From the NCBI GenBank assembly GCA_016213135.1, contig JACRBQ010000035.1, positions 85,722 through 149,721 of the forward strand: 64,000 nucleotides of DNA. The letters run 5' to 3'. This DNA is from Chloroflexota bacterium. Its GTDB lineage: Bacteria > Chloroflexota > Anaerolineae > Anaerolineales > VGOW01. Each line of letters begins with the position of its first letter. Position 1 is the first letter of the stretch. Positions 1 through 64,000 of this stretch are shown here, one piece after another. The position numbers were made by a program, and so were the translations under genes. Under the pieces are notes generated by a model, which saw nothing but the letters and a program-made list of their open reading frames with translations, ran no database searches and was not told the DNA's origin.

Positions 1-53
1 AGCAAAATGCCCTTCAGCGGCCCGCGATACTGGCGTTGAAAAAAGAATTCCAT
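1..53 (-). CDS. N-terminal 17 codons of probable phosphonoacetaldehyde hydrolase (PhnX-like), truncated by window edge
   Basis: Minus-strand ATG at 53 reads MEFFFQRQYRGPLKGIL, resembling the N-terminus of some PhnX proteins (..RYxGPLKavilDWAGTT). It lies directly downstream of phnW on the same strand. Only 17 residues are visible. Confidence 0.45.
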   Translation of the reverse strand, partial: MEFFFQRQYRGPLKGIL

Positions 54-90
54 GTGGGTTCTCCTGGTTGTGAAATAGAGAGGCGTCGGA

Positions 91-1203
91 TCAGAATCCC
101 ATTTCGTCTTTCGTCTCGTGGATGGCGGCGAGCAGGGCGCGCACGTCGGCGGGGAAGATGCGCCCAATGCAGCCGATGCGGAAGCAGTCGGCGTTGCTCA
201 CTTTGCCGGGATAGATGACGAAGCCCTTGTCGTTGAGCCGGGTGTAGAACCGGTCGAAGTTGAAGTCCGGATGATCGGGATAGCGGAACGAGACGATGAT
301 GTAGCCCTGATCCGCCGGGCGAAGATATTCGCGGAAGCCCAGTGGGCGCATGCCCGCCATGAGTGCGCCATAGTTGGCGCGGTAGCGCTTGGCCCGGCCC
401 GCCACGCCGCCCTCGCCGTCCAACTCGTCGAGGGCCTGATGAAAGGCCAGCAGCGCATGGGTGGGCGGCGTAAACCGGAATTGGCCGTTGCTCTCCAGCC
501 CCTTCCACTGGGCCAGCATGTCGAGACTCACGGTGCGCGCCCGGCCCTCGCATTCCAGCAGCGCCTCGCGCCGGGCAATGATGAACCCGAATCCCGGCAC
601 GCCCTCGATGCACTTGTTGGCCGAGGACACGATGAAGTCGATGTCGCCCTCGGCCAGGTTTATGGGCACGCCGCCGAAGCTGCTCATGGCATCCACGATG
701 AAGCGGCGATGATGTTTCCTTTTGACCAACGCGCCAATGGCCTCGATGGGATTGATGAGACCGGTGGTGGTTTCGGAGTGGACAACGGCCACATGGGTGA
801 TGGAAGCGTCCTTCGAGAGGGTTTCGTCAATATCGGCCAGAGCCGGTTGGCGATCTTCGGGATAGGTCAACGCCACGATGTCAATCTTGTGCGCGCGGGC
901 AATTTGAATGATGCGCTGCCCGTACGCCCCGTTGGCGATGGCGAGCAGTTTGCCGCCGGGGGGCAGGGCGGTGGAGAGGACGGCCTCCACGCTGAACGTG
1001 CCGCTGCCCTGCATGAGGATGGCTTCGTACTCCGGCGAGGCCACCCCGCCCAAAGCCGGCAGGCGACGGCGAATGTCTTTCACCAGTTCGACGAACTCGA
1101 AATCGCGCGAGCCGAGGTCGCGCTGCATGGCCTGCTTGACGGTGCGGCTGGTGGTGAGCGGGCCGGGGGTGAAGAGGGGTTTGTCTTTGGCAGTAGAGAT
1201 CAT
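91..1203 (-). CDS. phnW: 2-aminoethylphosphonate--pyruvate transaminase (class V aminotransferase)
   Basis: Start TPGPLTTSRTVKQAM, DAMSSFGGVPI, SSANKCIEGVPGFGF PLP-lysine region; AGGAGG RBS before ATG at 1203. Confidence 0.9.
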   Translation of the reverse strand: MISTAKDKPLFTPGPLTTSRTVKQAMQRDLGSRDFEFVELVKDIRRRLPALGGVASPEYEAILMQGSGTFSVEAVLSTALPPGGKLLAIANGAYGQRIIQIARAHKIDIVALTYPEDRQPALADIDETLSKDASITHVAVVHSETTTGLINPIEAIGALVKRKHHRRFIVDAMSSFGGVPINLAEGDIDFIVSSANKCIEGVPGFGFIIARREALLECEGRARTVSLDMLAQWKGLESNGQFRFTPPTHALLAFHQALDELDGEGGVAGRAKRYRANYGALMAGMRPLGFREYLRPADQGYIIVSFRYPDHPDFNFDRFYTRLNDKGFVIYPGKVSNADCFRIGCIGRIFPADVRALLAAIHETKDEMGF

Positions 1204-1288
1204 GGCGCCTCCTGCTTTCATGTGAGTACCGCGCCCTTCGACTGCGGCGCGAACAACACGCGCCTCCGCTCAGGGTGCTGGTAGTTGT

Positions 1289-3904
1289 CTATGCTCGCAG
1301 CTTCTTCCCATCCGGATCGTAAAGTGTATCAGCCCCGACCGTGGCCGCCACGTACTCACCCAGCACGTCGATTTGCACCGCCGTGCCCGGCGCGGCCAGT
1401 TCGACGGGCAAGTAGGTGTAGCCGATGGTCTTGCCCACGGTGTACCCGTAGCCCGCGCCACGGATACGGCCCACCACCTGGCCGTTGCCATACACGGCCT
1501 CGCCGCCGTACAAAATGGGGTCGGCCCCGTCGAAGGTCACTACGCACAGCTTGCGCGTCAGCGGCTTGCCTTTCGCTTTCGCCAACGCCTCGCGGCCAAT
1601 GAAGTTGCATGGTGAGCCTGTCGAACCACCGCCCTTGTTCAGCCGCACGCAGAACCCAAGCCCGGCCTCGTACGGAGTGTCGGCGGGGGTCATGTCGCTG
1701 CTCCACGCGCGGTAGCCCTTTTCCAGCCGCAACGTGTCCAGCGCTTTGTAGCCGGCGGGCCGGATGCCGAACTCGGCCCCGGCGGTCAGCAGCGCATCCC
1801 ACACCTTCACCGCGTGCGCGACGGGGAAGTAAAGCTCCCAGCCCAACTCGCCCACGTAACTCACGCGGGCCGCCAACGTCTGTACGGGCGATTCATGGAT
1901 CGCTGGTACGGGCGATTCATGGATCGCTGGTACGGGCGATTCATGGATCGCTGGTACGGGCGATTCATGGATCGCTGGTACGGGCGATTCATGAATCGCC
2001 CCTACTTTGGCCTGAATCGCCCCTACGATGCCAATGTGGCGCGCGGTCATATAGGGGAAGGCCTCGTTCGACACGTTGTCGGGCGTGACCTTTTGCAGCA
2101 CCGCGCGCGCCTGCGGCCCCCACAGCCCGAGGCAGGTGTAGTCCATCGTCACGTCGCGCACTTGCACCGGCGGACGACTATCCGCCCCCGCGCCGGGCAA
2201 GTGCATCACCATCCAGCCCATGTCGCTCGCACCGAAGGCCGTGCCGGTGGTCACGCGGAAGTGGTCGTCGGCCAGCCGCGCAATGGTGAGGTCGGCCTCG
2301 ATGCCGCCGCGCGTGTTGAGGAATTGGGTATAAGTCAAACTGCCTACGGGTTTGTCGATGTCGTCGTCGGCCAGCCGGTTGAGCAGCGCCGGCGCGCCGG
2401 GGCCGCGCACGTCGATCTTGTTGAACGAACTCATGTCGAATAGCGCCACCCGCTCCCGTGCCGCCGCATGCTCCTCGCCCACGCGGTCGAAGTACGGCAT
2501 CCGATTCCAGCCCACCGGGCGCTGGTCGGCCCCGGCCGGCCTGCCGGGCTGGCCGGGGTCAAAATAATTGACTCGCTCCCAGCCGTGCTTCTCGCCGAAT
2601 ACCGCCCCCAAGGCTTTGAGGCGATCGTACAGGGCGCTCTTGCGCATCCCGCGCCCCCACTCGTTTTCGTCGTTGGGGTAGCGGATGAAGTAGTAATGCT
2701 TGTAAATCTCCCGCGCCCGCTCGGCGCAAAACTGCCGGTCGGCAAAGTGCGGGCCGAAGCGCCGCACATTGAACTCGTGCACGTCTTCCGACGGCTCGCC
2801 CTCCACCACCCACTCGGCCAGGGTGCGGCCCACGCCGCCGCCGCCGGCGATGCCGTTGAGCGACATGCCCGCCGCCACGTAAAACCCGCGCAGGCCGGGC
2901 ACGGGGCCGAGCAGGTAAGCGCCGTCCGGCGTGATGGCTTCCGGGCCGTTCACCAGTTTGATGATCTCGGCTTTCTCCAGCACCGGCACGCGGCGCATGG
3001 CGCCCTGCATCAACTCGTCGAACAGCTCCCACTCCGGCGGCAGCAGGCTCTGAGTAAAGTCCCAGGCCACGCCGTCCACCGACCACGTTTTGGGATTGTG
3101 CTCAAAGCCGCCAACCAAATAGCCGCGCACTTCTTCGCGGATGTAAACGAGGTTGTCGGGGTCGCGCACCACGGGCGTGTGGCGCGGCAGCTCGTGGCCG
3201 GGGATGGGTTTGGTGAGGATGAATTGGTGCATCAGCGGCGTCATCGGCAAAGTAGCGCCCACCATCTCGCCGATGCGCGGCGCCCACTGCCCGGCGGCGT
3301 TGACCACGATCCCGGTTTTGATCTCGCCTTGATCGGTGATCACTTTTGTCACTTCCCCGGCAGGCGAAAGCTCGATGCCCGTGACGCGCGTGTTGGTGTA
3401 CACCCTGGCGCCCATCTGCCGCGCGCGCTGGGCCAGCGCGGTGGTGATGCCGTTCGGTTCCAGATAGCCGTCGTCGGGAATGTACACCGCGCCGTGCAGC
3501 GACTCGTCGGACATCGGCGGAAAGATGCGCCGGGCTTCGGCGGGCGAGATCAGGTCCACGTTGAGTCCCAGCGCCCTGGCGCGGCTCAACTGCCGCTTCA
3601 GATTCTTCAACTGGTTCTCGCTCGACGCGAGCCGCAGGCTGCCCACTTTATACCAGCCCAACTCGTCGCCCATCTCGGCCTTGAGCGAGTCGTAGAGTTT
3701 GATGCTGTAGTTCTGCAAGCGCATCAGCGCCGACGAGGTGCGAAACTGCGAAACCAGCCCCACCGAGTGAAACGTGGTGCCGCTGGTGAGTTCGCCTTTC
3801 TCCACCAATGCCACATCCGTCCAACCCATTTTGGCAAGGTGATACAAAATGCTGCATCCGGTGATGCCTCCGCCGATGACGACTACGCGCGCTTGATCTT
3901 GCAT
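1289..3904 (-). CDS. FAD-dependent dimethylglycine/sarcosine dehydrogenase-like protein with C-terminal GcvT (folate-binding) domain
   Basis: N-terminal VVVIGGGITGCSILYHLAKMGWTDVALVEK, GTTFHSVGL (covalent-FAD-His-type motif); C-terminal GcvT motifs VSYVGELGWELYF and DTLRLEKGYRAWSSDMTPADTPYEAGLGF. Confidence 0.9.
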   Translation of the reverse strand: MQDQARVVVIGGGITGCSILYHLAKMGWTDVALVEKGELTSGTTFHSVGLVSQFRTSSALMRLQNYSIKLYDSLKAEMGDELGWYKVGSLRLASSENQLKNLKRQLSRARALGLNVDLISPAEARRIFPPMSDESLHGAVYIPDDGYLEPNGITTALAQRARQMGARVYTNTRVTGIELSPAGEVTKVITDQGEIKTGIVVNAAGQWAPRIGEMVGATLPMTPLMHQFILTKPIPGHELPRHTPVVRDPDNLVYIREEVRGYLVGGFEHNPKTWSVDGVAWDFTQSLLPPEWELFDELMQGAMRRVPVLEKAEIIKLVNGPEAITPDGAYLLGPVPGLRGFYVAAGMSLNGIAGGGGVGRTLAEWVVEGEPSEDVHEFNVRRFGPHFADRQFCAERAREIYKHYYFIRYPNDENEWGRGMRKSALYDRLKALGAVFGEKHGWERVNYFDPGQPGRPAGADQRPVGWNRMPYFDRVGEEHAAARERVALFDMSSFNKIDVRGPGAPALLNRLADDDIDKPVGSLTYTQFLNTRGGIEADLTIARLADDHFRVTTGTAFGASDMGWMVMHLPGAGADSRPPVQVRDVTMDYTCLGLWGPQARAVLQKVTPDNVSNEAFPYMTARHIGIVGAIQAKVGAIHESPVPAIHESPVPAIHESPVPAIHESPVPAIHESPVQTLAARVSYVGELGWELYFPVAHAVKVWDALLTAGAEFGIRPAGYKALDTLRLEKGYRAWSSDMTPADTPYEAGLGFCVRLNKGGGSTGSPCNFIGREALAKAKGKPLTRKLCVVTFDGADPILYGGEAVYGNGQVVGRIRGAGYGYTVGKTIGYTYLPVELAAPGTAVQIDVLGEYVAATVGADTLYDPDGKKLRA
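1882..2026. repeat. Five tandem 24-bp units of a palindromic element (GTACGGGCGATTCATGGATCGCTG; last unit GTACGGGCGATTCATGAATCGCCCCTAC) plus a half unit, inside the DMGDH-like CDS
   Basis: Direct reading: units at 1882, 1906, 1930, 1954 and 1978. Encodes (P)AIHESPV five times in frame on the minus strand. Confidence 0.97.
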
Positions 3905-3940
3905 TCGATGTGTTCTCCCGGTGATTGAAATATCAGCCGA

Positions 3941-5455
3941 TCACGACGTACTTCCCTCGCGCCGTCGGCGTCGCTCCCGCGCGGGCTCGACTTTCTGCCA
4001 TCCCTCCGGCGGCACGGAGTCCCCGGCCACCAACCCGGCAAATTCGGCGCGAACGCGGGCATCCACTTCCGGCGAAAAGACCGCCGGGTTGTCGCGGGTG
4101 AGGATGTCGCGCACGCGCAGCATAGCCCGATCGTGCGAGGTGAGGCGGCCCTTCTCCTCCCACTTGGCGCGCGGGTCGCGGTCGGCAATGTCGGGCAGGA
4201 AGGCGGCCTCCTTCATCCGTTCCAGCGTGTGCGTTTTGTCGATGAACATGCCGCCGGGCCCGGCCTCGGCAATCAAATCCAGAGCCAGGTTTTGCTCGCT
4301 GAACTCGAACCCGCGCGCCGCGCGCTTGAGCATCAGGGCAATTTCGTTGTCGATGACCAGTTGCCCGTAGTCGAGCGACATCAGCGCGTCCATCAGGCCA
4401 CCCATCACAAAATAGTTCAGGCCACCCATCAGCGCCGCCGCCGGCGACATACCCTTCTCGTATCCGGCCTGCGCGTCGCTGATTTTGGAATTGGTGAGGC
4501 CCACGTAACCGCCGCAAGGCACGTTGTAGTAGCGGGCCATTTGAGCAAAGCCAATGAGCAGCATGGCGGTTTCAATGGCCCCCGGCGAATACGCGCCGGT
4601 GCGCATGTCGCCCATCGTGGGCAGGGTCAGGTAGATCATCGGCGTGCCGGGCCGCGACATTTGCGTGAGCACGCTCTGAGCCAGCACTTCGGCGTTGCCC
4701 TGGGCGAGGGTGCCGGTGAGGGTGAGCGGCGAGGTGAGGCCGGCGTTGGGCACCACGGTGCCATAGTGCGGCAGGCCGCGCTCGGCAAAAAACATCAGCA
4801 TCTCGGTCGAGTCGAAGTCCATCGTCAGCGGCGGCACAATGGCGCAATGGCCGAAGGTGATGAAGGGCCGCTCGAGGTAGGCGGCTTCGCTTCCGGCGAT
4901 CAGCGCGCCGAGTTTGAGAATCTGCTCGCCCTCACCCGGGTTGATGACGGAGGTGCGCACGGGCTTGGAACAGTTTTTGAGCGCTGGATAAAAGCGCGAC
5001 AGGCTGAACTGCCCCGGTGGGGCGTCGTCGGCCAGCGTGGACACGGAGAATACGTCAATGCCGGGGAGGCCCATGACGAGGTGCGCGGCGCGGGCGATGT
5101 CGTCGGAGCGGGCGCGGCGCTCCTGCCCGGTGACCGGATCGACCATGTTGGGGGCCGAACTGGCAGTAGCCACCAGCGGCCCGTCGTCGGGCAGGGTACG
5201 GTCGAACTGCGGGTCGCGGGCGTAAAACTTGAATTTGGGCGGGATGACTTTGAGATACTCCTCGACCACGGCGCGCGGGAACTTGACGATGAGCGTCTCC
5301 GAATCCACGCGGCAGCCGTGCGCCGCCAACCGGCTGCGCGCTTTCGGGTTGCGCACCAGCAGCCCCACTTGCTCGAGAATTTCCAGCGCGGCCTCGTGGA
5401 TGCGGCGGACTTGCTCTGCGGTGAGAAACGTGGCGGGGGCGTGCATCGCGGTCAT
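3941..5455 (-). CDS. MttB-family (trimethylamine/quaternary amine) corrinoid methyltransferase, non-pyrrolysine type
   Basis: MTAMHAPATFLTAEQVRRIHEAALEILEQVGLLV..., RAAHLVMGLPGIDVFSVSTLADD, GALIAGSEAAYLERPFITFGHC; no in-frame TAG. The 597-aa ORF-track entry is extended upstream; ATG at 5455. Confidence 0.9.
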   Translation of the reverse strand: MTAMHAPATFLTAEQVRRIHEAALEILEQVGLLVRNPKARSRLAAHGCRVDSETLIVKFPRAVVEEYLKVIPPKFKFYARDPQFDRTLPDDGPLVATASSAPNMVDPVTGQERRARSDDIARAAHLVMGLPGIDVFSVSTLADDAPPGQFSLSRFYPALKNCSKPVRTSVINPGEGEQILKLGALIAGSEAAYLERPFITFGHCAIVPPLTMDFDSTEMLMFFAERGLPHYGTVVPNAGLTSPLTLTGTLAQGNAEVLAQSVLTQMSRPGTPMIYLTLPTMGDMRTGAYSPGAIETAMLLIGFAQMARYYNVPCGGYVGLTNSKISDAQAGYEKGMSPAAALMGGLNYFVMGGLMDALMSLDYGQLVIDNEIALMLKRAARGFEFSEQNLALDLIAEAGPGGMFIDKTHTLERMKEAAFLPDIADRDPRAKWEEKGRLTSHDRAMLRVRDILTRDNPAVFSPEVDARVRAEFAGLVAGDSVPPEGWQKVEPARERRRRREGSTS

Positions 5456-5456
5456 C

Positions 5457-6221
5457 CTACGACTCCAGTGGGGCAGTTTCAGTGACGAAGCGGAAGCGGT
5501 CGCCGCGATACAGGTCGCGGCCATATTCCACGGGCCGGCCGCGGTCGTCGAAGGCCAGGCGCGTTTCCAGCATGAGCGGCGCGCCGACTTTGATCTCCAG
5601 CAGCCTGGCCTCGTACTCGGCGGCGACCACCGGCTCGAGGCTCTGCCGCGCGCGGCTGATGGTGACGCCGTACTCCGTCTCCAGTATTTCGTACACCGAG
5701 CGTTTGGCGAGGTCGAATTGATCGAGCCTGGCAAAGCGAGCTACCGGCAGATAAAACGTTTCGAGCATGGCCGGTTCCTGATTGATCAGCCGCAAGCGGT
5801 GAATGTCGTACACCGCGTCGGAGGTGCGCAAGCCAAGCTCTTTGGCGATGGCGGAGTCGGCCGGGCGTTGTTCCACCGAAAGCACTTTGGCCCCTGGCTC
5901 GTAGCCGCGCTGCGTCATGCCTTTGGTGAACGGCACCAGCTTGCCGGCCTGCCGTTCAATCTTTTTCGCTTCGGTTACATAGGTGCCCGCGCCCTGACGC
6001 CGGACGAGCAGCCCCTGCATTTCCAAACTGTGCAGCGCCTGCCGCAGCGTCATGCGGTTGACGCCGAGGGTCTGGCTCAACTCGCGCTCGGCGGGCAGGC
6101 GGTGGCCCGGAGCCAGTTCGCCCGCTTCGATGCGGTCGAGCAGGCTTTCCGCGATTTGCACGTAAAGCGGAACACCGCCGGCGAGGCGGCGGAGCGGGGC
6201 GGGGCGGCGGGGGTGGGGCAT
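5457..6221 (-). CDS. GntR-family (HutC/UTRA) transcriptional regulator
   Basis: PLYVQIAESLLDRIEAGELAPGHRLPAERELSQTLGVNRMTLRQALHSLEMQGLLVRRQGAGTYV wHTH followed by UTRA-like domain. Confidence 0.93.
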   Translation of the reverse strand: MPHPRRPAPLRRLAGGVPLYVQIAESLLDRIEAGELAPGHRLPAERELSQTLGVNRMTLRQALHSLEMQGLLVRRQGAGTYVTEAKKIERQAGKLVPFTKGMTQRGYEPGAKVLSVEQRPADSAIAKELGLRTSDAVYDIHRLRLINQEPAMLETFYLPVARFARLDQFDLAKRSVYEILETEYGVTISRARQSLEPVVAAEYEARLLEIKVGAPLMLETRLAFDDRGRPVEYGRDLYRGDRFRFVTETAPLES

Positions 6222-6243
6222 TGGGGGGCTACGAATGGCTCAA

Positions 6244-6255
6244 TGGTATATACCA
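6244..6255. promoter_or_regulatory. Candidate GntR/HutC operator TGGTATATACCA
   Basis: Perfect 12-bp palindrome containing GT-N-TA-N-AC (HutC-subfamily consensus), 23 bp upstream of the regulator start and between divergent genes. Confidence 0.6.
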
Positions 6256-6364
6256 ATTGGGGCGACTATAGCACGGAAGGAAAGTCCGTGTCAATGAGGG
6301 AAAACGCGCCCGTGATACACTGACCGCTTCCCAGCCCGGCGCGCCACAGGGCGCGGGCGCCGCC

Positions 6365-7231
6365 ATGACCCTCCTCGGCCTCACCCTCGTCATCTTCTCG
6401 GCCTGTTTTCACGTGGTGGCTCACGTGGTGCTCAAGCGTTCCCTCGACCGGCTGGCCTCGGTGTGGTGGGTGCTGGTGTGGGGCGGGTTGCTGTTGTTGC
6501 CTGTCTTAGTCTTCGATCCCATGCCGTGGTCATGGCCGCTGGCGGGCCTCGTTCTTCTCAGCGGATTCTTTCAGTTTGCCTATTTCTATTCCATTGCCCG
6601 CGCCTATCACACGGGTGATCTCTCGGTGGTGTATCCGCTGGCTCGCGGCACCGCGCCCGTGTTCCTGCTCGTCTGGGCCACGGTGCTCATCGGCGAACGG
6701 CCCACCCTCGGCGGCATCGTGGGCGTGCTGGTGATTGCGGCGGGCATCTACCTCATTGGCCTGCCCCGGCGGAGCGCGTGGATAGAGCCGCTACGGTCGC
6801 TGAGCCGGCCCGGCCCGCGCTGGGCAGTGATCGCCGGGCTGTTCATCTCGGCGTACTCGGCGGTGGACCGCGTGGGGGTCAGACTGGCTTCACCGTTGCC
6901 GTATCTGTTTTTCGTCAATTGGGTGGCGATTGCTTTTCTCACGCCCATGGTGTTGCGGGCGGCGGGGGTCAGGGCGTTGCGCGCCGAAATCGGCTACGCG
7001 CGTTTCAACAGCGTCATCGCCGGGATGACCACACCGCTGGCTTACCTGACCGTGCTGTTCGTGATCCGGGCCGGCGCGCCCGCCAGTTACGTGGGGGCCA
7101 TTCGCGAGATCAGTGTGGTGTTCGGGGTGATATTGGGGGTGGCGCTGTTCAAAGAACCCGGTTCGTTCATCCGGGTGACCGGGGGCGCGTGCGTGGCCGT
7201 CGGGGTGGCGATTATTGGGCTGTTCGGCTGA
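6365..7231 (+). CDS. EamA/DMT-family transporter
   Basis: About 10 hydrophobic helices, repeated EamA halves (ARAYHTGDLSVVYPLARGTAPVFLLVWATVLIGERP...GVILGVALFKEP). Confidence 0.87.
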   Translation: MTLLGLTLVIFSACFHVVAHVVLKRSLDRLASVWWVLVWGGLLLLPVLVFDPMPWSWPLAGLVLLSGFFQFAYFYSIARAYHTGDLSVVYPLARGTAPVFLLVWATVLIGERPTLGGIVGVLVIAAGIYLIGLPRRSAWIEPLRSLSRPGPRWAVIAGLFISAYSAVDRVGVRLASPLPYLFFVNWVAIAFLTPMVLRAAGVRALRAEIGYARFNSVIAGMTTPLAYLTVLFVIRAGAPASYVGAIREISVVFGVILGVALFKEPGSFIRVTGGACVAVGVAIIGLFG

Positions 7232-7331
7232 GCCGCCTGCATGAGGCGTCGGCGCAGCAGCGAATACTTGCGAAGCGGGAACCGGTGACCGTCTGGGAGA
7301 TGGAAGTCGTAGTGGTCGCAGTAGAAGAACT

Positions 7332-8573
7332 TCACGCCGTGAAGCGTTTGAACACCAGCACGGCATTGTGCCCGCCGAAGCCGAAGGCGTTGCTCATCAC
7401 CACGTTCACCGGGGCTTGCCGCGCCGTGTTGGGCACGTAATCGAGATCGCATCCGGGGTCGGGCGTCTGGTAGTGAATGGTGGGCGGCATCACGTTGTCG
7501 CGAATAGCGAGCGTCGAGAAGATCGCTTCCAGCGCGCCGGTGGCGCCCATCATGTGGCCGGTCATGGATTTGGTGGACGACGCGGGAATCTTGTAAGCCA
7601 GTTCGCCGAAGGCCAGTTTGATGCCGCGAGTCTCGGCGGCGTCGTTGAGTGATGTGCCGGTGCCGTGGGCGTTGATGTAGTTGACATCGCCGGGATTCAG
7701 TTTGGCGTCGTTGAGCGCCAAGCGCATGGCTGCTGCGCCGCCCACGCCCTGTTCGTGCGGGGCCGTGATGTGGAAGGCGTCACCCGTGGAGCCATACCCG
7801 GCCAACTCGCCGAGAATTTCCGCGCCGCGCGCTTTGGCGTGTTCCAACTCTTCCAGCACCAGCACCGCCGCGCCTTCGCCCATCACCAGTCCGTCGCGGT
7901 TTTTGTCGAAGGGCTGAGGGGTCATGGAGTAGTCGTCGTTGTGGCGGCTCATCGCGCCCAGCCGGTCAAACGCGGCCACGCCGAATTCGCAAATGCTGGC
8001 TTCGCTGGCCCCGGCAAAGGCGGCGTCGATGGAACCGGCGCGGATGAGATTGAACGCCAGCCCGATGCCGTCGGCCCCGGAAGCGCAGGCGGAGGTGACG
8101 CACAGCGCCGGGCCTTTGGCGCCGGTGTCAATGGCAATGAGGCCGCTGGCGCCGTTGGCCATGAGCATGGGGATGGTGAACGGGTTGACGCGGCGCGGGC
8201 CGGAGGTGAATACGGTTTGCACACCCTCCTGGATGGTTTGCAGTCCGCCCACGCCCGAACTGATGATGACACCCACGCGCCCGGAGTTGTCGTCGGTGAT
8301 GACGAGGCCCGATTGCCGGTGGGCCTCTTTGGCGGCGGCGGCGGCCAACTGCTGATAGCGGTCGCGGCGGCGGGCTTCTTTGACTTCCATGTACTGGGCC
8401 GGGTCAAAGCCCTTCACTTCGCAGGCGATGCGCACGAGGAAGTTGGACGAGTCGAACAAGGTGATGGGGCCGACGCCGCTGCGCCCGTTCACGCAGGCGT
8501 CCCACGTTTCTTTCACGTTCAGCCCCAGGGGGCTAACGGCCCCCACACCGGTGACAACCACGCGTCGAGTCAT
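7332..8573 (-). CDS. fabF: 3-oxoacyl-ACP synthase II
   Basis: RRVVVTGVGAVSPLGLNVKETWDA, CVTSACASGADGIG, NAHGTGTSLNDAAET, KSMTGHMMGATGALEA, NAFGFGGHNAVL. Confidence 0.97.
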   Translation of the reverse strand: MTRRVVVTGVGAVSPLGLNVKETWDACVNGRSGVGPITLFDSSNFLVRIACEVKGFDPAQYMEVKEARRRDRYQQLAAAAAKEAHRQSGLVITDDNSGRVGVIISSGVGGLQTIQEGVQTVFTSGPRRVNPFTIPMLMANGASGLIAIDTGAKGPALCVTSACASGADGIGLAFNLIRAGSIDAAFAGASEASICEFGVAAFDRLGAMSRHNDDYSMTPQPFDKNRDGLVMGEGAAVLVLEELEHAKARGAEILGELAGYGSTGDAFHITAPHEQGVGGAAAMRLALNDAKLNPGDVNYINAHGTGTSLNDAAETRGIKLAFGELAYKIPASSTKSMTGHMMGATGALEAIFSTLAIRDNVMPPTIHYQTPDPGCDLDYVPNTARQAPVNVVMSNAFGFGGHNAVLVFKRFTA

Positions 8574-8588
8574 GGCTATATTCCTTTG

Positions 8589-9068
8589 CTACTCCGATGA
8601 TTTGTTTTCTTTATCGGACAGAGTCTCAAGAAAATCTTGCAATTCATTTTTCGTTCTTCCCCAGATGTCTACGAGCGGCGTCACCAGCTCTTCAAGTTCT
8701 TCCCAATCCAAATAGAACGAATAAGAATGCCGGAAGAAATGCCTGAAACTCAAATAATCCGTCAAGCTCTCTGCTGTGCTAGCCGAGAGAATCGCTTTTC
8801 TTCGCGTTGTGGACTGAGCCATTTGGTTGAGCAGATCGCGGTGCCACTGCGAGCCGGCAGAAACATTTCGGTCAATGCCCTTTGCTATCGCAAGAAAAAC
8901 GTTTTCAAGCCCGTTGTAAAAAGAATGCAGGACAGAGCCGATGGCTGTGGTTTCAACCAAGTCGGGCTTACCTGTTTGCGCTTTCGCCAAAAGGTCAGTG
9001 TAAGTTTCGAGTAATTTGTCAATTTGCTCGATTTCGAATTTGATATCCGAAACGATCTGCTCAGACAA
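8589..9068 (-). CDS. HEPN-domain HepT-like toxin
   Basis: RX4-6HXY-type motif (FRHFFRHSYSFYL) and helical HEPN pattern; overlaps mntA-like gene by 8 bp (TTG start). Confidence 0.7.
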   Translation of the reverse strand: MSEQIVSDIKFEIEQIDKLLETYTDLLAKAQTGKPDLVETTAIGSVLHSFYNGLENVFLAIAKGIDRNVSAGSQWHRDLLNQMAQSTTRRKAILSASTAESLTDYLSFRHFFRHSYSFYLDWEELEELVTPLVDIWGRTKNELQDFLETLSDKENKSSE

Positions 9069-9360
9069 TTCTAATCAGCCTTTCCTGCTTTTCAAGATGG
9101 CGAGCGAAGGGGTCTTGCTTATCTAAGCTCACTAAGTCTACGGGGTGATTTATCTCCCTCAGCAGTCTGCCGTAGACGCGGAAAAACTTGCCCTTAGGGC
9201 ATCCTCGCACAGCAAGATCAATGTCCGATCCCGGTCTGACTTTGCCGGAAGTTAGTGAGCCAAACAGAAATATATGTGTGCATCCGGCCTCTTTGAGTAT
9301 CGCGATGGCCCGACGCATGTCGTCTTCGTATCCTTTGGGGATTTGGAGTTTTGTGTTCAT
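9061..9360 (-). CDS. MNT-domain nucleotidyltransferase (MntA-like antitoxin)
   Basis: IFLFGSLTSGKVRPGSDIDLAV = GSX10DXD motif; ATG at 9360. Confidence 0.82.
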   Translation of the reverse strand: MNTKLQIPKGYEDDMRRAIAILKEAGCTHIFLFGSLTSGKVRPGSDIDLAVRGCPKGKFFRVYGRLLREINHPVDLVSLDKQDPFARHLEKQERLIRIV

Positions 9361-10079
9361 GGTTGTGTGCGATCTTTTTCTGTTGGAAGGAAAGTCCCCT
9401 CCACCCATTCCTCGCCGCCCGGCCCCACTTCCTTTTTCCAGACCGGCACGATCTCCTTCAATCGATCAATTCCGTATCGCGCCGCTTCGAAGACGCCCGT
9501 GTCGCGGTGGGCTGCCGAGCAGGCAATGAGCACGGTGGGTGTGCCGGGGGCCAGCCGCCCGATGCGCTGCACAATGGCGATGCCCTCCACGCTGGGCCAG
9601 CGCGCCCGGATTTCGTCGGCCACCTGTTTCATTTTGGCTTCGGCCATGGGCATGTACGCTTCATATTCGAGGTGGGCGGTATGGTGGGCCTCGCCCCGGC
9701 TGGTGACCCCGCGCACCATGCCGGTGAACACACAGGCCGCGCCCGTGGTCGGCAGGGTGACGCCGGCGACCAGCGCATCCAGATCGAGCGTGTCGTTAGT
9801 AACCCGAAAAATGGTCGGGAGTTGCGCCGGGCTGCTGCCGCCGGACACGGGAGGAAACAGCGCCACCTCGTCGCCGTCGGCCAGCGCGTCGCCGGGGAAG
9901 GCAAACTCGTGGTTGCGCGACACCAGCGCCGTGGGCAGGGCGGGAGTCAAATCAGGGAACTGATCGGCCAGCGCCGTTTTGAGTTCGGCCACCGTCGCGC
10001 CGTCGGCCAACGTCAACTCGGCCCGGCTCGTCCTGGCCCGATCTTTGAGCGTGGCGAAGAAGAGGATGCTGATTCTCAT
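9357..10079 (-). CDS. MoaD-MoaE fusion (molybdopterin synthase small plus large subunit)
   Basis: N-terminal MoaD fold ending ALFPPVSGG, followed by MoaE: GAACVFTGMVRG, HTAHLEYEAYMPMAEAKM, IGRLAPGTPTVLIACSAAHR, PVWKKEVGPGGEEWVEG. Confidence 0.92.
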   Translation of the reverse strand: MRISILFFATLKDRARTSRAELTLADGATVAELKTALADQFPDLTPALPTALVSRNHEFAFPGDALADGDEVALFPPVSGGSSPAQLPTIFRVTNDTLDLDALVAGVTLPTTGAACVFTGMVRGVTSRGEAHHTAHLEYEAYMPMAEAKMKQVADEIRARWPSVEGIAIVQRIGRLAPGTPTVLIACSAAHRDTGVFEAARYGIDRLKEIVPVWKKEVGPGGEEWVEGTFLPTEKDRTQP

Positions 10080-10456
10080 GCGCGCAATTCTAGAAATTGC
10101 TTCGGCCCGTTCAAGGTCAAAATCAGCTTGTTCAAGACATCTCGCCCTAGAACGATTTCCTCACCGCTCGCGTCTCCTATAGTCTCAACGCTGAGAATTC
10201 GAGAATCGCCAATGCCGATATCAAGAACGTAAATATCCACCATCCTCCGCTCTCCCCACTGGCTTCGCGCGTATTTGTGGTTGTCAATCGGCGCGTCGAG
10301 TTCAACGAGATACCGAGTCGGCACGATGGTAGCGCCAGCGCCCGTGTCGACAAAAGCCAACAGTGGCCCGTTCCTGAATGCCTCATACGGCAGGCTGAGG
10401 TTCACCTCAATCGTTGGGGCGGCGGGAAAATAATCGGTGCTGTACGGACTTATCAT
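10076..10456 (-). CDS. Retropepsin-like (clan AA) aspartic protease domain protein
   Basis: LLAFVDTGAGATIVP (DTGA catalytic motif) and LGRDVLNKLILTLNGPKQ; ATGA overlap with both neighbours. Confidence 0.78.
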   Translation of the reverse strand: MISPYSTDYFPAAPTIEVNLSLPYEAFRNGPLLAFVDTGAGATIVPTRYLVELDAPIDNHKYARSQWGERRMVDIYVLDIGIGDSRILSVETIGDASGEEIVLGRDVLNKLILTLNGPKQFLELRA

Positions 10457-10824
10457 CGCTCAATCTTTCCGGTGCTGAATGTCCGCATCCAGATTTCTTC
10501 AACTGGCTGCTCCTTGACCTGCCGCAGTAATACTGAAATCTTGCCATACCTGGCTCGTATCCGCCGATACAGGGGAGCCAATTCGCGGTCGTGATCCACC
10601 AGCTTTTGTTCGTGGATGGCGATGTACTGGCCGAGATAATCTGCCTTAAGTTGGCTATGCATGGCCTCGTAGGCTTCGATTTCCCTGGCGAGTTTTTTCC
10701 TCTGCTGTTCGCGGAGATAAAGCTCAACCGCCCTATTCACGACCTCGTTGACGCTTCTCGACTCGCGCTCGGCATCCCGTTCCAGCATCTCGCGCAAGTC
10801 GGATCGAAGCTCGATAGTTTCCAT
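10453..10824 (-). CDS. Ribbon-helix-helix-like protein partnering the retropepsin-like gene
   Basis: METIELRSDLREMLERDAERESRSVNEVVNRAVELYLREQQ RHH-like N-terminus plus helical tail; AAGGAGG RBS before ATG 10824. Confidence 0.65.
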   Translation of the reverse strand: METIELRSDLREMLERDAERESRSVNEVVNRAVELYLREQQRKKLAREIEAYEAMHSQLKADYLGQYIAIHEQKLVDHDRELAPLYRRIRARYGKISVLLRQVKEQPVEEIWMRTFSTGKIER

Positions 10825-10838
10825 GCTTGCCTCCTTCG

Positions 10839-11312
10839 TCACGCGGTGTAATCACTCTTCCCGCCGTGCTTTTCAACCAACCGCACGTTCGTGATCTGCA
10901 TTGTCTTTTCTGCGGCTTTGGCCATATCGTACACCGTTAACGCCGCTACCGATACTGCCGTCAGCGCTTCCATTTCAACGCCGGTCTTGCCCACCGTGCG
11001 AGCCGTGGCGCTGATCTCCACGCGGGGCGGGTCGTCGTCTTTCAACTCCAGTTCCACTGAGATGTGCGTGAGCGGCAGCGGGTGGCACAAAGGGATGAGT
11101 TCCGACGTGCGCTTGGCGGCCATCACCCCGGCCAGTTGCGCCACAGTGAGCACGTCGCCCTTTTTGAGCGCGCCCTCGCGAATAAGGGCCAGGGTCTCGG
11201 CTTGCATGCGCACCTCGCCGCGCGCCACGGCGATGCGCTCGGTGTCGGGCTTGCGGCCCACGTCCACCATGTGGGCGCGGCCTTCGGGGTCGAGGTGAGT
11301 GAGTTCGGGCAT
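10839..11312 (-). CDS. moaC: Cyclic pyranopterin monophosphate synthase
   Basis: [70 protein letters not shown]. Confidence 0.96.
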
Positions 11313-11365
11313 GGCGAGATTATAATTTCTCAAGCCACAATTCACAATGCGCAATACTGAATACC

Positions 11366-11422
11366 CAATACCCAATACTCAATACCCAATAATGGGTATT
11401 CGGTATTGAGTATTGGGTATTG
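11366..11422. repeat. 21-bp perfect inverted repeat built from AATACCC/AATACTC words between moaC and ftsY
   Basis: CAATACCCAATACTCAATACC (11366-11386) versus GGTATTGAGTATTGGGTATTG (11402-11422), 15-nt loop. Confidence 0.95.
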
Positions 11423-11435
11423 TATAATCCCGCCC

Positions 11436-12350
11436 GTGCTTTCATCCATAAAGAACTTTGCCGCGGGACTGGCCCGCACCCGGCAGGCGGTGTTTGGCCG
11501 CATTGCCAATTTGGTGGGCGCCACCGAGATCACCGCCGACACGTGGGACGAGTTGGAGTCCACGTTGATTCAGGCCGACATGGGCGTGGTCGTGTCCAGC
11601 CAACTTGTCGAACGACTCAAGAATCACGTGGGTGAGACGGGCGTGACCAGGCAGCACGACCTCTTCGCCTTTTTGCGTGGCGAGTTGATTGCGCTGTTGA
11701 GTGTGCCGCCCCCGCCGCCCTTGCCGGCCGGCGGCCCCGCCGTGCTGATGATGGTGGGGGTCAACGGCTCCGGCAAAACGACCACCGCGGCCAAACTGGC
11801 CAAAGTGCTGCGCGACCGCGAACGGCGTAAGCCCATCCTCGCCGCCGCCGACACCTTCCGTGCTGCGGCCATTGGGCAACTGCAAGAATGGGGCGGGCGC
11901 ATCGGCGTGGACGTGATTGCCGGGCAGCCCAACGGCGACCCCGGCGCGGTGGTGTACGATGCCATTGCCGCCGCCCGGTCGCGCGGGCGCGATCTGGTGA
12001 TGGTGGACACGGCGGGTCGTTTGCACACCAAATTCAATTTGATGGAAGAATTGAAGAAAGTGCGCGGCGTGGCAGCCAAAGCCGTACCGGGGGCGCCTCA
12101 TTCCGTTTTGTTGGTACTGGATTCGACCACCGGCCAGAATGCCATCGCGCAGGCCCGGGCCTTCAAAGAAGCTGTGGGCGTGACCGGCGTGGTGCTCACC
12201 AAGCTGGACGGCTCGGCCAAGGGCGGCGTGGCTTTTGCCATTTGCCGCGAGTTGGCGCTGCCCATTGTGTATGTGGGCCTCGGCGAAAAGGTTGAGGATT
12301 TGGTGGCGTTCGACCCCGAGGCATTTGTGGACGGGCTGTTGAGCGGATAA
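11436..12350 (+). CDS. ftsY: Signal recognition particle receptor FtsY
   Basis: [79 protein letters not shown] start at 11436. Confidence 0.94.
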
Positions 12351-12408
12351 TTCGAGAACAACGGTGTGCGGCGGCGCATGTCCGCTCTCACGATTCAAGG
12401 ACTATTGA

Positions 12409-13492
12409 ATGCTAGACCTCATTATTGCCAAACTTACTGAAAGCGATACCCAAGCCCAGCGATTGCTGGAGCGTCTTTGACCTCCCGGCGCAGGAAAAGC
12501 GACTGGCCGAATTGGAGGCGCTAGCGGCCTCCGTCGAGTTTTGGAGCAACCCCGCCGCCGCCCGCGACGCCATGCGCGAGCTTTCGGACACACGGGTTAC
12601 CGTGACCGAATGGCGCACGCTCAGGCGGCGCATCGCCGACGCGCTGGAGTTGGCGGCCCTGGGCGATGATTCCATCGGCCCGGAACTGGAACGCGAACAG
12701 CAAGCCATTGCCGACGAGGTCACGCGGCTCGACCTCGAATCCATCTTTGCCGACAAGCACGATCACGGCAACGCCTTCCTCTCCATCCATGCCGGGGCGG
12801 GGGGCGTGGATGCGCAGGACTTCGCGGCCATGCTGGAACGGATGTACTTGCGTTGGACGGAGAAGCGCGGGTTCAAGGCGCAAGTGGTGGACGAAACGGC
12901 CGGCGAGGAAGCGGGCATCAAGTCGGCCACCCTCAGCATCGAGGGGCGGCAAGCGTATGGCTACCTCAAGTCGGAGCGCGGCGTGCACCGGCTGGTGCGG
13001 CTGTCGCCGTTCGACTCGGCCCACCGCCGACACACCTCGTTTGCGCTGGTGGAGGTGATGCCCGAAGTGGACGACGACGCCGAGATCGTCCTTAATCCGA
13101 CCGAACTCGAAATCACCACGTACAAGTCGTCCGGCGCGGGCGGGCAGAACGTGCAAAAGAACGAGACCGCCATTCGCATCCGGCACATTCCCAGCGGCAT
13201 TGTCGTCACCTGCCAAAACGAACGGTCGCAAACGCAGAACCGCGAGAACGCCATGAAGGTGCTGCGGTCGCGGCTGTACGAGCTTCGCCTCGAAGAGCGC
13301 GAGAAGGAAATGGCCGCGCTGAAAGGCGAACACGTCAAGGCCGAGTTCGGCAGCCAGATCCGGTCGTATGTGCTGCACCCGTATCAAATGGTGAAGGACC
13401 ACCGCACCGGGTTCGAGACCTCGGCCACCGGCTCGGTGCTGGATGGCGAGCTGGACGATTTCATGGAAGCTTTTCTGCGGCACTGGCAATGA
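12409..13492 (+). CDS. prfB: Peptide chain release factor 2, with programmed +1 frameshift at 12475-12481 (CTT TGA C)
   Basis: Frame-0 ATG 12409 (MLDLIIAKLTESDTQAQRLLERL) stops at TGA 12478. The +1 frame continues LDLPAQEKRLAELEALAASVEFW... with the GGQ region SGAGGQNVQKNETAIRI. GGAG lies upstream of CTT-TGA-C with RF2-like spacing. Confidence 0.94.
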
Positions 13493-13571
13493 TAGCGCGT
13501 CAGCGCCCCGGTAATTGGATGTACAATCGATGCGCAGCTTGACCACACAACTTAAGGAGTGAGACCTGGCC

Positions 13572-14885
13572 ATGAACAACCCCCGCAAACGCACCGGCAT
13601 TCACCCGTTTGGGCAACCGCCCGATATCAAATTCAGAGATGACGACCGCGACGGGCCGCCCAAAAAACCCATAGGGCCGCCTCGGCAGCGCCCCGCCGCG
13701 GTGCCCTCCAAGCCGCCCAGCCCCTCGCAACCGAGCGGGGCGCGGCCAGTCCCTCGCACCCCGCCGCACTCCATGCCCCAACCGCCTCGGGCCGCGGCCG
13801 GGGCCGCGGGCGCAACGGCCGCATCCGGCGTCGGCCCCTCGCCTGCCGAAGTGCTGGCTGACCGGATTGGATTGCTGCAAAGCCAGGTGGGCGGTTTGCA
13901 GTCCTCGGCGTTGCTCAGCACCGTCAAAGACGAGCTTGAGGACGTGGCCACCAACGTCAACGGCTTGTCGTCGCTCATTGCCGGTGTGCGTCAGGCCGGG
14001 CACGTTTACGACGCCGACCTTGAGCCGAAAGCCGCCACGTTGCAGCAGGGCTGGCCCGCCGTGCGCAGTGGCGCCCTGGCCGAGCTCAATCGTCAGGCCC
14101 CGGCTTTGCGCTCTGCGTTGCGCGCCGCCGAGGATGAGTTGCGGCGGCTGGTGAGCATGCAATCGAATTTCGGTCAAGCCAATGCCATGCTGCCCGGCGT
14201 GGAAAACACCGTGCAGAATCTTGGCGACAAGGTCAACGCGGTCACCACTTCCATCAAAGGCACCTACGACAGTTTCACCCGCGAGGCCAACAGCATCAAG
14301 GAGCGTGTGACAAAGATTCAAGCCATGTTGCAGTTGGTGAACGCCGCCAGCTTCCGGCTACTGCCCACCGAGGGCGTGGTGGCGGCGACCCAGGCGAAGC
14401 TGGACAAGGACGGCAAAGACGACCCGAACGGCTATCTCTTCCTCACCGACCAGCGATTGTTGTTCGAGCAGAATGAGGAGGTGGCAACCAAGAAAGTGCT
14501 GTTTGTGACCACCGAAAAACAGAAGGTGCAAAAGCTGCTCATTGAGATGCCGGTAGCCCAAGTGGAGAAAGCGACCGCCAGCAAAAAGGGGCTGTTTGGC
14601 AACGAAGATCATTTGGAGTTGCTGTTCGAGTCAGGCGCGGCAGTGCGCGCGGCGCACTTTCACCTCGACGGGCAGGATTGCAATATGTGGCAGGCGCTGG
14701 TGGGGCGGGCCAAGGCCAACGACTTCGACAAAGAGCGCGCGGTGAAGATCGATCAGGCTGCCCTGGATCGCGTTTCCAAAGCGCCCACGCAATGCCCCAA
14801 TTGCGGCAGCGCCTTTACCCAACCGGTGGTGCGCGGGCAAACAGAAATCAAGTGCGAGTATTGCGGGACGGTGACGAGGCTGTAA
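13572..14885 (+). CDS. Uncharacterised protein: proline-rich N-terminus, coiled coil, GRAM/PH-like domain, C-terminal zinc ribbon
   Basis: Pro-rich start, FRLLPTEGVVAATQAKL...GYLFLTDQRLLFEQ (GRAM-like), CPNCGSAF..IKCEYCGTVTRL. Confidence 0.6.
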   Translation: MNNPRKRTGIHPFGQPPDIKFRDDDRDGPPKKPIGPPRQRPAAVPSKPPSPSQPSGARPVPRTPPHSMPQPPRAAAGAAGATAASGVGPSPAEVLADRIGLLQSQVGGLQSSALLSTVKDELEDVATNVNGLSSLIAGVRQAGHVYDADLEPKAATLQQGWPAVRSGALAELNRQAPALRSALRAAEDELRRLVSMQSNFGQANAMLPGVENTVQNLGDKVNAVTTSIKGTYDSFTREANSIKERVTKIQAMLQLVNAASFRLLPTEGVVAATQAKLDKDGKDDPNGYLFLTDQRLLFEQNEEVATKKVLFVTTEKQKVQKLLIEMPVAQVEKATASKKGLFGNEDHLELLFESGAAVRAAHFHLDGQDCNMWQALVGRAKANDFDKERAVKIDQAALDRVSKAPTQCPNCGSAFTQPVVRGQTEIKCEYCGTVTRL

Positions 14886-14994
14886 CAACTACGCACCGAT
14901 GCCCGGCGCTTAGGCCGCCCAGTCACCGTCACAGCAGGTCTGGAAGCTTGGGCGCGTCGCAAGGAATTCGGTATTGACGCTGGTGCGACATATA

Positions 14995-15025
14995 GTTATA
15001 CTTTCCTTGCTAAAAAGGGTATAAC
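14995..15025. promoter_or_regulatory. Inverted repeat GTTATAC-N17-GTATAAC in front of the toxin-antitoxin pair (candidate operator)
   Basis: Perfect 7-bp arms immediately upstream of ATG 15029. Confidence 0.4.
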
Positions 15026-15028
15026 AAT

Positions 15029-15286
15029 ATGGCAAACATAAAAACGGCTATTTCCCTGCAAAAATCGCTCTTCGAGCAAGTTGAGACCCTCGCCCGCGAA
15101 ATGAAAGTATCCCGGAGTCGAGTGTTTGTTTTGGCATTGGAAAACTTCATCCGGGATTACCAGGACAAACAGTTGTTCGACAAAATCAACAAAGCCTGCG
15201 AAGATTCTCCCCCCGACGAGGCCGAACGAACGCGCCTTCGCCAAATTCGCCGCCAGCACCGACGTATGGTGGAGGGCGAATGGTAA
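15029..15286 (+). CDS. MazE/RHH-type antitoxin
   Basis: IKTAISLQKSLFEQVETLAREMKVSRSRVFVLALENFI; overlaps the following mazF. Confidence 0.72.
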   Translation: MANIKTAISLQKSLFEQVETLAREMKVSRSRVFVLALENFIRDYQDKQLFDKINKACEDSPPDEAERTRLRQIRRQHRRMVEGEW

Positions 15287-15639
15287 TCAATCAGGGTGAC
15301 GTCTTCTGGGTTGACCTAGGCGAACCCATAGGTTCCGAACCCGGCTACAGCCACCCGAACGTGGTCATCCAGAATAACATGTTCAACCACAGCGGGATCA
15401 ATACGGTTATCGTCTGTGGCCTGACATCCAAGCTCAAACGCGCCGCCATACCGGGGAATGTTCTACTTGAAGCGGGAGAAGCCAACTTGCCAAAACAGAG
15501 CGTGGTAGTCGTGTCACAGGTATTTACTGTGGACAAGGCTCAACTGGGCGAATTTATTGGCGCACTGTCGAAAAAGCGAATGCGGCAAATTCTGGATGGC
15601 TTGAAGTTGGCAACTGAGCCACGCGAAGCGCCAAGGTAA
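15280..15639 (+). CDS. MazF/PemK-family endoribonuclease toxin
   Basis: INQGDVFWVDLGEPIGSEPGYSHPNVVIQNN...VIVCGLTSKLKRA...GNVLLEAGEANLPKQSVVVVSQ. Confidence 0.9.
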   Translation: MVINQGDVFWVDLGEPIGSEPGYSHPNVVIQNNMFNHSGINTVIVCGLTSKLKRAAIPGNVLLEAGEANLPKQSVVVVSQVFTVDKAQLGEFIGALSKKRMRQILDGLKLATEPREAPR

Positions 15640-15697
15640 TCACAACTGTCGTTCACAAACGCAACGTAACCGTTACAAGACTGCCAACAACCATCTT

Positions 15698-17083
15698 ATG
15701 GCCCTCACCTCCCTCACCCTCGTCGAAGCCGCCGACCTCATCGCCGCGCGCAAGCTCTCTCCGGTTGAACTGACTCAGGCCTACCTCTCGCGCATTGAAG
15801 CCCTCGACCCCAAGCTCACGGCGTTCATCACCGTCACCCCGGAGCTTGCGTTGCAGCAGGCGCGCGAGGCCGAGCAGGCCATTGGCCGTGGCGAGTATCG
15901 CGGCCCGCTGCACGGCGCGCCGCTGGCGCTCAAGGATTTGTTCGACACCAAAGGCGTGCGCACCACCGCCGGGGGCAAGTTTTTTGCCGGCCGCGTGCCC
16001 GAGGCCGACAGCGTCGCATGGCAACGGCTCAGCGCCGCCGGGGCCATCCTGCTCGGCAAGTTGAACATGCACGAATGGGCGCTGGGCGTCACCACCATCA
16101 ACCCGCACTATGGCACCTGCAAAAACCCGTGGGCGCTCGACCGCATCACCGGCGGCTCATCCGGCGGCTCCGGCGCGGCGCTGGCGGCGCGCCTGTGCCT
16201 CGGCTCCATGGGCAGCGACACCGGCGGTTCCATTCGCATCCCGTCGTCGCTGTGCGGCACGGTGGGCCTCAAGCCCACCTACGGACGGGTGAGCGTGCGG
16301 GGCGTCATTCCTTTGAGTTGGAATCTGGATCACATCGGCCCCATGGGACGTCGGGTGCGCGACGTGGCCCTTTTGTTGCAGGCGGTGGCCGGATACGATC
16401 CCGATGACGCATTCTCGGCGGATGCCCCCACCGACGACTACGGGACGGCGTTGGAGGGCGGCGTGCGCGGCTGGCGCGTGGCGCTTGCAACCGACTCGCA
16501 CTTTGCGGATGCCGACGCCGAAGTACTGAGCGCCGTGCGCGAGGCGGCTCGCGCTTTTGAGCAGTTGGGGGCCACCGTGGTGGAGACCGAATTCCCCGGC
16601 GGACAGGAAGCGTGGGCGGCCAACGGCATTATGACTCCCGCCGATGCTGCCGCGTATCATCGCGAACGGCTGCAAACGCGCCCGGAGGGTTTCGGCGCAG
16701 ACTTGCTCAAACGGCTCCAGCGCGGCGCGTCGTTTTCGTCCACCGAGTACGCGTTGGCGCGTCATACCCAATCGCGCCTGCGCCGCCAGTTTGAAAAATT
16801 CTTCGACGGCTTCGATCTTCTGCTTACCCCCACCACGCCCATCCCGGCGCCGGTGGCCGAAGGACTCAACTCGGTGGAAACTGCGCCCGTGCTCACGCGC
16901 TTCGTCGCCCCCTTCAACCTCACCGGCCTGCCCGCCTTGTCGCTGCCGTGCGGCTTCACGGAGAGCGGCTTGCCCATCGGGCTGCAAATAGTGGCGCGCC
17001 CGTGGGCCGAGGCTCGTGTGTTGCGCGCGGGATACGCTTTCGAGCAAGCCACTGAGTGGCGCCATCACGCGCCGCCGCTGTAA
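15698..17083 (+). CDS. Amidase signature family (GatA-like)
   Basis: GPLHGAPLALKDLFDTKGVRTTAGGKFF, ITGGSSGGSGAALAARL, MGSDTGGSIRIPSSLCGTVGLKPTYGRVS. Confidence 0.92.
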   Translation: MALTSLTLVEAADLIAARKLSPVELTQAYLSRIEALDPKLTAFITVTPELALQQAREAEQAIGRGEYRGPLHGAPLALKDLFDTKGVRTTAGGKFFAGRVPEADSVAWQRLSAAGAILLGKLNMHEWALGVTTINPHYGTCKNPWALDRITGGSSGGSGAALAARLCLGSMGSDTGGSIRIPSSLCGTVGLKPTYGRVSVRGVIPLSWNLDHIGPMGRRVRDVALLLQAVAGYDPDDAFSADAPTDDYGTALEGGVRGWRVALATDSHFADADAEVLSAVREAARAFEQLGATVVETEFPGGQEAWAANGIMTPADAAAYHRERLQTRPEGFGADLLKRLQRGASFSSTEYALARHTQSRLRRQFEKFFDGFDLLLTPTTPIPAPVAEGLNSVETAPVLTRFVAPFNLTGLPALSLPCGFTESGLPIGLQIVARPWAEARVLRAGYAFEQATEWRHHAPPL

Positions 17084-17269
17084 TTCCCCGGCCAGGCAGG
17101 GCCGCGCTCCGCGCTTTGGAGTGACAATTATCAGACTCGCCCTCGAACCGCCGCGCCCCGCGCCGCGCCCCTTCCTTGACACGCCTTCCAGCCTCGTGAT
17201 ATTCTGAGCCGCGCTTTCCGGCAATCCGTACTTCACCGGCGACATTTCGCCGCCTCATGGGGGCAGCCT

Positions 17270-18391
17270 ATGACCGACCGCCGCTACTGGATCGGCTTTA
17301 ACCTGGTGCGGGGCATTGGCCCGGCCAAAGTGCGCGCGCTGCTCGATCACTTCGGCGATCTGGGCGCGGCGTGGGGCGCCTCTCACGCCGAGTTGCAGGC
17401 CGCCGGGTTGGACAGGCGCGCCCTCGAGTCGCTCGAAGCTGCCCGCACTCGCATCGATCTGGATGCCGCGCTTGCCTCAGTGGAGCGCGCCGGGGCGCAG
17501 GCGCTGTGCTGGGACGACGCGGCCTATCCTCGACGGTTGCGCGAGATTGCCAACCCGCCGCCCGTGTTGTACGTGCGCGGCGACCTGCGCGACGCCGACG
17601 ATTGGGCCGTGGCCATGGTGGGCACGCGCCGCGCCACGTCGTATGGCAGAGAAGTGGCCCGCGAACTGGCGGCCACGCTCGCCGCGGCGGGCGTCACCGT
17701 GGTGAGCGGGCTGGCTCGGGGCATTGACGCTGCCGCCCACGTGGCCGCGTTGGAGGCCGGGGGGCGCACCATCGCCGTGCTTGGCTCCGGGGTGGACAAG
17801 GTTTACCCACCCGAGCACGAAACATTGGCCGAACGGGTGATTGTCGGCGGCGCGCTCGTCAGCGATTATCCGCTGGGCACGCCGCCCGAGAGCGCCAACT
17901 TTCCGCCGCGCAACCGCATCATCAGCGGGCTGGCGCTGGGGGTGATCATCGTCGAAGCCGGGGAAGAATCCGGCGCGCTCATTACCGCCGACTTTGCCGC
18001 CGAGCAGGGGCGCGAGGTGTTTGCCGTGCCGGGGAACATTATCAATCGCAACAGCCGGGGGCCTAACCGGCTCATCCAGCAGGGGGCCAAACTGGTGCTC
18101 AGCGCCGACGACGTGCTGGAGGAATTGAATCTCAAGATGGTGGCGCATCAGGCGCAAGCCCGCGCGCAGTTGCCCTTGTTTGACGGGGCCGACGACACCG
18201 AGCGCGCGTTGCTCACGCACCTCTCTGCCGAGCCGCTGCACGCCGACGAACTCAGCGTGCTGGCCGGCCTGCCCATTGCCTCCGTATCGTCGGCGCTGGC
18301 GATGATGGAGTTGAAAGGCATGGTGCGGCAAGTGGGCGGCATGACATACGTGGCGGCGAGAGAGTTACGCGAGGAGTATAAGGTGGAATGA
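17270..18391 (+). CDS. dprA: DNA-processing protein DprA
   Basis: AMVGTRRATSYGREVARELAATLAAAGVTVVSGLARGIDAAAH, PPRNRIISGLALGVIIVEAGEESGALITADFAAEQGREVFAVPG. Confidence 0.96.
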   Translation: MTDRRYWIGFNLVRGIGPAKVRALLDHFGDLGAAWGASHAELQAAGLDRRALESLEAARTRIDLDAALASVERAGAQALCWDDAAYPRRLREIANPPPVLYVRGDLRDADDWAVAMVGTRRATSYGREVARELAATLAAAGVTVVSGLARGIDAAAHVAALEAGGRTIAVLGSGVDKVYPPEHETLAERVIVGGALVSDYPLGTPPESANFPPRNRIISGLALGVIIVEAGEESGALITADFAAEQGREVFAVPGNIINRNSRGPNRLIQQGAKLVLSADDVLEELNLKMVAHQAQARAQLPLFDGADDTERALLTHLSAEPLHADELSVLAGLPIASVSSALAMMELKGMVRQVGGMTYVAARELREEYKVE

Positions 18392-18413
18392 AGGATGACG
18401 AATGCACAATTCA

Positions 18414-18465
18414 CAATTCACAATGACCGATACATTGAGCATTGTGCATTGAGCATTGCGAATTG
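18414..18465. repeat. Inverted repeat of ATTCACA/GCATTGT words between dprA and manC
   Basis: CAATTCACAATG (18414-18425) versus CATTGCGAATTG (18454-18465), one mismatch, with internal CATTGAG word repeats. Confidence 0.85.
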
Positions 18466-18467
18466 AC

Positions 18468-19547
18468 ATGTTTCCTCTTTACGCCCTCATCATGGCCGGC
18501 GGCTCCGGCACACGTTTGTGGCCGCTCTCGCGCCAAAACCGGCCCAAGCAAATGCTCCGGTTGATCGGCGAGCGCAGCATGTTCCAGCTTGCGGTGGATC
18601 GACTGCTGCCCGTGTTGCCGCCCGAGCGGATTGTGGTGGTGACCACCGCCGACCTATTGGATGGACTGGCGGCGCAGATGCCGGAACTGCCTCGCTGCAA
18701 CTTTCTGTTGGAACCGGAGGGGCGCGGCACTGCGCCGGTGATCGGGTTGGGGGCGCTGTATGTGCGGCACCTGGCCGAGGGCGAGGCCACCGTGGCCTGC
18801 CTCACGGCAGACCACTTCATCAAAGACGCGGCCACGTTCCGACGCGTGTTGCTGGCGGCGGCCCAGGTGGCCGAGCGGGGGCAGATCGTCACGTTGGGCA
18901 TTCGGCCCTCGTTTGCCTCCATCGGTTTTGGCTACATCGAGCGCGGCGCGGCGCTGGCTCCGGAGGGCGGGTTCGAGGTGCACTCCGTCAAAGCCTTCCG
19001 CGAAAAGCCGGACGCCGACACGGCGGCGGCGTTTGTGGCGGACGGGGCGCACTCGTGGAATTCCGGCATGTTCATTTGGACAACGGCGCGGGTGGAAAGC
19101 GAGTTCGCCCGCCAACTGCCCGATACGATGGCCAAGCTGCGCGCCATTGCCGGCGCGTTCGGCGCACCGGCCTTTGCCGCCACGATGGCGCAAACGTGGC
19201 CCACGGTGGAGAGGCAAACGATTGATTACGGGATCATGGAAGGCGCAGCCGATGTGGCCGTGATTCCGGTGGATGTAGGATGGAGCGACGTGGGCAGTTG
19301 GGCGTCGCTGTTGGATATACTGGAACCTGACGAGGCGGGAAACGTGATCCTGAGCGGCAACCACCTCACTGTGGACACTTCCGGCACGCTCGTCAGCTCC
19401 GGCAAATTGGTGGCAACCATCGGCCTGCGAGACATGGTGATTGTGGACACGGAAGACGCGCTGCTCGTGTGCCCGCGGGCTCGCTCGCAGGATGTGAAGC
19501 GGATTGTGGAACAGCTTCAGCAGCAGAAGCGCGGACAATACTTATAG
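18468..19547 (+). CDS. manC: Mannose-1-phosphate guanylyltransferase
   Basis: MFPLYALIMAGGSGTRLWPLSRQNRPKQMLRL, WNSGMFIW, TIDYGIMEGAADVAVIPVDVGWSDVGSW. Confidence 0.94.
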   Translation: MFPLYALIMAGGSGTRLWPLSRQNRPKQMLRLIGERSMFQLAVDRLLPVLPPERIVVVTTADLLDGLAAQMPELPRCNFLLEPEGRGTAPVIGLGALYVRHLAEGEATVACLTADHFIKDAATFRRVLLAAAQVAERGQIVTLGIRPSFASIGFGYIERGAALAPEGGFEVHSVKAFREKPDADTAAAFVADGAHSWNSGMFIWTTARVESEFARQLPDTMAKLRAIAGAFGAPAFAATMAQTWPTVERQTIDYGIMEGAADVAVIPVDVGWSDVGSWASLLDILEPDEAGNVILSGNHLTVDTSGTLVSSGKLVATIGLRDMVIVDTEDALLVCPRARSQDVKRIVEQLQQQKRGQYL

Positions 19548-19560
19548 GTACCCTTTGATT

Positions 19561-21900
19561 ATGGAAGCTTATTGTTTCAAGTGCAAAACCAAACGAGAAA
19601 TTCAATCCCCGGTGGCGGGGTTCAATGCTAAGGGCAGCCCGGTGACCACGGGCGTGTGCGCCGTGTGCGGCACAAAAATGTACCGCATGGGAAGGACCCC
19701 GGCGCATGAGGGGCTGGAAAAGCCCGCAGTGATCTCCAGCAAGGAGCGCAAAGCGGCGAAGGTCGTCAAGCGCTCGGGCAAATTGGTCATCGTCGAATCA
19801 CCGGCCAAAGCCAAAACCATTCAGCGGTTTTTGGGCAAGGGCTATCAGGTCAAGGCCTCGGTGGGCCACATCCGCGATCTGTTGCGCTCGACTCTTTCGG
19901 TGGATGTGGATAATGATTTTGCGCCGAAGTATCGCGTGCCCAATGAAAAGCGGGTCGTGGTCAAAGAACTCAAAGCGCTGGCCGCCTCGGCAGCCGAAGT
20001 GTATCTGGCCACCGACCCCGACCGCGAGGGCGAGGCCATTTCGTGGCATCTGATGGAAGCCGCCGAGATTGACCCCGCCATTGCCCGGCGCGTGGTATTC
20101 CACGAGATCACCCAAACCGCAGTGGCCGAGGCCTTTGCCCACGCGCGCGAAATCGACATGCGGCTGGTGAATGCCCAGCAGGCGCGTCGCATTCTTGATC
20201 GGCTGGTGGGCTATTCGCTCTCGCCGTTGCTGTGGGCCAAAGTGCGCGGCCGCCTTTCGGCGGGGCGCGTGCAGAGCGTGGCTGTGCGGCTAATTGTGGA
20301 TCGCGAGCGCGAGATTGACGCCTTTGTGCCGCGCGAGTATTGGACCATCGGGGCGCAGTTGATCAAAGCCACCGAGCACGCCAAAAAGCAGGAGTTTGCC
20401 GCCCGGCTGCTGAAGGTGAACGACAAAGAGGTAGGGCTGGACAAAGAGCTGCCCCTGACCTCCGAGGCCGAGGTGCAACCGCTGCTGGCCGATCTGGAAG
20501 GGGCGCAATGGGCGGTGGGCAAGGTGAAGCGGGGCGAACGGCGACGCAGCCCGTTGCCCCCGTTCACCACGAGCACCATGCAGCAAGAGGCCTCCAAACG
20601 ACTCGGCTTCACCGCGAGCCGCACGATGGCGATTGCCCAGCAGTTGTACGAGGGGTTGGATATCGGCAATGGCGGGGCGGTGGGCTTAATCACTTATATG
20701 CGCACCGATAGCACCCATGTGGCCGAGGTGGCGCAGGCCGAGGCGCGCGAATACGTCACCGGCAAGTACGGCGCGGAGTTTCTGCCGCCCGCGCCGCCGG
20801 TGTACAAAACCAAATCCAAGGGCGCGCAGGAAGCGCACGAGGCCATCCGGCCCACCTCGGTGATGCGCGAACCGAAGGCCATCGAGCAGTATCTCGATCG
20901 CAACCAGAACAGGCTCTATCAGTTGATCTGGCGGCGGTTTGTGGCCAGCCAGATGGCGGCGGCAATTTTCGACACGGTGTCGGTGGATATCGAAGCCCGG
21001 CACGCGCAAACGTATTTATTCCGGGCCGCAGGGTCGGTGGTGAAGTTCGCCGGGTTCATGGCGGTATACGACGAAACCGGCGACGACGACGAGGCCGCCG
21101 CCGAGGAAGAGGGCCGCGTGCCGCTGTTGGCCGATGGCGACGCGCTGCGGCTGCTGCGGCTGATGCCCGAACAGCATTTCACCCAGCCGCCGCCACGCTA
21201 CACCGAGGCCACGCTAGTGAAGGCGCTGGAGGAGGATGGGATTGGCCGGCCATCGACCTATGCGCCCACCATCAGCACTATTCAACAACGCGGTTACGTA
21301 GTCCGCGAGAACAAGCAATTAGCCCCGACTGATATTGGATTGGTGGTCAACGATTTGCTCGTGGATCACTTTCCGGAGATTGTTGATCTGGGGTTCACGG
21401 CGCTTATGGAAGAGGAGCTGGACGAGATTGCTGAGGGCGAACGCGAATGGGTGCCGGTGCTGCGCGAGTTCTACGGTCCGTTTGCCGAGCAAATCAAGGC
21501 GGCCGAGGCCGATATGCCGCAGGTGAACACCGGGCCGGAACCGGTGGGCCGCGACTGCCCCCGTGACGGCAAGGCGCTCATCATCCGCTACGGGCGGTAC
21601 GGCAAGTTTATCGGCTGCTCGGGTTTTCCCGAATGCCGCCACGTGGAACCATGGCTGGAAAAGATTGGCGTGCTGTGTCCCAAGGATGGCGGCGAACTCA
21701 TCGAGCGCAAGACGCGCAAGAACCGCATGTTCTACGGCTGCGCCAATTATCCCAATTGCGATTGGACTTCGTGGAAGAAACCGCTCAAGCAACCCTGCCC
21801 GCACTGCGGCGGGCTGCTGGTGGCGGCGAACAAAAACCACGCCGTGTGCACCGTGTGCGAAAAGGTCACCCAGTTGGATGCGTTGGCGGTGGAGGCGTAG
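19561..21900 (+). CDS. topA: DNA topoisomerase I with an additional N-terminal zinc-binding (DUF5679-like) domain
   Basis: MEAYCFKCKTKREI...CAVCGTKMYRMGR, then KLVIVESPAKAKTIQRFLG, TYMRTDSTHVAEVA, and C-terminal Zn ribbons. Confidence 0.97.
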   Translation: MEAYCFKCKTKREIQSPVAGFNAKGSPVTTGVCAVCGTKMYRMGRTPAHEGLEKPAVISSKERKAAKVVKRSGKLVIVESPAKAKTIQRFLGKGYQVKASVGHIRDLLRSTLSVDVDNDFAPKYRVPNEKRVVVKELKALAASAAEVYLATDPDREGEAISWHLMEAAEIDPAIARRVVFHEITQTAVAEAFAHAREIDMRLVNAQQARRILDRLVGYSLSPLLWAKVRGRLSAGRVQSVAVRLIVDREREIDAFVPREYWTIGAQLIKATEHAKKQEFAARLLKVNDKEVGLDKELPLTSEAEVQPLLADLEGAQWAVGKVKRGERRRSPLPPFTTSTMQQEASKRLGFTASRTMAIAQQLYEGLDIGNGGAVGLITYMRTDSTHVAEVAQAEAREYVTGKYGAEFLPPAPPVYKTKSKGAQEAHEAIRPTSVMREPKAIEQYLDRNQNRLYQLIWRRFVASQMAAAIFDTVSVDIEARHAQTYLFRAAGSVVKFAGFMAVYDETGDDDEAAAEEEGRVPLLADGDALRLLRLMPEQHFTQPPPRYTEATLVKALEEDGIGRPSTYAPTISTIQQRGYVVRENKQLAPTDIGLVVNDLLVDHFPEIVDLGFTALMEEELDEIAEGEREWVPVLREFYGPFAEQIKAAEADMPQVNTGPEPVGRDCPRDGKALIIRYGRYGKFIGCSGFPECRHVEPWLEKIGVLCPKDGGELIERKTRKNRMFYGCANYPNCDWTSWKKPLKQPCPHCGGLLVAANKNHAVCTVCEKVTQLDALAVEA

Positions 21901-22071
21901 GCAGCAGGACACCAGGTACAAGTTGGGGCGCACTTGGTGTTTTTTTTCACGGTGGACGGAGCCGTGGCACGCCATTTGCAACTTTACCGAAAATGTGCCA
22001 TATTACTGGCCCGTAAGCCCGTTCCATATGGAGCAGGGGTCTTGATGGTGTGATACCGGGAGATTCTGACT

Positions 22072-23115
22072 ATGAAACCACTCGTCGACACGAAAACTCT
22101 GGCTATAGGCGCGGTTGCCTTGGTGATAGGGCTGTTGATCGGCTGGATGGTATTGGGCTGGGTCGTCGCGCCGGTGCAGTATATCAACGCCGGGCCGGCG
22201 AACCTGAGCGATCTTTTCAAAGTGCAGTACGTGCAGTTGGTCGCCGACTCGTTTGCGCTGTCGGGCAACCTGGATTTGCCAAGGGCGCAGGAACGCATGA
22301 GCTACTTGTGCGACGGCGTTGATACGGCCCTGCAACAGGCGCTGGCCAACACCTCCGGCATAGATAACATCCGGGTGGCAACTCTGACCTCGGCGCTCAA
22401 ATCCACCGGGGAAGCGGTGCCTGCGGCGGCGGATTGCCCCAAGAGCAGCAGCACGGGCGGCAATTCGTGGACCGGGTTGCTGCTGCCGGTGTGCGGCGCG
22501 CTGGTGGTGGTAGCGCTGTTGGTCGGGGGCGGCTTGTACTTCTGGCAGAACCGCAACCTGGGGCCGCGCCCCAAGACCGCTCGCGCTTCTTCAACGGCAA
22601 CAGGCTCCACTGCGCCGTTCCTAACGCCGGTGGATGCCGGCGGGGATCAAGCGGCCCAGCCGCAGGCGGCAGCATACACGGCCGGCGAAGAGCCGGTGAG
22701 CAAGTTCAAGACCACGTATATGCTGGGCAATGATCTGTTTGACGAGTCCTTTAGCATTGACGATCAGCAGGGAGACTTCCTCGGCGAGTGCGGCGTGGGC
22801 ATCAGTGAAACGGTGGGCGTAGGCGATCCCAAAAAGGTGACCGCCTTCGAGGTGTGGCTGTTCGACAAGAATGACATCCGCACGGTGACCAACGTGTTGA
22901 TGAGTGACCACGCCTTCCGCGACGAGGGGCTGAAGAGCCGCCTGGCAGCCAAGGGCGAGCCGGTGCTGGCCAAATCCGGCGAGATGGTGCGGATGGAGAC
23001 GGCCACCCTGAAAGTGGAGGCGCGGCTGGTGGATATGCAGTATGGCAGCGGAGTATTGCCGCCCAATTCCTTCTTCCAGCAGTTGACGATCGAAATCTCG
23101 GCGTGGAAGAAGTAG
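22072..23115 (+). CDS. Uncharacterised membrane protein with two TM segments
   Basis: TM at residues about 10-32 and 145-165; soluble C-terminal domain; no family recognised. Confidence 0.6.
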   Translation: MKPLVDTKTLAIGAVALVIGLLIGWMVLGWVVAPVQYINAGPANLSDLFKVQYVQLVADSFALSGNLDLPRAQERMSYLCDGVDTALQQALANTSGIDNIRVATLTSALKSTGEAVPAAADCPKSSSTGGNSWTGLLLPVCGALVVVALLVGGGLYFWQNRNLGPRPKTARASSTATGSTAPFLTPVDAGGDQAAQPQAAAYTAGEEPVSKFKTTYMLGNDLFDESFSIDDQQGDFLGECGVGISETVGVGDPKKVTAFEVWLFDKNDIRTVTNVLMSDHAFRDEGLKSRLAAKGEPVLAKSGEMVRMETATLKVEARLVDMQYGSGVLPPNSFFQQLTIEISAWKK

Positions 23116-23150
23116 AGGTCGAAAGACGAAGACAAAAGGCAGAAAAAGAA

Positions 23151-23176
23151 AACCCGGCCAACAGGCCGGGTTTTGG
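23151..23176. terminator. Bidirectional intrinsic terminator
   Basis: AACCCGGCC-AACA-GGCCGGGTTTT between convergent genes; A-run on one side, T-run on the other. Confidence 0.85.
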
Positions 23177-23197
23177 TTTAACGAGAAGAGGGCGACT

Positions 23198-23659
23198 CTA
23201 TTCGATCCTGATCACTTTGAACTGCAATTCCCCCGCCGGGGTGCCGGCCCGGGCAATGTCGCCCACGCGCCGCCCCAACAGCGCCCGGCCAATGGGCGAT
23301 TCGTTGGAGATTTTGCCTTCGCGGGGGCTGGCTTCTTTGGCGCCCACGAGAATAAATGTTTCCGGGTCTTCCCCTTCTTCTTGCACGGTGACGCGGTTGC
23401 CCATCTGCACCATGTCGCCGCCGTGGCTCTCCCGGATGATGATGGCCCGGCGCAGGGTTTCTTCCAGTTCCAGAATTTTGCCTTCCAGAAACGCCTGATC
23501 TTCTTTGGCAGCGTGATAGTCGGCGTTCTCGGAAAGGTCGCCCATTTGGATCGCGTCTCGCAGCCGCTGCGCCAGGGCGGGGCGCTTCACGCCGACCAGT
23601 TCTTCCAGTTCGGCTTTGAGCCTGGTTTTTCCTTCGGAGGTGAGATAAGTTTCAGTCAT
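23198..23659 (-). CDS. greA: Transcription elongation factor GreA
   Basis: YLTSEGKTRLKAELEEL, DLSENADYHAAKEDQAFLEGKI, ISNESPIGRALLGRRVGD. ATG 23659. Confidence 0.96.
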   Translation of the reverse strand: MTETYLTSEGKTRLKAELEELVGVKRPALAQRLRDAIQMGDLSENADYHAAKEDQAFLEGKILELEETLRRAIIIRESHGGDMVQMGNRVTVQEEGEDPETFILVGAKEASPREGKISNESPIGRALLGRRVGDIARAGTPAGELQFKVIRIE

Positions 23660-23739
23660 GAAAGGCAATCCTGAGCAGTGCAATTGCTCGCTATTATACC
23701 GGAGTTCGAAGCCGGTGTTTGGAATGCGGTGGTGACGCG

Positions 23740-24891
23740 CTATGGTCGGGCGTAGGGGTCGAACAATTTGGCGTGTTCGTCGAGGGCGTAACGGTCGGTC
23801 ATGCCGGCAATGTAGTCGCACACGGCGCGGTGGAGGCCCACCTCGTCGATACGTTCGTGGGCCGAGGGGGGCAATTGCGCCGGTTCGGCCACATAAGCCT
23901 GGAACAGTGCGGTAAGGAAATTTTCGGCTTTGGTGGCCATGCGCACCACCCGATAGTGGCGGTACATGTTGTTGAACAAAATGGATTTGAGTTCGCGGTT
24001 CTTCGCCGTCAACTCCGGCGACCAGCCGATGACGTTGTGAGCCAGCTTCTGCAAGTCGAGCGCCGATTGCGCGCCGCTGGAGTCAATGCGGGCGGAAGCG
24101 GCCGCCACCAGATCGGCCACTTCGAGGCCGATGAGCCGCCGGATGAGGCGGTGCCGGGTGAGGTCGTCGAGGGGGCCGCCCGTCCACCCCACACTGGCTT
24201 TGGTGGCCTCCCACAGCCCGGTGCCGTCGAGCAGCTCGGCGGTGATCAGGCCGGAGCGCAGGCCGTCGTCGAGATCGTGGGCGGTGTAGGCCAACTCGTC
24301 GGCGGCGTTGGTAATCTGCGCCTCGAGGTGCCCGCGCAGGTCAGGCTCATAGCTGGAGGCGTCGGCGGTGTCGTATTCCGTCTCGTGCTTGACAATCCCC
24401 TCGCGGGTTTCCCACGTGAGATTGAGGCCGGGGAAGTTGGGGTAACGATGTTCAAGTTTGGTGACGATGCGCAGGCTTTGTTTGTTGTGGTCAAAGCCGT
24501 TGTGTTCGGCCATGAGTTTGTTGAGCGCCACCTCGCCGGAGTGGCCAAAGGGCGGGTGGCCGAGGTCGTGGGCCAGGCAGATCGCTTCCACGAGGTCTTC
24601 GTTGGCGCCCAGCGACCGCGCCACGCTGCGACCAATCTGAGCCACCTCCAGCGTGTGGGTCAGCCGCGTGCGGTAGTAGTCGCCTTCGTAGTTGACGAAG
24701 ACCTGGGTCTTGTACTCAAGCCGCCGGAAGGCCGTGGTGTGCAGAACGCGGTCGCGATCGCGCTGAAAGGCGGTGCGGTCGCGCGGCTCATCCTCGGGGT
24801 ATGCGCGGCCCTTCGAGTGTCGGGCACGCAAACCGTACGGGGCCACGGTGACGGCTTCGTGTTCTTCGAGTTGCCGGCGGGTGATGATCAT
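23740..24891 (-). CDS. dgt: Deoxyguanosinetriphosphate triphosphohydrolase-like protein
   Basis: DEPRDRTAFQRDRDRVLHTTAFRRLEYKTQVF, LTHTLEVAQIGRS, CLAHDLGHPPFGHSGE. Confidence 0.93.
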   Translation of the reverse strand: MIITRRQLEEHEAVTVAPYGLRARHSKGRAYPEDEPRDRTAFQRDRDRVLHTTAFRRLEYKTQVFVNYEGDYYRTRLTHTLEVAQIGRSVARSLGANEDLVEAICLAHDLGHPPFGHSGEVALNKLMAEHNGFDHNKQSLRIVTKLEHRYPNFPGLNLTWETREGIVKHETEYDTADASSYEPDLRGHLEAQITNAADELAYTAHDLDDGLRSGLITAELLDGTGLWEATKASVGWTGGPLDDLTRHRLIRRLIGLEVADLVAAASARIDSSGAQSALDLQKLAHNVIGWSPELTAKNRELKSILFNNMYRHYRVVRMATKAENFLTALFQAYVAEPAQLPPSAHERIDEVGLHRAVCDYIAGMTDRYALDEHAKLFDPYARP

Positions 24892-25083
24892 CGAGCGAAA
24901 GTATAGCATTGCTCGTCGCAACGGGCCAAGGGCCGCGTTTTGATTGTGAACTGCTGGACAATTAAGATGTTCTCGGTTATTATTGCCGCGCTGTCCCCCG
25001 GAAATCTCTTTCAGTTCCGGTGGGGTTGCGCGTCAGCATCCCCTTTGATACACTTCAATTAAACTTTGCCTATCGGAGGCTCG

Positions 25084-26739
25084 ATGACAGATCTCGTTCA
25101 ACAAATCGCGGCTGATTTACGCAAGCAAATCGAAGCTTATGCGCCGGCGCTTGAGGCCAAAGACGTGGGCACGGTGCTGGAGGCGGGCGATGGCATCGCC
25201 CGTGTTTCGGGGCTGGCCGGTGTGCAAGCCTCGGAATTGGTGCAATTCGAAAACGGTTCCTACGGCATTGCCTTCAATCTTGAATCGGATAACGCAGCCG
25301 TGATTGTGGTGGGCGATTACGCCTCCATCGCCGAAGGCTCGACGGTGCGCGGCACGGGGCTGGTGGCCTCGGTGCCTGCCGGCGAGGCCCTGGTGGGGCG
25401 CGTGGTCAACGCCCTGGGCCAGCCCATTGATGGCAAGGGGCCGGTGAACGCCACGGGCCGCCGGCCGGTGGAACGCATTGCCGCCGGTGTGGTGTACCGG
25501 CAGGATGTAGATACGCCGTTGCAGACCGGCATCAAATCCATCGACTCGATGATCCCGATTGGTCGCGGCCAGCGCGAATTGATCATTGGCGACCGCCAAA
25601 CCGGCAAGACGGCCATTGCCATCGACACCATCATCAACCAAAAAGGCAAAGACTGCCTGTGCATTTACGTAGCCATCGGGCAAAAGAAGGCCGCCGTGGC
25701 CCGCATTGTGGCCACGCTGGAGAAGTTCGGCGCGATGGATTACACCACCGTGGTGGTGGCCTCGGCGGAGGACCCGGCGGCCATGCAGTACATCGCCCCG
25801 TTTGCCGGGGTGGCCATGGGCGAGGAGTTCATGGAGAATGGGCGCGACGTGTTGATCGTGTACGACGATCTGTCCAAGCACGCATGGGCTTATCGCCAGG
25901 TTTCACTGCTCATCCGCCGCCCTCCGGGCCGCGAGGCCTACCCGGGCGACGTGTTCTACCTCCACTCGCGCTTGCTGGAACGCGCGGTGCGGTTGGCCAA
26001 CGTGTACGTCATCGTCCGGAAGGGCGCCCAAGCTGCAAGGGAAAACGCGGTGGATAGCAAAGTCTATGGCGGCCCGCTTTCCAGGCACGATGTGGACGGG
26101 GCGCTGAAGGCCATGCCCAACGCCGCCGATCTTGAGATCAAAAAGCTCCCCACTTCGGGCGGCTCGCTGACGGCGCTGCCCATCATCGAAACGCTGCTGG
26201 GCGACGTGTCGGCGTACATCCCGACGAACGTCATTTCCATCACCGACGGCCAGATTTATCTGGAGAACGATTTGTTCAACGCCGGCATTCGCCCGGCGCT
26301 CAACGTGGGCATCTCGGTGTCGCGCGTGGGCGGTGATGCGCAGACCAAAGCCATGAAACAAGTGGCCGGCAAACTCAAGCTGGAGATGGCGCAGTTCCGC
26401 GAGCTGGCGGCGTTTGCCCTGTTTGGCTCCGATCTCGACAAGACCACCCAGCGGCAGTTGGAGCGCGGCCAGCGTTTGCAGGAACTCCTCAAGCAGACGC
26501 AATACCAGCCCATGTCCACCGAACAGGAAGTGGCGATCATCTTCGCCGTGACCAACGGCTACGCCGACAAAGTGGCGGTGGATAAGATGAAGCAGTGGGA
26601 ACCGGCCGTGCTTCGCTATCTGGAAACCGCGTACGGCAATGTGCTGAAGGACATTGCCGACAAGAAGCAGATCAGCGCCGACACCCAAAAAGCGCTGGGC
26701 GAAGCCATCGCTTCGTTCAACCTGACCTGGCAGGGGTAG
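25084..26739 (+). CDS. atpA: ATP synthase F1 alpha subunit
   Basis: [60 protein letters not shown]. Confidence 0.97.
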
Positions 26740-26742
26740 CCC

Positions 26743-27654
26743 ATGGCCTCCGCGCGCGAGATGCGGCTCCGGATACGGAGCGTCAAAAACATTTCCCAGG
26801 TCACCCGGGCGCTGGAAGCGGTGAGCGCCTCCAAGGCCCGCCGCGCGCAGCAAGCCGTGTTGGCTACACGGGCTTACGCCGGCAAGGCCTACGAAATTCT
26901 GATTGACCTTTCCAACCAGCCCGGCAGCCTGGCGATCTTGCACCCGTTGCTCACGGCGCGCCCGGAAGTGAAGGCCGTCGAGATCATCATGATCACCGGC
27001 GACCGGGGCCTGGCCGGAGCATACAACTCCAACATTGTTCGCGTGGCGTACAACTTCGCCCGCGAGCAAAAAGCGGCAGTGCAGTACATTACCGTGGGCC
27101 GCAAAGGCCGCGACATGATCTTCCGCCGCCGCGGAAAAATTGTGGCCGAGTTCACCGGCCTGCCGCCCGCGCCCAGCGCGTTGGATATTGCCCCCATTGC
27201 CCGCACGGCGATGGATGATTTTCTCAAGGGCGCGGTGGACGAGGTATATATTGCCTACACCGACTTTGTGAACACTGCGCGGCAGGCGCCGACGATGAAG
27301 CGGCTGCTGCCGCTCACACCGTCCACCGCCAGCAGCGGCGGGTTGTCGGATCGGCTCGACGGGCACGTGGCCCCCCCCAAGGTGCCGTTCATTTACGAGC
27401 CTAACGCCGAGCAATTGCTCAATGTCATCCTGCCGCGCTTTACGCAGTTGCAAGTGCTGCAAGCCGTGCTGGAATCGCTGGCCTCGGAGCACAGCGCCCG
27501 CATGGTGGCCATGCGCAACGCTACCGACAACGCCGAAGAATTGGTGGGCAATCTGCAATTGGATTACAACAAGGCGCGCCAGTTGGCTATTACCAGCGAC
27601 TTGTTGGATATTGCCGGCGGCGCGGAAGCGCTCACCAAGTCGATGCAGAAGTAG
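26743..27654 (+). CDS. atpG: ATP synthase F1 gamma subunit
   Basis: EMRLRIRSVKNISQVTRALEAVSASKARRAQ, ITGDRGLAGAYNSN, C-terminal MRNATDNAEELV. Confidence 0.96.
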   Translation: MASAREMRLRIRSVKNISQVTRALEAVSASKARRAQQAVLATRAYAGKAYEILIDLSNQPGSLAILHPLLTARPEVKAVEIIMITGDRGLAGAYNSNIVRVAYNFAREQKAAVQYITVGRKGRDMIFRRRGKIVAEFTGLPPAPSALDIAPIARTAMDDFLKGAVDEVYIAYTDFVNTARQAPTMKRLLPLTPSTASSGGLSDRLDGHVAPPKVPFIYEPNAEQLLNVILPRFTQLQVLQAVLESLASEHSARMVAMRNATDNAEELVGNLQLDYNKARQLAITSDLLDIAGGAEALTKSMQK

Positions 27655-29130
<1,476 letters not shown>

Positions 29131-29203
29131 AAATTCCAAATTACAGACTCCAAACTTCAAAATGTCTATTTGGGAATTTGGGGTTTGAAGTTTGAAGTTT
29201 GGC
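29131..29203. repeat. Intra-operon inverted repeat of CCAAACTTCAAA/TTTGAAGTTTGG words between atpD and atpC
   Basis: Plus strand ..CAGACTCCAAACTTCAAAATG..TTTGAAGTTTGAAGTTTGG.. Confidence 0.85.
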
Positions 29204-29210
29204 TCTCTCT

Positions 29211-29657
29211 ATGCCTATTCGATGTGAAATTGTCACGCAAGAGCGCCTGGTTTACTCCGACATGGTGGATATCGTGGTGGCCCCGGGAGCAGACGGCGTG
29301 CTAGGCATTTTGCCTCACCACACTCCGCTTCTCACCACGCTGCAGTTTGGCGAGTTGGTGGTGCGCAAAGGCGCGGAGGAGCACATCTTCGCCATCGGCG
29401 GCGGGGTGCTCGAAGTGCGCCCCGACAAAGTAACGGTGCTGGCCGATGCCGCCGAGCACGCCGACGAGATCGACCTGGCCCGCGCCGAGGCGGCGCGCAA
29501 CCGGGCTGTCGAATTGCTGGCCGAGGGATTGCCCCCCGGCTCGGACCGCTTTGCGGAAATTGAAAACGCCCTCAAGCGTTCGTCCGTCCGCTTGAAAGTG
29601 GCCGGCAAGAAGCGGCGCACCGGGTTCCCGCCAACTGACGTGTCGGGCAGCCGCTAG
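29211..29657 (+). CDS. atpC: ATP synthase F1 epsilon subunit
   Basis: [52 protein letters not shown]. Confidence 0.93.
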
Positions 29658-29742
29658 CAGTCTAGCTACGACATCCCGGAGTTTTGCCGGCCGCTGCGGC
29701 AGTCGGCAAACCTTCGGGATGTTTTTTCAGGATTACATTTGC

Positions 29743-30756
29743 ATGGCGTGGTTTTCGAAAGACATCGGCATCGATCTCGGCACGGTCAACGTGCTGTGTT
29801 ACGAAAGCGGCGAGATCGTGCTGCACGAACCCTCCATTGTCGCCATTCAGGTCGACGAGCAGAAAATCGTGGCCGTGGGGCAAGAGGCCAAGGAAATGCA
29901 GGGCCGCACCCCCGAAACCATTGAAGTGCTGCGCCCGATGCGCGACGGCGTCATTGCCGACTACGAAGTCACCGAGCGCATGCTCTATTACTTCATTCAA
30001 AAAATCTGCGGCCCGTTCCGGCTGTTCAAGCCCCGGGTCATGGTGAGCGTGCCCTACGGCGTCACCAGCGTAGAGAGCCGGGCCGTGCATCAGGCCGCCC
30101 TGCAAGCCGGCAGCCGCGAGGCCTTCCTGATCCCCGAACCGCTGGCGGCGGCCATTGGCGCCGGATTGCCCACTTCCACCCCCACGGGCAACATGATCGT
30201 GGACCTCGGCGGCGGAGCCAGTGAGGCGGGGATCATAGCCGTTAACGGTATCGTCGTCGCCAACTCGGTGCGCATCGGCGGCATGAAGCTTGACGACGCC
30301 ATTGTGGCCTACGTCCGCAAGAAATACGGGCTGGTGATTGGCGAGCCTACGGCCGAAGAGGCCAAGATACGCATTGGCGCAGCGGTGCCGATGGAAGAAG
30401 ACCTGACGATGGAAGTGCAGGGGCGCGATCAGGTGACCGGCCTGCCGCGCACGGCCACCCTGACCACCAGCGAACTGGCCGAAGCCATGATCGAGCCGCT
30501 CAACTCCATCATCGGCATGATCAAATCAGTGCTGGAGAAAACACCGCCGGAGCTGGTGTCGGATACGATTGACCGGGGCATGGTGGTGTGCGGCGGCGGC
30601 GCGTTGTTGCGCGGCATCGACAAGCTGCTCACCAAAGAGACCGGCGTGCCGGCCTACGTGGCCGACAATCCGCTGGCCTGTGTGGCCATTGGCTGCGGCA
30701 AGGCGCTTGAGAACTACGAATTGCTCAAGCCCAACCTGCCGCGAATGTACAGCTAA
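29743..30756 (+). CDS. mreB: Rod shape-determining protein MreB/Mbl
   Basis: [71 protein letters not shown]. Confidence 0.95.
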
Positions 30757-30778
30757 CTCGCCCAAACAAAAGGGCGCC

Positions 30779-31460
30779 CGGGCTTTGCCATCGCCACCGA
30801 TGTGCGCCCCGACATTCTCATCATCGACGAAGTGCTGGCCGTGGGCGACGAAGCCTTCCAGCGCAAATGCCTCGACCGCATGGACGCCTTCCACGAGGCC
30901 GGAGTCACGATCCTCTTCGTCTCGCACGACTCGGCTCTCGTGCGCCGCATGTGCCACCGCGCCGTGTGGCTGGAGCATGGCCGGGTGCGCGCCACCGGCC
31001 CCGCCGCGCAAGTCGTCGCCCATTACCAGTCTGCCGGGCACGGCTGATCACCTCCGCCTCTTCGTCATCGGCTACTACGGTTTTCACAACGCCGGCGACG
31101 AGGCCATCCTCGCCGCCATGCTGCGCGAACTGCGGGCCGCGCTGCCCGGCGCGGTTTTCACCGTGCTCTCCGGCGACCCGGCGCACACCCGCCGCGCTCA
31201 CAACGTCGAGGCCGTCCATCCCAACCACCTGCGCGATCTCGCCGAAACGATCCGCCGCTCCGACCTCGCCCTCCTCGGCGGGGGCGGACTCGTTCACGAC
31301 CAGTGGGGCTACAAGCCGACCCGGACAGGCGGCCTTCGGCCGGTTGTCCCGGCACGAATACGACGCGCTGTTCGCCCGCAACCGCGCCCGGTTCGAGGCC
31401 AAATGGAAAACGCAATGGACGCCGCATCGGAGCCGGGCAGCTTCGACCTCATGAGCGCGG
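30779..31460 (+). pseudogene. Composite remnant: C-terminal half of a Wzt/TagH-like ABC ATPase, N-terminal fragment of a CsaB-like pyruvyl transferase, C-terminal fragment of a glycosyltransferase
   Basis: Three frames: GFAIATDVRPDILIIDEVLAVGDEAFQRKCLDRM..VSHDSALVRRMCHRAVWLEHGRV (no Walker A); DHLRLFVIGYYGFHNAGDEAILAAMLRELRAALPG..LALLGGGGLVHD; FGRLSRHEYDALFARNRARFEAKWKTQWTPHR. Confidence 0.8.
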
Positions 31461-31533
31461 GCGCTCGCCCGATGATCGCGCCGGGAAGGAGTTGCGAGAG
31501 TCGGGATGATCTGACAAACGCGAAGTTTGAGGC

Positions 31534-31562
31534 TTGACAGGGTTATATATTTTGTATAAAAT
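31534..31562 (+). promoter_or_regulatory. Sigma70-type promoter TTGACA-N17-TAAAAT
   Basis: Consensus -35 and near-consensus -10 upstream of the ArsR gene. Confidence 0.6.
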
Positions 31563-31647
31563 AGCCTGCAAATATTCAAAGTAAATAAGACTTGCGATAT
31601 TGCCCGCGCGGCTGCGCCCCTGTCCAGAGAGTAGAAACCACCTAACC

Positions 31648-32031
31648 ATGCCAGATCTTCTGCCTCGATTCAAGGCCGAGTTCTTCAAAGCCCTGGCCCA
31701 TCCTGCCCGTATCAAGATTCTGGAATCGCTGCAGACCGGCGAATTGAGCGTTACAGAGCTGCAAGACAAATTGGAGATTGAGGCGTCGAGTGTTTACCAA
31801 CAATTAGCCGTCCTGCGCAACAAGAACATCGTCGAGACGCGCAAGGCCGGCACGACTGTTTACTATCGCGTACGCGACCCGGAAGTATTTGGACTGCTCG
31901 CCGTCGCTCGCCGTATTTTCAACAATCATTTGATCGACACCCGTTCAATGCTGGAACAACTGGGAGAGGGGGAACTGCAGAACACGCCAAAAACGAAATC
32001 GAAGCGCGCCGCTGCCGTCAGCGCGCGTTAA
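31648..32031 (+). CDS. ArsR-family transcriptional regulator
   Basis: FFKALAHPARIKILESLQTGELSVTELQDKLEIEASSVYQQLAVLRNKNIVETRKAGTTVYYRVRDP. Confidence 0.88.
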   Translation: MPDLLPRFKAEFFKALAHPARIKILESLQTGELSVTELQDKLEIEASSVYQQLAVLRNKNIVETRKAGTTVYYRVRDPEVFGLLAVARRIFNNHLIDTRSMLEQLGEGELQNTPKTKSKRAAAVSAR

Positions 32032-32034
32032 TCT

Positions 32035-32143
32035 CCGCCCAAGCCTTCCAGCACGGGGGACCCAGCGACATCTGGGGTGAATCTGGGCCTCGCCCGGTAG
32101 GGTCACTTTTGGGACCCGAACCCGTCAGCTAACCTCGTCGGCG
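32035..32143 (+). ncRNA. Cyclic di-AMP riboswitch (ydaO-yuaA family)
   Basis: Conserved elements in order: CACGGGGGACCCA, TCTGGGGTGAATC, CCGGTAGGG, GACCCGAACCCGTCAGCTAACCTCGTCGGCG; closing P1 CGCC/GGCG. Confidence 0.87.
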
Positions 32144-32146
32144 TAC

Positions 32147-32192
32147 TAAAAGCCCCTTGAACAAATGGGTTCAATGGGCTTTTGCGTTTTTG
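32147..32192 (+). terminator. Intrinsic terminator, likely riboswitch expression platform
   Basis: AAAAGCCCCTTGAACAAATGGGTTCAATGGGCTTTTGCGTTTTT hairpin plus T-rich tail immediately after the riboswitch. Confidence 0.8.
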
Positions 32193-32234
32193 CAAGTTGA
32201 TCGCTATCCGACTACCTTCTAGGAGATCCGTCTT

Positions 32235-32600
32235 ATGGCCTCGCCGACTCTGCCGTTGCAAGACTTGCCGATCCTCGAATCGATTGCCTGCACCTTCATT
32301 GAAATTCACCTGGATGCAGTCGCCAAACGGGATCTGGCCATTTGGTTTGCCGAACATCCGAATAGCCCATGCGCCAAATACGAACTCTGTCAGCACTTGG
32401 ACCATCACCGCACTGCAATCGACAGAGGGCTGCGTGCTTTGCAGGAAGCCGGCGCGATTGTTCCGGCCCGCGCCGAGGGCCACCCCGCCTGGCAATTGAC
32501 ATCCGACACGGCCACTCGCCAAATCCTGCAAGCGGTCGCGCGCTATTTCCGCAAACACCCAGACATGCGCACCGTTATTACGCATTACGAACCGGCTTGA
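32235..32600 (+). CDS. Small winged-HTH-like protein of unknown function
   Basis: LAIWFAEHPNSPCAKYELCQHLDHHRTAIDRGLRALQEAGAIVPAR...HPAWQLT HTH-like pattern; AGGAGA RBS. Confidence 0.6.
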   Translation: MASPTLPLQDLPILESIACTFIEIHLDAVAKRDLAIWFAEHPNSPCAKYELCQHLDHHRTAIDRGLRALQEAGAIVPARAEGHPAWQLTSDTATRQILQAVARYFRKHPDMRTVITHYEPA

Positions 32601-32871
32601 ATTCATTGGAGACCGTGAATTACATGCGTCAGTTGCGCCGGTGCTGGAACTGTCTCTTGAAGAGTGGGCCGCCGAGTGGGCGCCGACCGTCGACATTTCA
32701 CTCGATGCGGCAAAAGCCGAGATTGGACGTGCCTTGCCGGAGCCTGTTTCGTTGAATCAGATTTGATCTTGCACAGCGTATTGACCCCCTTCAGTTCAAC
32801 TTGACCGCAAAAGTGCTCTAATTTGCTTTGCGTTTCGGCCAGTATCGCGGAATCGAGCGGAAAACAACCCC

Positions 32872-33390
32872 ATGCCTGCGCTATTTCAGAAGATTTTCAA
32901 AACCGGAATCGTCACCGAACCGCTCGGCCCCGACGAGGCTGAAATCATTCAACTCGTCCGGCAGGTGGACGAGAAATCAAAACGTCTGCTGGGCCGCGCC
33001 CTCGCCATCCGCGAGGTAGACGCCGGGTCGTGCAACGGCTGTGAAATCGAAATCACCGGCCTGACCGGCCCGGTGTACGACAGCGAGCGCTTCGGCATTC
33101 ACTTCGTCGCCTCGCCGCGCCACGCGGATATGCTGCTGGTGACCGGCCCGGTGACGCGCAACATGGAAGTCCCGCTCCGCAAAACCTACGAGGCCACGCC
33201 CGACCCCAAGCTGGTAGTGGCCGTCGGCGACTGCGCTCAGACCTGCGGTGTATTCAAGGGCAGTTACGCCGTCGTCGGCAGTGTGGACAAGGTTATCCCT
33301 GTGAATGTATTCGTGCCGGGTTGCCCGCCCGAGCCCGCCGACATTCTGCGCGGCATCCTCGCGGCGCTCGACCGGATGCCTGGGAAATAA
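32872..33390 (+). CDS. NuoB/HycG/HyfI-like small subunit of hydrogenase-related complex
   Basis: REVDAGSCNGCEIEITGL, VAVGDCAQTCGVFKGSY, VFVPGCPPEPADILRGILAAL: N2-cluster cysteines intact. Confidence 0.92.
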   Translation: MPALFQKIFKTGIVTEPLGPDEAEIIQLVRQVDEKSKRLLGRALAIREVDAGSCNGCEIEITGLTGPVYDSERFGIHFVASPRHADMLLVTGPVTRNMEVPLRKTYEATPDPKLVVAVGDCAQTCGVFKGSYAVVGSVDKVIPVNVFVPGCPPEPADILRGILAALDRMPGK

Positions 33391-33420
33391 CTCCCAACTT
33401 CCAAATCTCCAATCTCGAAC

Positions 33421-35469
33421 ATGCAGACTCTCTTTCTCGCCATGGTTTCAGCCTACGTCCTCGGCGCGTTCGTCGCGCTGCCCGAAGGGGGCGGCAGGGG
33501 AACGCTCGGGCGTGGGCTGGTTGCGCTGGGCGCAGTCGTCGGCGCGGGTGCGGGATCCGCGCTCGGCGCAAGCGTTATCTTATCGGGCGCGCCGTTCACG
33601 CTTTCTGTCCCCGAACTTCTGCCGATAGCGGGCGGTCTCGCGCTCCGGCTCGACTCGCTTGGCGCGTTCTTCCTCGTTCTCATCGGCCTCGGCGCAATCC
33701 CGGCGGCAATCTACGGCGCGGGCTACTCGGCGGCCTACGAAGACGGGCGCGCCTCCTTGCGCCTGCTCGGCGTAATGCTCAACCTGTTCCTGCTCACCAT
33801 GAGTCTGGTAACGCTGGCCGACAACGTCCTCACCTTCCTGCTGATGTGGGAAGGGATGTCGCTCACCTCGTACTTTCTCGTCATCACGGAGTCGGGTGAA
33901 GAAGGGACGATGCGGGCTGGGCTGTGGTACGCAGCGATGACGCACGCCGGGCTGGCGCTCCTGCTGGCCGCGTTTGTCCTGCTGACCGCGTACCCGCGCG
34001 GCGGCCCGGGCGCGTTCGCCGACTTGCGCGCCGGCGCGGCCTCGCTCTCGGGGACGACGCGCAGTGTCATCTTCCTGCTGGCCTTCCTCGGCTTCGGCTC
34101 GAAGGCGGGCATCGTGCCACTGCATGTCTGGTTGCCGCGCGCGCACCCCGCCGCGCCGAGTCACGTCTCGGCGCTGATGTCCGGGGTGATGATTAAGATG
34201 GGCGTGTACGGGATTCTGCGCGTCGCGCTCGATTTGCTCGGCGGCGGCCCGCCGTGGTGGGGGGCGCTGGTGTTGGGCCTCGGCGCGGCCTCGGCGCTGC
34301 TGGGGATTCTGTACGCACTGATGGCGAACGACCTCAAGCGCCTGCTGGCTTACTCCAGCGTGGAGAATATCGGCATCGTTTTCATCGGCGTGGGCGCGGG
34401 TCTGCTGTTCGGCGCGCGCGGCCTGCCGACGGCGGCGGCGCTGGCCTTCGTCGCCGCGCTGTATCACGCGCTCAACCACACCGCCTTCAAGGGATTGCTG
34501 TTCATGGGTGCAGGGTCGGTTTTGCACGCCACGCACACCCGCGACATGAATCTGATGGGCGGACTGATTAAGCGGATGCCGTGGACGGCGCTGTTTTTCC
34601 TCATCGGCGCTGTGGCGATTGCGGGCCTCCCGCCGCTGAACGGGTTCGTGGGCGAGTGGCTATTGTTCCAGTCGCTTCTGCCGGGCGTGAGCATTCCGCA
34701 GCCGGTCGTCGCCGCGCTGGTGACGATGGCCGTGGGGATGCTGGCCCTCACAAGCGGGCTGGCCGCTGCCGGATTCGTCAAAGCCTACGGCATCACTTTC
34801 CTCGCCATCCCGCGTTCGGAGGAAGCCGCGCAGGCGCACGAAGCCTCGCTCTCGATGCGTGCCGGGATGGGGTTGCTCGTCATTGTCTGTATCGCGCTCG
34901 GACTCGCACCCGCTGCTGTGGTGCCGCTGTTAGGGCGCGTCGTGGCCGGGTTGGGCGGCCTGCCCGCCGTCGCCCCGTTATTTGCCGTCAACCTCTCCCT
35001 GCAAATGCCTCACGGCTTCGCCGAAATTTCGCCGACGCTGGCCGCGCTCGGCCTGCTCATCGTGCCGGGCCTTGTGCCGGTGGGGATGTTTGTGCTAGGC
35101 GCCAACCGCCGCCTGCGCGTGGGCGACACGTGGGGCTGTGGCCGCGTGGGACAGACGCCGCGCATGGAATATACGGCCACGTCGTTTGCCGAACCGTTGC
35201 GCCGCGTGTTCGCCGAACTCTACCGCCCGACGAAGGAACTCACGGTTGACTTCCACCCCGACTCCAAATACTTCGTGCAGGCTATCGAGTACCGCACCGA
35301 CATCCGCTCGTGGTTTGAGGAGTTTCTCTACGAGCCGTTGCTGAACGCCACGCAGTGGGTGAGCCGCCGGATACGGCGGTTGCAGTCCGGCTCTCTGCAC
35401 GGCTACGTAGCGTATCTCTTCATTGTATTGGTGCTGATGCTGGGCGCGCTGTTGTGGCCCGGCAAATAA
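33421..35469 (+). CDS. HyfB-like proton-translocating antiporter-type subunit (copy 1)
   Basis: MSLTSYFLVITE, FLGFGSKAGIVPLHVWLPRAHPAAPSHVSALMSGVMIKMGVYG, LKRLLAYSSVENIGIVFIGVG, C-terminal FAELYRPTKELTVDFHPDSKYF. Confidence 0.93.
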   Translation: MQTLFLAMVSAYVLGAFVALPEGGGRGTLGRGLVALGAVVGAGAGSALGASVILSGAPFTLSVPELLPIAGGLALRLDSLGAFFLVLIGLGAIPAAIYGAGYSAAYEDGRASLRLLGVMLNLFLLTMSLVTLADNVLTFLLMWEGMSLTSYFLVITESGEEGTMRAGLWYAAMTHAGLALLLAAFVLLTAYPRGGPGAFADLRAGAASLSGTTRSVIFLLAFLGFGSKAGIVPLHVWLPRAHPAAPSHVSALMSGVMIKMGVYGILRVALDLLGGGPPWWGALVLGLGAASALLGILYALMANDLKRLLAYSSVENIGIVFIGVGAGLLFGARGLPTAAALAFVAALYHALNHTAFKGLLFMGAGSVLHATHTRDMNLMGGLIKRMPWTALFFLIGAVAIAGLPPLNGFVGEWLLFQSLLPGVSIPQPVVAALVTMAVGMLALTSGLAAAGFVKAYGITFLAIPRSEEAAQAHEASLSMRAGMGLLVIVCIALGLAPAAVVPLLGRVVAGLGGLPAVAPLFAVNLSLQMPHGFAEISPTLAALGLLIVPGLVPVGMFVLGANRRLRVGDTWGCGRVGQTPRMEYTATSFAEPLRRVFAELYRPTKELTVDFHPDSKYFVQAIEYRTDIRSWFEEFLYEPLLNATQWVSRRIRRLQSGSLHGYVAYLFIVLVLMLGALLWPGK

Positions 35470-35497
35470 GGGCGAATTCAAAACTCGCCGACGCCCT

Positions 35498-37522
<2,025 letters not shown>

Positions 37523-37560
37523 TCCACGAAGACACACGAACGAAACCGAAGAGGAATTAT

Positions 37561-38502
37561 ATGACTCACTACATTCTCGAAATTGCTCAAGCACTGCTGG
37601 CGCTGTTGCTTGCGCCCCTGCTCGTGGGGTTCGTGCGCTGGGTGAAGGCCCGCCTGCAAAACCGGCGTGGCGCGCCCCCGTGGTTGCCCTACTTTGAACT
37701 CGCCAAGTTGTTCGGCAAAGAGGTGGTGATGTCGAACAACGCCTCGTGGCTGTTCCGCTTCGCGCCGACCATCGTGTTCGCCAGCGCGCTGGCAGTGACG
37801 TTCCTCGTCCCGCTCATCGCGGCACCCCTGCCGTTCGACAACGTGGGCGACCTGCTCGTCGTCGTCTATTTGCTTTTGCTGGGGACGTTCTTCCTGGCGC
37901 TGGCCGGACTCGATCCGGGCACGGCCTTCGGCGGTATGGGGGCCAGCCGTGAGATGACCGTGGCCGCCATCGCCGAGCCGACCATTGCCCTCGCCATCTT
38001 CGGCCTGGCGCTGGGCGCGGGCTCCACCAACCTCGGACGCATCGTGACCGCGACGCTGGCGAATCCCGGGGTGGCAATCAGCCCCGGCCATCTGCTGGCT
38101 TTCGCCGCGCTCTTTATCGTCACACTGGCTGAGACTGGCCGCCTGCCGGTGGATAACCCGTCCACGCACCTGGAATTGACGATGATTCACGAAGCGATGA
38201 TTCTGGAGTATTCGGGCCGCTACCTCGCCCTGATTGAATGGGCGGCGTGGCTGAAACTCACCATCTTCTTCTCCCTGCTGGCGAACCTGTTCGTGCCGTG
38301 GGGGCTGGCGACGGTCCTTACCCCGGCGACGCTGGCGATTGCAGTCGTGACGCTTATCATCAAACTCGCCGTGCTGGGTCTGGTCGTAGCCGTCGTCGAA
38401 ACGCGCGTTGCCAAACTGCGCCTCTTCCGCGTGCCGGAACTGCTGGGCCTGTCGTTTGTTTTGGCCCTGCTGGCGGTCACGTCATCGTTTTTGCTCAGGT
38501 AG
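37561..38502 (+). CDS. HyfC/NuoH-like membrane subunit
   Basis: LLAPLLVGFVRWVKARLQNRRGAPPWLPYFELAKLFGKEVV, ETGRLPVDNPSTHLELTMIHEAMILEYSG. Confidence 0.93.
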   Translation: MTHYILEIAQALLALLLAPLLVGFVRWVKARLQNRRGAPPWLPYFELAKLFGKEVVMSNNASWLFRFAPTIVFASALAVTFLVPLIAAPLPFDNVGDLLVVVYLLLLGTFFLALAGLDPGTAFGGMGASREMTVAAIAEPTIALAIFGLALGAGSTNLGRIVTATLANPGVAISPGHLLAFAALFIVTLAETGRLPVDNPSTHLELTMIHEAMILEYSGRYLALIEWAAWLKLTIFFSLLANLFVPWGLATVLTPATLAIAVVTLIIKLAVLGLVVAVVETRVAKLRLFRVPELLGLSFVLALLAVTSSFLLR

Positions 38503-38506
38503 AAGT

Positions 38507-38595
38507 TCTTCACCGCAAAGACGCCAAGGGCGCCAAGTGTTCTTCTTTAGTTTTTCTCTTGGCGCTCTTCGCGCCTTTGCGGTTCAAGGTGTTGA
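38507..38595. repeat. Hairpin-forming CACCGCAAAGACGCCAAGGGCGCC element
   Basis: TTCACCGCAAAGACGCCAAGGGCGCCAAG...CTTGGCGCTCTTCGCGCCTTTGCGGTT between hyfC- and hyfE-like genes; related to 54431-54574 and 59509-59653. Confidence 0.85.
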
Positions 38596-38598
38596 AGT

Positions 38599-39258
38599 AT
38601 GAATGACTCCCTCTTCTCTCAACTCTCCACCCTCGGCTCCAGCGTGGTGCTGTTGTTCGGCATCACCCTGTTGTGGCGGCGGAGCCTGCGCGCCTACACC
38701 GGCGCTTTTCAGTGGCAGTCGGCGGTGCTGGCGGCGATGTTTGTCATCATTGGCTACTTCGGCCACGACCCCGAACTGTATTTTGTGGCCGTCTTCTTCG
38801 GTATTCTCAAGGTGTTCATCCTGCCGCGCTATCTTGAGCGCATGGAAAAACGGTTCGGCGGTCAGCGCGAGTCCCAGCCTTACGTGAATGTCGCTACTTC
38901 GCTCATCCTGGCCGGCCTGCTCGTCCTGCTGGCCTACGCCATCACCCGCCCGTTGGTGCTGGTGAGCGCGCTTCCGACGCGCGGCGGCCTGCCGCTGGCC
39001 ATGGGACTCATCTTCGTCGGGCTGTTCGTCGTCATTACGCGCAAGAAGGCGCTGACGCAAATCGTCGGCTTTCTGGTGATGGAGAACGGCATCGCGCTGC
39101 TGGCCGTGCTCGGCACCTTCGGCATCCCGCTCATCGTCGAGCTGGGCGTGTTCTTGGATGTGCTGATGGGCTTCCTCGTCATGCAGGTCTTCGTCTATCA
39201 CATTCATGGCACATTCGAATCCATTGACGTTGACCAGTTGAATGAACTCAAACACTGA
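38599..39258 (+). CDS. HyfE-like membrane subunit
   Basis: Hydrophobic, NuoK-like GFLVMENGIALLAVLGTFGIPLIVELGVFLDVLMGFLVMQVF. Confidence 0.87.
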   Translation: MNDSLFSQLSTLGSSVVLLFGITLLWRRSLRAYTGAFQWQSAVLAAMFVIIGYFGHDPELYFVAVFFGILKVFILPRYLERMEKRFGGQRESQPYVNVATSLILAGLLVLLAYAITRPLVLVSALPTRGGLPLAMGLIFVGLFVVITRKKALTQIVGFLVMENGIALLAVLGTFGIPLIVELGVFLDVLMGFLVMQVFVYHIHGTFESIDVDQLNELKH

Positions 39259-39269
39259 GTAATCCCCAT

Positions 39270-40787
<1,518 letters not shown>

Positions 40788-40800
40788 AGGGCGCTTCGCT

Positions 40801-42405
<1,605 letters not shown>

Positions 42406-42510
42406 CGCGCATCTTTCATTCGCAGAATATCTCAAAGCAGGCGTGCCAATCACGCCGGCGACGCCGACGAGTTGAACGGAGTTGATCGATGAAATCATTG
42501 CTTGCGTAAC

Positions 42511-43029
42511 ATGAAGAGCATCAGTCTGCGACGTAAGCGGAAATGGCCCTTCTTTTGGCAACAAGAGAAGCCTGCCGATTTGAAACAGGCCGACCTGCAC
42601 GGTCAGGATTTGCGGGTCATGGCGCTGGACGGCGCGCATCTGCAACATGCCAATCTGTCCGGCTGCAATTTGTGCGGGGCCAGCTTGGTCGGCGCTAACC
42701 TTGACTTTGCCAACCTCAGCCAGGCGGATTTGACCGAGGCCAATTTGAGCGTTGCCACACTGTACGCCGGCGATCTGCGCGAAGCGACATTGACCCGGAC
42801 CAATCTGTTCAGCGCCGATCTCCGTCACGCCAATCTCCACGAGGCCAATTTGCGAGAGGCCAATCTGATCGATGCGGATTTGCGCGGGGCAAAATTGGTC
42901 GGGGCCGACTTGCATTCCGCTGTTTTGCGCGGCGCTGACCTGACCGGCGCAGAATTAGCTCAAGCAGATTTTACTGCGGCAGACTTGACCGAGGCGGTGA
43001 TGCCCGATGACACAGGCAAACATCATTGA
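42511..43029 (+). CDS. Pentapeptide repeat protein
   Basis: A(D/N)LxxA(D/N)L repeats: ADLTEANLSVATLYAGDLREATLTRTNLFSADLRHANLHEANLREANLIDADLRGAKL... Confidence 0.95.
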   Translation: MKSISLRRKRKWPFFWQQEKPADLKQADLHGQDLRVMALDGAHLQHANLSGCNLCGASLVGANLDFANLSQADLTEANLSVATLYAGDLREATLTRTNLFSADLRHANLHEANLREANLIDADLRGAKLVGADLHSAVLRGADLTGAELAQADFTAADLTEAVMPDDTGKHH

Positions 43030-43039
43030 AAGGATGCCC

Positions 43040-43468
43040 ATGTTGGTAAAAAACGCGATGCAGATCGGCAGTGTCCATACTCGCCCAGAGGCAACCCTCC
43101 ATGAGGCAGCCGAGTTAATGATCAAGCATGGCGTGACTGCTCTCGCGGTCATGTCCGACGATCGAGTCGTGGGAGTCATCCGGTTGGCAGACTTGCTGAC
43201 GGCGCCAATCCCGGCCGGTTATCATGGGCATGCGTCAGAACATCGCGATGCGACGCAACTATTGGAAACTTGGAAGCTGCTGGCAGTGCAGCAAATCATG
43301 AACGATCACCCAATCTCGGTATACGAGGATACACCGTTGATGAAGGCGGTCGCCCTGATGATCAACCATAATCGCCAGCAGTTGCCCGTCCTGCGCGGGG
43401 GCAAGATCGTAGGAATGTTGACCCGCGCTGATGTTGTGCGGACGCTGCTGATGGTGAAGCAGGTTTGA
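43040..43468 (+). CDS. Two-CBS-domain protein
   Basis: TRPEATLHEAAELMIKHGVTALAVMSDDRVVGVIRLADLL and YEDTPLMKAVALMINHNRQQLPVLRGGKIVGMLTRADVV. Confidence 0.9.
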   Translation: MLVKNAMQIGSVHTRPEATLHEAAELMIKHGVTALAVMSDDRVVGVIRLADLLTAPIPAGYHGHASEHRDATQLLETWKLLAVQQIMNDHPISVYEDTPLMKAVALMINHNRQQLPVLRGGKIVGMLTRADVVRTLLMVKQV

Positions 43469-43512
43469 ATAAGCGCGAGTTTCTGGCGTAGAGCCACACT
43501 CCTCGCACGCCG

Positions 43513-44088
43513 TTACGGCGCAGCGGTGGCCGTGGGTGTTTCGATCACGGTGATTTTGATGAACAGCACCGGCCCGAACGCCTTGCCATCGGCGTCGCGC
43601 AGTTGCCATTTGCCTGCGTAGTCGCCGGGGGCGGTGGGCGCGGTCATGCTAATTTGCACCACGGCCTCGCTGCCCGCTTTTGCCGGATACAGCCCGTGCT
43701 CGCCCGAAGCGCCCATGGAATTACCCTCCACATAAGTCACCCGGTAATCGGGTCCCCAATCGCACGTGCCGCTGTTGCGAACGCTCCAGCGTTTGTCAAT
43801 GGCCACGCCCGGAAGGAGCTGCGAGAAATCCGGCACGGTGAGGTCGCTGAGGAAGGCGGCATCGTTGGCGCAGGGGGCGGGCGTGGGCGCCGGTGCTGGC
43901 GGGGTGAACGGGGTGGCGGGCACCAGCGTGAAGCCCGGTTCGGGAGTGCGGGTGAGGGGGATGACGAGGACGTTGGGTGTGGATGCGCCCATCGGCGACG
44001 CGGGCGGGGGCGCGGCCGTGCGCGGCGCGGGGGTTGCCGATCCGCACGCGGCGGCCAGCAGGGCGATGAGTAACACAAATCTGCGCAT
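43513..44088 (-). CDS. Lipoprotein with NBR1 FW (Ig-like) domain
   Basis: Lipobox LLAAACG, then KRWSVRNSGTCDWGPDYRVTYVEG...GDYAGKWQLRDADGKAFGPVLFIKITV. Confidence 0.75.
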   Translation of the reverse strand: MRRFVLLIALLAAACGSATPAPRTAAPPPASPMGASTPNVLVIPLTRTPEPGFTLVPATPFTPPAPAPTPAPCANDAAFLSDLTVPDFSQLLPGVAIDKRWSVRNSGTCDWGPDYRVTYVEGNSMGASGEHGLYPAKAGSEAVVQISMTAPTAPGDYAGKWQLRDADGKAFGPVLFIKITVIETPTATAAP

Positions 44089-44161
44089 CGCATGGATTAT
44101 AGAACAAAAAACGGGCTCACCCGGCGGGGAGTCCGTTTTGGTTGACAGGCGTGGAGATGGG

Positions 44162-45292
44162 CTACACCGCCACCTCTTCGGCGACGGCTTCGGCGTCGGC
44201 CTCGACCGCCTCTTCCGATTCGACCTCGGCGCGCACCACGGGCAGGGGGGCGGCCCCGGCGACGGTTTGGGCGCGAATGGCTAACTCGATTTCCTCGGCC
44301 AGGTCGGGATTTTCGCGCAGGTAGTTCTTGGCATTCTCGCGCCCTTGCCCCAGCCGGGTGTCGCCGTAGGCGAAGAACGCTCCGCGCTTGCTAATGACTT
44401 CCAGCGCCGCGCCGATGTCGATCAGCTCGCCAACCTTGCTGATGCCCTCGTTGTACATGATGTCGAATTCGGCCTCGCGGAACGGCGGGGCCACTTTGTT
44501 TTTGGTGACGCGCACGCGGGTGCGGCTGCCCAGGATGTCTTGCCCGACCTTGATGGCCTGAATGCGGCGCACGTCGCAGCGGATGCTGGCATAAAATTTG
44601 AGCGCCATGCCGCCGGTGGTGGTTTCGGGGTTGCCGAACATGACGCCGATTTTTTGCCGGAGCTGGTTGGTGAAGAGCACCGCGGTGTTCGATTGTTTGA
44701 TGGCGCCCGACAGCTTGCGCAGGGCCTGGCTCATCAAACGGGCGTGCAGTCCCATGTGGCTATCGCCCATTTCGCCTTCAATTTCGGCGCGGGGCACCAG
44801 GGCGGCCACCGAGTCCACCACCACCACGTCCATAGCCCCCGAGCGCACCAGCGCCTCGGCGATTTCCAGCGCCTGCTCGCCGGTGTCCGGCTGGGCAATG
44901 TACAGGTTATCCACGTCCACCCCGCACTTGGCGGCATAAACCGGGTCGAGGGCGTGTTCCATGTCGATGTAGCCGCAAATGCCGCCGCGCTTCTGCGCCT
45001 GGGCTACCACGTGCTGGCACAGGGTGGTTTTGCCCGACGACTCCGGTCCGTAGATTTCGGTCACGCGCCCGCGCGGCAAGCCGCCGATGCCGAGGGCAAT
45101 ATCGAGGGCCAGCGAGCCGGTGGGGATGCTTTCCACTTGCATGTGGGTGGCATCGCCGAGTCGCATAATTGACCCGTCGCCGAAGCGTTTGGTCAAATCG
45201 CCCAGCGTTTTATCCAGACTGTTTCTCCGAGCCGCCTGGGCTGCAAGCTCGCTCTTTTCGATTCTCTCGGCTTTGTCACTTTTGCTTGCCAT
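44162..45292 (-). CDS. recA: Recombinase RecA
   Basis: [84 protein letters not shown]. Confidence 0.98.
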
Positions 45293-45348
45293 GGTGGGGT
45301 CTCCTGTGAAGTATATAAAACCAGTCGCCAATAGAGGGGAAACGGCTG

Positions 45349-45360
45349 GAACGTATGTTC
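45349..45360. promoter_or_regulatory. LexA/DinR-type SOS box GAACGTATGTTC
   Basis: Perfect GAAC-N4-GTTC 57 bp upstream of recA ATG; second imperfect copy GAACAAATGTGT at 45368-45379. Confidence 0.8.
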
Positions 45361-45457
45361 TATACTAGAACAAATGTGTTTGATTGTCAATGATCAGTTT
45401 TGGCAGTCCCCACATGGCGGGCGCACCGCACGGCTGCCAGCGCCATGTTTCTGCCCT

Positions 45458-45480
45458 GGGCGAACACACAGGTTCGCCCC
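45458..45480. repeat. Palindromic element GGGCGAACACACAGGTTCGCCCC
   Basis: 8-bp arms GGGCGAAC/GTTCGCCC, intergenic. Confidence 0.8.
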
Positions 45481-45509
45481 CACAATTTTGAGAAGATACC
45501 GTTGCCACG

Positions 45510-46496
45510 CTAACCGGCGGTGGCGTGCGCCTCGGCAATCAGCCCCTTTTGGCACGCCCGCGCAAAGGCCTCCACCACGTGCGGGTCAAAGTGGCTGCCA
45601 GATTCCACCGTGATGGCCGCCACCCCCTCGTCAATCGGCAACCCCTCTCGATACGGCCGGTCGCTGGTCATCGCGTCGAACATATCGGCCACAGTCAGCA
45701 GCCGGGCCGCCGGTGGAATGGCCTCTCCGGCCAACTTGTCGGGATACCCTTCGCCATCGTAGCGCTCGTGGTGATGCCTGATGCACGGAATAGCCGCCGC
45801 CAGATACGGAATGTTGCGGATCATAAACGCCCCGGTCTCCGGGTGCTTGCGCATCTCGGCAAACTCCTCATCCGTCAACTTGCCCGGCTTGCCCAAAATA
45901 TGTTCGGGCACGGCAATCTTGCCGATGTCGTGCAAAATTGCGCCCAGCTCCAAATCGGCTAACTGAGCCTCCGTCCAGCCCATTTCGCGGGCAATCACCG
46001 CCGCGTAGGCGCTCACGCGCTCCACGTGTCCGCGCGTGTACGCATCGCGCGATTCAATCGCATTGGCCAGCACGGTCAAACTATCCTTGTACGCCAGCTG
46101 CAATTGGGCCAACGCAATGTCCTGCGTGCGCTTCAGCTTCACCCGAACGGCCGTCAGCAACTCCTCGGGGCCCCACGGCTTGGTGATGTAATCGTCGGCC
46201 CCCAGCCCCTTGCCAATCAGCACATCCTTTTTCTCCGCTCGCGCCGTCAGGAACAGAAACGGAATGGTCGTCCACTCCGGGCGTGTCCGCACCAATTCGA
46301 AAAACTCGAAGCCGTCCATCACCGGCATGGTAATGTCCGAAATGATGATGTCCGGCATACGGGCCTCCAGCCGCCGGAGTCCCTCCTTGCCGTTGGGAGC
46401 CAACTCCACCTGATAGCCCACCATTTGCAGCCACTCGCGCAATCCCTGCGACAGCGCTTCGTTATCTTCGACAATCAAAATCAACTCGCCAGTCAT
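45510..46496 (-). CDS. Response regulator with HD-GYP phosphodiesterase output domain
   Basis: LILIVEDNEALSQGLREWL..IIISDITMPVMDG, and HDIGKIAVPEHILGKPGKLTDEEFAEMRKHPETGAFM..HHERYDGEGYPDKLAGEAIPPAARLLTVADMFDAMTSDRPYR. Confidence 0.96.
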   Translation of the reverse strand: MTGELILIVEDNEALSQGLREWLQMVGYQVELAPNGKEGLRRLEARMPDIIISDITMPVMDGFEFFELVRTRPEWTTIPFLFLTARAEKKDVLIGKGLGADDYITKPWGPEELLTAVRVKLKRTQDIALAQLQLAYKDSLTVLANAIESRDAYTRGHVERVSAYAAVIAREMGWTEAQLADLELGAILHDIGKIAVPEHILGKPGKLTDEEFAEMRKHPETGAFMIRNIPYLAAAIPCIRHHHERYDGEGYPDKLAGEAIPPAARLLTVADMFDAMTSDRPYREGLPIDEGVAAITVESGSHFDPHVVEAFARACQKGLIAEAHATAG

Positions 46497-46589
46497 ATCA
46501 CCTCATGGTTACTCATTGGCCGACCGCTTGTGAATAATCCTGCCTCGATGTTATATTACTGTAGTCCCGACTCTATCAGGAAATACATT

Positions 46590-48083
46590 ATGCCCCGAAT
46601 TCGGGTTCACATTCTTCTGACCCTCAGCCTTGTTGCCACCCTGGCCCTCGCCGCGTGCGTCGGCGCGTCGGCCCCGACGGCCACGCCTGCGCCGGCCATT
46701 GCCCTCACCCCGTGCCAGCTCTCGGCCCCAGGCTCTGCCGCCCGCTTCAAAGCAAAGTGCGGCACGCTCACCGTCTTTGAGAATCGCGCCGCCGCGGCGG
46801 GCCGCACCATCAACCTGCGCATTGCCGTGCTGCCCGCCATTAGCCGCAGCCCGGCGCCCGACCCGCTGTTCTTTCTCGCGGGCGGCCCCGGTCAGGCGGC
46901 CACAGAATCATTCGTCGAGCTGCGAGTCGCTTTCGACAAGATCAACCGCATGCGCGACATCGTGCTGGTGGATCAGCGCGGTACCGGCGGCTCGAACCCC
47001 CTGCATTGTCAGGCCTCACCGGACGATCCGGAGTCGCTCGATGATGCCGCCCTCAGCCGCTGGCTGGCCGCCTGTTTGCAGCAGCTTCCCGGCGACCCCA
47101 AACTTTATACCACATCCATTGCCATGGACGATCTGGATGCCGTCCGCGCGGCGCTGGGCTACAACCAGATCAACCTTTACGGCGTATCGTATGGCACGCG
47201 AGCCGCGCTCGCTTACTTGCGCCAATACCCGCAACGCGTGCGCGCCGTTGTCCTCGACGGCGTCGTGCCGTCCGATATTGCTCTCGGGCTGGATGCGGCC
47301 CGTGACGCCCAGCACGCCCTCGACCTGATCTTCCAACGCTGTGCCGCCGACTCGGCCTGTGCTGCCGCCTTTCCATCCCTGCCCGGCGAATTCCAATCAC
47401 TGCTGGAAACTTTGCAGGCCAACCCCCCCCGGGTCACCGTGCGGCATCCCTTCTCCGGCGTGCCCACCACCATTGCCCTCACCCGCAGCACCGTGGCCGG
47501 CACCGTGCGCCTGCTCAGCTACACTGCCGAAACCGCCGCCCTTTTGCCGCTGCTCATCCACAACGCCCAGAGCCGGCAGGATTACACCGAACTGGCCGCT
47601 CAGGCCATGATGCTGCAAGGGCAATTAAACAATAGTCTCAGCCCCGGGATGGCCTACTCGGTGCAATGCGCCGAAGATGCGCCCTTCCTCGATGCCGCCG
47701 AGGCGGCCCGCGCCAACGCCTCGGCCTATCTGCAGAACCTGCTCACGGATGGCCTCGGCCAAGTGTGCGCCCTGTGGCCGCGCGGCGACATCCCCGCCGA
47801 CTTCAAACAACCGGTGTCGTCCAACGTGCCCGTGCTGCTGCTTTCCGGCGAAGCCGACCCCGTGACCCCGCCCGATAACGCCGCCCACGCGGCGGCCACG
47901 CTGCCCAACAGCCTGCAACTGGTTGCGCCGGGGCAGGGGCACAATGTGGTGTACCGGGGGTGCATTCCCAAAGTGATGACGGCCTTTGTCGAATCCGGCT
48001 CGGTATCTGGCCTCGATGCCGCTTGCGTAGGCGACCTGGCCCCCGTGCCGTTTTTTATCAACTACTCCGGCCCCAAGCCATAG
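46590..48083 (+). CDS. Secreted alpha/beta hydrolase (tripeptidyl-aminopeptidase-like)
   Basis: Lipobox LALAACVG, PLFFLAGGPGQAATE, DIVLVDQRGTGGSNPLHC, NLYGVSYGTRAALAYLRQYP, VLLLSGEADPVTPPDNA. ORF-track start at 46026 is an antisense extension. Confidence 0.9.
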   Translation: MPRIRVHILLTLSLVATLALAACVGASAPTATPAPAIALTPCQLSAPGSAARFKAKCGTLTVFENRAAAAGRTINLRIAVLPAISRSPAPDPLFFLAGGPGQAATESFVELRVAFDKINRMRDIVLVDQRGTGGSNPLHCQASPDDPESLDDAALSRWLAACLQQLPGDPKLYTTSIAMDDLDAVRAALGYNQINLYGVSYGTRAALAYLRQYPQRVRAVVLDGVVPSDIALGLDAARDAQHALDLIFQRCAADSACAAAFPSLPGEFQSLLETLQANPPRVTVRHPFSGVPTTIALTRSTVAGTVRLLSYTAETAALLPLLIHNAQSRQDYTELAAQAMMLQGQLNNSLSPGMAYSVQCAEDAPFLDAAEAARANASAYLQNLLTDGLGQVCALWPRGDIPADFKQPVSSNVPVLLLSGEADPVTPPDNAAHAAATLPNSLQLVAPGQGHNVVYRGCIPKVMTAFVESGSVSGLDAACVGDLAPVPFFINYSGPKP

Positions 48084-48115
48084 GGCGCCACTGTGCCGCC
48101 TGTCACCCCTCTACC

Positions 48116-48850
48116 ATGATCACTGCCAGCCACCTCCACAAATCGTTTGGCAAAGTCACTGCCATAGATGACGTGTCGTTCGACGCTCCCGATGGCAGCA
48201 TCACCGGGTTGCTCGGCCCCAACGGCGCGGGCAAAACAACCACCCTGCGTGTGCTCTACACCCTGCTCAAGCCGGAGCGGGGCAGGGCCTCGGTGGACGG
48301 CTTCGACACCGTGACCGCCGCCCCCGAAGTGCAGCGGCGCATTGGCGCGCTGGCCGACAGCCACGGCCTGTACACCCGGCTGACCGCGCGCGAGAACATT
48401 CGCTATTATGGCCGGCTGCACGGCCAGCAGGGCGGGGCGCTGGAGGCGAATATCGAAGCCCAGATCAAATTGCTGGACATGCAGGATTTCGCCGACCGCA
48501 TGACCGAGGGGTTTTCACAGGGGCAGCGCCTCAAGGTAGCCATTGCCCGCGCCCTTGTCCACCGGCCGGGCAACATATTGCTGGACGAGCCAACCAATGG
48601 GCTGGACGTGATGAGCACCCGCGCCATGCGGGCTTTTATCCGCCGCCTGCGCGACGAGGGCAAGTGCGTGGTGTTTTCGTCTCACGTGATGCAGGAAGTG
48701 TCGGCATTGTGCGACACCATTGTGGTCATTGCCCGGGGGCGGGTGGCCGCCGGCGGCACGCCGGACGAACTGCGCCGGACTACCGGGCAAGCCAATTTGG
48801 AGGACGCGTTTGTGGCGGCCATTGGCTCCGAAGAGGGGTTGATGCTGTGA
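48116..48850 (+). CDS. ABC transporter ATP-binding protein (NatA-like)
   Basis: GLLGPNGAGKTTTLRVLYTLL, FSQGQRLKVAIARALVHRPGNILLDEPTNGLD. Confidence 0.94.
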   Translation: MITASHLHKSFGKVTAIDDVSFDAPDGSITGLLGPNGAGKTTTLRVLYTLLKPERGRASVDGFDTVTAAPEVQRRIGALADSHGLYTRLTARENIRYYGRLHGQQGGALEANIEAQIKLLDMQDFADRMTEGFSQGQRLKVAIARALVHRPGNILLDEPTNGLDVMSTRAMRAFIRRLRDEGKCVVFSSHVMQEVSALCDTIVVIARGRVAAGGTPDELRRTTGQANLEDAFVAAIGSEEGLML

Positions 48851-50025
48851 GGAACAAAATCTGGATCGTCTTTCAAAAAGAGCTGGTGGACAACCTGCGC
48901 GACCGCCGCACGATCACCAGCGCCCTCTTTTCGGCGGTGTTCACGCCCATGCTGCTCATGGGGGTGTTTGTGGTGCTGGGGCAAACGACGGCCGACCGGG
49001 CCGAGCGGTTGCTCACGCTGCCCGTGTCCGGCGCGGAAAACGCCCCGGCGCTGATCCAGTTCCTGCGGCAGAACAACGTGCAACCGGGGCCGCCGCCCGT
49101 CGATCCCCAAGCCGATGTGCGCGCCGGCAACAACGACGTGGTGCTCGTCATCCCGCCGGGCTTTGCCGAAGATTTTAGCGCCGGGCGGCCCGCCACCGTG
49201 CAGCTTGTGTTCGACGATTCGCGCACGGCGGCCGGCGTTACCGTGCGCCGGGTGCGCGGCCTGCTGGACGGCTACAGCCGCCAGATTGGGGCGCTGCGAT
49301 TGCTGGCGCGCGGCATCAGCCCCGCCGTCACGACGGCGCTTGCCATTGAGGAGGTGGACATTTCCACGCCGCAGAGTCAGGCGGCCAGCTTTTTGAACAT
49401 TACCCCGTACATTTTGGTGCTGGTAGTGTTCACCGGCGGCCTGTCCATCATCACCGACATCACCGCCGGGGAGCGCGAGCGCGGCTCGCTGGAGCCGCTG
49501 CTGATCAACCCGGTGCCCCGGCGCGATTTTGTGCTGGCCAAGCTGTGGGTGACGATGGCCTTCACGGCGACCATGGTCACGGTGACGCTGGCCGCGCTGG
49601 CTCTTGCTCTCAACCTTGCGCCCTTCGAAAAATACTTCGGCGTGCGCATCAGCCTGAACCTGGCCTCGTTGGTGGCCATCTGGCTCATTACCGTGCCGAT
49701 GGTGGTGTTCGCCGCTGCCCTGCAAATGGTGATCTCGGTGCGCTCCCGCAGCGTCAAAGAAGCGCAAACCATATTGTCGCTGATGGCGATTTTTCCCGGC
49801 CTGCCCGGTTTGTTCCTGGCCTTTGTGCCGGTGAAGAGCACGCCGGCCGCCATGCTCATACCCACCTTTGGGCAGCAATTGCTCATCAACCAGTTGATGC
49901 GCGGCGAGGCCGTGGCGCCGCTGCACGTGGCGGCCTCGGTGCTGGCCACACTGGGGCTGGGGGCCGCGCTGGTGCTGGTGGCTATTCGGCTGTACCAGCG
50001 GGAGCAGGTGCTGTTTGGGCGATAA
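48847..50025 (+). CDS. ABC transporter permease (NatB-like)
   Basis: GTG start overlapping natA-like stop; ELVDNLRDRRTITSALFSAVFTPMLL and six hydrophobic segments. Confidence 0.9.
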   Translation: MRNKIWIVFQKELVDNLRDRRTITSALFSAVFTPMLLMGVFVVLGQTTADRAERLLTLPVSGAENAPALIQFLRQNNVQPGPPPVDPQADVRAGNNDVVLVIPPGFAEDFSAGRPATVQLVFDDSRTAAGVTVRRVRGLLDGYSRQIGALRLLARGISPAVTTALAIEEVDISTPQSQAASFLNITPYILVLVVFTGGLSIITDITAGERERGSLEPLLINPVPRRDFVLAKLWVTMAFTATMVTVTLAALALALNLAPFEKYFGVRISLNLASLVAIWLITVPMVVFAAALQMVISVRSRSVKEAQTILSLMAIFPGLPGLFLAFVPVKSTPAAMLIPTFGQQLLINQLMRGEAVAPLHVAASVLATLGLGAALVLVAIRLYQREQVLFGR

Positions 50026-50076
50026 GGCGATGCCGCGAGGCGGGCGGTGGCCGCTGCCGCGCCGGGAAACACTGTG

Positions 50077-51024
50077 ATGACTCTAGCGCCATTTCAACTG
50101 ACTCCGGATTTTCGAGAGCGCGTATGGGGCGGGCAACGGCTAAGGCCGGGCACGCCGCCCATTGGCGAGGCGTGGGTAGTGTATGAGCACAACCGGGTGG
50201 CCACGGGACCCTACGCCGGGCGCACGCTGGGCGAGGTGGCTGCCCACACGTCGAGTGGCGAGGCGCTGCTGGGGCGCCGTGCGGCGCGCCAATGGGGGGC
50301 GCATTTTCCGCTGTTGATCAAATTGCTCGACTGCGCCGATTGGCTGTCGATGCAGGTGCATCCCGACGACGCGCAGGCCGTGCGGCTTGAGGGGCCGGGG
50401 CACTTTGGCAAAACGGAAGCGTGGCATATTCTCGAAGCCGACCCGGGCGCGCAAATCATCTCCGGGGTGCGGCCCGGCGCCACGGCGGAAATGCTGGCGG
50501 AGGCCATCAGGCATGGGACGCTGCCCGAGTTGGCGCAATACGCCACGGTGCGCGCGGGCGACACCATTCTTGTCCCGGCGGGCACGATTCACGCGCTGGG
50601 GCCGGGGCTGTTTCTGTATGAAGTTCAGCAGGCATCCGATATCACTTACCGCGTGTTCGACTGGAACCGCCCGGCTTCGGATGGGCGGCAATTGCACATT
50701 GAGCAGTCGTTGGCGGTGGCGAACCCGGCGGCAGTAGGGCAGCCCGTGCCGCTGCTGCCGCTCGACGATGCGGGCCGCGCGAGGCTGGCCTCGTGTGAAT
50801 ACTTTACGCTGGAACTGATCGGCGGCGAGGCCCCGGTGGCGCTGGATACGGCGGGCGAGTCTTTTCACGCCCTCACCGTGATCGAGGGGGCGGCTGTGGT
50901 GGAATGCGGGGGCGGGGCGCTAGCGTTGGGGCGGCTGGATACGGCGGTTGTGCCTGCGGCTACCGGCGCGTACCGGGTGAGATCCGAGGGCAGGTTCCGC
51001 GCACTGATATCCAGCGTAACGTGA
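50077..51024 (+). CDS. manA: Class I mannose-6-phosphate isomerase
   Basis: [86 protein letters not shown]. Confidence 0.94.
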
Positions 51025-51293
51025 CTAGCAGGGATTGGGTGCAAACCTTCGACAGTGAAAACCGCCGGGTAGCTGTCAGCAATCAGCAGTCAGCATTCAG
51101 CATTCAGCTTTGCCTATCTGCCGAACCTCGCCGACCCGCAGAACCTGAATAGGTTCTCTGTAACCACTCACGCAGTTCCGGGCAGTGTTTTTTGTCGCAT
51201 CTAACCCGCACGGAAATTGCATCTCACCCCGAACTTTTTTCTGCCTGGGCGTCCCAGCCAAGAAGGGTTGGGATCAGGCGGCGGGTGTCGGTG

Positions 51294-51416
51294 CTCCAAC
51301 GGTGGGCATCAGGCGCGCGCGGCGGGGATGCCTCCCACGCTCGGAAACGGGAAATTGCTCGGGACGCTGACGCTGATTGGTCTCGCGGAGCGCGTCGCCT
51401 GCATGCCGGGTTGGGC
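51294..51416 (-). other. Integron attC recombination site of the DHFR-like cassette
   Basis: Imperfect palindrome: CTCCAAC GGTGGGCATCAGGCGCGCG ... CGCGTCGCCTGCATGCC GGGTTGGGC. Outer CCAAC/GTTGG cores, spacer, inner arms with bulged bases, about 70-nt loop, 20 bp after the cassette gene stop. Confidence 0.75.
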
Positions 51417-51435
51417 GGCACATTGGGCGCACTAT

Positions 51436-51990
51436 TTATTTTTGTTGCGGCTCGTAATTAAGAACAACAATCCCGCAATCAAATGATGTAGATTTTACTA
51501 ATACCAGATTTTGTTTGCTATCAAGCTCTTTGAAAATTGACATTCCATTACCAATGGCAGTTGGATTAATAAATAAATGGAACTCGTCAATCAATCCATG
51601 TTTGATTAGCGCCGATACAAAGGTTGCGCCACCATAAGCAATGATGTCTTTACCGTCTTGCTTTTTTAGTTTTGCGATTTCTTCAACTAAATCACCTTTT
51701 GCTAAAACGGTATTGTCCCATTCTGACTTTTCAAGCGTTTTGGTGAAAACAACTTTTTTTGTGCTATTAAATTTATCAGCACCTTCCTGTTCGGGATGGG
51801 AAGCCCAATGTGGAATAAATCCTTGGGCAAGTTTTCTGCCAAGAATGATGCAGTCAATAGGTTCGGTTATTTCTCCTACGTATTTTTTGAGTTTATCGTC
51901 CCAATCTCGTGCCGCCCAATCGAGTTCTCCGTTAATCCCTGCAATGTAACCATCAACAGTCATTTGCACTTGGAATTTTAGTTTTCTCAT
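51436..51990 (-). CDS. Dihydrofolate reductase/RibD C-terminal family protein (integron cassette gene)
   Basis: KLKFQVQMTVDGYIAGINGELDWAARDWDD, CIILGRKLAQGF, IIAYGGATFVSALIKHGLIDEFHLFINPTAIGNGMSIF; visibly AT-richer than flanks. Confidence 0.9.
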   Translation of the reverse strand: MRKLKFQVQMTVDGYIAGINGELDWAARDWDDKLKKYVGEITEPIDCIILGRKLAQGFIPHWASHPEQEGADKFNSTKKVVFTKTLEKSEWDNTVLAKGDLVEEIAKLKKQDGKDIIAYGGATFVSALIKHGLIDEFHLFINPTAIGNGMSIFKELDSKQNLVLVKSTSFDCGIVVLNYEPQQK

Positions 51991-52048
51991 AGATGTTTTC
52001 CTTTATTGTGAAATTGTTTTACCTTTGCAAAATTGCTTCAACGAAGCC

Positions 52049-52055
52049 GCCCAAC
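52049..52055 (-). other. Integron core site GTTGGGC (candidate attI/cassette junction)
   Basis: Minus-strand GTTGGGC (GTTRRRY consensus) between divergent intI and cassette gene, matching the attC outer core. Confidence 0.6.
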
Positions 52056-52104
52056 TATGTGTTTACCCGAACCGTTCTGCATAACCACCTAATTTGGGAT
52101 GTTG

Positions 52105-52125
52105 TACCGAATGGTTCGGTATAAT
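52105..52125 (+). promoter_or_regulatory. Operator-like palindrome TACCGAA-TGG-TTCGGTA overlapping a TATAAT -10 box upstream of intI
   Basis: Perfect 7-3-7 palindrome (52105-52121) followed by TATAAT (52120-52125). Confidence 0.6.
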
Positions 52126-52180
52126 GGGCTATGTACAGATGCATAGATTATAAGCCCGCAACCTCAAAAAAGGCAATAAA

Positions 52181-53167
52181 ATGACACAACCAAACCCGAC
52201 CCCGCCAGGGAAAGAGAAAAGACTGCTCGACCAATATCGCGACGCCATCAACCTCAAACACTACTCTCCTCGCACCGGGGATACCTACATCCTTTGGACA
52301 CGGGAATACATCCTCTTCCACAACAAGCGTCACCCCAAAGAAATGGGCGCGCCTGAGATCAACCAATTCCTCACTTACCTTGCCTCCGAGAAAAAAGTAT
52401 CCGCCTCCACCCAGAATCAGGCATTGAGCGCAATCCTCTTTCTCTACCGTCACGTTCTTCACATTGGATTGGACGAAGCAAGCCTGTCTGAATTTCGCCC
52501 TCAGCGCGCAAAAAACGTGCCGACCGTTCTCTCAAAGGACGAAGCCAGGCGTGTCATTGGCAACATGACGGACGTATACAAGATCATTGCCCAGGTCTTG
52601 TATGGCGGTGGACTGCGGGTCATGGAAACCATGCGCCTGCGCGTCAAAGATATTGACTTTGACAATCATCAAATTATTGTGCGCGATGGAAAAGGCGAAG
52701 ATGACCGCGTCACCATGTTGCCCGATGCGGTTATTCAACCCTTGCAGCTTCACTTGAAATACGTAAAAATCATCCACGAAAAAGACTTGGCTGACGGCTA
52801 TGGCTCGGTATACCTGCCCTACGCCCTGGATCGCAAATACTCAAACGCAAACAAAGACTGGATCTGGCAATACATTTTTCCTGCCCCCGACCTTTCCAAA
52901 GATCCGCACACTGGAATTATCCGTCGTCACCACATCCACGAATCCACCGTGCAAAAAGCCGTCAAAGAAGCCGCCCGCCTTGCAAAAATTAATAAACATG
53001 TCACCCCTCACACCTTTCGCCATTCCTTCGCCACTCATCTTCTCCAAAACGGCTACGACATCCGCACTGTGCAAGAACTACTCGGACACAAAGACGTGAA
53101 GACCACCATGATCTACACCCACGTTTTGAATCGCGGCGGACTCGCCGTCCGCAGCCCGCTCGATTGA
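52181..53167 (+). CDS. intI: Integron integrase (IntI, tyrosine recombinase)
   Basis: [37 protein letters not shown]; IntI-specific additional domain [101 protein letters not shown]. Confidence 0.96.
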
Positions 53168-53250
53168 ATTGACCGCTTCGCCGCTATTCTGAAAAGCGCC
53201 TCACTACAGCCCCCGCTTGTGCTTTTTCCCCGCCACCACTGCAATTTGGC

Positions 53251-53448
53251 CTATACCCGGTCGATGTGCCGGCACTTCTCGCAGACGTAGCAATCGCCTT
53301 TCGGATTCAGCCACTCCAACCGGAACAACGTCGCCACCTTGGTGTGCAGTTGGGCTTCCTTCATCCAGAACTTGTCGTGCCCGCAGACCGGGCACTTCAG
53401 CGCGTGACCGGCGCGCTCAACTGGCTCGGCTTTCGGAACTGGAAACAT
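53251..53448 (-). CDS. Small zinc-ribbon protein
   Basis: MFPVPKAEPVERAGHALKCPVCGHDKFW...GDCYVCEKCRHIDRV (two CxxC). Confidence 0.6.
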   Translation of the reverse strand: MFPVPKAEPVERAGHALKCPVCGHDKFWMKEAQLHTKVATLFRLEWLNPKGDCYVCEKCRHIDRV

Positions 53449-53628
53449 ATACTGCCAACGGGCATAAATTGCGCTTTTTCTTCCAACGGATGGGCAAGCG
53501 GAAAAACGGATTCTGACGGCGCGCATCCGTTTTTCCGTTTCGCGGAGCAATCCGTTGGAAGTTGGGCGCAAAGCGCAATTCGTGACCGTGCGCGGTATAG
53601 CCCCTCCTTCTGACTCCGAGTTTCCGCG

Positions 53629-54432
53629 TTACCCGTGATCGGCAGTTTGGATAACCGCTTTCATTGCGACTTCGACAGCGTCGGCAATGGCGTGCGCGGC
53701 CCGAGCCAACTCCGGCGCGGCGTCATACACGGCCTGCCCCAGCCGGTCGGCGGTTTGCGCGTGGGGCGAGTGCGGCATGTGCCCCAGCACCGGCAGCCCC
53801 GGCGAGTGCGCCGACACGTATTGGGCATCCTCCGGGGTTTGAATTTTGCTCCCCACCAGGAACAAGTGCTTGAGGCCGATGTCGGCGGCCAGCGACTTGA
53901 TTTGCGCTGCCGTGGCAATGCTGCGCGCCGTCGGCTCCACCACCATAATCATGGCATCCACGGCCTCGGCCGTGGCCCGGCCCAGATGCTCCACCCCGGC
54001 GTACATATCCAGCAGCACCACTTCGTTCCGCCGCAGCAGAATGTGCGAAACGAGCTGCTTAAGCAGCACGCTCTCCGGGCAAATGCAGCCGGAGCCGCCA
54101 TGCTCCACCGCCCCCAGTTCCAGCAGGGTAATGCCCCGGTGGGTCACGGTGTAGCGGTCGGGGATGTCTTCGACGCGCGGGTTGAGTTTGAAGTAGCCGC
54201 CAAAGGTGCCCGGCTTCGAGTCGGTGCGCTCGGCCACCAGTTCGTGCATCTCGGCGATGGGCGTGAGCGATTGCAGCAGGCCGGGCGGAAAGCCCAGCGC
54301 CGCGCCGAGGCACGGCGAGGGGTCGGCGTCAATCGCCAGCACCGCGCCGGCCTGCGCGGCATAGTGATAGGCCAGCAGACTGGTCAACGTCGTCTTGCCC
54401 ACCCCGCCTTTGCCTGTAATAGCCAGTTTCAT
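53629..54432 (-). CDS. CooC-like nickel-insertion ATPase (CODH/ACS maturation)
   Basis: MKLAITGKGGVGKTTLTSLLAYHYA deviant Walker A; CICPESVLLKQLVSHILLRRNEVVLLDMYAGVEHLGRAT. Confidence 0.88.
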   Translation of the reverse strand: MKLAITGKGGVGKTTLTSLLAYHYAAQAGAVLAIDADPSPCLGAALGFPPGLLQSLTPIAEMHELVAERTDSKPGTFGGYFKLNPRVEDIPDRYTVTHRGITLLELGAVEHGGSGCICPESVLLKQLVSHILLRRNEVVLLDMYAGVEHLGRATAEAVDAMIMVVEPTARSIATAAQIKSLAADIGLKHLFLVGSKIQTPEDAQYVSAHSPGLPVLGHMPHSPHAQTADRLGQAVYDAAPELARAAHAIADAVEVAMKAVIQTADHG

Positions 54433-54574
54433 AGCGCAGCCTCCAGCCGCAACAAAAATCTCACCGCGAAGGCGCAAAGGCCCGCAAAGGGCGCGAAGTT
54501 TCTCATGAATTTTTCCTTCGCGCCCTTTGCGTCTTTGCGGTTCAAAACATCTTCGCGGTCGGCATAGTTTCCGC
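54431..54574. repeat. About 145-bp hairpin-forming leader repeat, copy 1 (upstream of cooC-like gene)
   Basis: Near-identical to 59509-59653 including position relative to the start codon: GCCGCAACAAAAATCTCACCGCGAAGGCGCAAAGGCCCGCAAAGGGCGCGAAGTTTCTCATGAATTTTTCCTTCGCGCC.. Confidence 0.93.
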
Positions 54575-54627
54575 ATTCCGCATTCATCATTCACACTTGC
54601 ATCCCTTCGGGACACGCAAGTGCGGTG

Positions 54628-55926
54628 TCATTTATGCAGGCACCGCGCCGCCACAAAGCTCAGCCCGTGCTCGGTGAGCGCGCGCGCCGTGGCATTCAAC
54701 GCCGCGTGCTTGTCCATGTAGTTGCGCTCGAGCAGAGGCATGTGGCCGCTGGCGATCACCTCGGCTTTGTCGCGGAAATAGTCAAGGATGTCCGAGGGGT
54801 GTTCGCGGGCGGCGTCCACGTCCGGGTCGCCGCCTTCGTGCTTGGCCGAGATGTTCGGCACGCTCCGGGCCAGTGTCATCAGTTCGTCGCGCCGCAGGTA
54901 CGGCTGGCGCACGATGCTCTTGTAGGCTTCGGTGATGTGATGCTCGAAGCGGACGATCTTTTCAATGTCAAGCGCGCCGCGCACTTCGGCGCACAACTCA
55001 ATCGTCTCGTTGGTTACCGAGTTGCCGAAGTTGAACCCGATGAGCGGGCTGGCGCCACCTGCCCCCGGAGCTTCCGGCGAACGGGGGTCGGGCCGCGAAA
55101 ACAGCTTGGCTCCCAGCAGCGTCCACAGCACGGCGTAGGCATTGTCGTTGCCCATGAACACGGAAATCTTGAACTCGTTGTTCACCCCCAGCTTGTGCAG
55201 CAGATAGCCCAGCAGTACCGTGCCGGGGTTGAGGTTCAGCACTTGCGACGTGCCATAGGTGGTGTAGTAATGAAGAAACTCGTCGAGCCACAGGAGGGCG
55301 TGATCGTTGGGCTGGCCCACGCCGCCGAAGTAGCCGGTGATGGTGGCCGGGCCGCCCAGGTGCACGTTGGAGCCGTCGGTGCCTTTGGTGTCCAGCGTTT
55401 CCACGTAGCTGGCGCCGATGATCTGCATGGCGGCGGCCACCGCCGGCATGTCGCCGTGGTCCGCTTCCGACTCTTTCATTTTGCGCACGCGGATGAAACG
55501 CCCGGGCATCAGCTCGCCATAGGCAATGGCGTGGCGGGCTTCGGCGATCAGCCACGGGAAATACTGGAAGGCGCTGATCTCCAGCGTGACGGCCAGGTCG
55601 TCGGCGAAAGTCATCGTGTCGGCGCGCGGGCCGAGCACTTTGCGGCGGTAGTCGGCCAGCGGGATGAATACGCCCAGGTCGCGCTGTTCGATGAGCCAGT
55701 AGAGGTCCTTCAGATAGGGGGACTTGATCTCCTCCAGCCGGGACAACAGCGCGGGCAGTTGGCGGGCGCGTTCGGCTTTGCAGTTGATCTCTTCCGGCGT
55801 GCCATACTTGCGCACCACGTCGAGAAAAGCCTGCATCACACGGCTGTCCGGGTCGAGCAGCAGGACGTTAATGTCGGCCAGGTTGGCCTCCGGGATGTTC
55901 AGCCTGTTTTGAAGTGCGTCGATCAT
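54628..55926 (-). CDS. Uncharacterised protein translationally coupled to panB
   Basis: 432-aa ORF (MIDALQNRLNIPEANLADINVLLLDPDSRVMQAFLDVV...), ATGA overlap with panB. No family recognised. Confidence 0.85.
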   Translation of the reverse strand: MIDALQNRLNIPEANLADINVLLLDPDSRVMQAFLDVVRKYGTPEEINCKAERARQLPALLSRLEEIKSPYLKDLYWLIEQRDLGVFIPLADYRRKVLGPRADTMTFADDLAVTLEISAFQYFPWLIAEARHAIAYGELMPGRFIRVRKMKESEADHGDMPAVAAAMQIIGASYVETLDTKGTDGSNVHLGGPATITGYFGGVGQPNDHALLWLDEFLHYYTTYGTSQVLNLNPGTVLLGYLLHKLGVNNEFKISVFMGNDNAYAVLWTLLGAKLFSRPDPRSPEAPGAGGASPLIGFNFGNSVTNETIELCAEVRGALDIEKIVRFEHHITEAYKSIVRQPYLRRDELMTLARSVPNISAKHEGGDPDVDAAREHPSDILDYFRDKAEVIASGHMPLLERNYMDKHAALNATARALTEHGLSFVAARCLHK

Positions 55927-56792
55927 GGTCTCCTTCCTTCTTCCTCCAGCCACCGTTTCAAGTCGGCTAGCTGATCCTCTTTCATCCCGAACCAGTTATC
56001 CGGCTGGGGAAACTGTTTGCCCGTCACTTCGGCCACGTATTGTTTCAACCCGTTCAGAATCACTTCGCCGGCGTTGCCATACACCTTCGCCATCTTGGGC
56101 TTGAAGCGCGGGTACAGGCCGAACATGTCGTGGAAGATCAGCAGTTGGCCGTGCGCTTGCGGCCCGGAACCCAGGCTGATGATGGGTATCTTTGCGCGCT
56201 CGGTGATGATCTGTTGCACCCGATCCGGAATCATTTCGAACAGGATCGAGAACGCGCCCGCCTCTTCCAGAATCTGAGCATCCTCTACGATGCGCGCTGC
56301 CTGCTCCCACCCTTTGCCCTGCACCCGGAAGCCACCCAACGCCGACACGCTCTGCGGCGTAAGCCCCAGGTGCCCCATCACCGGAATCCCGGCTTCGGCA
56401 ATGGCGCGCAGGCGGGAGGCCATTTGCCGCCCGCCTTCCAGTTTCACCGAGTCGCAGCCGGTCTCGGCCATGAAGCGCCCGGCGTTGCGCACGGCGGTTT
56501 CATCCGAAGGTTGGTAGCTCATGTACGGCATGTCGCCGATGAGCCAACTGCTGGGCGTGCCGCGCCGCACGGCTTGCGTGTGGCGCATCATGTCGTCCAT
56601 CGTCACCGGCAGCGTGCCGTCGTAGCCGAGCATCGTCATGCCCAGGCTGTCGCCCACCAGCACCATGTCCACTTCGGCCTGCTCCACCAGGTGCGCCATC
56701 GAGTAGTCGTAGCAGGTGATCATCGTGATCGGGATGCCGTCTGCCATCTTCTTCTGCAGATCGGGCAGTGTGACTTTCTTGCGGTCGGTCAT
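55923..56792 (-). CDS. panB: 3-methyl-2-oxobutanoate hydroxymethyltransferase
   Basis: MITCYDYSMAHLVEQAEVDMVLVGDSLGMTMLGYDGTLPVTMDDMMRHTQAVRRG, VKLEGG, PVMGHLGLTPQSVSALGGFRVQGK. Confidence 0.95.
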   Translation of the reverse strand: MTDRKKVTLPDLQKKMADGIPITMITCYDYSMAHLVEQAEVDMVLVGDSLGMTMLGYDGTLPVTMDDMMRHTQAVRRGTPSSWLIGDMPYMSYQPSDETAVRNAGRFMAETGCDSVKLEGGRQMASRLRAIAEAGIPVMGHLGLTPQSVSALGGFRVQGKGWEQAARIVEDAQILEEAGAFSILFEMIPDRVQQIITERAKIPIISLGSGPQAHGQLLIFHDMFGLYPRFKPKMAKVYGNAGEVILNGLKQYVAEVTGKQFPQPDNWFGMKEDQLADLKRWLEEEGRRP

Positions 56793-56813
56793 AAGAATCT
56801 CCCCGGCGGTAAA

Positions 56814-57551
56814 TCAGTCATCAACAGACACCAGCCCCGTCTCCAATATGCCGGTCAATTGCCCGGCGGTCTCGGCGCTAAGCGGAGCCATGCGCAGTTT
56901 GCTGGCCGTGGCCTCATGGTCGTAATGCAGGTGTTTGATCTGCACTGCGCCGTCTTGCCATACGGCATAGGTGGCATCAGGCACGCCGTAGCGCGGCTGC
57001 CCCAGGCTGCCCGGATTCACAATGAGCCGCCCGTCGAATTGGCGAATGGCCGGCATGTGCGTGTGGCCCAGCACAATCACATCGCCGGGCACGCCGTCGA
57101 ACAGGCGATGCAGTTCAGCTTCGGGGCAGGTGGCGGGGTGCATTTGCCCGCCCAGCGGATCGAGCGGCGAGCCGTGGGTTAGATAGAATTGCGCGCCGCC
57201 CAGTTCAGTGCACGTGAACAGCGGCCAGCTTTGCAGCCCGAGTACTTCCGAGGCAGCCAAAACGGCCCGCGCATAGTCGACTGTCTCGCGCGCCGCCTCT
57301 TCCAGTTCCGGCGGCGCGCCCAAGACCTCACGGGTCTCCAAAGACCCGTGAGGTCTGGTTGCCTCGTCGTGGTTGCCCCGCACGGCGGCGGTGGCATTGG
57401 ACAGCAGCCAACGCACACAGTGGGCCGGGTTGGGGCCGTATCCCACTGCGTCGCCGGCAAACAGCAACGCATCCGGCTTCGGCTCGGCGCGCTGCAACGA
57501 GAGCAGAGCTTCCCAATTGGCGTGAACGTCGGCCAGGAGGATGACGCGCAT
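56814..57551 (-). CDS. Calcineurin-like metallophosphoesterase
   Basis: MRVILLADVHANWEALLSL, LLFAGDAVGYGPNP, VRGNHDEA, VIVLGHTHMPAIRQFDGRLIVNPGSLGQPR. Confidence 0.94.
   Translation of the reverse strand: MRVILLADVHANWEALLSLQRAEPKPDALLFAGDAVGYGPNPAHCVRWLLSNATAAVRGNHDEATRPHGSLETREVLGAPPELEEAARETVDYARAVLAASEVLGLQSWPLFTCTELGGAQFYLTHGSPLDPLGGQMHPATCPEAELHRLFDGVPGDVIVLGHTHMPAIRQFDGRLIVNPGSLGQPRYGVPDATYAVWQDGAVQIKHLHYDHEATASKLRMAPLSAETAGQLTGILETGLVSVDD
57323..57356. repeat. Perfect palindrome AGACCTCACGGGTCT-CCAA-AGACCCGTGAGGTCT inside the metallophosphoesterase CDS
   Basis: 15-bp perfect arms; adds in-frame RPHGSLETREVLG right after the NHDEA motif. Confidence 0.97.
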
Positions 57552-57558
57552 CTCACTC

Positions 57559-58110
57559 CTACACCGGAATCCCCAGCGCTTGGATCAGGCGCGCCCAATA
57601 ATTCACCTGCGCCGCCGTCGTCGCCAGAATTACGATCTCGCGCTCGGCGAAATTGGCGGTCAACTCTTCCACGAACTCCGGCGGGAACTTCAACGGCGTG
57701 GCGGAGATCAACCGCGCATACCTGACGGCGATACGCTCGCGTTCAGAAAACGTGGCGACGGCGTCCACGTCAATCTGGCTGCGCAGCGCCGACAACTCTA
57801 CCGCGGTGATCAGGCTGTCGCTCAACTCGACCGAGTTCATCGAAACGCAAAACGGACAGGACACCACCAGCGACACCTGCAAGCGCACCAGCCGCAGAAG
57901 GCGTGGGGTCAAATCCTTCTTGCCGTCGGCGATCAACGATTCGAGAAGGCCTGAACTGATGGCCGCCGGGGGATACCAGGCCAGCAGCCTGCCGGGCAAT
58001 AGTTCTTTCCCGGCTTCGCGCTCCGCGTACCAAATGCCCAGCCGAAGCCAGGGTGCCATTTTTTCCGGTGGGCTAATGAATGCGGCCCGCGGGGCGAGCG
58101 CCTCATTCAC
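57559..58110 (-). CDS. Carboxymuconolactone decarboxylase/AhpD-like family protein
   Basis: LVRLQVSLVVSCPFCVSMNSVELSD CxxC; GTG start overlapping hdrCB stop by 4 bp. Confidence 0.75.
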   Translation of the reverse strand: MNEALAPRAAFISPPEKMAPWLRLGIWYAEREAGKELLPGRLLAWYPPAAISSGLLESLIADGKKDLTPRLLRLVRLQVSLVVSCPFCVSMNSVELSDSLITAVELSALRSQIDVDAVATFSERERIAVRYARLISATPLKFPPEFVEELTANFAEREIVILATTAAQVNYWARLIQALGIPV

Positions 58111-59510
58111 CGCGCGATCCCTTTCGCATCCAACAGCGGCTTTGGATCGACCATGTTCTTCGAGAGCGCAGCGGCTTTTGCGCCCAGACCAAACGCGAGG
58201 GCCATCAGTTGAGTAATGTAAAGCACGGGTATGTCGCCTGCCCCGTCGGCGAAAGTCATTTGATGCTGCCGCCCGTCCAGATTGGCATGGCACAGCGGAC
58301 AGGCGACCACCACCGCCTCGGCTCCGGCGGCGCGCGCCTCGGCCAGGATATGCGCGCTTAGATCAAGCACGATGTCGGTGCGAGTGATGGACAGCGATGC
58401 GCCGCAACACGTCGTCTTGCCTCCCCATTCCACCGGCGTCGCGCCGAGCGCAGATACGAGCCGATCCATTTCCACCGGATATTCGACTTGTGTCGCTTGC
58501 GTCACCTTGGGCGGGCGCGTGAGCAAACAGCCGTAATAACAGGCCACCTTCAAACTGTCGAGCGGTTTCTTCACTTGATCGGCGATCTTGTCCAGCCCAA
58601 TGCGGTTCACCAGCACGTCGAGTAACGATCGCACCGCGACCGAGTCGGCGAAGCGGTGGCCGACCTCGGCCTCCATCTGCGCCTTCAGCGCCGGGTCGGA
58701 GTCCAGTTCGTGCCGGGCGGTCCGGAGCCGGCTGAAACACATGGCGCACGGTACCGCCACTTCATCCATGCCCATCTGCTCCAGCATCGCCATGTTCCGC
58801 GATGGCAGTTTGACCGCCAGCTCGGGGTCCACGCGGTGCGCGGGCGACGAGCCACAGCACACCCATCCTTCCGGTTCAACCAATTCGAGGCCCAGGGCCG
58901 CCGCCACGGCATGGATCGAGTGATCGTATTCCGAGGCCATGGAGTGCAGTGAGCAACCGGGGTAGTAGCCGATTTGATTTTGTCGCCGCTCCACCGGTTT
59001 GGCGTGTTTGGGCGGGCGCGCAAATTCCGGGGTCAAACTGACTTTGCCCTTACCAATCATTTCCAGACCCATCGCTACGTCTTTGAACGGCCGGCCGGTG
59101 CGCAAGTTCAATTCGAGAATCAAGCCGAGTTCATAGGCCCGGCCGATAATATCCACGTTGCGCAGGAAGACCTTGTTGAACAGCGCCACCTCCGGCACTT
59201 TGGCCGGAATGCCGCGCGTCACCGCCTCGCGCGCCATGAAGTCCATCACCTTCGCCACGTCAATGCCCTGAGGGCATCGCGTCGTGCACGTCTGGCAACC
59301 GGCGCACAGCCAGGGCGTCTTCGCGTTGAGCGCCAGCTCGTCCCGCCCTAGTTGCGCGGCGCGCATCACTTGATTGGGCGCGAGATCGAAATACTCGGCC
59401 AGCGGACAACCCGATGTGCACTTGACGCACTGGTAACAGAGAAAAACATTTTCGCCCGTCTTCGCGCGTATCTTTTCGGCCAGGTCGGTTTTCAATTCGG
59501 TGATTGTCAT
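58107..59510 (-). CDS. HdrC-HdrB fusion (heterodisulfide reductase-like)
   Basis: CYQCVKCTSGCP and CAGCQTCTTRCP 4Fe-4S motifs; two CCG domains (YYPGCSLHS..WVCCGSSP..PCAMC and YYGCLLTRPP..TTCCGASL..CPLCHANL). Confidence 0.95.
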   Translation of the reverse strand: MTITELKTDLAEKIRAKTGENVFLCYQCVKCTSGCPLAEYFDLAPNQVMRAAQLGRDELALNAKTPWLCAGCQTCTTRCPQGIDVAKVMDFMAREAVTRGIPAKVPEVALFNKVFLRNVDIIGRAYELGLILELNLRTGRPFKDVAMGLEMIGKGKVSLTPEFARPPKHAKPVERRQNQIGYYPGCSLHSMASEYDHSIHAVAAALGLELVEPEGWVCCGSSPAHRVDPELAVKLPSRNMAMLEQMGMDEVAVPCAMCFSRLRTARHELDSDPALKAQMEAEVGHRFADSVAVRSLLDVLVNRIGLDKIADQVKKPLDSLKVACYYGCLLTRPPKVTQATQVEYPVEMDRLVSALGATPVEWGGKTTCCGASLSITRTDIVLDLSAHILAEARAAGAEAVVVACPLCHANLDGRQHQMTFADGAGDIPVLYITQLMALAFGLGAKAAALSKNMVDPKPLLDAKGIAR

Positions 59511-59653
59511 GGCGCACTCTCCAGCCGCAACCAAAATTTCACCGCGAAGGCGCAAAGGCCCGCAAAGGGCGCAAAGTTTCTCATAAATTTTTCCTTCGCG
59601 CTCTTCGTGTCTTGGCGGTTCAAAATACCTTCGCAGTCGGCATAGTTTCTGCG
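59509..59653. repeat. About 145-bp hairpin-forming leader repeat, copy 2 (upstream of hdrCB)
   Basis: See 54431-54574. Confidence 0.93.
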
Positions 59654-59661
59654 GAGGAACA

Positions 59662-60636
59662 CTATGGCACCGGCCTCGGCAGCAATCCCGCCCGTTCCAT
59701 AATAATTGGCACGGCCTCTTCCCACTCAATCGCCATGATGTGCACTCCGGCAATCCCCTCAATCTCACGCATCTGCTGAATCAACTCGACACAAATCCTA
59801 AGCCCCTCTTCTTTGAAGGCCGCCGCCTTTTGCTTTCTGTCTTCGATGCCCTTGCCCGCCGCCTCCATGCGCGCCACGATCTCGTCCGGCACGTCCATGC
59901 CGGGCACCTGATCGCGCATGTACCTGGCCGCGCCCGGCGTCTTGAGCGGGCCGACCCCGGCCAGGATGTAAACCTGTTTGTGGACGCCCAAATCCACAAC
60001 TCGCTTCATAAACTCGCGGAAGCGCGGCACGTTGTAGATCAACTGTGTCTGGATGAAGTCTGCTCCGGCTTTGGCCTTCTTGCCCAACCGGTAAGGCCGC
60101 CAGTCAAAGGGATCGCCGAACGGATTCTCCGCCGCGCCGACGAAAAAGCGCGGGTTGAGACCTTTGATCTCCTCGCCGCATTGGAGACTTGCCTTGTCGC
60201 GCAAGCCCACCACCATCTGCACCAACTGCAATGAGTCGATGTCGTGGACATTTTTGGACTGCGGGTGATTGCCAAAGGTCTGGTGATCGCCGGAGAGGCA
60301 CAGAATGTTCCGCATGCCAAGCGCATACCCGCCGAGCAAGTCGGACTGCATGCCCAGCCGGTTGCGGTCGCGGCACGTCATCTGCATGACCGGCTCCAGC
60401 CCGGACTGAAAGGCAATTACGCCCGCGCCGATGGAAGACATGCGCACGATGGCCGTCTGGTTGTCGGTGATGTTGGCCGCGTCGACAAAGCCTTTGAGTA
60501 TCCCGGCTTTTTTGCGAACCACTTCGCCGTCCGCATTCTTGGGCGGGCCGAGTTCGGCGGTCACGGCAAAGTGTCCCGCGCGCAGAACTTTTTCCAAATT
60601 GGAGCCTGATTTGTAACCGTTCAACTCGCTCATCAC
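59662..60636 (-). CDS. metF: Methylenetetrahydrofolate reductase
   Basis: VTAELGPPKNADGEVVRKKAGILKGFVDAANITDNQ, GMRNILCLSGDHQTFGNHPQSK, ADFIQTQLIYNVPRF. Confidence 0.94.
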   Translation of the reverse strand: MMSELNGYKSGSNLEKVLRAGHFAVTAELGPPKNADGEVVRKKAGILKGFVDAANITDNQTAIVRMSSIGAGVIAFQSGLEPVMQMTCRDRNRLGMQSDLLGGYALGMRNILCLSGDHQTFGNHPQSKNVHDIDSLQLVQMVVGLRDKASLQCGEEIKGLNPRFFVGAAENPFGDPFDWRPYRLGKKAKAGADFIQTQLIYNVPRFREFMKRVVDLGVHKQVYILAGVGPLKTPGAARYMRDQVPGMDVPDEIVARMEAAGKGIEDRKQKAAAFKEEGLRICVELIQQMREIEGIAGVHIMAIEWEEAVPIIMERAGLLPRPVP

Positions 60637-60651
60637 GCACCTCGCAAGCCT

Positions 60652-61338
60652 TTATGCTTCTTCCGTCACCACCAAACGCAAATCCTGGCGCACGATCTTG
60701 CGCGGCCCGCCATCGCGGCCGGTGCGCCAATCTTTGGGCGGGGTGATCTCCATGATCAAATCCAGCCGCCCCTGCGCGTTGAGCTTGTCGTAGATCAACT
60801 GCCACGCGCATTCGATCTCCGGGTTGACTTCGCATTTGCCTTTCGACGATCCGCCGCACGGGCCGTTGAGCAGTTGCTTGGAGCACCGGGCAATCGGGCA
60901 GATGCCGCCGGTGAGGCCGAGGATGCACTGGCCGCACGCCGCGCACCGTTCCGCCCACACACCCTGCTCCAGCGGCAGGCCCATGAACTTGGTGTCGAGG
61001 CCGGGGATGACGATGGCGTCCGGGTACCGCTCGGCCAGAGCTTGCACGCCGACGCCGCAGCCCAACGACAGCACAATGTCGGCCTCGGCTATCCGGTCGC
61101 CGATGGCGTCGAGGTATTCCCACTCGCACTGCCGCTGCACCGTCACCTCGCCGATGCTTTTCTCGTGGCCTTCCATCCTGGCCGACATGCGCAGGAGCGA
61201 GCCGAGTATGCCCGCTTCTTTTTCGCCGCCGGCAAAACACACGGTGACGCACGTGCCACAGCCGACGATGAGCACCGTTTGCGCTTCGCCGACGAGCGAT
61301 TGGATTTCTTTCAACGGTTTCTGTTCTGCAACTATCAT
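60652..61338 (-). CDS. metV: MetV-like methylene-THF reductase C-terminal/zinc-binding subunit
   Basis: VGCGTCVTVCFAGGEKE, CAACGQCILGLTGGICPIARCSKQLLNGPCGGSSKGKCEVNPEIECAWQLIYDKL. Confidence 0.92.
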   Translation of the reverse strand: MIVAEQKPLKEIQSLVGEAQTVLIVGCGTCVTVCFAGGEKEAGILGSLLRMSARMEGHEKSIGEVTVQRQCEWEYLDAIGDRIAEADIVLSLGCGVGVQALAERYPDAIVIPGLDTKFMGLPLEQGVWAERCAACGQCILGLTGGICPIARCSKQLLNGPCGGSSKGKCEVNPEIECAWQLIYDKLNAQGRLDLIMEITPPKDWRTGRDGGPRKIVRQDLRLVVTEEA

Positions 61339-61359
61339 CGTAACCTCCGGGGGTGAGGG

Positions 61360-61926
61360 TCAAAATTCTTCCTCGCGCGGCAACAGCCTCATCGTCAGAA
61401 TCGCCACGTCGGCAGTCTCGCCGTCGGGGAACATGAAGTAATCCTCAAACGAGCATTTCAAATCGAAACCGGCGTTGCGAAAAGCTTTGATGACTTTGGT
61501 CTGATCGGCGACAACTTCGGCCACGAGCAGGTGCAGTCCCGCTTTGCGGGCGAGATCGACGACGGCCTTGAGCATGTGCGTGCCGAGGCCGCGCCGCCGG
61601 AAATCTTTGGCCAGGAAGATGCGCACTTCGCCCATGTGCCGCGCCGGGCCTGGGCGAAAGTGGAGGCTGGCGTCGCCGACGATGCGATCTTGCGCCAGGG
61701 CGATGAGGGGCAGCACCTTGTGGTAGTCCAACTCGTCCACCCACCGCCCCGTTGTTTCGGGATTGGTGATCGGGTCGCGCAAGTATTTGGCATCGTCCGC
61801 CGAAACCGGAGCGAACATTTCGATGAAGCGGCTGCGGTCGTCGGGCGTGAGCAGGCGCAATAGCACTCGCGCGCCGTCTTTCAACGTAATCAGATTGCGA
61901 TAGGTGATTGCTTGTTCGGATATCAT
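61360..61926 (-). CDS. GNAT acetyltransferase
   Basis: VRIFLAKDFRRRGLGTHMLKAVVDLARKAGLHLLVAEV; ATG 61926 (ORF-track start at 62337 is spurious). Confidence 0.85.
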   Translation of the reverse strand: MISEQAITYRNLITLKDGARVLLRLLTPDDRSRFIEMFAPVSADDAKYLRDPITNPETTGRWVDELDYHKVLPLIALAQDRIVGDASLHFRPGPARHMGEVRIFLAKDFRRRGLGTHMLKAVVDLARKAGLHLLVAEVVADQTKVIKAFRNAGFDLKCSFEDYFMFPDGETADVAILTMRLLPREEEF

Positions 61927-62321
61927 GCGCGCCTCCCCAGCGGACTCGGTCCCAACCCCCTCACCGTTTCGTCCATCTCCGTCACGGCATCGGCCCATTT
62001 CTTGCCCATGGCCGACGACATGTTGAACATACGAATGCGATCCGGCTCCAGGCCGATTCTTTGCAGCAATGTTTTGGCGTAATTCACACGCCGCCTGGCA
62101 TTGAAATTGCCCTGCTGATAATGGCAATCGCCTTCCATGCAACCGGCCACCATCACTCCATCCGCGCCATGCTCGAAGGCGTCCAACACCAATTGCACAT
62201 CCAGCTTGCCCGTGCAGGGCAGCTTCACCACGCTCACGCCGGGCGGGTATTGAATGCGCAGCGAGCCTGCCAGGTCGGCGGCGGCGTAGGCGCAGTAGTG
62301 GCAGCAGAACGCTATGATCAT
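61923..62321 (-). CDS. mvhD: MvhD-like hydrogenase iron-sulfur (delta) subunit
   Basis: FCCHYCAYAAADLAG, LPCTGKLDVQLVLDAFEHGADGVMVAGCMEGDCHYQQGNFNARRRV. Confidence 0.93.
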   Translation of the reverse strand: MIIAFCCHYCAYAAADLAGSLRIQYPPGVSVVKLPCTGKLDVQLVLDAFEHGADGVMVAGCMEGDCHYQQGNFNARRRVNYAKTLLQRIGLEPDRIRMFNMSSAMGKKWADAVTEMDETVRGLGPSPLGRRA

Positions 62322-64000
62322 GCCACCGCCTCCTCAAACAGCGCTTCCACCTTGGCCATCATTTGCGCGTCGCGATAGTGCATCACGCTAATCGCTTTGG
62401 CCGGGCACTCGCCGGCGCAGATGCCGCACCCCTGGCAGATCGCCGGCTCGATGTAGGCCGCGCCGAGGATGTTCCCCACGCCGACGACGTTGGCCTTGAT
62501 CTTCGGCACGGAATAGGGACAGATGCGCACGCACGTTAGGCAGCCGGTGCATTTCGATTGATCCACCACCGCCACCGCACCGCCTACGCTGAGCGAGGGG
62601 CGGGCGAGCACATTCGCCGCGCGCGACGCTGCGGCCTTGGCCTGCACAATCGTCTCATCGAGAAACTTCGGATAGTGCGCTGCCCCGGCCATGAACAGCC
62701 CCTCGGAGGCAAAATCAACCGGGCGCAGTTTTACGTGTGCTTCAAGGAAAAAGCCGTCGGCGTCCACCGGCACTTTGAGTTTCGAGCCAAGTTCGCGCGA
62801 CCCGTCGGCGGGGACCATCGGCGTCGAAAGCACCAACAAGTCGGGGCGCAGTTCCAGTTCCATGCCCAGAATCCGCTCCCAAACCCGCACGACGATTCCG
62901 GATTTCGGATTGCAGATTTCGGATTGCAGATTGGGGATTTGGGACGGTTCGGCTTCACTCACCACAAGTTCGGGATTTGGGATTTCGACGACCGGCTTTC
63001 GGTCGAAGTCGTAGCGAATAAACCGCACGCCCTGCCGCCGCGCTTCGGTGTAGAGGCGTTCTTTGAAACCGTAGGTGCGAATATCGGTATACAGGATGGT
63101 CACCTCCGCGTCCGGGTCTGCCGACTTGAGCCGCAGCGCGTTCTTGAGCGCAGTCGTGCAGCACGTGCGGCCGCAGTATTTCTCCGCCGGACCGACGCAT
63201 TGAATCATCACCACGGATCGCGGATTGCCGATGGCCGATTGCCGATTGCCATCGGCCATCAGCCATCTGCTATCTGCCATCGGCCGGCAGCCATCGGCTA
63301 ACAGCGCCTCAAACTCCTGCTGTGTCACAATGCGCGGGTCCTGGCCGTATTCGTATTCCTCGCCACGATATTCCTTGCCGCCCGTGGCCACGATGGTGAC
63401 ACCGTGCCGGATTTCTGCGCCGTCGCTCAAACGACTGATGAAATTGCCCACAAAGCCCGTCGTCGTTTCGAGTTCGCTGTGGAGGTGAGTGGTGATCAGC
63501 GGATTCTCTCGCACCCGCCCGATCATCTCGCGCAGGAACGCCTGCGGATCGTTTGAAGTGCGAAGTGGGGAGTGGGGGGTTTGAATTTCCTCCGCGGTAT
63601 AAAACACATTTCGCAAATTGCCGCCCAGTTCCGCTTCGCGTTCGACGAGGTGAACCGGGAAGCCTTGATCGGCCAGCGACAGCGCCGTCGTCATTCCCGC
63701 CGGGCCGCCGCCGATGACGAGGGCCGAGCGTTCGATGCCCACCGGCGTGGTCTGCAAAGCTTCGAGCGCCGCCACACGCGCCACCGACATGCGAATGAGT
63801 CCCCTGGCCTTCGCCGTCGCCGCTTCCCAATCCCGCGAGTGCACCCACGAGCAGTGGTTGCGAATGTTCGCCATTTCGAAAAGAAAGGGATTTAGCCCGG
63901 CGGCGCGGATCGAATCCTGGAAGAGCGGCTCGTGCGTGCGCGGCGTGCAACTGGCGACGACCACGCGGTTGAGTCCCAGTTCTTTCACCCGCTCGGTAAT
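62318..64000 (-). CDS. hdrA: HdrA-like FAD/Fe-S subunit, N-terminus beyond window
   Basis: VVVASCTPRTHEPLFQDSIRAAGLNPFLFEMANIRNHCSWVH, VIGGGPAGMTTALSLADQGFPVHLVEREAELGGNLR, CTGCLTCVRICPYSVPKI, CQGCGICAGECPAKAI. Confidence 0.95.
   Translation of the reverse strand: MTERVKELGLNRVVVASCTPRTHEPLFQDSIRAAGLNPFLFEMANIRNHCSWVHSRDWEAATAKARGLIRMSVARVAALEALQTTPVGIERSALVIGGGPAGMTTALSLADQGFPVHLVEREAELGGNLRNVFYTAEEIQTPHSPLRTSNDPQAFLREMIGRVRENPLITTHLHSELETTTGFVGNFISRLSDGAEIRHGVTIVATGGKEYRGEEYEYGQDPRIVTQQEFEALLADGCRPMADSRWLMADGNRQSAIGNPRSVVMIQCVGPAEKYCGRTCCTTALKNALRLKSADPDAEVTILYTDIRTYGFKERLYTEARRQGVRFIRYDFDRKPVVEIPNPELVVSEAEPSQIPNLQSEICNPKSGIVVRVWERILGMELELRPDLLVLSTPMVPADGSRELGSKLKVPVDADGFFLEAHVKLRPVDFASEGLFMAGAAHYPKFLDETIVQAKAAASRAANVLARPSLSVGGAVAVVDQSKCTGCLTCVRICPYSVPKIKANVVGVGNILGAAYIEPAICQGCGICAGECPAKAISVMHYRDAQMMAKVEALFEEAVA
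62885..62990. repeat. Short-word repeat (GGATTTCGGATTGCAGATTTCGGATTGCAGATT..) inside hdrA
   Basis: Encodes in-frame IPNPELVVSEAEPSQIPNLQSEICNPKSG between KPVVE and IVVRVWE. Confidence 0.9.
63222..63302. repeat. Short-word repeat (GATTGCCGATGGCCGATTGCCGATTGCC..ATCGGCCATCAGCC..) inside hdrA
   Basis: Encodes LLADGCRPMADSRWLMADGNRQSAIGNPRS just before the conserved VVMIQCVG. Confidence 0.92.

Follow-up and report, generated by a model that had tools for sequence, protein, structure and literature searches.

What are an MttB-family methyltransferase and a dimethylglycine dehydrogenase (DMGDH)-like flavoprotein doing in one operon with the two enzymes that degrade 2-aminoethylphosphonate (AEP)? 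The question is raised by a Chloroflexota bacterium (assembly GCA_016213135.1), in a window, i.e., the whole stretch of DNA analyzed, of 64,000 nt (contig JACRBQ010000035.1, positions 85,722-149,721; G000:C140:85722-149721 in our analysis). MttB-type enzymes demethylate quaternary amines, DMGDH-type enzymes oxidize N-methyl groups with folate as acceptor, and PhnW and PhnX convert AEP to acetaldehyde and phosphate. We suggest that these genes probably constitute a coregulated catabolic operon for N-methylated AEPs, with a substrate specificity predicted from gene content. The enzyme families are known ones, and the pathway is a new predicted joining of two known modules. In the literature searched, which left most subscription journals outside its reach, no MttB or DMGDH protein is assigned to phosphonates.

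Organization of the operon

The contig is 231,874 bases long and the window is internal to it, so that the sequence left of base 1 could be read. On the minus strand the gene order is gntR-mttB-dmgdh-phnW-phnX-eamA, and all named genes are intact. The first gene, gntR (5457-6221), encodes a regulator of the GntR/UTRA (HutC/PhnF) type with UTRA and GntR domains. It is followed by mttB (3941-5455), for a non-pyrrolysine MttB-superfamily methyltransferase of 504 amino acids (PF06253, 305 bits); dmgdh (1289-3904), for an FAD amine dehydrogenase fused to a GcvT folate domain; phnW (91-1221, with an alternative start possible at 1203), for AEP-pyruvate transaminase; and phnX, for phosphonoacetaldehyde hydrolase, of which the window holds the 5' end (1-53; whole gene L004:10945-11775). 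The last operon gene, left of phnX, encodes an EamA permease (L004:10018-10893, minus strand). The mttB ATG stands 1 base after the gntR stop codon, making the automatic ORF (3941-5734) over-long; the remaining gaps measure 36 to about 70 bases. The sequence-only reading had described a codirectional minus-strand run of a HutC-type regulator, MttB, a FAD-GcvT protein and PhnW, all of which are present and intact by Pfam and NCBIfam. It had also guessed that the ORF cut at base 1 was PhnX-like, and would have been undone by a left-hand gene that does not cleave phosphonates; that gene is a complete phnX, by TIGR01422 and by alignment to solved homologs.

Both AEP enzymes are assigned above curated cutoffs. 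PhnW scores 473.3 bits against TIGR02326 (cutoff 400.8), in agreement with solved homologs, and carries its PLP lysine in the motif SSANK at residue 203. PhnX scores 329.6 bits against TIGR01422 (cutoff 220) and, when aligned to solved phosphonatases, keeps the Asp of DWAGTT and the Lys and His of GAHKKVH; we take this Asp and the aligned Lys to be the catalytic residues, as in phosphonatase. A divergent gene on the plus strand (6365-7231) encodes another EamA permease, a candidate uptake protein, whose top NCBIfam match is phn_DUF6 (TIGR03340) at 131 bits, under the cutoff of 288, and whose orthologs adjoin mttB in L046, L048, L052 and L067. Convergent with the operon lies a PhnA-like gene of the phosphonoacetate hydrolase family (L004:8913-10001; 231.7 bits, below the cutoff of 407.6).

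The predicted demethylating enzymes

The window MttB has no in-frame stop, and where 7xcl has pyrrolysine it has a Leu; it falls outside the pyrrolysine-containing trimethylamine methyltransferases, scoring 357 bits against TIGR02369 (below 525) and having no in-frame amber codon. Its structural model (mean pLDDT 80) is closest to MtgB (9yce) and MttB (7xcl), with Foldseek TM values of 0.71-0.73 and sequence identities of ~31% and ~26%, respectively. The PF06253 score and the fold shared by the predicted model thus place it in the MttB superfamily. In a tree of 102 proteins it belongs to a supported clade of 92, within which it groups with alpha- and gammaproteobacterial members (SH-aLRT 99); in most of these, mttB is preceded by a LysR gene and followed immediately by a DMGDH-like gene. 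The clade also reaches cultivated bacteria, for example a Desulfosporosinus (L145). Relatives sharing 54-67% identity with the window MttB, or relatives of the DMGDH-like protein, are encoded next to phnW, phnX, pbfA or AEP transporter genes in Chloroflexota, Alpha- and Gammaproteobacteria and Desulfobacterales. In the family to which one Rhodobacteraceae member belongs, only 2/61 genomes were found to carry the clade. This distribution does not support equating the window protein with the widespread MtgB of roseobacters, a possibility considered in a comparison made without the Ruegeria pomeroyi sequence itself.

The DMGDH-like protein has its best solved relatives in the human and rat dimethylglycine dehydrogenases (506 bits). 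It is of the dimethylglycine dehydrogenase type in its domains (DAO, FAO_M, GCV_T and GCV_T_C) and in the covalent-FAD histidine, located in GTTFHSVGL, which aligns to human GSTWHAAGL. Its nearest relative (62-66% identity; sister, SH-aLRT 97) is encoded in the L217 operon gntR-dmgdh-amtIII-pbfA-phnW, and the 28-member clade of DMGDH-like proteins adjoins mttB in nearly every locus. A separate clade of DMGDH paralogs travels with a choline-kinase-like gene, and the window genome has its own copy on contig C142. Within the GcvT part of dmgdh, copies of a 24-bp palindromic repeat form an array in the reading frame (1882-2005, minus strand), and similar copies occur elsewhere in the genome. Translated as AIHESPVP, the array is flanked on both sides by segments whose alignment to the human enzyme is continuous, and it looks like a REP-like element tolerated within a coding gene.

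Promoter-like site and predicted regulon

A promoter-like site of the sigma-70 type, TTGACA-18-TATAGT with a TG before the -10 (extended -10), occurs at 6265-6294 on the minus strand and reads into gntR-mttB-dmgdh-phnW-phnX. It matches 11 of 12 positions and is the sole such site in the 8.6 kb scanned; shuffled sequences contain 1.4 on average, and with about one site expected by chance the match is suggestive only. We place the promoter-side end of the unit near 6294 instead of at 6255, where it had earlier been drawn. About 10 bases downstream of the -10 lies a predicted operator (6243-6256) with the palindromic core TGGTATATACCA at 6244-6255. With 0-1 mismatch, TTGGTATATACCA occurs at one place in the whole 3.8-Mb genome, namely the predicted operator.

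The degenerate palindrome TGGTnTAnACCA has 24 sites (duplicates counted) in 2.45 Mb of related DNA versus 1.4 in mononucleotide shuffles, with a gntR ortholog 17-140 bases downstream of nearly all of them. L185, from a genome of another family, has it between gntR and a plain phnW-phnX pair. In L218, it separates gntR, followed by amtIII, pbfA and phnW, from the divergent genes mttB-mtmB-mtmB-mtxC, and the genome G497 has it ahead of both gntR-phnW (L216) and pbfA-mtmB-mtmB-mtxC-mttB (L080). We read these predicted sites as joining AEP cleavage and the methyltransferases in one regulon. In L049:1384-4395, L053:3260-6816 and L094, a GntR ortholog and the same operator also precede a distant MttB paralog (30-31%) and a corrinoid protein; the regulator family is therefore not exclusive to the substrate of the operon. 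The window GntR itself scores 143.4 bits against PhnF (TIGR02325), under the cutoff of 156.8, and is PhnF-like by context only.

Recurrence in other genomes

The interpretation drawn from the window sequence would have lost its ground if phnW were not conserved with mttB and dmgdh. Instead, unrelated genomes repeatedly combine phnW/phnX or other AEP genes with mttB/dmgdh, which supports that interpretation overall as a candidate pathway. The clearest independent case is L186, with dmgdh-pfkB-mttB, a four-gene ABC transporter and phnW-phnX on one strand. The divergent arrangement of L218 (phnW-pbfA-amtIII-gntR facing mttB-mtmB-mtmB-mtxC) is found again, together with PiT/DUF47, in L047/L086; in L084+L215, phnW-phnX-mtmB-mtmB-mtxC-gntR lies 6 kb from mttB. 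Near clade members in Chloroflexota, AEP genes exceed curated cutoffs in the window, L047/L086 and L186, with further cases by tblastn. In Alphaproteobacteria the genes over cutoff are those for PhnS2 and PhnT2 (L105) and for PhnU2 and PhnT2 (L122), and in Gammaproteobacteria that for PbfA (L153); in the Desulfobacterales loci L135 and L146, PbfA was assigned by 77-79% identity to a PbfA above cutoff. Other common neighbors are PiT, DUF47 and Na/Pi transport genes.

We counted markers by fixed tblastn thresholds in the 92 clade loci and in 28 loci of other MttB paralogs. An AEP marker was found in 11/92 clade loci, a phosphate-transport marker in 17/92 and either in 26/92, many of the contigs being short, versus 0/28 paralog loci for AEP or phosphate-transport markers (one-sided Fisher tests: 0.046 for AEP, 0.007 for phosphate transport, 0.0004 for either). 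The AEP count alone is weak because 3 of its 11 loci (window, L186 and L218) were either the starting material or reached by way of phn genes; more weight attaches to the evidence from the regulon and the operons. A chance neighborhood was rejected, since the linkage recurs and, by a rough estimate, only ~0.02 phnX genes would be expected by chance in all the clade DNA examined, phnX being present in only 25/400 genomes of the phylum. Plasmid records gave no match.

Two distinct MtmB-family proteins accompany mttB in L218, L047, L096 and L084/L215 (PF05369 for the L047 pair). Three methyl groups would then be matched by three methyltransferases, MttB and two MtmB, a correspondence that is suggestive but not proof. 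A different set recurs in Anaerolineae (L054-L066, L088, L147, L159), comprising DeoR, choline-kinase-like, DMGDH, GbcA-like Rieske, PfkB, MttB, PiT, DUF47 and ABC transporter genes. The transporter ATPase is PhnT2-like, below cutoff, and the SBP, PDE37 and one permease beside it have no specific NCBIfam matches; judging from their neighborhood, the clade members that have Rieske and kinase neighbors may act on another substrate.

The genomes of L216, L217 and L218 all have phnW, with pbfA beside it in two, and phnX was not found anywhere in their assemblies. The neighbors of phnW there (L216:5797-8245, L217:5006-8650, L218:6502-9392) encode an acylating dehydrogenase resembling SauS (481-487 bits in the two that were scanned, cutoff 600) and citrate-synthase/citryl-CoA-lyase-like proteins, possibly an acyl-CoA route for phosphonoacetaldehyde. 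An arginase-family gene precedes phnW-phnX at L215:241-1203 (Pfam), and a gene that looks arginase-like by sequence inspection only lies near mttB/pbfA at L153:16102-17052.

Corrinoid machinery

The genome contains, in one cluster, a set for cobalamin-dependent methyl transfer (corrinoid protein, activator and pterin methyltransferase). The corrinoid protein and reductive activator that the sequence-only reading called for do exist, together with MetF, but on another contig, C46. There a stand-alone corrinoid protein carries the single B12-binding_2 domain of the genome and is clustered with a URO-D-type protein, a RACo-type activator, an MtgE-like protein, DUF1638, MetF and a pterin-binding protein; with this one domain in a ~93% complete assembly, no full MetH was seen. 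Orthologs of several of the C46 genes are directly beside mttB in L045, L046, L052, L089 and L092. No copy of the operator was found at the C46 cluster or at the C142 DMGDH paralog; GntR therefore probably does not control the corrinoid module. The earlier idea that the methyl groups feed the folate pool of a MetFV/Hdr cluster is weakened by the C46 cluster having its own MetF. The MetF-like frame of the window (59674-60612) is 48% identical to the MetF of L046, consistent with the MetF that the sequence-only reading placed near the Hdr genes.

Proposed pathway and alternatives

We propose that GntR represses the operon at the palindrome until a phosphonate ligand binds. MttB would then move one methyl group of N-trimethyl-AEP to the C46-encoded corrinoid protein, from which the C46 pterin-binding protein would pass it to tetrahydrofolate, the RACo-type protein and DUF1638 keeping the cobalamin reduced. 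The DMGDH-like flavoprotein would oxidize the N-methyl groups of dimethyl- and monomethyl-AEP and deliver the one-carbon unit to folate, after which PhnW would transaminate AEP and PhnX cleave phosphonoacetaldehyde to acetaldehyde and phosphate. Elsewhere, the two MtmB-family methyltransferases beside MttB would replace the flavoprotein. Both which substrates are used and in what order they are demethylated, from tri- to di- to monomethyl-AEP to AEP, are inferred. PhnW has no activity on N-methyl-AEP (PMC10590968), so demethylation would have to precede it, and one flavoprotein must remove two methyl groups or a second enzyme is needed; the DMGDH paralog on C142 is a possible second demethylase. 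On balance, we favor the wider view that at least three phyla possess a cobalamin/folate methylotrophic route to phosphonate phosphorus, built from MttB and a GcvT-fused dehydrogenase or from MttB and two MtmB-family enzymes, with one GntR regulon over demethylation and C-P cleavage.

Glycine betaine methyltransferase and dimethylglycine dehydrogenase have the same domain families as MttB and the flavoprotein, aerobic cobalamin-dependent demethylation of glycine betaine is known (PMC12478193), and GbcA-like Rieske genes accompany part of the MttB clade. The two genes could thus be an ordinary module from glycine betaine to sarcosine that shares an operon with phnWX by happenstance. We consider this unlikely: a paralog on contig C19 of the same genome is far closer to MtgB (419 bits, versus 229 for the window MttB) and scores 516 bits against Sinorhizobium meliloti 4yyc, and the clade is rare (2/61) in an alphaproteobacterial family in which MtgB is reported to be common, so that a glycine betaine function is disfavored. 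AEP genes and a shared operator, moreover, recur in several lineages. The substrate might instead be another phosphorus-bearing quaternary amine, such as 1-hydroxy-N-trimethyl-AEP or phosphocholine, with AEP one of several products of the regulon. Indeed, pbfA, which is specific for 1-hydroxy-AEP, recurs beside mttB, as do choline-kinase-like, phosphodiesterase-like and PiT phosphate transporter genes; but the only C-P enzymes of the window operon are those of phnW and phnX, without pbfA, and a hydroxylated substrate would leave phnW idle, which makes this proposal improbable too.

A slightly less probable alternative still is that the flavoprotein deaminates methyl-AEP directly to phosphonoacetaldehyde, with PhnW as a side entry and little N-demethylation. 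PbfC and PbfD, FAD enzymes of the same DAO superfamily encoded in phn clusters, do release methylamine from methyl-AEP (PMC10590968), but the flavoprotein retains its full length, FAO_M and both GcvT folate domains included, is most like dimethylglycine dehydrogenases, and belongs to a clade that nearly always adjoins mttB.

Stepwise demethylation of N-methylated AEP, if true, would involve methyltransferase steps that need no O2, unlike TmpAB. It would make methylated AEP available to anoxic or low-oxygen bacteria and link one-carbon metabolism with phosphonate phosphorus. It would also assign a role to an uncharacterized MttB-family clade and add a phosphonate to the carboxylates and simple amines known as substrates of the MttB superfamily.

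Comparison with known systems

With the hydrolytic PhnW-PhnX pathway of AEP, the operon shares phnW and phnX over family cutoffs and a GntR/UTRA regulator; here, however, two demethylating enzymes precede them in the operon, whereas the classical PhnW refuses N-methyl-AEP (PMC10590968). TmpA/TmpB, the sole described use of N-trimethyl-AEP as of 2023 (PMC10590968), have the proposed starting compound in common, but they are iron oxygenases that hydroxylate and cleave it, leaving glycine betaine (PMC10574752, PMC10590968), whereas here the methyl groups would come off first by cobalamin/folate enzymes. PbfB, PbfC and PbfD are likewise phn-cluster FAD enzymes with methyl-AEP as a substrate, but they deaminate it to phosphonoacetaldehyde with release of methylamine, and none acts on trimethyl-AEP (PMC10590968). 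A counterpart in its parts is MtgBCDE of R. pomeroyi, which likewise comprises an MttB-family protein, stand-alone corrinoid, pterin-binding and MtgE-like proteins, RamA/RACo, DUF1638 and MetF, scattered on the genome as they are here (PMC12478193); the window MttB differs in belonging to another clade and in its operon with phnWX and dmgdh. Finally, the window protein shares its fold and superfamily with MtgB (9yce) and MttB (7xcl), but lacks pyrrolysine and is encoded in a phosphonate gene context.
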